Assembly (NCBI GenBank): GCA_015485355.1
Contig: WFTQ01000080.1
Coordinates: forward strand, 1 to 36,991
DNA: 36,991 nt
From: a bacterium
GTDB taxonomy: Bacteria > Calditrichota > Calditrichia > RBG-13-44-9 > J042
Direction: 5' to 3'
How positions within the stretch are numbered: position 1 is the first letter of the stretch; the number at the start of each line of letters is the position of its first letter. Below, piece after piece: positions 1-36,991 of this stretch. The notes beneath the pieces are model-generated. The model was not told the origin of the DNA. It was given only the letters and a program-made list of their open reading frames with translations, and did not search any database. The position numbers and the translations under genes were made by a program.

Positions 1-906
1 GTGTAAAAAGACATTGGGCAACCGATTGATCAGGGGATCGAAATCTCGGGGCACAGCGATGTCGATTAAAAACAGGGGCCGTCCCGCACGGTTCGGCAGC
101 AGGGCCTTCACCTGATCCCGGGTGAGCACATATCGGCGAGCGCTGGTCGAACCGATGATTAAATCCACCGTTTTCAACACTTCCGGCAACATTCTCATGG
201 GGATGGCCTGGCCATCCAGAATCCGGGCCAGCTGTTCGGCGCGGGCGAAGGTGCGGTTGGCGATAAAGAGCCTGCCTATGCGTTTTTCCCGCAGGTGTCG
301 AGCGGTCAATTCCCCGGTTTCGCCGGCACCAATCAGCAAGGCGTTCAGATTGGATAAGTCTTTGAAGATTTTATGGGCCAGCTCCACAGCGGCGTAGGCC
401 ACACTCACGGCTCCTTCACCCAGGGCCGTTTCCGACCGCACCCGCTTTCCGGAAAAGAGGGTAAAATTAAACAACCTGCGCATCAGGGTACCCGCCGTAC
501 CGGCCTCGGTGGCAATCTGAAAGGCCTCTTTCACCTGACCCAGAATCTGCGGTTCGCCCAAAACCATGGAATCCAGCCCCGCCGCCACACGAAACAAGTG
601 CCGTATCGCATCTTCCCCTTCCCGAAAATAAAACAGCTCCCGATGCTCGGATACAAAATCGGGTCGGGTGCGAAGAATAAATTCCTCTAACAGCCTCTGA
701 ACCGGAGCGGATACCCGAGCAACCACATAAATCTCCGTCCGATTACAGGTGGAAAGGATGAAGGCCTCGGAAAAGGCATCGTTTTGGAGCAGCAGCTTCA
801 AAAAGTGCGGCATCTCCCGTGCTTCGTAGGACAATGTCTCCCGTACCTCAACCGGTGCAAAGCGATGATTTAGACCCAGAACGTAAATTTCATATTGGGC
901 GTCCAT
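1..906 (-). CDS. hemA: Glutamyl-tRNA reductase, 3' end missing (window edge)
   Basis: Reduces glutamyl-tRNA(Glu) to glutamate-1-semialdehyde, the first committed step of C5-pathway haem and corrin synthesis in the cytoplasm. The frame is open for 302 codons from the ATG at 906 to the left edge, so roughly the last quarter is missing. Visible family marks are the N-terminal GLNHR segment, the active-site STCNRTEIY motif with its catalytic Cys, the AAGLDSMVLGEPQILGQVK block, and a Rossmann segment (LLIGAGETGELTARHL) for NADPH. The start lies 5 nt after the stop of the upstream hemX-like gene, giving a classical hemX-hemA operon. The identification is firm; only the dimerisation domain cannot be judged. 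Confidence 0.95.
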   Translation of the reverse strand, partial: MDAQYEIYVLGLNHRFAPVEVRETLSYEAREMPHFLKLLLQNDAFSEAFILSTCNRTEIYVVARVSAPVQRLLEEFILRTRPDFVSEHRELFYFREGEDAIRHLFRVAAGLDSMVLGEPQILGQVKEAFQIATEAGTAGTLMRRLFNFTLFSGKRVRSETALGEGAVSVAYAAVELAHKIFKDLSNLNALLIGAGETGELTARHLREKRIGRLFIANRTFARAEQLARILDGQAIPMRMLPEVLKTVDLIIGSTSARRYVLTRDQVKALLPNRAGRPLFLIDIAVPRDFDPLINRLPNVFLH

Positions 907-911
907 GGGTT

Positions 912-1736
912 TCACCGAAATACATGAAATGAAGTTAGAAAAAGGTTCATGGCCACCATGGAAAATAAAATGATAGCAAATCCCATTAACGATAACCAGG
1001 CCACGCGCTTCCCCGTCCAACCCAGCTTCTTGCTTCCCAGAATGACCAACCCGTATACCACCCAGGTAATTAAGGCGATGATAATCTTGGGATCGGGATT
1101 AAACAACTTATGGAACAACAGGTAAGACCAAACCCCGCCCAACACTATCGCTACAGTCAGGAAAGAAAATCCCAAAATGGCCGCCTTGATGTTCATCTCG
1201 CTTAGAACCTCCAGAGAAGGCAAACGACTATAAATCACCCCAAAGCGACTGCTCTTGATATCATGAAACAGCAGGAGGTACATAATGCCATACATGGCCG
1301 AGATCGCCAGCGCCGAATACCCCAGAATGGCCGCCGTTGCATGAAAGATGAAAAAGGGACTCTGCAATATTTCAGGAATTCCCCGCCCAAAACTGATGAA
1401 GGCCGAAGAAAACAACTGAAGGAAAAAAACAAAAATTAAAATGAAATATCCGGTCGTTTTCACCTGAATGCGATACTCGATATAGAGGTAAATCAGGGTA
1501 ATGGCCAGGGCCAGCACGGTGGCGGCTTCGTAGAGATTGGCCAGGGGATAATGCCGATAATAAAAGCCCCGTAAAAAGACCTCAAAAAAATGGATGGCCG
1601 CGGTAAAGCGCAGAAACCGGGTCATGTACCGGGCCGCGAAGGCTTCTTCACGGAAAAAATAGAGGGCGTACAGATAGGTGGCGGTAAAATAGAGAATGGG
1701 CAGAACCGTATTAAAAAAACTGATTACGAAGTCCAT
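912..1736 (-). CDS. hemX: HemX/CcsA-like cytochrome c assembly membrane protein
   Basis: A 274-residue polytopic inner-membrane protein with about eight hydrophobic helices, of the CcsA/CcmC/HemX superfamily, which handles haem at the membrane. Conserved features include a His in the segment FFIFHATAAILGYSAL and the GGVWSYLLF...DPK loop. This loop lacks the full tryptophan-rich WGxxWxWD signature of true haem-lyase proteins, which favours HemX, the protein that modulates HemA levels, over CcsA itself. The location directly upstream of hemA, 5 nt apart, supports this. The ATG at 1736 has GAGAGG upstream. The exact role (haem export or control of HemA) is inferred from family and neighbourhood. 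Confidence 0.85.
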   Translation of the reverse strand: MDFVISFFNTVLPILYFTATYLYALYFFREEAFAARYMTRFLRFTAAIHFFEVFLRGFYYRHYPLANLYEAATVLALAITLIYLYIEYRIQVKTTGYFILIFVFFLQLFSSAFISFGRGIPEILQSPFFIFHATAAILGYSALAISAMYGIMYLLLFHDIKSSRFGVIYSRLPSLEVLSEMNIKAAILGFSFLTVAIVLGGVWSYLLFHKLFNPDPKIIIALITWVVYGLVILGSKKLGWTGKRVAWLSLMGFAIILFSMVAMNLFLTSFHVFR

Positions 1737-1751
1737 TCCTGCCTCTCAATA

Positions 1752-1765
1752 ACTGACCAGTCAGT
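1752..1765. promoter_or_regulatory. Palindromic operator at the hemX-hemA transcription start
   Basis: ACTGAC-CA-GTCAGT is a perfect 6+6 palindrome lying between the probable -10 box (1769-1774) and the hemX start codon. It would cover the transcription start. The size and spacing resemble operators of TetR-family repressors; no regulator gene is adjacent, so the binding factor is unknown. Confidence 0.45.
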
Positions 1766-1768
1766 CAT

Positions 1769-1797
1769 ATTTTAGCAAACAAAAACAAGGCCTGCAA
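1769..1797 (-). promoter_or_regulatory. Putative hemX-hemA promoter
   Basis: On the minus strand TTGCAG (1792-1797), a 17-nt spacer and TAAAAT (1769-1774). The -35 box is weak (only TTG conserved), the -10 good. It ends 32 nt before the hemX ATG and directly abuts the palindrome at 1752-1765. Confidence 0.4.
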
Positions 1798-1896
1798 GCA
1801 AATAATTTTTTTCCGCCGATATTGGTTACTGTCAAAGAACCACTCGGATCACTTTGCCCCGTCGAGGTGAGACGGTTTTCCAAAACCCGGCGATGC

Positions 1897-3228
1897 TTAT
1901 CGTGCGGACGCCGGGTGCATTCGCCGCATTGCTTCGCGCGGAGGATTAAAATAACCCAGTTGAACGGCGGGAAAAGTCTTTTTTAACCACTGCAACCATC
2001 GGGGAATTCCAAGGACCTCGTCCGCATGATCGGGCAACGATAGGCTCTGGATATACCATTCCGGATCGATGTTCAAGTTACGCGTTTGAATCATGTGGAT
2101 TCGGGTGTCTCGAATAAGTTGTTCCAGGGCCTGCATTTCCTCCGGATGATCGGTAAATCCAGGAAAGACAAAATAGTTCAAGGAAGCCCAGCGACCATAC
2201 CGGCGGACGATCTGTAATGATGCTTTCACCGCCTCAAAGGTGTAATTGCGGGGACGGTAATAGGCGTGATAGAAATGGGGTTGGGCCGAATTCAGGCTCA
2301 CCCGAATGCTGTCCAAGCCCGCCCGGCAGAGCCGTTCCACCTGATCGGGATCCCCGGCATTGGTGTTGACATTGATCACCCCTTTATCGGTTCGCCGGCG
2401 GATGCGTCGGATGGCCTCCGCCATAACCTCTGCGGCCAGCAACGGGTCTCCTTCGCATCCTTGACCGAAGCTGACCACCGCCCGCGGCGCCTGTTCCAGA
2501 TGCAACACAGCGATTTCGGCGATCTCTTCCGGCGTGGGGACAAAACCAATGCGTTCCTGGGGAGCGGTGATTCCATGCTCCCGGGGCTGCCAGGAAATGC
2601 AGCCTACACAGGCGGCATGGCAACCGGGACTCACCGGCAGGGGGCCTTCCCAGCGACCCAGGGTAAAATTCCGGGCAGCGGGACACCCATACCGGAACAC
2701 ACAATTTTCTATCAGATGCCGCGCCAGACGGTTGTGCGACAACTGCCTCAACAGCCGTCGGGCTTCGGTTTCAATCAGCGCCGGATTAAACAAACCCAGA
2801 TCCTGGCGCAGATCCGGGTCGATCCGAGTGGCGGTGACATAAAACTGTCCCCCCTTCCAGCCAAGGGCGGTGTAACAGTACAAAGGCAAACGGGGTGCCC
2901 CCGGCACACTTCGATACGCCGCCCGATAATATTGAAGATAGGCAGGCGCCATAAAGGCAGCCACCGGATACACCCGTTGACCCTGATAGTCCCGAACTTC
3001 GACAATGGTGTTCTTCCGGGGATCATACCCCAGAGCCACACGTCCCGGTAACTCAAACAAATCGCTTCCGTAAGGCAAAGCGATGATCTCTTCTTCCGAG
3101 GGCAAAACCGGCGTGTTTAAATACATTCCGACCATCCGATAGGCCGGAATCTCAAAAAGGTTTCCCTCCCCGTCACTGACGACCAAATATGGTAATCCCC
3201 GGCTGCCGCGCCGATTTTTCTTTCCCAT
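1897..3228 (-). CDS. Radical SAM protein of unknown specificity
   Basis: A 443-residue cytoplasmic radical SAM enzyme. The 4Fe-4S/SAM motif CHAACVGC (CxxxCxxC, Cys 203, 207 and 210) is central rather than N-terminal, preceded by about 200 residues with no motif I recognise and two further Cys (CVFRYGC). Downstream segments (VVSFGQGCEGDPLL, NVNTNAGDP, GLDSIRVSLNS) match the radical SAM half-barrel, including the GGE-like and ribose-binding strands. I chose the ATG at 3228 (GGGAG 8 nt upstream) because a longer TTG start at 3321 would overlap the -35 box of the promoter at 3293-3321. The gene stands alone, about 160 nt before hemX, so context gives no substrate. Confidence 0.85.
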   Translation of the reverse strand: MGKKNRRGSRGLPYLVVSDGEGNLFEIPAYRMVGMYLNTPVLPSEEEIIALPYGSDLFELPGRVALGYDPRKNTIVEVRDYQGQRVYPVAAFMAPAYLQYYRAAYRSVPGAPRLPLYCYTALGWKGGQFYVTATRIDPDLRQDLGLFNPALIETEARRLLRQLSHNRLARHLIENCVFRYGCPAARNFTLGRWEGPLPVSPGCHAACVGCISWQPREHGITAPQERIGFVPTPEEIAEIAVLHLEQAPRAVVSFGQGCEGDPLLAAEVMAEAIRRIRRRTDKGVINVNTNAGDPDQVERLCRAGLDSIRVSLNSAQPHFYHAYYRPRNYTFEAVKASLQIVRRYGRWASLNYFVFPGFTDHPEEMQALEQLIRDTRIHMIQTRNLNIDPEWYIQSLSLPDHADEVLGIPRWLQWLKKTFPAVQLGYFNPPREAMRRMHPASAR

Positions 3229-3292
3229 GCAAAGGGCTCCCTGTACTCTTCCACCGGACCGAAATGCACATGTCAACCGTACACGAGGCGGA

Positions 3293-3321
3293 AATATAAC
3301 ATCATTTTTCGGGGAGACCAA
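3293..3321 (-). promoter_or_regulatory. Promoter of the radical SAM gene
   Basis: Minus-strand TTGGTC (3316-3321), 17-nt spacer, TATATT (3293-3298). The -10 matches the sigma-70 consensus at 5 of 6 positions. It lies 65 nt upstream of the ATG at 3228 and decides the start codon of that gene. Confidence 0.45.
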
Positions 3322-3607
3322 CCGCCTGCCCGTGAAAAACGGCCCAATCGTATGCGCCTGAACCTACCCGGCCGTTCTTCTTGGCCCGATCCTGCGCTTT
3401 CTCCCATCCCTATCCCGAGCCTTGCCCTCCGCTGATGGAGGGCTGGAACCTGGCACCGGGATCATGGGGGGGGTCCGTTTTCCGGCACGGTCCGACACCG
3501 TTTACCACGCGGGTTACCACCCAAGGGGCAATACCGCTACCCCGCCAGGCGGGCCCCGGCCTCCCCGCCACGAAAAAGGCCTGCCAAATTTCACCCCTTC
3601 GGAAGGA
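3322..3607. other. Gene-free, hairpin-containing GC-rich gap
   Basis: No convincing coding frame on either strand. It contains a perfect 7-bp stem with a 6-nt loop, GCCCTCC/GGAGGGC, near 3424-3443, and a near-palindrome CCCGCCAGGCGGG near 3541-3553. Neither is followed by a T run, so they are not classical terminators. Confidence 0.4.
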
Positions 3608-4042
3608 TCAACCGTCGTTCTGGTAGATCACCTTTTGTTCCGGCAGCACATTTTTGATGAAATACTTGATCTGATGGGCCTTATCAAAAGACAACCATTC
3701 TAAGGAGATGTGGATTTCCGAGTCATCTTTTCGCCGAACCACCAACTCAGCGGGCAAGAAGGTGACACTGACCACCTCGTCCCATAAAACTTTGATGCGT
3801 TTCCAGAGGGTTTCCTGAAAAACGAGCTTTTGGTGATCCAGGTAGATGTAGGTGTTAATAAACAGTTGTTTATAAAACAGCGCCATCACCAGAAGCAAGA
3901 CGGCGGCAATCAGCAGGAGAATTTGTGGATAACTTCCCGGGGAAAATTGTAAGGCGGCGATCATGCTTCCAAACCCTAATAGAAAATAAAAAATGCGCCG
4001 AATTCCCAGGTCCAGATAAGGGTTTTCTGCACGAAAAATCAC
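3608..4042 (-). CDS. Small membrane protein with PH-like domain
   Basis: A 144-residue protein of unknown function. Residues about 15-60 form two hydrophobic helices separated by a short SPGSY turn; the remaining 80 residues (from YIYLDHQKLVFQETLWKRIKVLW) have the alternating beta-strand and final helix pattern of bacterial PH (bPH)-like domains. The start is GTG at 4042, chosen because an AGGAGG lies 6 nt upstream; upstream codons would add 30 residues of unlikely composition. It ends 379 nt before the radical SAM start and begins 134 nt after the PfkB stop, so it is probably its own unit or the distal gene of the kinase transcript. The PH-like assignment is from fold pattern, not from a strict motif. 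Confidence 0.65.
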   Translation of the reverse strand: MIFRAENPYLDLGIRRIFYFLLGFGSMIAALQFSPGSYPQILLLIAAVLLLVMALFYKQLFINTYIYLDHQKLVFQETLWKRIKVLWDEVVSVTFLPAELVVRRKDDSEIHISLEWLSFDKAHQIKYFIKNVLPEQKVIYQNDG

Positions 4043-4176
4043 TTGGCCCTCCTTGGTTAGGTCAGCCCCTACCCATTTCCCTTGTAAAGAACATTTCCAG
4101 AATAAGTTTAGAGAAATTTTAAAATATTTCAAAATGATTAAATTTTCAGGAATGGAGAATTTGATTTCGCTAACAT

Positions 4177-5076
4177 TTAGAAGCGGGTCATTCGTCGGAT
4201 CGCTTCGACCCGTTGCTCCACATCGTTTCGGGTAATCGTTTTTAAACGTTTAAAGCTGAAATCTTCCACGGTAAACGAGGCCACAATGCTGCCATAAATG
4301 ACGGCCCGGCGCATATGGGTCTCATTAATTTCGCGGCAGGCCGCCAGGTATCCCAGGAATCCTCCCGCAAAGCTATCCCCCGCGCCGGTGGGATCGATGA
4401 CCCGGGGGACCGGATAGGCGGGAGAAAAGAAGTAGTTCCGGTTGGTCACCAGGACGGCCCCGTGTTCCCCCTTCTTGATGACTAAGGCCGTGGGACCCAA
4501 CCTCAATAGTTTTTGGGCCGATTGAAATATATGAGGATGTCCGGTGAGTTCACGAATCTCCTCGTCGTTGAGGATTAATATATCCACCCGCTGAATGACC
4601 GCCTCCAGTTCCCGGCGTTTCCCACTGATCCAGAAGTTCATAGTATCCAGAACGGTCAATCGCGGACGTCGAATGCGATCCAGAACGGTCATCTGCAACT
4701 CCGGATCGATATTGGCCAGAAAGATGAACCGGCTTTCGCGATAATGGTCGGGGATCTCGGGCCGAAATTTCTCGAAAACGTTTAAATAGGTGAACAGTGT
4801 ATCGCGGCGATTCATATCCCGTCGGTAGCGTCCTCCCCAGCGAAAGGTTTCTCCCTCTTCTACTTTGAGGCCTTCCAGACTCACCCGTCGTCCTTTCAGG
4901 AATTCGATCTGGGAAAAATCGAAATCGGTGCCGACGACGCCGACGACGTTCACCGGGGCGAACAGGCTGGCAGCGGCACTGAAATACAGCGCCGATCCCC
5001 CGGGAGAATCGGTGGCTTTCCCGTAAGGGGTTTCCACAGTGTCCAGAGCGATGGAACCGACCACTAAAATCGACAT
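4177..5076 (-). CDS. PfkB-family carbohydrate kinase
   Basis: ATP-dependent kinase of the ribokinase/PfkB superfamily, 299 residues, full length. The N terminus carries VVGSIALDTV and SPGGSALYFS (substrate-binding GG motif), and the C-terminal signature DPTGAGDSFAGG (residues 228-239) places the catalytic Asp at 234 next to the anion hole. The sugar or nucleoside substrate cannot be read from sequence: the protein lacks features specific for ribokinase, fructokinase or adenosine kinase, and the neighbouring genes are unrelated. The ATG start has a weak AGGAT upstream. A 270-nt non-coding gap separates it from argS, so it is probably transcribed separately. Confidence 0.9.
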   Translation of the reverse strand: MSILVVGSIALDTVETPYGKATDSPGGSALYFSAAASLFAPVNVVGVVGTDFDFSQIEFLKGRRVSLEGLKVEEGETFRWGGRYRRDMNRRDTLFTYLNVFEKFRPEIPDHYRESRFIFLANIDPELQMTVLDRIRRPRLTVLDTMNFWISGKRRELEAVIQRVDILILNDEEIRELTGHPHIFQSAQKLLRLGPTALVIKKGEHGAVLVTNRNYFFSPAYPVPRVIDPTGAGDSFAGGFLGYLAACREINETHMRRAVIYGSIVASFTVEDFSFKRLKTITRNDVEQRVEAIRRMTRF

Positions 5077-5348
5077 AACCCGTTTATCCTATTGTTAATC
5101 TTGTGCCATTGTGTTATCGACCATTCGAGAAATTAAGTGAGTCCCAGCCCGGCCGAATCGTCGGCCCCGGGTTGTTGCCGATATGTTGCCGAACACGCCT
5201 TCAGCAGGTCTTTTCCTCGACCCCGCCCAACGCCCCCGTCTTGCCCCGCCGGTGAATCCGCTCCTTGAATTCGCCGATGGCCTGGTTTCGGGCCGCCTAC
5301 AACGTGCCTCAGCATCGCGCAAGGGGCCGGCTCTCCGCAGAACCGACG

Positions 5349-6989
5349 TTACATCCGTTCCGGTGCGGAAACGCCCACGATACGGAATCCATTGGCCAAC
5401 ACAATGCGGGTAGCCAGGCAAAGGGCCAGGCGGGCCTGGGTGAGCTCGGCATCGTCTCCGATTACCCAACAATCGGTATAAAATTTATGAAAGGCGGTCG
5501 AAACCCCCGACAAATACTGGGTAAGCAAATGGGGCTCGAAATCCCGGGCGCAGTTTCTTACCAGTTTGGGGAATTCCATCAATTTCTTAATTAACTCCAG
5601 CTCGCTCTTTTCCACCAGCCGATGCAGGGCCTCCATCCGCCGAAAACGAATCCCTTTTTCTTCGGCATTTCGCAGTATGCTGCAAATCCGGGCATGGGCA
5701 TATTGGGTATAGTAGACGGGGTTTTCCTCGGACTGGGTTTTGGCCAGCGAGAGGTCAAAATTCAGATGACTTTGCATGCTGCGCATGAGAAAGAACCAGC
5801 GGGTGACGTCGGCGCCCACTTCATCGATTAATTCATCCAGGGTAATGAAATTGGCCTTGCGGGTGGACATTTTCACCTTCTCTTTGCCCTCGTACAGGGT
5901 CACAAATTGATGGATCAGGACTTTTACCCGACCGATGTCGTATCCCAGAGCTTGTAGTCCCGCCAGCACATCCGGGTAAGTATCAATATGGTCGGCGCCA
6001 AACAGATCGACGATTAGATCAAACCCCCGATCAAATTTGGTCTTGTGGTAAGCGATATCCGGCATCCGATAGGTGGGTTCCCCGCTACTTTTGATAATCA
6101 CCCGATCCTGGTCCCGTCCAAAGGCCGTGGCTTTAAACCAGAGAGCCCCGTCTTTTTGATACGCCCATCCTTTTTTCTTCAAAGACTGCACCACAGCGTC
6201 GACGGCCCCATTGGCATACAAATCCAACTCATTATAAAACGAGTCGAACACAATACCCAGCCGGGCCAGCGTCTTTTTGATGTCCGCAAAGATGCGTTGT
6301 TCCGCCGAAGTTTTAAAAATCTCCAGGTCCTTCTCCGCTTTCAAAGCATCACCGTACTCTTCCACCAGATGACGGGCAATATCCCGAATATATTCCCCCT
6401 GGTAGTAATCTTGCGGGAACTCTATGGATTCGCCCAACAGCTCCAGGTAGCGCAACCGGACGGAATCGGCCAGAATCCGCATCTGCCGCCCCGCATTGTT
6501 GAAATAATATTCTCGTTGCACCTGATAACCCACCCACTCCAGCAAATGGGCAATCGTGTCCCCCAGTACCGCCTGACGGCCATGCCCCACGGTTAACGGC
6601 CCGGTGGGATTCGCACTCACAAACTCTACCTGAGCCTTTTGTCCCGCATGATCCCGAAAGCGACCATAGTGTTCTCCCTGTTCCAGGATATGCCGCACGC
6701 CCTGTTGTAAAAATTCCGGAGCCAGAAAGAAGTTCACAAACCCTGGACCGGCGATTTCCGTGCGGGCAATTTTTCGGGAATCCAATCGCAGCCGATCCAC
6801 AATCGTCCGGGCAATCTGACGAGGATGTTGTTTCACCTCCCGCGCCAGAAGCATGGCCAGGTTTACACTGATATCCCCATGGGCTTCCACCTTTGGACGT
6901 TCAAACTGATAAGCAACAGCCGGCCAGTTTAGATCGGCTAAAACGGCATCCAGTTGGCTTTTAAGGTAGGACTCTATCTGAAGTAACAT
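5349..6989 (-). CDS. argS: Arginyl-tRNA synthetase
   Basis: Class I aminoacyl-tRNA synthetase charging tRNA(Arg) with arginine. At 546 residues it is close to the usual length. It has the N-terminal Add1 domain, the HIGH-type signature SANPTGPLTVGHGR (residues 125-138), the second motif KMSTRKANF (373-381, the normal ArgS form in which the KMSK lysine is replaced), and the C-terminal DALR anticodon-binding domain ending in the typical GVSAPERM. The ATG at 6989 follows GGAGGATA. The start overlaps the end of rsfS by 29 nt, which indicates translational coupling in the rsfS-argS operon. Confidence 0.97.
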   Translation of the reverse strand: MLLQIESYLKSQLDAVLADLNWPAVAYQFERPKVEAHGDISVNLAMLLAREVKQHPRQIARTIVDRLRLDSRKIARTEIAGPGFVNFFLAPEFLQQGVRHILEQGEHYGRFRDHAGQKAQVEFVSANPTGPLTVGHGRQAVLGDTIAHLLEWVGYQVQREYYFNNAGRQMRILADSVRLRYLELLGESIEFPQDYYQGEYIRDIARHLVEEYGDALKAEKDLEIFKTSAEQRIFADIKKTLARLGIVFDSFYNELDLYANGAVDAVVQSLKKKGWAYQKDGALWFKATAFGRDQDRVIIKSSGEPTYRMPDIAYHKTKFDRGFDLIVDLFGADHIDTYPDVLAGLQALGYDIGRVKVLIHQFVTLYEGKEKVKMSTRKANFITLDELIDEVGADVTRWFFLMRSMQSHLNFDLSLAKTQSEENPVYYTQYAHARICSILRNAEEKGIRFRRMEALHRLVEKSELELIKKLMEFPKLVRNCARDFEPHLLTQYLSGVSTAFHKFYTDCWVIGDDAELTQARLALCLATRIVLANGFRIVGVSAPERM

Positions 6990-7347
6990 TATCCTCCATC
7001 CGGGTTATTTTTGCATCCGCCCACAATTTCTCCAGTGCATAGTACAGGCGCACCTCCGGCCGAAAGATATGCACCACCACATCGACATAATCCAGCAACA
7101 CCCAGTTCAAATGCTCATAGCCCTCTTTGTGCCACATCTTGATGTGGGCTTTCTCCAGTTCGGTTTCGATGGAATCGGCGATGGCCTTCACATGCAAGTC
7201 CGACTCTCCGGATACGATGACGAAAAAATCGGTGACATCGGTTAGCCGGCGCAGATCCAAGATCACGATATCCCGGCCTTTTTTCTCCCAGGCCAAACGG
7301 GAAATTTTATCGCTCAATTCCCGGGACGTCATCTCCCTCTCATTCAT
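6961..7347 (-). CDS. rsfS: Ribosomal silencing factor RsfS
   Basis: RsfS/Iojap-family protein that binds L14 of the 50S subunit and blocks subunit joining during starvation. It is 128 residues from the ATG at 7347. Characteristic segments are DIVILDLRRLTDVTDFFVIVSGES, HVKAIADSIE, and GYEHLNWVLLDYVDVVVHIFRPEVRLYYALEKLW. The start is taken at MNERE because ATGAATGA overlaps the stop of the upstream LytR_C gene by 8 nt; the next ATG (7332) is possible. The C-terminal extension beyond LW (about 17 residues) is the part that overlaps argS. Confidence 0.93.
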   Translation of the reverse strand: MNEREMTSRELSDKISRLAWEKKGRDIVILDLRRLTDVTDFFVIVSGESDLHVKAIADSIETELEKAHIKMWHKEGYEHLNWVLLDYVDVVVHIFRPEVRLYYALEKLWADAKITRMEDNVTSDRVLP

Positions 7348-8038
7348 TCTTAAACGGTTTAAACGTTTTATAATCGCGCCCCAATACAATGGTGGCATCC
7401 AATTGCAGATGCATATTTTTCTGGAGCTGAATCCGCTTCTCGGACAGGCCGATCAGCCGGGCCACTTTCTGTACCCTTTGGGTATTACCAGAACGGTTCA
7501 AGATGAAGGTCTTTTCCACGTTAAAATGCTTATAATTTCGGTTATCCACCACATCAATACCCTGGTCCCGTAAATAATCGGTCATCCGGGAAGCGATGCC
7601 CTCCACCCCACAGCCGTTCAGTACTTCCACCTGAATTTTTCGGGTCACCGGTTTAGGGCGAGGGGTCTCCCGGGCGGCCGAGCCGGAAGTTTCCTGCGAA
7701 GGCGTCGGATCTGCAGAACCCGTTCGATTCGACGGCTCAGGATTCCTGGAGGCGATTCCCTTCCGCCCCGTTGGAGGAATCGCTTGTGCCGTTTCCGGAA
7801 GGTGACGGGATTTTTCCTTCAGAGGAAGCAATTCCAGCCGTTTCCATTCGGTGGTCTTCAACAGGACCAGCGTATTAAACAGAACCAGCAGCGTCAGGAT
7901 CGACAAACCGCTGATGCGGAAAAAACGTCCCACCGGGCCGGGCAATTTCCGCTCCGCCCGTGACCCAGGAAACCGCTCGCTTTGAAGGATTCTGCGAATG
8001 ACAGGATTGGATAGATCCCTTCGGGTGCGTTTAACCAA
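7340..8038 (-). CDS. Membrane-anchored LytR C-terminal-domain protein
   Basis: A 232-residue protein with a basic cytoplasmic N terminus, one membrane helix (about residues 41-61), a Pro/Ser/Thr-rich linker and a C-terminal LytR_C domain (from KIQVEVLNGCGVEGIASRM to the end). It has no LCP catalytic domain, so it is not a wall polymer ligase itself; by topology LytR_C would sit outside the inner membrane. I prefer the TTG start at 8038: it is preceded by GAGGAAG at 8-nt spacing and begins 4 nt after the upstream stop. An alternative TTG at 8083 would overlap that gene. It is followed by rsfS with an 8-nt overlap. The function is unknown. Confidence 0.75.
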   Translation of the reverse strand: MVKRTRRDLSNPVIRRILQSERFPGSRAERKLPGPVGRFFRISGLSILTLLVLFNTLVLLKTTEWKRLELLPLKEKSRHLPETAQAIPPTGRKGIASRNPEPSNRTGSADPTPSQETSGSAARETPRPKPVTRKIQVEVLNGCGVEGIASRMTDYLRDQGIDVVDNRNYKHFNVEKTFILNRSGNTQRVQKVARLIGLSEKRIQLQKNMHLQLDATIVLGRDYKTFKPFKNE

Positions 8039-8042
8039 AACT

Positions 8043-8525
8043 CTATCTTCCTCTGGCTCCGTTTTCCTCTCTATTCCAATCAAAGGGTCTGTATCCGGAA
8101 TATCGAGGGTAATAAAAATACCCCGGTTGGGATTGAATGCCTATGTGAAACATGACATTTTTGCCCGGACGGTAATACAAATCCGCCCCCCCGAAAAACT
8201 GAGTGTTGTTGCCGTTGGGGGAAAAACTGTTCAGGGGAGTATTGAGCACCCCCAGATTAATACGCAGGAATAACGGATCACTAATCTGATAATCTATGGT
8301 GTTCATATACGCATTGACGAGCAATCCACGTCCACCCAAATTCATGTAAGAAACGGAGAAGGTATGATTCATTTGCAAACGATCGGATTGGAGGAAGCTA
8401 AACAGACTACCGGTAGGACTCACCAGCACCTTGCGAAAATCCGGTAGCCGCGTCTGCTTCTTAAACTGGGCAAAACCCACAGCTGGAAGCAATAAGACGA
8501 TCAAAACCAACCCGATTTTCTTCAT
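8043..8525 (-). CDS. Secreted or outer-membrane protein of unknown function
   Basis: A 160-residue protein with a clear signal peptide (MKKIGLVLIVLLLPAVGFAQ, cleavage probably after GFA). The mature part is rich in aromatic residues and alternating strands (HTFSVSYMNLGGRGLLVNAYMNTIDY, FGGADLYYRPGKNVMFHIGI), which suggests a small periplasmic or outer-membrane beta structure. I do not recognise the family. An ideal AGGAGGTAACC precedes the ATG. It is the first gene of the operon continuing into LytR_C, rsfS and argS, and its 5' leader carries a short hairpin. Confidence 0.75.
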   Translation of the reverse strand: MKKIGLVLIVLLLPAVGFAQFKKQTRLPDFRKVLVSPTGSLFSFLQSDRLQMNHTFSVSYMNLGGRGLLVNAYMNTIDYQISDPLFLRINLGVLNTPLNSFSPNGNNTQFFGGADLYYRPGKNVMFHIGIQSQPGYFYYPRYSGYRPFDWNREENGARGR

Positions 8526-8546
8526 GGTTACCTCCTCAATTTGATT

Positions 8547-8572
8547 TCCCGTAGAAATCGGGATATTTTATA
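8547..8572 (-). promoter_or_regulatory. -10 box and leader hairpin before the secreted-protein operon
   Basis: A minus-strand TATAAA (8567-8572) is a good -10 candidate without a convincing -35. Just downstream lies the hairpin TCCCG-tagaaat-CGGGA (8547-8563), between the probable start site and the Shine-Dalgarno. A second stem, GATTT/AAATC, would be mutually exclusive with it. Confidence 0.3.
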
Positions 8573-8589
8573 CGCTTAAATTTACATAC

Positions 8590-9061
8590 TTCTTCCTAAA
8601 AAATAAAGCTAAATTTCTGTCCCCCAGGTCATGGTTTTGAACGGTTTATCCGGATCCAATCCGTTTCCAGAAAGCGCACCCGCGATCATTCTTTCCCGGC
8701 GATGATCATTCGATTTCAGGAAAAGCGACGAAACCCCTACACCGTCCATCGCCATTCACTTTTGAATCCAGGAAACCGGGATGTTCCCTTGCAAGCGGGG
8801 TGACGGCAACGATACCTGAGCGGGGGCGATCACTCGCCGGCCGTTAAATCAGCGGGAGGTGCCGGTGTACATCTGTCAGCTGCGTTAGCCCCCCGGATTT
8901 CCACGCGTCCGTTGTCCGTGTTCAGCAAACATCACCCCGACCCTGTGCCCGAAGATCAGCTACACCCAGGCGGGATAGACGGGCTGCATTATACGGCCTA
9001 TAATCATTCCGCCGTCCCCGGGAGGCAGGTGCGGCATCATCCACCTCCCAGGCACTTTTGA
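8590..9061. other. Gene-free stretch between dodecin and the secreted-protein operon
   Basis: No frame with plausible protein character on either strand. Just beyond the dodecin stop is an interrupted inverted repeat (GGGAGG at 9020-9025 with CCTCCC at 9044-9049, plus AGGTG/CACCT inside) that could mark the dodecin transcript end, but it has no T run. Confidence 0.4.
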
Positions 9062-9274
9062 TCAATCCATATGATATTTAAAAGAAAGCTTTACTTTGGC
9101 CCGGTATGCCACCACCTTGCCGTCTTCAATCTTCACATCCAGTTCCGACACTTCCGCCACCCGCAAATCCTGCAAGCTTTTGCTGGCGGCTTCCACCACA
9201 TTTTTCACCGCATCTTCCCAGGATGTGGTGCTGGTACCCACCAGTTCAATCACCTTGTAGATACTGTCCGACAT
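9062..9274 (-). CDS. Dodecin family flavin-binding protein
   Basis: A 70-residue dodecin, a hollow dodecamer that stores or buffers flavins in the cytoplasm. The match covers the full length: SIYKVIELVGTSTTSWEDAVKNVVEAA, then DLRVAEVSELDVKIEDGKVVAYRAKVKLSFKY, the strand-helix-strand-strand dodecin pattern including the conserved Trp at the flavin site. The ATG at 9274 is preferred over the GTG directly before it because AGGAGG then has a proper 5-nt spacing. It is transcribed alone. Confidence 0.93.
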   Translation of the reverse strand: MSDSIYKVIELVGTSTTSWEDAVKNVVEAASKSLQDLRVAEVSELDVKIEDGKVVAYRAKVKLSFKYHMD

Positions 9275-9277
9275 CAC

Positions 9278-9752
9278 GACCTCCTTTACTTTTTAAACCA
9301 ACATTCCCATGAATTAACAAACTTTCCTGCCCCCTTTTTCGGGATAGGTTCTCAAACCTCCGGTGAAACGAGTCTTTGCAAAGTCCGACATTTTATTGCT
9401 CATCAATAACCAAGATCGAAAAGACCCCACAAGAGGGAAAACCCCATCGAACCGAGTGGTGCAACACACCGGAAACCGCTTCCCTGGAAAACGCCCCCCT
9501 TGGGCATCGATTCAGCGTCCTGCAGTGGATTATACGGTATGAAGAGCTGATTGTCAAGACAGGAATCTTGTACCCTTCTTTTTGCGAATTCCCTGGGGAT
9601 AGGGATGGAGGTGAGGGACGATTATGCAGAAGGGTTTGGGGCGGTTTTGCCATGGGAAAAAATGGGTTCTTGCACTCTGACAGATTCGGGACGCGCTTCC
9701 CTTCTATGGTCGGCGGTAGGATAATCGAGGAAACCGCCGCCGACATTCCGTT
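9278..9752. other. Gene-free stretch between ferredoxin-like gene and dodecin
   Basis: Open frames exist on both strands here, but their composition (clusters of Pro, Ser and Arg, no hydrophobic core pattern) and the lack of ribosome binding sites make them unlikely genes. A weak TTGTTA-17-TTTAAA pair just upstream of dodecin (minus strand, about 9290-9320) may be its promoter. Confidence 0.35.
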
Positions 9753-10712
9753 TTAAGCCATCCGGTGGAACATAGCCTGCCGCATCAATGCCTGAATTTC
9801 CAGGGGTTCGCCGTTACGGGCATCCCGTACCAGCCGATGCACCCCCTTTTTGCAACGGGAAACACAAACGCCACATCCCATACAGCGGCGGGGATCCACC
9901 TTCACAGTACCGTTTTCTAACCGGATGGCTTCAAAAGGGCAGGCCCGCACACAGGCCCCACAGGCGGTGCACTTCCCGGCGTCGGGATGATTGAGGTAAC
10001 CGGAAGCGGCCAGCATGGGGGTTCCATGCCGCATGGCCTGCATGGCTCCGCAACAACAGGAACAACAATTGCAGATGGCATAAAAGCGTCCCAGCATGGC
10101 GTCTTTGAAAAAAGCATGGTGTACGTGACCGCGGCGGTGTTCCCGGGTTAAAATGGCGACGGCTTCCTGAGGAGTAATCCGCCGGGCCCGATGGGGATGA
10201 TGTTCCAATACAAAACCGGCGAAAGGTTCACCAATAATCAAACATACATCCAAGGGTTTGCAGGGATTCACACGACTGGAACGGCAGGGACATTCCATGG
10301 CGGCAATGTGATCGGGATGTTTCAAGATTAAATCGCGTGCCTTTCGGTAGGGGATAATGCGCTCCAGATTTTCCAGCCGGATGTCCCGTTCCACAGTTAC
10401 CAGACGTCGAGCAGCCTCCAGGGTCAATACCTTTCCATGATAGGCATCGGCAAAGGCCCTGTGGCCATCGCGCTCCGTTTTCCGAGGTCGATAGCGCAAC
10501 CCTTTTGCAAGTAGGTTCCAGATAGGAAGCACCCATCGGGTGGCGGGATGTTCCCCCGTGCCCACCCCAATATACAAGTAAGGCCAGCGGGCGTAAATGT
10601 ATCCATGCAACCAATCTCCAAATGTAACCCCCCGGCTTTGACCGGCTTCCTGAATAAAGGCTTTCGTAGAAGGTTTTAAGAAGGGTATCCGTAAAAGCAC
10701 TTTCCAGATCAT
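9753..10712 (-). CDS. Cys-rich 4Fe-4S protein with bacterial-type double ferredoxin domain
   Basis: A 319-residue cytoplasmic iron-sulphur protein. The C terminus has two classical clusters: CTACGACVRACPF (Cys 248, 251, 254, 258) and CMGCGVCVSRC (Cys 277, 280, 283, 287). Before these are CPCRSSRVNPCKPLDVC (Cys 141, 143, 151, 157) and an unusual CNCCSCCC run (six Cys, 214-221). Similar proteins are annotated only as 4Fe-4S binding proteins, and the catalytic or carrier role is unknown. The start is the ATG at 10712 (GGAGAAAGG upstream), supported by a strong promoter at 10747-10775 that would lie inside any longer frame. It is monocistronic, with no obvious redox partner nearby. Confidence 0.85.
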   Translation of the reverse strand: MIWKVLLRIPFLKPSTKAFIQEAGQSRGVTFGDWLHGYIYARWPYLYIGVGTGEHPATRWVLPIWNLLAKGLRYRPRKTERDGHRAFADAYHGKVLTLEAARRLVTVERDIRLENLERIIPYRKARDLILKHPDHIAAMECPCRSSRVNPCKPLDVCLIIGEPFAGFVLEHHPHRARRITPQEAVAILTREHRRGHVHHAFFKDAMLGRFYAICNCCSCCCGAMQAMRHGTPMLAASGYLNHPDAGKCTACGACVRACPFEAIRLENGTVKVDPRRCMGCGVCVSRCKKGVHRLVRDARNGEPLEIQALMRQAMFHRMA

Positions 10713-10746
10713 CGTGCCCTTTCTCCGACATTTGGTATGGATCTGA

Positions 10747-10775
10747 ATAATAGGAAATTGCATTGAAATTTTCAA
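10747..10775 (-). promoter_or_regulatory. Sigma-70-type promoter of the Cys-rich ferredoxin gene
   Basis: On the minus strand TTGAAA (10770-10775), an exact 17-nt spacer and TATTAT (10747-10752), ending 34 nt before the ATG at 10712. One of the two best promoter matches in the window. Confidence 0.6.
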
Positions 10776-11067
10776 CAGGTAACAGGCGCCTTCAGGACAA
10801 TTCTCCGCCGTGGTCGGTTCCAAAGGCGGAAGGTGGTTCGCTCGGCCATTTTCTGTTTTTCTTCTGATGACACTGGATCGCAGGATCCGTTCGTTTCCGG
10901 CTGAACCCGGCTGTTTTTGATCCGAACGGCATACCACCGCCCCGCTTGATGCTATACCGGCTTAACGTGCCGAGGCTTAAAACAGTGGGCCTTCCTCCCG
11001 CATCGCTCTGCAACCGAAGAGAACCCACGTCCCATGCCACAACCTTTTCCTTCCCCCATCGCCGGCA
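10776..11067. other. Gene-free stretch between ferredoxin-like gene and trkH
   Basis: No credible coding frame, strong terminator or repeat seen. Frames on the minus strand lack start signals and have non-protein-like composition. Confidence 0.35.
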
Positions 11068-12510
11068 TCATTTTTTCCAAAAAGTGGGAGAAAACAGAAT
11101 GATCACGGTAAAGACTTCCAGCCGCCCCATTAACATCAATGCGGCCAGCACCCATTTGCCGGCGGCCGGAATATGGGCATAATTATCCGTGGGCCCTACG
11201 GTACCCAATCCCGGTCCAATATTGCCCAGGCAAGCCGCCACTGCACCAAAAGCCGAATCGATGTCCAACCCCAGAGCCGCCATGACAAAAACTCCGGTAA
11301 CAAAAATGATCATGAACAGAACGAACAATCCCAGAATGTTTCCCATAACATCTCTGGGGATTACGGTGCGACCCATCCGAACCGGAACCACTGCATGAGG
11401 ATGAAGCAGACGCACAATCTCGCTGTAGACGAATTTGAACAGAATAAAAATGCGAATCACCTTAAGCCCCCCTCCCGTGGAACCGGCACACCCTCCAATA
11501 AACATCAACGTGAACAACACAAACTGAGAACTAAAAGACCAATGTTCGTAATCGGCGGTAGCATATCCGGTGGTGGTGAGTATTGAGACGACTTGAAAAA
11601 GGGTCTTTTGTAGTCCTTCCCGCGGATCGGAATAATGATTGCGAAAGGTGTCGGCACCTATCAGCAAGACCGCCAGACCGATAATACCGACAAAAAAGCG
11701 AAACTCCACATTACGGACATAAGTTCGCCATTCTCCCCGTAAAAACCGAAAATGCAGAGAAAAGTTTGTCCCGGCCAGAATCATAAAAAATATAACGATA
11801 TAGTCAATCAGGGCGCTGTTATAGGCGCCGATACTGGCATTTCGGGTAGAGAATCCTCCCGTGGCCATGGTGCCGAAGGTATGACAGAGAGCATCGAACA
11901 GATTCATGCCGGCCAGCATCAACAGAAGGGTCTCGATCGCCGAGAGCAACAGATACACCCCCCACAAGATTTTAGCCGTTTCTGTGATGCGGGGAGTCAA
12001 CTTATCGGCCACGGGTCCCGGGACCTCGGCTTTAAACAACTGCATTCCCCCTACTCCCAGAAAAGGCAAAATCGCCAGCGACAAAACAATAATGCCCATG
12101 CCTCCAATCCAGTGAGTCAAACTGCGCCAGAAGAGGAGTCCATGGGGCAGCGCTTCGATATCGGTTAAAATGGTGGCCCCGGTGGTGGTAAATCCCGACA
12201 TGGTCTCGAAAAACGCATCGGTAAAACCGGGGATTTCTCCCGAGATCACAAACGGCAGACTGCCGAAGAAGGAAAACACCAGCCAGCCCATGGTCACGAT
12301 GGCAAAACCCTCTTTGGGGCGCAATTCCTGATTGAAGCGCGTCATCGAAAAGGCCGCAACGCCGCAGACGAGAGTAATGCCCGAGGCAATCAACAGGTCA
12401 AGGTAATCCGAATCCCCATAGTACAGCGAGAAGGGCACCGGCACGACCATGGCCACGGAAAGGAAGACCATCAAAAGCCCCAGAATATGGACAACACTAC
12501 CAACCCGCAT
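11068..12510 (-). CDS. trkH: Potassium uptake protein TrkH
   Basis: Membrane subunit of the Trk/Ktr potassium transporter, 480 residues, full length. Four M1-P-M2 repeats are visible, with selectivity-filter segments TTTGAT, ATGGFST, TTTGYAT and NIGPGLG, each with the conserved Gly. The HWIGGMGIIVLSLAILPFLGVGGMQLFKAEVPGP block is typical of TrkH. It works with the NAD/ATP-binding subunit TrkA, encoded 192 nt upstream on the same strand. The ATG at 12510 follows GGATGGAGC. The C terminus ends in GRLEVFTVIILFSPTFWKK, standard for the family. Confidence 0.96.
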   Translation of the reverse strand: MRVGSVVHILGLLMVFLSVAMVVPVPFSLYYGDSDYLDLLIASGITLVCGVAAFSMTRFNQELRPKEGFAIVTMGWLVFSFFGSLPFVISGEIPGFTDAFFETMSGFTTTGATILTDIEALPHGLLFWRSLTHWIGGMGIIVLSLAILPFLGVGGMQLFKAEVPGPVADKLTPRITETAKILWGVYLLLSAIETLLLMLAGMNLFDALCHTFGTMATGGFSTRNASIGAYNSALIDYIVIFFMILAGTNFSLHFRFLRGEWRTYVRNVEFRFFVGIIGLAVLLIGADTFRNHYSDPREGLQKTLFQVVSILTTTGYATADYEHWSFSSQFVLFTLMFIGGCAGSTGGGLKVIRIFILFKFVYSEIVRLLHPHAVVPVRMGRTVIPRDVMGNILGLFVLFMIIFVTGVFVMAALGLDIDSAFGAVAACLGNIGPGLGTVGPTDNYAHIPAAGKWVLAALMLMGRLEVFTVIILFSPTFWKK

Positions 12511-12702
12511 GCTCCATCCAATGTTTTATTGGCCTGCGTTTTGGAATCATTAAGGCCGGGGGAATGGGCCGGGGACACCCTCCCTTAAGCAAGGCCTTGC
12601 GGGAAAAGATCGTGCCGGCAGGATGCCCATCGGCCTGGTTCCGAGGGCTTTTGTCCGAGGGATGCGTTGTAGCGCAGCCTGCCGCCAGGACGTTTTGCCT
12701 CC

Positions 12703-14043
12703 TCATTTGAAAAACTTTTCCACTTCACTTCGGGCCTGGGGGAGCATGAACACCAACACCCGGTCTTCCGGCTGAATGTGGGTATCACCCCGAGGGATGA
12801 CGAGTTCCCCATTGTGCATAACGGCGCCAATAATGGCCTGTTTGGGAAAATGGATCTTGCGCAACGGCTTCTGGGTAATTTTGCTTCGGGGACGGGCAAT
12901 AAATTCGATGATTTCGGCTTCCACCCCCGGCAGGGTATTGATCGACGCGATTTGTTTATGACGGATAAACCGTTGAACGGCGTTCACGGTAATCAGCTGT
13001 TTACTTACCACGGCGTCCATTCCGATGGTGGGGGTAATAGGCAGATATTCCACCTTGTTTACCAGGGCGATGGTCCGCGGCACTTTTAAGTGTCGGGCAA
13101 CCAGGGTGGCAATGATATTGGTCTCGTCGTCCCCGGTCACAGCAATGAAGGCGTCCATCTCCGTTATGCCCTCCAGCGCCAGTAAATCGATATCGGTACC
13201 GTCGCCATGGATGATAAGGGTATCGGGCAAGATGTCGGCAATTTCCTGAGATTTCTCCGCGCTGCTTTCGATAATTTTTACGTTGATCTCCCGAGACAAC
13301 CGCCGGGCTATGAATTGGCCGATCAATCCGCCCCCCAGAATCATCACATTCTCGATGCGGGTTTTGCTCTTTCCGGTCAGCTCGATAAATTGGGGGATAA
13401 AATCCGGATCGCTGATAACAAAAATCTGATCCCCTCGAACCAGAATGTCCTCTCCCCGGGGAATTACCGTGCGTTGTTTGCGATTGATGGCCACGATGCG
13501 CATGGGTGGATTGCCGAACCGTTCTCCCAGTTCTTTCAGCGGAATGCGCAGGATCGGCGCATCCTGTTCCAGACGGATTCCCAGGAGTTGAATGCGTCCC
13601 CCTTCAAATTCCAGTACATCGGTGGCACTGGATTGGCGAATGAGCCGTACGATGGCATCGGCGGTCTCTTTTTCCGGGTGGATGATTAAATCCACTCCCA
13701 AATCTTCGGGTTGTAATATGAAGTCCGAAGCGGTATATTGAGGATTGCGGACGCGTGCGATGGTGGTCGGTACGCCAACCCGCCGGGCCATCATACAGGT
13801 CATAAGGTTGACCTCGTCCTGGTCGGTCATACCGGCAACAATATCGGCAGACTCTATTTGCGCTTTCTTGAGAGTACGGAAACTGGCTCCGTGCCCTTCC
13901 ACCACCATGGCATCCAGCTGTTCGGTGGCCCGCTTGACCTGATGGGAATTTTTTTCCACGATAATGATATTGTGCTTTTCCATTAACAGGCGCTTGGCCA
14001 ATTGAAATCCGATATCCCCTGCCCCGATGATCAGCACATTCAT
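12703..14043 (-). CDS. trkA: Trk potassium uptake regulatory subunit TrkA
   Basis: Peripheral cytoplasmic gating ring of the Trk system, 446 residues, with two tandem RCK units. Each has a Rossmann TrkA_N domain (IIGAGDIGFQLAKRL at residues 5-19 and ILGGGLIGQFIARRL near 235) and a TrkA_C domain (GGRIQLLGIRLEQDAPILRIPLKEL; ITQKPLRKIHFPKQAIIGAVM). The nucleotide-binding acidic residues after the second strand (IIVEKN, IIESSA) are present. It is the proximal gene of trkA-trkH. The 192-nt spacer between the two holds a Shine-Dalgarno-like GAGGAGG with no usable start and a GCAAGGCCTTGC palindrome. Confidence 0.96.
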   Translation of the reverse strand: MNVLIIGAGDIGFQLAKRLLMEKHNIIIVEKNSHQVKRATEQLDAMVVEGHGASFRTLKKAQIESADIVAGMTDQDEVNLMTCMMARRVGVPTTIARVRNPQYTASDFILQPEDLGVDLIIHPEKETADAIVRLIRQSSATDVLEFEGGRIQLLGIRLEQDAPILRIPLKELGERFGNPPMRIVAINRKQRTVIPRGEDILVRGDQIFVISDPDFIPQFIELTGKSKTRIENVMILGGGLIGQFIARRLSREINVKIIESSAEKSQEIADILPDTLIIHGDGTDIDLLALEGITEMDAFIAVTGDDETNIIATLVARHLKVPRTIALVNKVEYLPITPTIGMDAVVSKQLITVNAVQRFIRHKQIASINTLPGVEAEIIEFIARPRSKITQKPLRKIHFPKQAIIGAVMHNGELVIPRGDTHIQPEDRVLVFMLPQARSEVEKFFK

Positions 14044-14179
14044 GTTTCGTTTATCCGTTTCTTGAGATTGCCAGACCTTGTTTTTCCCGTTTTTCCCACC
14101 TCAGCGGCATGGGAACGGGCCTATTTTATTTTCGGCCGTAATGTCGGCAGCCTTATGGCACCCTTTCATGCAGACTGAT

Positions 14180-15223
14180 TCATTTTTTCAGAAGTTCCCG
14201 AAATACGTTGATGGTGTAGTCAATATCGGCATCGGAAACATCCAGGTGGGTGACCGCCCGGAGTTTACCGGGTCCCAGATTCAGCAGAAACACACCGCGC
14301 TGGTGGAGTTGTTCGACCAGGGCATCTGCCGTCATGACCTCGGGATGGACTTCGAACCGTAGAATGTTGGTTTGTACGCGTTCCAGATCGATGTGAATAC
14401 CGGGCAGTTCGGCGAGGGCCTCGGCCAGCCGTCGGGCCCGGCGGTGATCGTCGATCAGGCGTTCCCAATGGTGTTCGATGGCATACAGGGCCGCTGCGGC
14501 CAGGATGCCCGCCTGCCGCATACCGCCTCCATATGCCTTACGATAATAGTGCGCCTGCTGGATAAAATCCGAATCACCCACCACAATAGAGCCCACAGGC
14601 GCACCCAATCCCTTGGAAAAGCACAACATTACCGAATCGAAAGGCCGGGCATAGTCCTTTAAAGAAATCCCCGTGGCCACAGATGCATTCCACAAACGAG
14701 CCCCATCCAGATGCATCTTTAAACCCCGCCGCCGGGCCAGGGAAGCCATCCGTTCCATCTCTTCCAGGGGGTAAAGAACACCCCCCGCCCGGTTATGGGT
14801 GTTTTCCAGGCAGATCAATCGTGTTTGCGGCTGATGCACGTCTTTTGGACGAATCGCGGCAGCCACCTGTGCTACCGGCAGGATACCCTCTCGCCCTTCT
14901 AAAATGTGCAACTGAACCCCGGCCAGCATGGCCGATGCCCCACACTCGTAATTGACAATGTGGGAATCCCGCTCCACAATGATTTCCTCCCCGGGACGAG
15001 TGTGGGCATTGATGCTGATCTGATTGCCCATCGTTCCACTGGGAACAAACAATGCCGCCTCCTTGCCGGTCATTTCCGCCACCACCTCCTGCAACCGATT
15101 GACCGTGGGATCCTCCCCAAACACATCGTCGCCCACGTCCGCCCGAATCATTGCCTGGCGCATCCCCGGCGTGGGTCGAGTGACGGTATCGCTCCGCAAA
15201 TCGACAAACGGCATGACTTCCAT
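14180..15223 (-). CDS. Low-specificity L-threonine aldolase
   Basis: PLP enzyme of the beta-eliminating lyase/threonine aldolase family, cleaving L-threonine or L-allo-threonine to glycine and acetaldehyde. From the ATG at 15223 it is 347 residues, the usual size. Family marks are the N-terminal [18 protein letters not shown], the PSGTMGNQ phosphate loop, the PLP-stacking His in DSHIVNYE (H88), [10 protein letters not shown], and the Schiff-base lysine K204 in [12 protein letters not shown]. An ATG three codons later (15214), preceded by GGATGG, is an equally possible start; upstream frame extension lacks family similarity. It lies 136 nt before trkA and appears to be a separate unit. Confidence 0.93.
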
Positions 15224-15313
15224 CCCTTCCTTTGCCCTAAACAAACGCTGGAAAAATAAGCAAGGCGGATATTGAATGCAAGAAGCTTCCCAGAAGGTTT
15301 GCCGCATTTCCCC

Positions 15314-15439
15314 ATGCGGCAGTTGCGGCGAACCTTGCAAAATTTAAACGACGCCTCTCGCTTTTCTCAGGAGGACCCTTCCGTGCTGATTCGGGGCACC
15401 AAGTTTAAAAACGTGCCGGACGAGGAACTGGAAAAATGA
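15314..15439 (+). pseudogene. Relic resembling the C terminus of an MCE/MlaD-type protein
   Basis: A plus-strand frame gives a 41-residue peptide with helical MRQLRRTLQNLNDASR followed by EDPSVLIRGTKFKNVPDEELEK and a TGA. The helix, then (E)DPSxLIRGxK, then a short acidic tail is how many MCE-domain lipid-transport proteins (MlaD-like) end. The frame stays open only back to a TAA at 15257, and the upstream codons do not resemble an MCE domain, so if genuine this is a 3' gene remnant left by deletion or rearrangement. It sits in the upstream region of the divergent threonine aldolase gene. Judged from memory of family C termini, not a search. Confidence 0.35.
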
Positions 15440-15542
15440 ATTTGGTGGGAAGCGGATCTCCTCCCCTTTCTCCACCCATTCTCTGGCAAACCATTAATGA
15501 TCGACGGCCGAAGGCGGCCCTTCTAATCCATTAAGGAAGCCC

Positions 15543-16265
15543 CTATCGTACAAGTGACGAGCGGTTAAAAGGGCGCACAGGAGGAAAACGGCGGAAAGCC
15601 TGGCGCGCCCGTTGCACAAATTGATGCACCCGTTGCGGATCTTTACGCCCCCCGGCATCCTCGACACCGGTATGCACATCCACTCCGGCCGGGCGCACCG
15701 TCTGGATGGCCTGCCCCACATTCCCGGGCCTCAATCCACCCGCCAGAATGATCGGCCGTGGGGAAGCCGACACCAGTTTGCGGCTCATCTGCCAGTTGTG
15801 GGTTCGACCCGTGGCTCCGCTGGCTCCGCTCTCGGGATCAAAAGTATCCGTGATAAACGCATCGACATAAGGAGCAAAGCGCCGGACGTCTTGCAGCAGT
15901 TCTTCAAGATTGCCGTTGCGAACTACCAGGCTTTTAATCAACACCCATTTGCTTTGCTGATGCAGATCCCGCAGCAGTTCCGCAGAAACTTCGCCGTGCA
16001 GATGGATATGCTGTACCCCAAGCCGGTTGGCCAGACGGACAATCTCTTTCTCCTCGTTTAAATAAGTAATCAAAACGCCAAACACGGAAGCCGGTAACCG
16101 GCGAATGATCCGTGCTGCGGCTTCCACGGTAAGGTCTTCCTGGTGAACATCCAACCGGAAGGGAAAGCCCAGCCAGTCCACTCCGGCCTCTACCAATAGG
16201 TCGGCTTCCGCCTGGTCGCTAATGCCGGCAATCTGGATCAGACCTGCAGACTCGGTTTTGTTCAT
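15543..16265 (-). CDS. TrpF-like TIM-barrel protein lacking the catalytic cysteine
   Basis: A 240-residue protein of the phosphoribosylanthranilate isomerase (TrpF) family. It keeps the barrel landmarks GVDWLGFPFRLDVHQEDL (the Arg at the substrate site), QHIHLHG, an Asp in AFITDTFDPESGASG where the catalytic acid lies, and the phosphate-binding ILAGGLRPGNV...GVDVHTGVED.GGRKD. The hallmark KxCG of strand 1, whose Cys is the general base, reads QIAG here. No other trp gene is nearby. It is probably a paralogue with a changed reaction rather than the tryptophan-pathway enzyme. The start is firm: GGAGGAGG lies 2-5 nt before the ATG. The last 15 residues are unusually Arg/Pro-rich. Confidence 0.8.
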   Translation of the reverse strand: MNKTESAGLIQIAGISDQAEADLLVEAGVDWLGFPFRLDVHQEDLTVEAAARIIRRLPASVFGVLITYLNEEKEIVRLANRLGVQHIHLHGEVSAELLRDLHQQSKWVLIKSLVVRNGNLEELLQDVRRFAPYVDAFITDTFDPESGASGATGRTHNWQMSRKLVSASPRPIILAGGLRPGNVGQAIQTVRPAGVDVHTGVEDAGGRKDPQRVHQFVQRARQAFRRFPPVRPFNRSSLVR

Positions 16266-16830
16266 TGCCTCCTCCAGGCTGTGTCAATAAAAGCCGGAGC
16301 ATCGGGTGAACGGCAAAATTGCCCGCTTTTTCCGTCGCCGCTCTAACGGCAGATCCCCCTACCCACACCGAATGTTCCACACGGTGGCGCCGTTCGATTC
16401 CCCGGTGCCGGCACGATCAGCAGCCCCAAGACAATCGATAAGGGCGGGTGAAATCCGTTGGAACCGTCCCCACAGCGTTTAGAAAAAACCGAATAGAGCC
16501 TCCCCCGGCACTCCGTTTTAGCCCCAACCCCTTCAGGACCCCGAACAATGGGGCCGATCCCATGATCAATTGAGGAACCGGGTGATGGTACACCATCGTA
16601 AAGGCAAATTGAAGCCGATGAATGAGTGCACACCGTTCATACTGATAACCCAGGGTTCATTTCCAGCCGCATCCGGATACTTCATAATCCCTCCTTAAAT
16701 GCGTGCTTTTTTAAATTACGGAATCGAACCGAAAGAGCAAATTCTTTTTTCGAAGATGCGCTCCCGTTTATCTCATTTTTTCTGATTTGCCGGCGGCGAT
16801 CCCGAAGGTTAAACCCTTCATGGAAATGCC
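16266..16830. other. Long gap upstream of the PMM operon
   Basis: This 565-bp stretch contains one small minus-strand frame with an excellent ribosome binding site (16566-16685, listed separately) and no other credible gene. A tRNA-like GTTCGATTC near 16390 has no matching stems. The segment nearest 16831 is AT-rich and leads into the PMM promoter. Confidence 0.4.
16566..16685 (-). CDS. Small ORF or truncated gene start, 39 codons
   Basis: On the minus strand AAGGAGG stands 4 nt before an ATG that opens a 39-residue frame starting MKYPDAAGNEPWVISMNGVHSF. The Shine-Dalgarno is as good as that of any real gene here, which is the main evidence. The peptide shows no recognised domain and no signal or membrane helix. 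A possible promoter (TTGCTC, 16-nt spacer, TAATTT) lies about 30 nt upstream. It may be a genuine small protein or the leftover 5' end of a decayed gene. Confidence 0.3.
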   Translation of the reverse strand: MKYPDAAGNEPWVISMNGVHSFIGFNLPLRWCTITRFLN

Positions 16831-16859
16831 TTGAATCAACCTATTCTACGTTTTATATT
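16831..16859 (+). promoter_or_regulatory. Strong promoter of the PMM-IMPase-prs operon
   Basis: TTGAAT (16831-16836), exactly 17 nt, TATATT (16854-16859), ending 37 nt before the start codon at 16897. Best sigma-70-type match in the window; it also argues against a longer start at 16831 for the following gene. Confidence 0.6.
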
Positions 16860-16896
16860 GGTTCCCCTTTCAAAACCAAAAACGGGAGTGGACGTT

Positions 16897-18264
16897 ATGG
16901 CCAACATCAATCGGTATATTTTTCGCGAGTACGATATTCGAGGTGTGGTGGGTAAAGATTTGACCGAGTCGGTGGCCCAATACCTGGGCAAGGGCATTGG
17001 TACCTTTTTAAAACAGCGAGGGGCGAAAAAAATTACCGTGGGCGGCGATATTCGTCTCTCCACGGAAATGCTGCGGGAAAACCTGATCGATGGCCTTACT
17101 TCCACGGGGGTGGATGTGATTAATCTGGGGCAGGTACCCACGCCGGTACAATACTTCTCTCTGCATAAACTGGGGGTCGATGGTGGGGTGCAAATTACCG
17201 GCAGCCATAATCCACCTGAATTCAACGGATTCAAAGTCTCTCTGAAGACCGAACCGGTATACGGTCAGGACATTCAGAAAATTCGCGAAATCATCGAGTC
17301 CGGAAAGTTTGAGGCGGGCACCGGAAAGATCGACAATTACAATATTATCCCCGATTATATCGATGACCTGGTGGGACGCCTTCAGTTACAACGACCGGTA
17401 AAAGTTATTATCGATTGCGGGAACGGTGCCGCTTCGCTGGTGGTTCACGAATTGTTCACCCGTCTGGGCGCCGAGGTGCGCTTTTTGTTTTGCGAACCGG
17501 ATGGCCGATTTCCGAATCATCATCCCGATCCGGTGGTGGTGGAATACATTCAGGACTTAATACAGGAGGTGAAGCACAGCGATGCCGAGCTGGGCATCGG
17601 GTTCGACGGCGACGCCGACCGGATCGGAGTGGTGGATGAAAAGGGGGAGATCATCTGGGGCGATCGTTTATTGATCCTTTTTGCCCGGGACATTTTGCGA
17701 GAACATCCGGGGAGTAAAATCCTGTTCGACGTCAAGTGTTCCCAGGCGTTGCCGGAAGCCATCGAAAAGGCGGGCGGTGAACCGCTTATGTGGAAAACCG
17801 GTCATTCTTTGCTGAAGAAAAAAATGAAAGAGACCCGGGCTTTATTGGGCGGGGAAATGAGCGGTCATATCGTTTTTGCTCATAATTTTTATGGGTTCGA
17901 CGACGCCATCTATGCCGCGGCTCGTTTGTTGGAACTCCTTTCCCGGGACCTTCGTCCCATTCGGGATTATATTGCCGATGTACCGGAATATTTTTCCACC
18001 CCGGAAATACGGGCAGAGACTATCGACGACGCGGAAAAATTTAAAATCGCCCGGAAGGCGGCCGAATACTTCAAAGCCCATTATAACGTGATCGACATTG
18101 ACGGAGTGCGCATTCTCTTCGGCGATGGTTGGGGATTGGTGCGCCCTTCCAACACTCAACCGGTCATCGTATTGCGGTTCGAGGCACGGACCCCGGAACG
18201 GCTGGAAGAAATTAAACATCTGGTCATTTCCAAGCTTAAAGAATTTGGAGCGATTAACATTTAG
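16897..18264 (+). CDS. Phosphomannomutase/phosphoglucomutase
   Basis: Alpha-D-phosphohexomutase interconverting hexose 1- and 6-phosphates for cell-envelope sugar nucleotides. It is 455 residues from the ATG at 16897 (GGGAG 8 nt upstream). The four-domain layout is complete: N-terminal FREYDIRG, phosphoserine loop GSHNPPEFNGFK (Ser103), metal loop DGDADR (237-242), sugar-specificity loop GGEMSGHI, and phosphate-binding RPSNTQPVIVLRFEA near the C terminus. This pattern is of the PMM/PGM (ManB/AlgC) subgroup rather than GlmM, which has a different specificity loop. First gene of an operon with the IMPase-like gene and prs. Confidence 0.93.
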   Translation: MANINRYIFREYDIRGVVGKDLTESVAQYLGKGIGTFLKQRGAKKITVGGDIRLSTEMLRENLIDGLTSTGVDVINLGQVPTPVQYFSLHKLGVDGGVQITGSHNPPEFNGFKVSLKTEPVYGQDIQKIREIIESGKFEAGTGKIDNYNIIPDYIDDLVGRLQLQRPVKVIIDCGNGAASLVVHELFTRLGAEVRFLFCEPDGRFPNHHPDPVVVEYIQDLIQEVKHSDAELGIGFDGDADRIGVVDEKGEIIWGDRLLILFARDILREHPGSKILFDVKCSQALPEAIEKAGGEPLMWKTGHSLLKKKMKETRALLGGEMSGHIVFAHNFYGFDDAIYAAARLLELLSRDLRPIRDYIADVPEYFSTPEIRAETIDDAEKFKIARKAAEYFKAHYNVIDIDGVRILFGDGWGLVRPSNTQPVIVLRFEARTPERLEEIKHLVISKLKEFGAINI

Positions 18265-18267
18265 GCC

Positions 18268-18327
18268 ACCGGACACCGGGTTTTTGGGGGGTGCCATATC
18301 AGGGCGCAGGTCGGACAGGTGTCCGGT
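18268..18327. repeat. 10-bp perfect inverted repeat between PMM and IMPase genes
   Basis: ACCGGACACC (18268-18277) and GGTGTCCGGT (18318-18327) are exact reverse complements with a 40-nt interval. The right arm overlaps a second, compact palindrome CGGACAGGTGTCCG (18312-18325). No T run follows, so a terminator is unlikely; mRNA processing, an attenuator or a DNA-binding site are possible. Confidence 0.5.
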
Positions 18328-18367
18328 ATCCGGAAGCAACCATAGCGGGAAAGGATTTGGCAAGGGC

Positions 18368-19183
18368 ATGACGGACAACGCAGAGCAATTATTGGAGGTG
18401 GCTTGCGAAGCGGCCCGGCGAGCCGGGCATTATTTACTGGAAAATCGGGGGCGGATTCAACCGGACGAAGTGGATGAAAAAGGCCGCAGCGATTTTGTCA
18501 CTCGCGTCGACCGTCGTTCGGAACAATTGATTGTGGACATCATCCGACACCACTTTCCCACCCATGCCATTTTGGCCGAAGAAGGAGGAGTGCACCGCCG
18601 GAAAGGTCGACTGCACTGGGTTATCGATCCCCTGGACGGTACGACCAATTTCATTCAGGACGTACCGTTCTTTTGCTTGTCCATCGCCGTGTTGCAGGAC
18701 GGCGTTCCCCTGGTAGGGGTGGTCTACGATCCGGTGCACCAGGAGATGTTCCATGCGATTAAAGGCGGCGGAGCGTTTTTAAACGATCGACCGATTCGGG
18801 TAAGCCGAATCGAACATCCCCATCGTGCGCTGATTGCCACGGGTTTTCCCTGGCGCTCCAAGCGCTACCTGCCCCAATATCTTCAGGCCTTTGAAGAGAT
18901 TTTTCTCCACACAGCCGGCATGCGTCGGGCCGGCTCCGCGGCACTGGACTTATGTTATACCGCCTGCGGCCGCTATGTGGGGTTCTGGGAACTGGGACTC
19001 AGCCCCTGGGATATCGCCGCCGGAAGTTTGTTGGTTCAGGAAGCCGGAGGCCTTGTGAGCGATTTCCGGGGGAAACCCGATTACCTGCAAACGGGTTATA
19101 TCATTGCCGGAAACAGAGCAATTCATCGGTTCCTGTTGAATATATTAACGTTCCATTTTAAGAGCCATGAACCCAAACCATAG
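18368..19183 (+). CDS. Inositol monophosphatase family protein
   Basis: Mg-dependent, Li-sensitive-type phosphatase of the IMPase/SuhB/FIG superfamily, 271 residues from the ATG at 18368. Metal ligands are in ILAEEGG (Glu 71-72) and in WVIDPLDGTTNF (Asp87, Asp90); the second signature is ELGLSPWDIAAGSLLVQEAGG. Motif 1 DFVTRVDRRSE is also present. Substrate could be myo-inositol 1-phosphate, but many members dephosphorylate other sugar or nucleotide phosphates (for example PAP or fructose 1,6-bisphosphate), and the sequence does not decide. It lies 103 nt after PMM and overlaps or abuts prs. Confidence 0.9.
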   Translation: MTDNAEQLLEVACEAARRAGHYLLENRGRIQPDEVDEKGRSDFVTRVDRRSEQLIVDIIRHHFPTHAILAEEGGVHRRKGRLHWVIDPLDGTTNFIQDVPFFCLSIAVLQDGVPLVGVVYDPVHQEMFHAIKGGGAFLNDRPIRVSRIEHPHRALIATGFPWRSKRYLPQYLQAFEEIFLHTAGMRRAGSAALDLCYTACGRYVGFWELGLSPWDIAAGSLLVQEAGGLVSDFRGKPDYLQTGYIIAGNRAIHRFLLNILTFHFKSHEPKP

Positions 19184-19199
19184 CCAGGAATCCAAAACG

Positions 19200-20228
19200 A
19201 TGAACGGTTCAAGAGGTCAATTATCTCTCATTGCCTGCGATTCGGGCCGTCAATTTGCAGAGCGCATCGTACGCGAACTCAATCGAATCGCCAAGGAAGA
19301 GAACGAGGACGGTTTCATTCGCCTGAAGTACACGACAGAGGTAACCTTTCCCAACGGAGAAATTAAAGTGGTAATCAACGAAAACATTCGCGGGGACGAC
19401 CTCTACATCGTTCAGTGTATCGACGACCCCCTGTCGCCCAAAACGGTGAACGATAATTTAATGGCGGTGCTGACTGCCATTCATGCAGGATATCAATCCG
19501 ATGCCGACCACATTACCGCGGTGTTACCCCAATTTCCCTATTCCCGGCAGGAGCGACGGAAAACCCGGGAGGCCATCAGCGCGAAACTGGTGGCCGGCAT
19601 GCTGGAGCTGGCCGGAGCCCAGCGGGTTATTACCCTGGATATTCATTCCGAGGCCATTCAGGGCTTTTTCAATGTAGCCAAGCTGGAAGACCTGCACGCC
19701 TCGGGGGTCATCATCGACTATTTACAAAATTTTAAACGGATCGATCCTACCCGCCTGGTCGTCACCGGCCCCGATGTGGGGAGCGCCGAACGGGCCCGGC
19801 ACTACTCCAAGGTCATGGGCGCCCATCTGGCCATTGTGGATAAAGCCCGGGACTATTCCGCCATCAGCAAGGTGGAAAGCATGCGTCTGGTCGGTAAGGT
19901 GAAGGGCATGGAGGTGCTGATCGTGGACGATATGATTGCCACTGGCGGTACTTTGATCAATGCGCTGCATCTGTTACGGGAAAAAGGCGCCGAAAAGATT
20001 TATGTGGCCACCAGCCTGCCATTCTTCAATGGGGATTGCGCCGAACGCCTGGACAAAGCGTACAACGAGGGATTACTGGATTTAATCATCGGAACCGATG
20101 CCGTCTTCCATGGAAAAGAGTTCGTCGAAAATACGCCCTGGTACGAAGAGGTGAGTATCGCCCCCCTGTTTGCCCATGTGATCTACAATATCAACAAAAA
20201 ACGTTCCGTCAGCGATTTGTTAAAATAA
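19200..20228 (+). CDS. prs: Ribose-phosphate pyrophosphokinase (PRPP synthetase)
   Basis: Makes PRPP from ribose 5-phosphate and ATP for nucleotide, His and Trp synthesis. It is 342 residues from the ATG at 19200, which has AGGA 9 nt upstream; an ATG at 19167 overlapping the previous gene has no Shine-Dalgarno. It shows the PRPP loop VLIVDDMIATGGTL, VVTGPDVGSAERAR, LDIHSEAIQGFF, and the ATP loop with PYSRQERR. Compared with the common bacterial enzyme it has an extended strand-loop CIDDPLSPKTVNDNLM and RKTREAISAKLVAG in place of the usual RPRVPITAKLVA. This marks it as a divergent subgroup, but the catalytic residues are kept. Confidence 0.93.
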   Translation: MNGSRGQLSLIACDSGRQFAERIVRELNRIAKEENEDGFIRLKYTTEVTFPNGEIKVVINENIRGDDLYIVQCIDDPLSPKTVNDNLMAVLTAIHAGYQSDADHITAVLPQFPYSRQERRKTREAISAKLVAGMLELAGAQRVITLDIHSEAIQGFFNVAKLEDLHASGVIIDYLQNFKRIDPTRLVVTGPDVGSAERARHYSKVMGAHLAIVDKARDYSAISKVESMRLVGKVKGMEVLIVDDMIATGGTLINALHLLREKGAEKIYVATSLPFFNGDCAERLDKAYNEGLLDLIIGTDAVFHGKEFVENTPWYEEVSIAPLFAHVIYNINKKRSVSDLLK

Positions 20229-20309
20229 TGCCGTATCGCCTTGGCACCATTCCCAACGGCGGCGAAAAGGGAGAAAGGAAAAGGCATTCCCCGAACGGAA
20301 GAGCCACCC

Positions 20310-20352
20310 GGAATCCACATGGGGATGTGGGGGAAATCCCTCTCAGGATTCC
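20310..20352. repeat. Nested hairpin between convergent prs and cNMP-binding gene
   Basis: Outer arms GGAATCC (20310-20316) and GGATTCC (20346-20352) enclose a perfect stem CCACAT-gggg-ATGTGG (20315-20330). The right outer arm lies in the last codons of the minus-strand gene. Its position between two converging genes suggests transcript-end protection for both; no T run is seen. Confidence 0.35.
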
Positions 20353-20852
20353 AACGCCAGAGTGAGGGCGGTGGTTAATTTTAAGATGTCCCGGTTGGCT
20401 TTACGCAGTCGTTCCGCCAGTACGGTCGCCAGGTTGCAATAAAATTGCGCCCCAAAGTCCGCGTGTTCCCGAACCATCGATTCAATCGCATCGGCAGGGA
20501 TTTCCAGGAGGGTACAATCGCTCTGCGCCGTTACCGTGGCGGAACGCACATCTTCCCGATCGCACATCGCCATTTCGCCGAAAAAAGCATGGTCACTATC
20601 CTTCAGGCGGATTAACGCCTTGTCCACCTGACTGACCTCGTGCTCATCCCCCAGAAGGGTCATTTTCTTGGTTACGGTTACCTCTCCCCGAAGAAGGATA
20701 AACAGGGATTTCCCCCTCTCCCCTTCCCGGATGATCACTTCCCCATCGGCAAACCGGCGCAAATGGGCGCTTTCGGCGATGGTTTCCAAAAAGGCGGAAT
20801 GTATTCCTTTAAACAAGGCCACCTGTTTCAGTATGGGTACATGATCCTTCAT
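20343..20852 (-). CDS. Free-standing cyclic-nucleotide-binding domain protein
   Basis: A 169-residue protein consisting almost only of a CAP-type cNMP-binding domain. The beta roll runs from LFKGIHSAFLETIAESAHLRRFADGEVIIREGERGKSLFILLRGEVTV, and the phosphate-binding cassette is FFGEMAMCDREDVRSATVTA. It retains the Gly-Glu (G92, E93) and the Arg (R103) that hold the ribose and cyclic phosphate, so ligand binding is likely. After a C-terminal helix there is no helix-turn-helix, so it is not a Crp-type regulator. Its ATG overlaps the stop of the potassium-channel gene in ATGA, and AGGTGAACC precedes it. Coupled translation suggests it is the ligand-sensing partner of that channel. Confidence 0.88.
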   Translation of the reverse strand: MKDHVPILKQVALFKGIHSAFLETIAESAHLRRFADGEVIIREGERGKSLFILLRGEVTVTKKMTLLGDEHEVSQVDKALIRLKDSDHAFFGEMAMCDREDVRSATVTAQSDCTLLEIPADAIESMVREHADFGAQFYCNLATVLAERLRKANRDILKLTTALTLALES

Positions 20853-21982
20853 GGTTCACCTCGCTGAATAACCACCAGATACTGACCTTCGTGCAGTAGA
20901 GTTTCGTCGGGGGGATTCAGGCGAACATCAACCTGTTGGCCTTTTTTCAGCGATCGACCCGCTTGACGGAATTTGGTTTCGATAAATTCATCCAGGTAAG
21001 AGTAGTCTTCGGACAGAATGGTTTTCAGGGAAAACGGTTCTTTTTCCATCACCAGTCCAATGGGCAGTTGTCCCCGGCGCCGGAAATACATCAGGGCATC
21101 GCCAAAGCTTTTGCCTACTAACTCCCTGGGCACCGGAATGCGATGCACACTATTCGCGGAACCGGGATTCAACAATTCCCGGACAAACTGGGGAACGCCG
21201 GGCTCGGTCACCATGCGGCCCAGCATTATCCCGGAATAGGCATCGCTGATGATATAATCGTCCACCTGAGCCTTTTTGATATAGGCTTCGCTATCGCGGT
21301 CCAGAATGTGCACCAGCAGCCTGGCACGGGGATTCATGGCCCGGATGGTAAAAGCCGCCAGGATGGTCTTTTCATCGCTGCGGGGAGCCATGCCGCTGGA
21401 AGCATCCGGAATAATGACCACGGCCCTGGCGCGAGCCACATTGGCCCGTTCCAGAATCATTTCATTGACAAAATCGCCTCGAACATATTTCAAGCCCCGA
21501 TCTCGATACAGCGTCAAGATGTTGTGAATTTGCTCCTCGGGCAGCTGATTGACCAACACGACGGTCATCTGCGGGCTGGACCGAAATAGTTCGTCCAGAA
21601 ACTGCTCCGCTATGGGATTCCAGCCGCACAACACCAGATGATCCTGGTCGTTTATCGGGCGCAAACCTTTCTCCTCCTTCAATTTTTGGGTTACAAACAC
21701 CGACGCTACCGTTGCGGTAAACACGGACACCAGCACCACCCCCAGCAGGATGACGACAAAACCCACCAACCGACCGACAAAAGTATTGGGTACGATGTCT
21801 CCATACCCCACAGTAGTCATGGTAATGATGACCCACCAAAGGGCATCCATAAACGAAGAAATGTGGGAAGCCTCCACCAGGTAGAACACAACGGCTCCAC
21901 CGAAAACGAGCACCAGGATGGGTATCAACAAAAGGACCAGGTGTCGGTAGCGGGCGACCTGTATGGCAAATTGACGGAACAT
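20849..21982 (-). CDS. Two-helix potassium channel with C-terminal RCK domain
   Basis: A 377-residue inner-membrane channel subunit, presumably tetrameric. It has M1 (about residues 15-36), the pore helix with filter TVGYGD (57-62) and M2 (about 70-95), followed by a cytoplasmic RCK/TrkA_N domain beginning LVLCGWNPIAEQFLDEL and a TrkA_C-like end. This is the MthK/Kch architecture. The usual GxGxxG of the nucleotide site reads CGWNPIA, so NAD binding is doubtful, a feature shared with several ligand-gated RCK channels. It is followed with a 4-nt overlap by a cNMP-binding protein and preceded 26 nt upstream by the nitrilase, so all three probably form one transcript. Confidence 0.9.
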   Translation of the reverse strand: MFRQFAIQVARYRHLVLLLIPILVLVFGGAVVFYLVEASHISSFMDALWWVIITMTTVGYGDIVPNTFVGRLVGFVVILLGVVLVSVFTATVASVFVTQKLKEEKGLRPINDQDHLVLCGWNPIAEQFLDELFRSSPQMTVVLVNQLPEEQIHNILTLYRDRGLKYVRGDFVNEMILERANVARARAVVIIPDASSGMAPRSDEKTILAAFTIRAMNPRARLLVHILDRDSEAYIKKAQVDDYIISDAYSGIMLGRMVTEPGVPQFVRELLNPGSANSVHRIPVPRELVGKSFGDALMYFRRRGQLPIGLVMEKEPFSLKTILSEDYSYLDEFIETKFRQAGRSLKKGQQVDVRLNPPDETLLHEGQYLVVIQRGEP

Positions 21983-22008
21983 GACATGGAACGATTGAAT
22001 TTTTCCGG

Positions 22009-22971
<963 letters not shown>

Positions 22972-23239
22972 CGTTGCACTTCCCCTTCCAATAATTGTTT
23001 AAAAATAAAAGGATTATTTTCAAATGCAACCCTTTCACAGGAAACTTGATTCGGCACGGCGAACGGATTCAGTAAAACAGGGCCACAATCCCTGTAGACG
23101 GGTAAAAGGCCGGGCCGTTTTCCGCCCGCCCTCCTCCGGAACAGAAAACCCTTTCTCTTTTCAGGGAGAATTACCATCTTTTTTCCTTGTGTTTCTTTTC
23201 CGATCAACCGAATATGAAGCACAAAAACGAGGATAGTGC
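22972..23239. other. Divergent intergenic region nitrilase / GH123-like gene
   Basis: Contains the probable promoters of both genes. On the minus strand TTGCAT, 16 nt, TATTTT stand about 35 nt before the nitrilase start; nothing clear is seen on the plus strand. No gene. Confidence 0.3.
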
Positions 23240-24988
23240 ATGCATCGGCTCTGGTTCTTTCTGCTTGCCGGTTTCCAAGGATTACTGGCAACCTCTTCGA
23301 CCGTGGCTTTATTTTACCCGGACATCAAGATCGATCCCTTAACCGGTAAAGCAGTCGGGGTGCCCCAATCCTCTTACGAAGCGCTAGACCGCTGGAATTT
23401 GCTAAAACAATCCTCCCGGCTTTCGTTCGTGCTTCTGGAAGATGAGACGCTTCGGCTGCAATTGGCCGTTCGTCGAGATTCATACCGCCATATCAACATT
23501 CAATCGAATTCCTCCCTATCGCTTCGCTTATACCAGCTGGGGATGGTGCGATTAACCCGTCCCTCCCCCCGGTATTTCCCCGATATTCTCATTCCCTTGC
23601 CACTCGATTCCCGGAGCGGGAAGGTTTTCCCTTTCCACCACCCCGACTGGTTACCGGAGGATCGCTTATTGGATATTTTTTGGATGGAAGTGAGCAACAC
23701 CCCAAGCACAGGTCCTTCGCAGATTCAGATCATTGTCCATCTTGTCGACGGCAGCCGGCAGAGCGTGACTTTGACGCTATCCTCCCTGAAGGCTTCTTTA
23801 CCCGATCCCCCTTTGCTTATAGATTTCAATGAATACGGGGACAAGTATTTGAACGCTTTGCTGCCGAACCGCTCCTCCCGTGAGGCCGTTCTGGAAACCG
23901 ATCTTCAGGTATTTCGTTTTTTCCGCCGGCACGGTGGGGTACTGAATCCCCTTCCCTACAAAAGCCAGCGGGGAACGGCGCGCGCGGGAATGACCCCGGT
24001 TTTATTAAATGATGATCTGCTTCAACCGCGTCTGGATTGGGAATTCTACGACCAGCGCTTTGGACGGTATTTTGATGGGAGTGCCTTCCCCGACGGCCGA
24101 CCATTGCATCATTTTTATCTTCCCTTCAATCCCAACTGGCCAGCGCCTTTCGAATGGTATTTCGAAGATCGGGAAAGATACGAAAAAATCTGGGCCGCCT
24201 TTGCCCGGGCCTTCCAGACCCATTTTCAGGAAAAAGGGTGGACCAACACCATTTTCCAAATCTATTGCAACCAGAAACCCAATCCCAACAATCGCATTCC
24301 CTGGAATCTGGACGAGCCCAAAGGGGTGGATGATTATCGGGCCTTGCGATATTTCGCCGAGCTGACCCATCGAGTGTTCCAGCATGCATCCGCCGTAAAG
24401 TTCAAATTTCGTATAGACATTGCGCATTTTTTCTGCAATAAGCACCGAGGGAATCCCCAAAAAGATTTCCGGGTCAATCATGGCTTTCATATTCTGGAAC
24501 CGGTGGACATCTGGGTGATTTCGATTCATTCATTATCCGGAATTACGGCCCGCACAAAAGCAGGGGAGTTGCGGGAACGGGGTCGGGAAGTGTGGGTATA
24601 CGGCAACACCCCTCCCGTGGAGGAAGAGGCCTCTGCGGCGTACTGGCGCATTTATCAGACCTATATCAACGGCTGGAACGGTTTTCTGGTATGGAAAACC
24701 TTCACCTATGGGCAGGAGGTGGAAAAGAGCAAGGACTATATCAGTTACATTCTTCCGGTGCAGGGCACCCCTCGGTTACTCCCCTCTTTGCGACTGAAAT
24801 TTTTAAAGCAGGCGCAGGAAGACCTTCAGGTGCTGGAATGGCTGATTGGGGTGCAGCGAATGGAACGAGATGCCGTTCGGAATTATTTAAAAGCCTTGAA
24901 AGCGGCGGATTATCCCGCCTGGTGGGAGTTTCGCCGGCACCTGGCGCAATTCAAGACCAGGGCCTTGACGGATCCAGACCTCCGGTAA
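23240..24988 (+). CDS. Secreted glycoside hydrolase-like protein (GH123/DUF4091 type)
   Basis: A 582-residue protein with an N-terminal signal peptide (about residues 1-23). An N-terminal beta-rich part (to about 185) is followed by a TIM-barrel-like half. NLDEPKGVDDY at 356-366 holds an Asp-Glu pair (D358-E359) as in GH123 N-acetyl-beta-galactosaminidases, which use substrate-assisted catalysis. The later DIWVIS...GREVWVYGNTPP...YINGWNGFLVWKTFTYG matches the DUF4091 end. The polysaccharide target is unknown, and there is no carbohydrate transporter or regulator next to it. The ATG at 23240 has GAGGA 6 nt upstream. Assignment is by motif and layout, so the family name is moderate in certainty. 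Confidence 0.7.
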   Translation: MHRLWFFLLAGFQGLLATSSTVALFYPDIKIDPLTGKAVGVPQSSYEALDRWNLLKQSSRLSFVLLEDETLRLQLAVRRDSYRHINIQSNSSLSLRLYQLGMVRLTRPSPRYFPDILIPLPLDSRSGKVFPFHHPDWLPEDRLLDIFWMEVSNTPSTGPSQIQIIVHLVDGSRQSVTLTLSSLKASLPDPPLLIDFNEYGDKYLNALLPNRSSREAVLETDLQVFRFFRRHGGVLNPLPYKSQRGTARAGMTPVLLNDDLLQPRLDWEFYDQRFGRYFDGSAFPDGRPLHHFYLPFNPNWPAPFEWYFEDRERYEKIWAAFARAFQTHFQEKGWTNTIFQIYCNQKPNPNNRIPWNLDEPKGVDDYRALRYFAELTHRVFQHASAVKFKFRIDIAHFFCNKHRGNPQKDFRVNHGFHILEPVDIWVISIHSLSGITARTKAGELRERGREVWVYGNTPPVEEEASAAYWRIYQTYINGWNGFLVWKTFTYGQEVEKSKDYISYILPVQGTPRLLPSLRLKFLKQAQEDLQVLEWLIGVQRMERDAVRNYLKALKAADYPAWWEFRRHLAQFKTRALTDPDLR

Positions 24989-25023
24989 CGGATTTGTGTT
25001 GAAAAGCCGCGGACACGGGATTT

Positions 25024-26562
25024 CTATCGCATCTTCTCGTCGGCCTTTTGAATATCCAGTCGGGTGGCCTCCAGTCCGGGCAGATGCGGATGAATCACCA
25101 CATCGATCCGACGATTCTTGGCCCGTCCCTCGGGCGTCTCGTTATTGGCGATGGGACGGCTTTCGCCATACCCCACAGCCTTTACGCGGGATTCATCCAG
25201 ATCCATATTGGCCAGTAGATAGGCCTTCACGGCTTCGGCCCGCTTCTGCGAGAGGCGTAAATTCAACCGGTCGCTTCCGTGGGAGTCGGTGTGCCCTTCA
25301 ATGGTCACCGAGCAACCCGGAAACACGGAGATCGCCTGCTGCACCTTCTTTAATAAGGCAAAGTATTGCGGTTGGATCACGGCCTGACCCACGGGGAAAT
25401 TCAGGCCCACCAGTCGAATAATCACATTATTCCCCTCACGAAGTACCTGGGCTTCCGGACGGGAAAAGAGTTTTTCCACCTGCAGGAATTGCTGACGGAT
25501 TTTCGCCTGCGCCTCGATGCGTTGGGCCAGTACACTCTTTTCCTGGGCAATGTCACCCAGCTGCTCTTCCAGCTCCTTAAGGCGAGCCTCCAGATTGGCG
25601 ATTTCGCTGCGCTGCTCTTCCAGGTCTTGTTTTAACCGCACCAGGCTGTCCTGCAGCCCGGTCACACCGGCCAGAATCTGATCCCCCACAATGCCGATCC
25701 CTCGATCAAACTCGGCAAAGACGTCCAGCGCCGCGGCGATACGACGCAGGGGCTCTTCGGAAACCAGAATCAGGTCTTCCAATTCGGTGCGGGTCTTTTT
25801 AATTTGTTTGATGGTATGGGCCAGGTACAATGCATGGCGCGCTTCGTACTGGGCCTGCTGCGCCAGGCTTCGAGGTCGGTCTGTATCATAGCGGTTCTCC
25901 ATCAGCTCTTTTTCCGCCTCCAGCGCCAGCTCTTGAGCCCGTTTGAAGGTCTTGGGGGCATACTTTTCCACATCCTCGGCTTCGGCCTGTTTCAATAACT
26001 CCCAGGTATCGGCCAGATAGTTCATCTTAATGGCTTCCAGTTCCGCTTCCCGATACAAGGTTTCCGCCTGGGCGGATTTTTTGCGGGCATCCTTGACATC
26101 CCCCTTTTCCAATTCTTCGCCGGCCGACTGCAAGGCCTTCTCGGCCCGTTGCCATAACTCCAGTGCAAACGTGGGCGCATCCGCCTTCTGGGCATCCTCC
26201 CGGGCATTTAAAGTGGTTACCAAGGTTACCCGGGCCAGCTCGATGTTTTCCAGAGCTTTTTCAAAATAGGATATGGCCCGTTCAACTCTCCTCCGTATAT
26301 CCTCCAGATTTTTTCCTTTTTCAAAATCACGATCGGCGCGGTTGTAATGCTCCATCCCCTTCCTGTAATTGGTAGGAGAAAGCAACTGCGCCAAACGCGC
26401 CTCCACCTCCGCCCGAAGCCTATCCACCTCCCCAAACAACGACTCCCGTATCGATTGCATGGCTTCGGAGGTCCTGCCCGTGTGCTCCCCCGACCTCCCC
26501 ATCTGTACCATCCCCATACTCAACAGGGTGATAAGCAACAAACATCCGGTTATACGAGTCAT
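25024..26562 (-). CDS. OmpA-family protein with long coiled coil
   Basis: A 512-residue envelope protein. It has a signal peptide (about residues 1-24), a long Lys/Glu/Ala-rich helical region with repeated tetratricopeptide-like helices (about 40-260), a canonical coiled coil (LVRLKQDLEEQRSEIANLEARLKELEEQLGD), and a C-terminal OmpA/MotB peptidoglycan-binding domain. This domain includes GQAVIQPQYFALLKKV, TIEGHTDSHGSDRLNLRLSQKRAEAVKAYL, the AVGYGESRPIANN signature and GRAKNRRIDVVI. The ATG at 26562 follows GGAGGGGAAG; extension upstream is not protein-like. It probably links the outer envelope to peptidoglycan. Convergent to the GH123-like gene, 35 nt apart. Confidence 0.88.
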   Translation of the reverse strand: MTRITGCLLLITLLSMGMVQMGRSGEHTGRTSEAMQSIRESLFGEVDRLRAEVEARLAQLLSPTNYRKGMEHYNRADRDFEKGKNLEDIRRRVERAISYFEKALENIELARVTLVTTLNAREDAQKADAPTFALELWQRAEKALQSAGEELEKGDVKDARKKSAQAETLYREAELEAIKMNYLADTWELLKQAEAEDVEKYAPKTFKRAQELALEAEKELMENRYDTDRPRSLAQQAQYEARHALYLAHTIKQIKKTRTELEDLILVSEEPLRRIAAALDVFAEFDRGIGIVGDQILAGVTGLQDSLVRLKQDLEEQRSEIANLEARLKELEEQLGDIAQEKSVLAQRIEAQAKIRQQFLQVEKLFSRPEAQVLREGNNVIIRLVGLNFPVGQAVIQPQYFALLKKVQQAISVFPGCSVTIEGHTDSHGSDRLNLRLSQKRAEAVKAYLLANMDLDESRVKAVGYGESRPIANNETPEGRAKNRRIDVVIHPHLPGLEATRLDIQKADEKMR

Positions 26563-26972
26563 CTTCCCCTCCAATAAAGAATGGTTAAGTGTTTTCCCTT
26601 CTGCACAACAACGATTTCGGTGTTTGGCCTTTTCTCCCCAATTCCTTGTTTTTGCAAAAACCATACCTTTAATCCGGATACGATCCTCTACCGGATCGAG
26701 ACATCCAAGAGCCTTTCGGCATGACCGGCCCAATTTACAAAAATCTATCCCCAAAAGGGAAATAATTGCTCAGTTCACCCATTTTCCTCTACTCCTAACC
26801 GTTCCGTCTTGCAGGCGTTTCATATTTTCCACCGATTCGGAATTGACATGGCGGGTAAAGGAGAGCGGTTTTTTAAATCCGATCCAGGCGCTGGGCGGCT
26901 GGGAAATATTTTTACACTTGTTTGCCATAGCGATCCTGAATTTATTATGCTTTCGAAAAAAGCGGGGGCAGA
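26563..26972. other. Divergent intergenic region OmpA-like gene / arginase
   Basis: A 410-bp gap with no credible gene. A plus-strand -10 candidate TATTAT (26943-26948) stands 24 nt before the arginase start; the -35 is ambiguous (TTGTTT at 19 nt or TTGCCA at 15 nt). A consensus TTGACA at about 26844 has no partner -10. Confidence 0.35.
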
Positions 26973-27887
26973 ATGGCCAGAAAAACGATTGGGTTGCTGT
27001 CGGTATACCTGGACCTTGGTGCCGGCCGCCGGGGAGTTGATATGGGGCCCTCCGCCATTCGGATTGCAGGGCTGGTTCACCGTCTTCAGCGTCTGGGATT
27101 CGGCATCCAGGAACTGGGTACCGTTCATGCCGGAGAACCCGAGGACGTTCACATGGGAGTTACTCGGGCCCGATATTTAGAGGAAGTGGCGGAGGTCTGC
27201 CGGCAGGTTCATCAGCGGATACGGAAAGCCCTGGAAGCCGGATGGATTCCTCTTGTCCTGGGAGGAGATCACAGCCTTTCCATCGGATCCGTTTCCGGTG
27301 TCGCGCGACATTTCCGCACCGACGGCCGGCGAATCGGGCTCATCTGGGTGGATGCGCATGCAGACATGAACACCCCTCAGACTTCTCCGTCCGGGAACAT
27401 TCACGGCATGCCTGTCAGCGTCCTGCTGGGCAAGGGAGAGAGCCGTTTAACGGCTCTCAACGGCGGTCGTCCCGCGTTGATGTCGGAAAATGTTTGCATT
27501 ATCGGCGCCCGGGATATCGATCCTGAAGAAAAACAGCTGGTCAAACAATCCGGCGTGCGGGTGTTTACCATGTCGGAGATCGATGAGCGGGGAATCGGGG
27601 CGTGCATGGAGGAAGCCCTCGAGCGGGCCACTGCGGGCACCGCGGGGTTCCACCTTTCCTTTGATCTGGATGCCATCGATCCCTGGGAAGCCCCCGGCGT
27701 GGGAACCCCCGTTTCGGGAGGACTGACCTATCGGGAAGCCCACCTGGTATGCGAAAAGGCGGCTCAATCCCGTCAAATGCTTTCCATGGAAGTGGTGGAG
27801 GTTAACCCGATTCTGGATTCCCGCAACCATACAGCCGAACTGGCCGTAAGTCTCATCGAAAGCGCGTTGGGTAAGCGAATACTCTAA
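26973..27887 (+). CDS. rocF: Arginase
   Basis: Binuclear Mn ureohydrolase converting arginine to ornithine and urea, 304 residues, full length. Metal ligands are in LVLGGDHSL (H100), WVDAHADMN (D127, H129, D131) and LSFDLDAIDP (D231, D233). SGNIHGMPVSVLLG carries the His that acts as proton shuttle in arginases, and this segment favours arginase over agmatinase or formiminoglutamase. Start: ATG at 26973 after a G-rich GCGGGGGCAG. It is followed 23 nt later by a haem-binding protein gene. No arginine transporter or ornithine enzyme is in the window. Confidence 0.92.
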   Translation: MARKTIGLLSVYLDLGAGRRGVDMGPSAIRIAGLVHRLQRLGFGIQELGTVHAGEPEDVHMGVTRARYLEEVAEVCRQVHQRIRKALEAGWIPLVLGGDHSLSIGSVSGVARHFRTDGRRIGLIWVDAHADMNTPQTSPSGNIHGMPVSVLLGKGESRLTALNGGRPALMSENVCIIGARDIDPEEKQLVKQSGVRVFTMSEIDERGIGACMEEALERATAGTAGFHLSFDLDAIDPWEAPGVGTPVSGGLTYREAHLVCEKAAQSRQMLSMEVVEVNPILDSRNHTAELAVSLIESALGKRIL

Positions 27888-27910
27888 TTCTAAATGGAAC
27901 AGGAGGAAGT

Positions 27911-28414
27911 ATGATGAGTCGCATTGTAAAATACGGGGTCGTCGCCGTACTGGCTCTATTTGTCTTCGTTCAATTCATTCCGGTAGACCGAAACAACCCA
28001 CCGGTTCAGGGTGCCATACGGGCGCCGAACGAGGTGATCACCATTCTGCGCAAAGCCTGCTACGATTGCCACTCCAATGAAACCCGCTGGCCATGGTATT
28101 CTCGAATCGCTCCCTTTTCCTGGCTGGTGGCCGAACACGTCCACGAGGGTCGCAAACACCTGAATTTTTCCACCTGGGATCAGTACAACCGAAAGAACAA
28201 AGACCACAAAATGGAAGATCTGATCGACGTCATAAAAGAAGGCGAAATGCCTTTAGCGTCCTACCTGCTCTTACACCCCGATGCCAGGCTTTCGCCTCAG
28301 GAGACCAAACGCCTGATTCAGTGGGCAAACGACATGCGCCGGAATCTGCGGGGGACCAACACCGGCCCCTCAGACGACCATGATGACGAAAGGGACGAAG
28401 AGGAAGACACTTGA
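27911..28414 (+). CDS. Haem-binding domain protein (Haem_bd family)
   Basis: A 167-residue membrane-anchored periplasmic protein with an N-terminal signal anchor (residues about 6-23) and the Haem_bd domain. The domain contains ILRKACYDCHSNETRWPWYSRIAPFSWLVAEHV, with one CxxCH for covalent c-type haem, and the conserved tail LHPDARLSPQETKRLIQWA. The last 20 residues are strongly acidic (DDHDDERDEEEDT). Similar small proteins often sit near cytochromes; here the neighbour is arginase. AGGAGG precedes two consecutive ATG codons (27911 and 27914), and the second has the better 7-nt spacing. Role in electron transfer is inferred. Confidence 0.88.
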   Translation: MMSRIVKYGVVAVLALFVFVQFIPVDRNNPPVQGAIRAPNEVITILRKACYDCHSNETRWPWYSRIAPFSWLVAEHVHEGRKHLNFSTWDQYNRKNKDHKMEDLIDVIKEGEMPLASYLLLHPDARLSPQETKRLIQWANDMRRNLRGTNTGPSDDHDDERDEEEDT

Positions 28415-28917
28415 TGGTCATTTCCAGAGTTGGGAGGGATTTTTCCGGTGAGCCTTCGCCCGCCCTCCCGTGCGGCGATGCTCGAACGGGGGTCACTTGG
28501 CCCAATCCCAATGCGATCTTGAGAGGATCATCCGGGGCGATGCAGATCCCCCGGATTCTTTCACCATCTTTACCGGCATGCATGACCGGCTCTCTTCTAC
28601 AGACCATTCGGGAATATGAATCGTGAAGTCGAACAACAAGGATCGGTTAAGGTCCCTCACCATCCAGAATCGTACCGTCTAATGCAACCATGATCCACGC
28701 TTGGGTATCGCCGGCTGTTCATCTCCACCCCAAAATCTTCGAATGAAACCGTCATCGATCGGATCGATCCCCGGAAGCTCCTTCTTCCCCTCGGCCAGCA
28801 TCCACCATCCCAGGGCCGCCAATAAATTTTCCATCAGGAAAGGAATTCATTGAGAAGTTCGGTAGATTATTGTAATTTTCCAGGGGAATCGAACGGCCAC
28901 ACATAAGGGAGTCGACC
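28415..28917. other. 500-bp gap upstream of the acyl-CoA dehydrogenase
   Basis: Holds a short minus-strand frame (28679-28834, listed separately), an interrupted inverted repeat GGGAGGG/CCCTCCC just after the haem-protein stop (about 28430-28470), and a poor promoter candidate TTGAGA-15-TGTAAT (28850-28876) pointing to the downstream gene. Nothing else is seen. Confidence 0.35.
28679..28834 (-). CDS. Possible small protein, 51 codons
   Basis: A minus-strand ATG frame with natural-looking composition: MENLLAALGWWMLAEGKK, then LPGIDPIDDGFIRRFWGGDEQ and a Lys/Arg tail. The first half would form an amphipathic helix. Third codon positions are G/C-rich, as in real genes of this window. Against it, no Shine-Dalgarno precedes the ATG and no family is recognised. 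It could be a real small protein or the relic of a longer gene. Confidence 0.3.
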   Translation of the reverse strand: MENLLAALGWWMLAEGKKELPGIDPIDDGFIRRFWGGDEQPAIPKRGSWLH

Positions 28918-30585
28918 ATGTTGCGCAATCAGCATTCACGCCTGTATTTGAGTTACGGTATGAACCACTTCACCATTGATGCGCCTTTTCAGTGGTTGCT
29001 GGAGGCTTACGGACTGGATTCAACTTATTTCCCGCTGCTGGCAAAGCTGGGGGATTACGTGGGCGGAAGATTTCTGGAGCTGGTTGATTACATTGACAAG
29101 ACTTCCCCTCCCGTTTTGCACATGTGGGACGTCAAAGGGCAACGGATGGACTGGGTACAATTGAATCCGGCGCATCAGCAACTGTTGGAGGATTTACTGG
29201 AACATCGGGTAATTTCGGCCGCTTTCCAGGAAGGGGCGCCCTGGCAATTTCATTATGCGGCCGGTTATTTAATTGCAGACGCCGGTATCTATTGTACCCT
29301 GACGGTTACCAATCAAACCGTTTATGCACTAAAAAAATACGGCGATGCCTTTCTTCGGGAAACGTATTTGCCTTGCTATTTGCCGGAAGAAGCGCGTCGG
29401 GCCTGGTTTGGGGCAACATTTTACACCGAGACCCAAGCGGGCAGCGATCTGGGAGCGACGGCGGCGGAAGCGGTACCGGAAAAGAACGGCTGGAAGATTT
29501 ATAGCAAGGATAAATATTTTGCCAGCAATGCGGGAATCGCCGATGGAGCGCTGGTGACAGCACGTCCGCGGGGAGCGCCCCCGGGAGCCAAAGGATTGGC
29601 CCTGTTTTTTGTTCCGGCCACCCTGCCCAACGGCCAACCCAATTACATAATCCGGCGCTTGAAAAATAAACTGGCCACCCGCGCCGTTCCCACCGGAGAA
29701 GTGGAGCTGAACGGCGCCGTGGCCTATCCACTGGGTGATCCGGAGCAAGGCATCTACATCGCTCTGGAAATCCTGACCTTAGCCCGCATTGCCAACAGCG
29801 TGGCCGCCATGGGACTTTCCCGAAAAGCCTATCTGGAAGCATTACAGTACACCGAACATCGGCTCACCTTTGGTAAACCGTTGATTGCCCATCCCTTGAT
29901 CAAGAAAGACCTTCTGGAAATGGAAATACTTCTGGAGGCCAATCTGGCCTTGGCTTTAAAAACCGTTGCCCGGTTTAACCAGAGTGCGGATCTGCACCCC
30001 CCTTATGATGCGCAATATCATTATGCACGTTTTCTGGGACACATTTCTAAAAACATGACGGCGGAAGCCGGCGCCCGGATCACCCGCCAGGCCATGGAAC
30101 TTTTTGGTGGTATCGGTTTTCTGGAGGAATTTCCCATTGCCCGCTGGCACCGGGAGGCCCTGGTGACGCCCATCTGGGAGGGGAGCAGCAATATTCAAGC
30201 GCTGGACATGCTGGAAGTCATCTTGAAGAAGCAGGTCCACCACCTTTTCTTTCAGGAAGCAGAGGCTGTTCTGGAATCGCATGCCGATTTTTCTGAGGGA
30301 GAGGTCCTTCATCATCACCTTCGTCAACTGCAGCAGGAGGTAGAGGAACTCTTGCGCAGCAAACCGGCCCAGGTTCAATTTATGGCCAAAGACCTATTGA
30401 CCCATTTCGGACATCTGGCCAATACCCTGGCCCTGCTTCAGGCCGCCGATCATTGTTCGGCTGCCGAAGCGAAGAGGCGTTTCCTGAACATTGCTGAATT
30501 GTATTGTATACAACACTTGCGCAAGGAAAGTCTTCCTCCCCGAACCCTGAACGGTGCGGATGAGATCATCCATTTTTGCCGATAA
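28918..30585 (+). CDS. Acyl-CoA dehydrogenase, AidB-like
   Basis: FAD flavoenzyme of the acyl-CoA dehydrogenase superfamily, 555 residues, longer than the typical 380. Visible blocks are FGATFYTETQAGSDLGAT (flavin and substrate loop), LARIANSVAAMGLSRKAYLEALQYTEHRLTFGKPL, RQAMELFGGIGFLEEFPIARWHREALVTPIWEGSSNIQALDML. The long N-terminal helical part and the C-terminal helical extension (about residues 440-555) are as in AidB and its relatives; AidB itself has been tied to the alkylation response, but most relatives have unknown substrates. Start: ATG at 28918, GGGAG 6 nt upstream. Monocistronic, convergent with htrA. Confidence 0.88.
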   Translation: MLRNQHSRLYLSYGMNHFTIDAPFQWLLEAYGLDSTYFPLLAKLGDYVGGRFLELVDYIDKTSPPVLHMWDVKGQRMDWVQLNPAHQQLLEDLLEHRVISAAFQEGAPWQFHYAAGYLIADAGIYCTLTVTNQTVYALKKYGDAFLRETYLPCYLPEEARRAWFGATFYTETQAGSDLGATAAEAVPEKNGWKIYSKDKYFASNAGIADGALVTARPRGAPPGAKGLALFFVPATLPNGQPNYIIRRLKNKLATRAVPTGEVELNGAVAYPLGDPEQGIYIALEILTLARIANSVAAMGLSRKAYLEALQYTEHRLTFGKPLIAHPLIKKDLLEMEILLEANLALALKTVARFNQSADLHPPYDAQYHYARFLGHISKNMTAEAGARITRQAMELFGGIGFLEEFPIARWHREALVTPIWEGSSNIQALDMLEVILKKQVHHLFFQEAEAVLESHADFSEGEVLHHHLRQLQQEVEELLRSKPAQVQFMAKDLLTHFGHLANTLALLQAADHCSAAEAKRRFLNIAELYCIQHLRKESLPPRTLNGADEIIHFCR

Positions 30586-30659
30586 TCGACGGTTGATCGC
30601 ACCAATTACCCTTTCCGTTTTCAGGCCCGCCAGGAAACCCTGATTAAAGCGGCATGCCA

Positions 30660-32318
30660 TTAATGTTCCGGCACCTGAACATAAACAACACGGTCCCGAT
30701 TCACCGTGGAACGGGTTCGCAGCAACATTTTCAAGATTTCCCCCGGGCGGGCTCGGGAAAGAATGCGATCAAAATCGGCTACGCTGTTGATGGGTTCTCC
30801 ATTGATTTCCAGCAAAATCTCTGCGGGAAAGATGTTTCCCACATCGGCTGGAGATCCGGGGGCCACCCGGGCGATATATACCCCGCGCTCCACACCAAAG
30901 TGGGCCATATCCTGCTCTGTAATATCGCGCAACGTCAGTCCCAACCTTTCGTATCTCAGCGGTTCGCTTTGCGGAGGAGCCGAAGCCTGCGCTTGACTGA
31001 TGGGTGCTTCTCCCAAAACCACATCCAGATCCAGAGAGCGCCCATCCCGCCAGATGGTAATCCGGACTCGGTCCCCCGGTGAATGTTGAGCAATCCGCAA
31101 TTGCAAATCGTTGACCGAGGTGACCTCGCGCCCATTCACCGCAATGATGATATCGCCCTGGCGAATACCGGCCTTTTCTGCAGGAAAGCCCTTTTGCACC
31201 CCTTGAACCAGAGCCCCAACCGGCCGCGGTAAGCCTACACCCTTTGCATTGGCATCGGAGACATTTTCGATGCTGACCCCCAGGAATCCCCGCCTGACGC
31301 GCCCGTAGCGCAATAAATCATCCGCCACTTTTTTGGCCAGGTTAATAGGAATGGCAAAACCGTAACCCTGGTACAGGCCTGTACGGGTGGCAATAGCCGT
31401 GTTGATTCCGATGACTTCCCCTTTCAGATTGACCAACGCTCCACCACTGTTACCCGGGTTGATCACCGCGTCGGTTTGTATAAAATTTTCGATGCGATAA
31501 TCCACATCAATAATACTGATATCGCGCCCAATGGCGCTAACGATCCCTGCCGTTACTGTGGAGGTGAAATTCAGGGGATTTCCTACCGCCATGACCCATT
31601 CGCCGATCTGAACACTGTCGGAATTTCCAATATAGGCGACGGGCAGGTCATTGGCATCTATTTTTACCAGAGCCACATCCGTGGTAGGATCACCGCCGAC
31701 ATAGCGGGCTTCGAATTCCCGTTTATCATATAATTTCACCCGCAGCTCCTGAGCCCCTTCCACCACATGATAGTTGGTCAGGATGTAGCCGTTATGCCCG
31801 ATGATAATGCCCGAACCGGTTCCGGGATGAAAAAATTCTCGTTCATCTTCTTCTTCCGAATCTTCCTTCTCTTTATCCTTTCGCGGAAGAAACCAGTGAA
31901 ATGAATCCCCTTTGGGGGCTTTTACCTTGCGTGTGCTGTGAATGGAGACCACTGCGGGCAGGATCCGTTTGGCAGCGGCGATGAAAAAGGGATTAGGATT
32001 GAGATAGGGAAAGGTTCGCTGATCGGGTTTTAACCGAGGCACTTCCGGCGTTACCCTGGGGGCCCGCATCCAGCCAATGGTATCCGTGGACGCCCGGGCA
32101 CGGTCCCCGGGCGCCACAGCCACAGCCGAGGTATCCTCCACCCCGGGGGAAGCTTCCCCGGGTACCGACGGTATCGGCACCTCAATGCGGAGGGTATCCC
32201 GCACAAGGGGTTCCCGCACCACCGGCTGAGTCACCGACGACACCACAATCACATATACCACCAGCCCGATCATAGCCAGACTGGTAAGCAGCACCAAAAT
32301 TTTCTTTATTAGGTCCAT
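30660..32318 (-). CDS. HtrA/Deg-type serine protease
   Basis: Periplasmic trypsin-like protease and chaperone for misfolded envelope proteins, 552 residues. It has an N-terminal membrane anchor (about residues 6-27), a Pro-rich linker, a protease domain with triad His184 (TNYHVVEG), Asp214 (DPTTDVALVKID) and Ser291 (NPGNSGGAL), and two PDZ domains (about 340-430 and 455-545). Between the first strand and the catalytic His there is an acidic insertion (KDKEKEDSEEEDEREF). A DegS-like single-PDZ role is excluded by the two PDZ domains. It follows a YugP-type zinc peptidase by 27 nt, so both are probably co-transcribed. The Shine-Dalgarno is weak. Confidence 0.93.
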   Translation of the reverse strand: MDLIKKILVLLTSLAMIGLVVYVIVVSSVTQPVVREPLVRDTLRIEVPIPSVPGEASPGVEDTSAVAVAPGDRARASTDTIGWMRAPRVTPEVPRLKPDQRTFPYLNPNPFFIAAAKRILPAVVSIHSTRKVKAPKGDSFHWFLPRKDKEKEDSEEEDEREFFHPGTGSGIIIGHNGYILTNYHVVEGAQELRVKLYDKREFEARYVGGDPTTDVALVKIDANDLPVAYIGNSDSVQIGEWVMAVGNPLNFTSTVTAGIVSAIGRDISIIDVDYRIENFIQTDAVINPGNSGGALVNLKGEVIGINTAIATRTGLYQGYGFAIPINLAKKVADDLLRYGRVRRGFLGVSIENVSDANAKGVGLPRPVGALVQGVQKGFPAEKAGIRQGDIIIAVNGREVTSVNDLQLRIAQHSPGDRVRITIWRDGRSLDLDVVLGEAPISQAQASAPPQSEPLRYERLGLTLRDITEQDMAHFGVERGVYIARVAPGSPADVGNIFPAEILLEINGEPINSVADFDRILSRARPGEILKMLLRTRSTVNRDRVVYVQVPEH

Positions 32319-32345
32319 GGAAATATCCGTACCATTTAATGGATT

Positions 32346-33032
32346 TCATTCCTCCGTCGCCATGTTTCGCAACAAAAGCAGACGGAGTAAATTCATTAAC
32401 GCCATGGTTGCGGCGGCCACATAGGTTAAGGCGGCTGCATTTAACACCTTTTTGGCACCATTGATCTCCTGTTCCGTTAAAAAACCGTGACCCTGAAGCT
32501 GTAACAGGGCGCGATTGCTGGCATTAAATTCCACCGGTAAAGTCACTACATGGAATAACACGACACCGGTGAAAAAGATGATCCCCAGGTCCATCAATCC
32601 GGGCATACTGAACAGCAGGCCGATAAAAAACAGGGGGAAGGCCATCCAGGACCCCAGATTGGTGACCGGTAAGATCGCATGGCGGATCTGCAGGGGTACA
32701 TAACCGGTGGCATGTTGTATGGCATGCCCCACCTCGTGTGCTGCCACGGCGATGGCGGCCAGGGAATCGCTATGATAATTCATGCTGGATAACCGCACGG
32801 TGCGAGATCGCGGGTCATAGTGATCCGACAGCTCGCCGGCAACTTCCTCGATCTCTACATCGGCAATCCCATTCATGCGCAGCAATTCCCGTGCAGCCTG
32901 ATAGCCGGTTAAGCCATGGGCATTGCGCACCGCATTGTACTTCCGGTAAGCGCTTTTGACCTTGCTCTGCGCGTAAACGGCCAAAATCAGCGCAGGAATC
33001 AACAGAATGAACGTTGGGTCCCAGAAAAACAT
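32346..33032 (-). CDS. YugP-type membrane zinc metallopeptidase
   Basis: A 228-residue inner-membrane protein of the Zn_peptidase_2 family. It has an N-terminal helix (about residues 5-22), then a catalytic segment with HEVGHAIQH (zinc ligands His99 and His103, catalytic Glu100), then three more hydrophobic helices and a final QEINGAKKVLNAAALTYVAAATMALMNLLRLLLL. The physiological substrate is not known for this family. AGGAGG precedes the ATG at 33032. It is the first gene of a pair with htrA, which suggests membrane or envelope quality control. Confidence 0.92.
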   Translation of the reverse strand: MFFWDPTFILLIPALILAVYAQSKVKSAYRKYNAVRNAHGLTGYQAARELLRMNGIADVEIEEVAGELSDHYDPRSRTVRLSSMNYHSDSLAAIAVAAHEVGHAIQHATGYVPLQIRHAILPVTNLGSWMAFPLFFIGLLFSMPGLMDLGIIFFTGVVLFHVVTLPVEFNASNRALLQLQGHGFLTEQEINGAKKVLNAAALTYVAAATMALMNLLRLLLLRNMATEE

Positions 33033-33374
33033 AGAAGAACTACCTCCTATTTTTATGTTTTCTTTTTCGAAATCATATATTACACAAATTTACAAAATTT
33101 TCATACTAAAATCAGCTAAGTTTATGGAAATCCGTCCTCACCCGCCGCCTCGGTTTCTCTAAACTTCTTTCTTCACCATCTGATTTATATAATTTTATGA
33201 TTTCAACACCCGCCCTTTCAATTGGTTCCCCTGTAAAGTTTGCTTCTTCTGTCGATTCCGTTTGCCGGGCCGCACAATCATGTTTCCCATATTCCGGCCG
33301 CCCTTCAGAAGAAAAGCACTTGCAAAGCGAAAGCAGGACATGTATTTTTTTCTAACGCACATGGGGTGAAAGCC
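33033..33374. other. Divergent AT-rich promoter region
   Basis: Gap between the divergent zinc peptidase and NYN gene. The part next to 33032 is strongly AT-rich (several TATAAT-like hexamers such as TAATAT and TATGAT on the minus strand near 33070) and probably carries the zinc peptidase promoter, but no box pair has correct spacing. No gene seen. Confidence 0.35.
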
Positions 33375-33890
33375 ATGCAAGGGACCATACTCATCGATGG
33401 TTATAATGTTCTCCATTCGCCGGCCTTTCATTTCCCGTTAAACCTGGACCTGGAAGGCCAGCGGGATCACCTGATCCGGCTGCTATACAGTTACGCCGAC
33501 CAGCATGGGGTGGACATTATTGTCGTGTTCGACAGTTCCCTGAACACCCCGCAACGGCAATTTCAGACACGCCGGGTTCGGGTGGTCTTTTCGAAACCGA
33601 ACCAAGAGGCCGATGCGGTCATCCGTCAGTACATTAGACAAGAACCGCACATCTCGCAACTGACCGTGGTGAGTTCCGATCAGGCCATCCGCTTTACCGC
33701 ATACGACCACGGCGCCCGGAGTTTAAGCAGCGAAGAGTTCTGCCGTCAACTGTTTTCCCTTCCCCCTTCCTCCGTGAAGAGAGCCGGCGAACCGGAAGAA
33801 ACCCGGGAGAAGTACGAACCCAACCTGAGTGATCAAGATATACAGGAGTGGATGGAACTCTTTAATCGGGACGATTCGAATGAAATTTAA
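33375..33890 (+). CDS. NYN-domain RNase, YacP/Rae1-like
   Basis: A 171-residue cytoplasmic protein of the NYN_YacP family (PIN-like nucleases; B. subtilis Rae1 cuts mRNA on the ribosome). The N-terminal ILIDGYNVLHS, then DIIVVFDSS, a conserved acidic EADAVIRQYI and TVVSSDQAIRFTAYDHGA place the Asp residues of the active site as in PIN folds. I take the ATG at 33375 (GGGGTG upstream) because the family usually starts with this strand; the frame is open further upstream. The last 11 nt overlap the start of the sensor kinase gene. Confidence 0.85.
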   Translation: MQGTILIDGYNVLHSPAFHFPLNLDLEGQRDHLIRLLYSYADQHGVDIIVVFDSSLNTPQRQFQTRRVRVVFSKPNQEADAVIRQYIRQEPHISQLTVVSSDQAIRFTAYDHGARSLSSEEFCRQLFSLPPSSVKRAGEPEETREKYEPNLSDQDIQEWMELFNRDDSNEI

Positions 33891-35202
33891 CCAATGGTTG
33901 ACCCATAAACCTTCCCTTTATGCCATTATCCTCCTGGGGATCGGACTGTTGATGGGATTGAACCTTTGGGGTTACTTTTTCTTGAATCGACTGGAAAATG
34001 AGATCCTATCCCAATTAACCCGGCAATTCAAACATTTCGGGCAAATTTCCACCCGCCTGTTTGACGGTGAGGAACTGGAATCCATCCATCCGGGAGAGGA
34101 AACCCGTGCCGAAGTTCTTTACTATCAGCAGCTTTTATGGGACATCCAGCAGAACAGCCAGCTCAGCGATATACTGGTGCTTACCCTGGACGGTCGGGTG
34201 TTAATCGATTATCGGGTGGATTTTACCATCGGGGACCCTCAAAACCGTTTCCCAACACAAACGGCATCTTTTTTACAAGCGCTGGAAGGGAAGTTTCCCG
34301 AACCCGAATTGCTGGAATTTGATGGGGATTTTTATCTAATAGGATACAGTCCCATCTTTAATTCCCTATACGGCAATGTGTCGGCCATTCTGGTGGCGGA
34401 GATGCCCACGCATTTTTTTACCACTCTGGTTTTCTTCCGCAAGGGATTGTTGATATTAGGGCTCGGGGCCATGGGACTGATCGGCGTTTTTTCTCTGGTA
34501 ATTTTGTTGGCCATTCGCCAGCTATTGTTTACCGAACGACGCCTTCAGGAACAACAGCGATTGGCCGAGCTGGGCCAGATGAGTGCCATGGTGGCCCACG
34601 AAATTCGCAATCCTTTAAGCATCATTAAAGGAAGTGCAGACGTGCTGCGCAAGAAATATGCTGCGGAAAAAAACGAAATGTTTGATTTCATCCCCGAAGA
34701 AATCGACCGCTTAAACCGCCTGGTCAACGAATTTTTACAATTCGCCCGCCAGACACCACTGCGCATCGAGAAGGTTGCTCCGGATGAACTCCTACATCAA
34801 CTGGTTCAACAACTTCAAGACTCCCGGATCCATTTAGAAACCCAGGCCGATAATCAGACCGTTCCTCTGGATACCGATGCCTTCAAGCAAATTTTGCTGA
34901 ACATTATCAGCAATGCCCAGAAGGCCACACCGCAAGAGGACGGACGAATTGAGATCCATACTCGGGTGGAAAGCGGCCGCCCCCGCCGATATGTGATCAC
35001 CATCCGGGACAATGGGAGTGGTATGGATCCGGAAACGCTGGCCCATATATTCGACCCTTTTTACAGTAAAAGCGCCACCGGCAGTGGTCTGGGAATGACC
35101 ATAAGCCGAAGGTTAGCCGAACAGATGGGAGGACACATTGAGGTATTCAGCCAGCCGGAAAAGGGCACAACAGTGGTTCTCACATTTCCTCTGTCCCGAT
35201 AG
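33880..35202 (+). CDS. Orphan sensor histidine kinase
   Basis: A 440-residue inner-membrane two-component sensor. It has TM1 (about residues 14-34), an extracytoplasmic sensing region of about 140 residues (cache-like, with DILVLTLDGRVLIDYRVDFTIGD), TM2 (about 187-213), no obvious HAMP, a HisKA domain with phospho-acceptor His240 in MVAHEIRNPLSIIKGSADVL, and a HATPase_c domain (N box NIISNAQKA, G1 DNGSGMD, F box FDPFYS, G2 GSGLGMTIS). The ATG overlaps the NYN gene end by 11 nt. No response regulator follows within the window, so its partner is elsewhere. Confidence 0.92.
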   Translation: MKFNQWLTHKPSLYAIILLGIGLLMGLNLWGYFFLNRLENEILSQLTRQFKHFGQISTRLFDGEELESIHPGEETRAEVLYYQQLLWDIQQNSQLSDILVLTLDGRVLIDYRVDFTIGDPQNRFPTQTASFLQALEGKFPEPELLEFDGDFYLIGYSPIFNSLYGNVSAILVAEMPTHFFTTLVFFRKGLLILGLGAMGLIGVFSLVILLAIRQLLFTERRLQEQQRLAELGQMSAMVAHEIRNPLSIIKGSADVLRKKYAAEKNEMFDFIPEEIDRLNRLVNEFLQFARQTPLRIEKVAPDELLHQLVQQLQDSRIHLETQADNQTVPLDTDAFKQILLNIISNAQKATPQEDGRIEIHTRVESGRPRRYVITIRDNGSGMDPETLAHIFDPFYSKSATGSGLGMTISRRLAEQMGGHIEVFSQPEKGTTVVLTFPLSR

Positions 35203-35514
35203 TGTTTGCCCCCTCCACCTCTGTGCCGGGAGCCGCCCCCCAACAGGAGCCGTAAAAAATTCACCCGCTTTTTTAAAATGGGCAACAGCTCCAGGAAAGA
35301 AACCCCTGACAAGCCTATCCGGTGCCTGACGGCACGGTACGGGACGAGCTCCAGACGGTACAACCAATCTGATCCAAGGGATTCCCGTCCTCCCCTGGTT
35401 TCCGCGTCCACCCTGTTCTTTATTCCCGGACAATTAAGATCAATGGACCACCCTATCGACCGGCGATGAAGCGAAAAATGGGACTTTTTGAAACATCAAA
35501 TACGTAATCTTTTA
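35203..35514. other. Gene-free stretch between histidine kinase and the AT-rich island
   Basis: No credible gene. It contains a perfect small hairpin GTGCC-tgac-GGCAC (about 35321-35334). Minus-strand frames run into the kinase gene and have no start signals. Confidence 0.35.
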
Positions 35515-35548
35515 CCCGAACTGGGGAAGTTTAAATCCCACTTTCGGG
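35515..35548. repeat. Imperfect inverted repeat at the left border of the AT-rich island
   Basis: Arms CCCGAACTGGGGA (35515-35527) and TCCCACTTTCGGG (35536-35548) match at 10 of 13 positions around an 8-nt AT-rich centre. The right arm lies inside the last codons of the deaminase gene. It may be its transcript end or a border of transferred DNA. Confidence 0.45.
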
Positions 35549-35986
35549 AGAATTTTCGTTTCCGCTTGACAGTTCCCCCTCATGTGGATATGGATAAAGC
35601 TCTTTGATTTTGAATTTCTTTATGTTCTCTAATTTTATATCAGAGCATAAGATAATCGTTTTATCCGTAGCATATGTGTATATGGCAACTCTGCACATAC
35701 CGCAAGGCAAACAGGGTTCCTGGCCGCCACCAACGATCAAGATTATTCTTATTGTTGCGTCTAATCCTTCTTCTGTTACCATAGTTCCTACAGCATTTTC
35801 TTCACCATGGATTGTTCTTGCTGCGGGAAAAGGTACCCCATGGTAGATTTTACCTTTCTCAGATAAAATGAATGAACCCACCCCCCAATCAACATCTTCG
35901 GGTGTGCGCGTTTTTAAAAACTTCTCAACCTCTGGTTTTACAGTTTTGATAAATTTTTTTTCTTCATCAGTCAGTTTCATCATCAT
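35531..35986 (-). CDS. Cytidine-deaminase-like zinc hydrolase
   Basis: A 151-residue protein of the cytidine deaminase superfamily. The zinc site is visible: HGEENAVG (His60 ligand, Glu62 proton shuttle) and PCLPCGMC (Cys92 and Cys95). Small size and the PCGMCR context are as in CDA and blasticidin-S deaminase relatives, so a free nucleoside or nucleoside-like substrate is likely. The codons are distinctly more AT-rich than in genes left of 35.2 kb. The last 15 residues (GELSSGNENSPESGI) look like read-through into foreign sequence and overlap an inverted repeat. Three consecutive ATG codons make the exact start uncertain. A folded GC-rich leader lies directly upstream. Confidence 0.85.
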   Translation of the reverse strand: MMMKLTDEEKKFIKTVKPEVEKFLKTRTPEDVDWGVGSFILSEKGKIYHGVPFPAARTIHGEENAVGTMVTEEGLDATIRIILIVGGGQEPCLPCGMCRVAIYTYATDKTIILCSDIKLENIKKFKIKELYPYPHEGELSSGNENSPESGI

Positions 35987-36009
35987 TTCTCAGATAAGTT
36001 TAACACTTG

Positions 36010-36128
36010 ATAAGATTCCGGGTACGCCCGGGAAAGATACGCCTAACGGCCAGCGGATCTCCGAAACCGCCCAAGGCGACTTGGGCGAGGGCTGAGAACC
36101 CGAACCCGATACACACTGTCAGGCGTGT
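36010..36128 (-). ncRNA. GC-rich multi-hairpin block upstream of the deaminase gene
   Basis: In an otherwise AT-rich island this 120-bp block carries, in plus coordinates, CCGGG-tacg-CCCGG (36019-36032), GCGG/CCGC (36053-36070), a perfect 8-bp stem CGCCCAAG-gcga-CTTGGGCG (36068-36087), GGG-ctgagaa-CCC (36089-36101) and ACACAC/GTGTGT (36111-36130). The ends ACGCCT and AGGCGT can close the whole set. It could be a structured leader RNA, a free small RNA, or a folded recombination site: on the minus strand GCCTGAC and GTTAGGC 7-mers flank it. I do not recognise a known RNA class; the strand is assumed from the neighbouring genes. Confidence 0.35.
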
Positions 36129-36144
36129 GTCAACGAATTCCACG

Positions 36145-36306
36145 TCATCTCCTGCGTCTTAACCCATACTCAAAAACTTTATCAGCCAATGCTCGCAAAT
36201 TTCCATCGCCGCTAATATGAGACCAATATATCAAAGATAACGCGACCTCGGTCTTACGTAGCCCCCACCTATTCGTCGCCATATTTAGTATCCATTCCTT
36301 AGCCAT
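36145..36306 (-). pseudogene. Fragment resembling the N terminus of an MjaI-type restriction endonuclease
   Basis: A 53-residue frame begins at an ATG overlapping the stop of the upstream nuclease-domain gene (TAATG). Its start, MAKEWILNMATNRWGL, resembles what I recall of the N termini of MjaI-family type II restriction enzymes. The next residues (RKTEVALSLIYWSH..ADKVFEYGLRRRR) do not follow that family and the frame stops, so I read it as a truncated or rearranged remnant. A real endonuclease would be about 200 residues. The stop/start overlap is typical of methylase-restriction enzyme pairs. Family resemblance is from memory; without a search it could be another small protein. Confidence 0.4.
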
Positions 36307-36749
36307 TATATTTCACCGACTTTTTCAAATTCAATAAATTTTGTCTTATATTTATACTCTCTCGTTCTATCTGCTCTGGCTATACCGGACTTTATGAAAT
36401 AAGCATTCACAAAGATTTTGTTTTTAAGGTAAACATATGCCTCCACAGTATTCCCATCCAAGAGTGCACCATTATCAAACCGCAAGAAAACTTCTTTTTT
36501 TAGAATGTAGTTCTTTAAACATTTTAATGCTTCCTGGCTTTTGATCACGCTAACTCCCAAAAATCTAACTTTTAAACCCGTATTCAGCAGAATTGTTTGT
36601 TCATCAACAATATCTACTACTCTGTAAAGTCTGTCATTCTTAAAATTGAATTTTTTTGGATCAATCTTTGGTTTGGCATCTTTAATCCTCGGAATATAAT
36701 CCCCAACAGAAATTCCCAATATTCCTGATGTATGCATCATTTCAACCAA
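36306..36749 (-). CDS. Staphylococcal-nuclease-like domain protein, probable C-terminal part of a truncated gene
   Basis: Up to 147 residues. From LYRVVDIVDEQTILLNTGLKVRFLGV to AYFIKSGIARADRTREYKYKTKFIEFEK it follows the SNase (thermonuclease) fold: OB strands, GNTVEAYVYLKNKIFVNAYFIKSGIARAD and the C-terminal helix. The calcium/arginine active site (DGDT, Arg-Glu) is not intact: the strand reads VDEQTILL, so catalysis is doubtful. The N-terminal 30 residues (VEMMHTSGILGISVGDYIPRIKDAKPKIDP) look like a linker from a preceding domain, and the frame is open a further 9 codons upstream to a TGA. I suspect the tail of a DNA methyltransferase whose catalytic part is lost. AT-rich codons. Confidence 0.65.
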   Translation of the reverse strand: MVEMMHTSGILGISVGDYIPRIKDAKPKIDPKKFNFKNDRLYRVVDIVDEQTILLNTGLKVRFLGVSVIKSQEALKCLKNYILKKEVFLRFDNGALLDGNTVEAYVYLKNKIFVNAYFIKSGIARADRTREYKYKTKFIEFEKVGEI

Positions 36750-36764
36750 GAAATGGTGATAACA

Positions 36765-36960
36765 TTGCCTTAAACCTCAGGCAAATTCCTCGAGAGGAAA
36801 CTTCACCGTTGACTTGAAGCTCCCAAGCCTTAAGGTGCATATCACCATTGACTTCGGCCGGAATTAGCCTTCCAGCCGATGGGCTCCCAGATGCCCAAAG
36901 CGAAAAAGAATCTTACTTTCTAAACAACCTGTAACATTTCGCATACCAATGACATGGGAG
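36765..36960 (-). ncRNA. Multi-hairpin block, possible mobile-element RNA or right end
   Basis: Consecutive stems in plus coordinates: TTGCCT/AGGCAA (36765-36784), TTCCT-cgag-AGGAA (36786-36799), CTTCA/TGAAG (about 36801-36818), GGTG/CACC (36834-36846), a 10-bp stem TCGGCCGGAA/TTCCAGCCGA (36854-36879) and TGGGC/GCCCA (36880-36897). The 10-bp stem has a C-A mismatch on the plus strand but a G-U wobble on the minus strand, which favours minus-strand RNA. The motif AAGTCAAYGGTGA occurs twice (minus strand). The chain of stems directly abuts the truncated nuclease-domain gene. It could be the 3' RNA of a TnpB/IscB-type element entering from the right, but no such protein is inside the window. Confidence 0.3.
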
Positions 36961-36991
36961 CCTTACTCTTGAGCAATATGGCCGTCCGGGC
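36920..36991 (-). other. Open frame at the right edge, 23 codons then TAG
   Basis: Reading from the window edge on the minus strand gives ARTAILLKSKAPMSLVCEML.. and a TAG at 36920-36922. It could be the extreme C terminus of a transposon-encoded protein preceding the folded block, since IS605-type tnpB genes end in variable Lys/Ala/Pro-rich tails just before a structured right end. Too short to identify. Confidence 0.15.

What the first reader, a model, noticed from the sequence alone, without database searches (positions are those of the whole stretch)
36145..36749. Remnant of a restriction-modification operon: SNase-like tail gene coupled to a restriction-enzyme-like start
Seen: an AT-rich minus-strand gene with an SNase-like domain whose N terminus looks like an interdomain linker, joined by a TAATG stop/start overlap to a 53-codon frame starting MAKEWILNMATNRWGL. 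Known: type II R-M pairs are usually adjacent and often translationally coupled. Inference: the first frame is the C-terminal part of a DNA methyltransferase fused to a nuclease-like OB domain, and the second a truncated MjaI-type endonuclease. An SNase-like domain on a methyltransferase, with degenerate active-site residues, would be an unusual fusion in which the domain may serve DNA binding.
Basis: partly seen in the sequence, partly recalled or inferred. Interest (0 to 1): 0.65.

Follow-up and report, generated by a model that had tools for sequence, protein, structure and literature searches.

The report
Broken MjaI-type restriction-modification operon
A short AT-rich stretch holds the worn-down remains of a bacterial DNA-defence operon: the tail of a DNA-marking enzyme, built on a nuclease fold that has lost its cutting residues, joined to the first 18-20 codons of its partner DNA-cutting enzyme; intact copies with the same odd tail are common across bacteria and archaea, although I found no paper describing it.

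Summary
Window 36306-36749 (-) encodes an SNase-fold domain (AlphaFold plus Foldseek: staphylococcal nuclease, prob 1.00, E 1.8e-6). Its relatives are the C-terminal ~130 residues of ~430-aa type II DNA methyltransferases (PF01555 + PF00565). It ends in TAATG, overlapping a 53-codon frame whose first 18-20 codons match MjaI-family restriction endonucleases (PF09568) at 70-84% identity. The methyltransferase core and the rest of the endonuclease are absent from the window and from the genome (98.7% complete), so this is a remnant.

The fusion is not rare. All 80 best relatives in GTDB genomes (of at least 511) carry the tail, and 67 have an MjaI-type endonuclease downstream. Characterised M.MthZI (CTAG, N4-cytosine) pairs with the same endonuclease family but has no tail. 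The tail has lost the SNase catalytic residues and is strongly basic (+8), so I infer a DNA-binding accessory role, probably in a CTAG-type system. PADLOC already models the full fused protein as a type II methyltransferase, but five literature searches found no discussion of the tail. As a remnant it is ordinary; as a pointer to an undescribed, widespread methyltransferase module it is moderately interesting.

The parts
36306..36749 (-). 147-codon frame (TTG start, in-frame ATGs at codons 4 and 5): SNase-fold C-terminal domain of a type II DNA methyltransferase, core missing
36306..36668 (-). stretch of that frame with clear homology to the methyltransferase tail (residue 28 to the end)
   Evidence: 31% GC
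36669..36749 (-). first ~27 codons: disordered in the model, no significant similarity; at most the last few residues of the core-tail linker
36304..36308 (-). TAATG: stop of the methyltransferase tail overlapping the ATG of the endonuclease frame; the same one-base overlap is kept in 5 of 24 intact loci of this endonuclease subtype and in L105
36253..36306 (-). first 18 codons of an MjaI-family (PF09568) restriction endonuclease, MAKEWILN subtype
36145..36252 (-). rest of the 53-codon frame: no endonuclease similarity, so the gene is truncated here
   Evidence: no PF09568 in the genome
36861..36991 (.). contig end, identical to C58:3230-3360 beside a transposase-like ORF; window 36798-36924 also has a 77% copy in C52 (dispersed repeat bordering the remnant)

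Best explanation
The locus is the decayed remnant of a horizontally acquired type II restriction-modification operon. In the intact form (shown in dozens of genomes) gene 1 is a DNA methyltransferase of the SPPYW type (beta order of motifs) whose C-terminus is a ~130-residue SNase-fold domain, and gene 2, overlapping or soon after it, is an MjaI-family restriction endonuclease. Inferred mode of action: the methyltransferase protects host sites by N4-cytosine methylation, most likely at CTAG, and the endonuclease cuts unmethylated DNA; the tail has lost the SNase catalytic residues and is strongly basic, so it most likely helps the methyltransferase hold DNA rather than cutting it. Here the methyltransferase core and all but ~18-20 codons of the endonuclease are gone, so the remnant can neither modify nor restrict.
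For: Tail homologous to the C-termini of fused methyltransferases; SNase fold; endonuclease start; conserved gene order and overlap in intact loci; core and endonuclease absent from the genome; AT-rich and non-syntenic with the same-genus genome; catalytic residues lost and tail charge +8.2 on average; kinship to the characterised CTAG system MthZI (PMC5867850); CTAG depleted in all 17 intact-system genomes sampled.
Against: The tail frame has no internal stop, so decay is either recent or the frame is kept. The DNA-binding role of the tail is inferred only from charge and fold. CTAG depletion also occurs in relatives without the system (G001, G020), so specificity is not shown. The remnant lies 240 bases from a contig end, so an assembly fault cannot be fully excluded.
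Confidence: 0.9

Rival explanations
1. The 147-codon frame is a functional, domesticated stand-alone protein: the tail was kept after loss of the methyltransferase because a DNA-binding SNase-fold domain is useful by itself.
For: The frame is open for 147 codons with start codons available, and the domain is complete and models confidently.
Against: No complete stand-alone homologue was seen: short matches in relatives lie at contig ends or in broken frames. No obvious ribosome-binding site by eye.
Confidence: 0.12
2. The locus is intact in the organism and only looks broken because of the contig end or an assembly error.
For: The window ends 240 bases upstream of the tail, in a repeat shared with other contigs.
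Against: No methyltransferase core of this family and no PF09568 endonuclease anywhere in a 98.7% complete genome. The endonuclease end is inside the window, followed by 154+ bases of other DNA and a cytidine-deaminase-like gene.
Confidence: 0.05
3. In intact systems the SNase-fold tail is an active nuclease, giving the methyltransferase a second cutting activity.
For: The fold is truly SNase-like, and the R35 position is R or K in 78 of 79.
Against: The equivalents of D21, D40, E43 and R87 are replaced in nearly all members. A nuclease on the protective enzyme would be self-defeating unless tightly controlled (inference).
Confidence: 0.07

Closest known systems
MthZI restriction-modification system, plasmid pFZ1 (M.MthZI: CTAG, N4-cytosine)
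   Same: PF01555 methyltransferase (34% identity over the core) next to an MjaI-family endonuclease; that endonuclease is 53% identical to the one in tailed locus L008
   Different: M.MthZI is 355 aa with no SNase-fold tail and its genes are convergent, not in an overlapping operon; the window copy is truncated
MjaI and BfaI systems (M.MjaI, M.BfaI)
   Same: MjaI gives its name to the endonuclease family PF09568; both methyltransferases are grouped with M.MthZI as CTAG enzymes (PMC5867850)
   Different: Reported at 303-364 aa, too short for the tail (PMC5867850); their sequences were not compared here
PADLOC-DB PDLC03259, type II methyltransferase (423 positions)
   Same: Covers the intact fused protein end to end (E 2e-179) and the window tail (positions 317-422, E 8e-13)
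   Different: A database model without comment on the SNase-like tail; the window has only the tail
Staphylococcal nuclease family (PF00565)
   Same: Same fold and weak sequence match
   Different: Catalytic residues not conserved in the tail family; fused to a methyltransferase
Extended Tudor domains (Tudor-SN family)
   Same: Another SNase fold with mutated catalytic residues reused for binding (PMC7641849)
   Different: Eukaryotic, with an inserted Tudor domain that binds methylarginine; no relation claimed

Membership tests
Type II restriction-modification operon with MjaI-family endonuclease (as a remnant) | DNA methyltransferase core (PF01555) present | tested here: not met
   Absent from window and genome: a remnant of such an operon, not a working member. 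Present in intact relatives.
Type II restriction-modification operon with MjaI-family endonuclease (as a remnant) | MjaI-family endonuclease (PF09568) complete | tested here: not met
   Only the first 18-20 codons remain; no PF09568 match in the genome.
Type II restriction-modification operon with MjaI-family endonuclease (as a remnant) | Gene order and overlap as in intact loci: tailed methyltransferase then endonuclease, same strand | tested here: met
   Same order in 67 of 80 loci; TAATG overlap identical in 5 of 24 loci of the same subtype.
Type II restriction-modification operon with MjaI-family endonuclease (as a remnant) | CTAG recognition and N4-cytosine methylation | not testable with these tools
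   Indirect only: kinship to M.MthZI and CTAG depletion in every intact-system genome, but also in two without.
Staphylococcal nuclease (PF00565) fold | SNase OB fold | tested here: met
   Foldseek prob 1.00, E 1.8e-6, TM 0.64/0.72 to staphylococcal nuclease; Pfam match just under cut-off for the window, above it for relatives.
Staphylococcal nuclease (PF00565) fold | Catalytic residues (D21, R35, D40, E43, R87) | tested here: not met
   D21 to E 70/79, D40 to K 73/79, E43 lost in nearly all, R87 to N 62/79; R35 kept as R/K (R87 column also). Alignment of the N-terminal half was anchored by motif.

The most novel reading that the evidence does not exclude
A widespread lineage of type II methyltransferases, found in many bacterial phyla and some archaea, has recruited a catalytically dead SNase-fold domain as a C-terminal DNA-binding or target-recognition module. 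Its tail-less relatives (M.MthZI, M.MjaI) do without it, so what the module does is open and testable. In the window's genome only this module survives.
Probability: 0.45. Interest if true: 0.5.

Novelty: new variant of a known kind. Interest (0 to 1): 0.36.

Why it matters
The remnant itself is a routine trace of gain and loss of a restriction-modification system. What it points to matters more: at least 511 stretches in GTDB genomes encode relatives of these methyltransferases, all 80 examined carry a degenerate SNase-fold tail, and I found no paper on it. It poses a clean question (what does a dead nuclease do on a protective methylase?) with natural controls: tail-less M.MthZI, and locus L105, where the tail is truncated but the endonuclease is intact.

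Tried and rejected
A single-sequence PDB search with the window tail gave only chance; the profile of 35 relatives was needed to reach staphylococcal nuclease. Profile-profile comparison of the tails with small SNases from relatives recovered only the C-terminal half, so catalytic positions in the N-terminal half were anchored by motif. I tested whether the later codons of the 53-codon frame are a rearranged endonuclease piece: the multiple alignment places them loosely, but tblastn stops at 36253, so rejected. An integron attC site in the GC-rich stretch 35987-36144 was considered; I saw no core-site pair by eye and the stretch is not repeated in the genome, so not pursued. Viral contigs hold only about six close relatives and plasmids none covering 80% of the query, so it is not a phage or plasmid hallmark. 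Five literature searches for an SNase-methyltransferase fusion found none; the library lacks most subscription papers. The AlphaFold model of the full fusion was only moderate (pLDDT 75, pTM 0.61, five models disagreeing), so the placement of the tail against the core was not interpreted.

Full report
WHAT IS THERE. On the minus strand the window holds a 147-codon frame (36306-36749, TTG start) that ends in TAATG, overlapping by one base a 53-codon frame (36145-36306) starting MAKEWILNMATNRWGL. The recognisable tail part (36306-36668) is 31% GC against 53% for the rest of the window. Alone, the first frame is a borderline SNase match (PF00565, 20.9 bits against a cut-off of 21), and the second matches nothing in Pfam or NCBIfam.

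THE FIRST FRAME IS A METHYLTRANSFERASE TAIL. A protein search of 60 relative genomes gave matches in 18, most of them to the C-termini of 430-459-aa frames. The three such proteins scanned carry an N6_N4_Mtase core (PF01555, E 1e-43 or better) followed by an SNase domain above Pfam's cut-off. The window frame aligns with their last ~120-130 residues from its residue 28 onward (35% identity to L005, E 4e-22; 44% to L031). It also matches the last 106 positions of PADLOC's type II methyltransferase model PDLC03259. The core is missing: all three minus-strand frames between the tail and the contig end hold stops, tblastn with about 90 fused proteins finds only the tail, and the genome's only other hits to the fusion profile are to a different, weakly matching methylase on contig C113.

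THE SECOND FRAME IS A TRUNCATED MjaI-FAMILY ENDONUCLEASE. Its first 18-20 codons are 70-84% identical to the starts of intact endonucleases, which are PF09568. Similarity stops at 36253; the later codons match nothing, and no PF09568 protein exists in the genome.

INTACT RELATIVES. In GTDB genomes at least 511 stretches encode relatives of the fused methyltransferase, and the best 80 were taken. All 80 carry the tail, and 67 have a same-strand MjaI-type endonuclease downstream; 3 of the other 13 run into a contig end. This set is ranked by similarity to a tailed query, so 80/80 is biased towards tails. The other direction is cleaner: of 18 main MjaI-type endonuclease loci found in relatives, 17 have a methyltransferase tail next to them, and one (L105) has the tail truncated after ~20 residues but keeps TAATG and an intact endonuclease. 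Two endonuclease subtypes occur: the MAKEWILN type, to which the window belongs (24 of 67 loci), and others (43). Among the 24, 16 overlap the methyltransferase gene, 5 of them with exactly the window's one-base overlap. Hosts include Bacteroidetes, Ignavibacteria, Nitrospirae, Planctomycetes, Deltaproteobacteria, Atribacteria and archaea (record titles). Viral contigs hold only about six close relatives.

THE TAIL DOMAIN. AlphaFold of the window tail with 35 relatives gives pLDDT of about 95 or more over most of residues 41-140 and a disordered start. Foldseek's best matches are all staphylococcal nuclease (E 1.8e-6, prob 1.00, TM 0.64/0.72), and the profile of relatives reaches staphylococcal nuclease by sequence (E 0.006). 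At the catalytic positions, D21 is E in 70/79, D40 is K in 73/79, E43 is rarely acidic, R87 is N in 62/79, and R35 is R or K in 78/79. The R87 column is supported by the alignment; the others were anchored by motif. Mean net charge is +8.2 for the tail against +0.9 for the core. The best reading is an inactive nuclease fold reused to contact DNA. That step is inference.

KNOWN RELATIVES. The nearest characterised system met here is MthZI on plasmid pFZ1. M.MthZI (355 aa, PF01555, no SNase match) is 34% identical over residues 1-257 of the fusion and the similarity stops there; its neighbour is an MjaI-family endonuclease 53% identical to that of L008. PMC5867850 describes M.MthZI as an experimentally characterised N4-cytosine CTAG methylase, groups M.MjaI and M.BfaI with it, and gives lengths of 303-364 aa, too short for the tail. 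The tailed proteins are therefore a distinct architecture. CTAG specificity is plausible: all 17 relatives with intact systems show CTAG at 0.30 or less of expectation (pooled 0.106), the window's genome shows 0.05, and two well-sampled relatives without the system show about 0.5; but two others without it show 0.06 and 0.09. This does not prove specificity.

HISTORY OF THE LOCUS. In the same-genus genome G001 the order YugP-like protease, YacP, histidine kinase is conserved, and DNA similarity ends at window 35174, inside the kinase gene; beyond it G001 has other genes. The AT-rich cytidine-deaminase-like gene and the R-M remnant therefore lie in a stretch that is not syntenic. Upstream of the remnant, the last 131 bases of the window are identical to C58:3230-3360, next to a transposase-like ORF, and a neighbouring stretch has a 77% copy in C52. 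Rearrangement beside a dispersed repeat is a plausible cause of the loss; the event itself is not shown.

VERDICT. The fusion is not rare, only apparently undiscussed: five literature searches found no description, although PADLOC's model covers the whole fused protein.

Noticed in passing
window 35531-35986 (-): AT-rich (39% GC) cytidine-deaminase-like gene (PF00383, E 3e-8) beside the remnant, in the same non-syntenic stretch
   Followed up: partly
window 36798-36991; C58:3230-3360; C52:5487-5622: Dispersed repeat at the contig end; the C58 copy directly follows a transposase-like ORF of 463 codons
   Followed up: partly
L105:1372-2996: Methyltransferase with its SNase-fold tail truncated after ~20 residues, still followed with TAATG by an intact MjaI-type endonuclease: a natural tail-deletion case, or a system in decay
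   Followed up: partly
L006:1868-2467: MjaI-type endonuclease split by an in-frame stop (107 + 91 codons) behind an intact tailed methyltransferase in a relative
   Followed up: no
window, whole; G000 and G001 samples: CTAG occurs once in 36,991 bases (17 expected) and at 0.05-0.06 of expectation in samples of both genomes of the genus
   Followed up: partly
window 35987-36144: GC-rich (55%) non-coding stretch between the two AT-rich genes; no Rfam match, not repeated in the genome
   Followed up: partly
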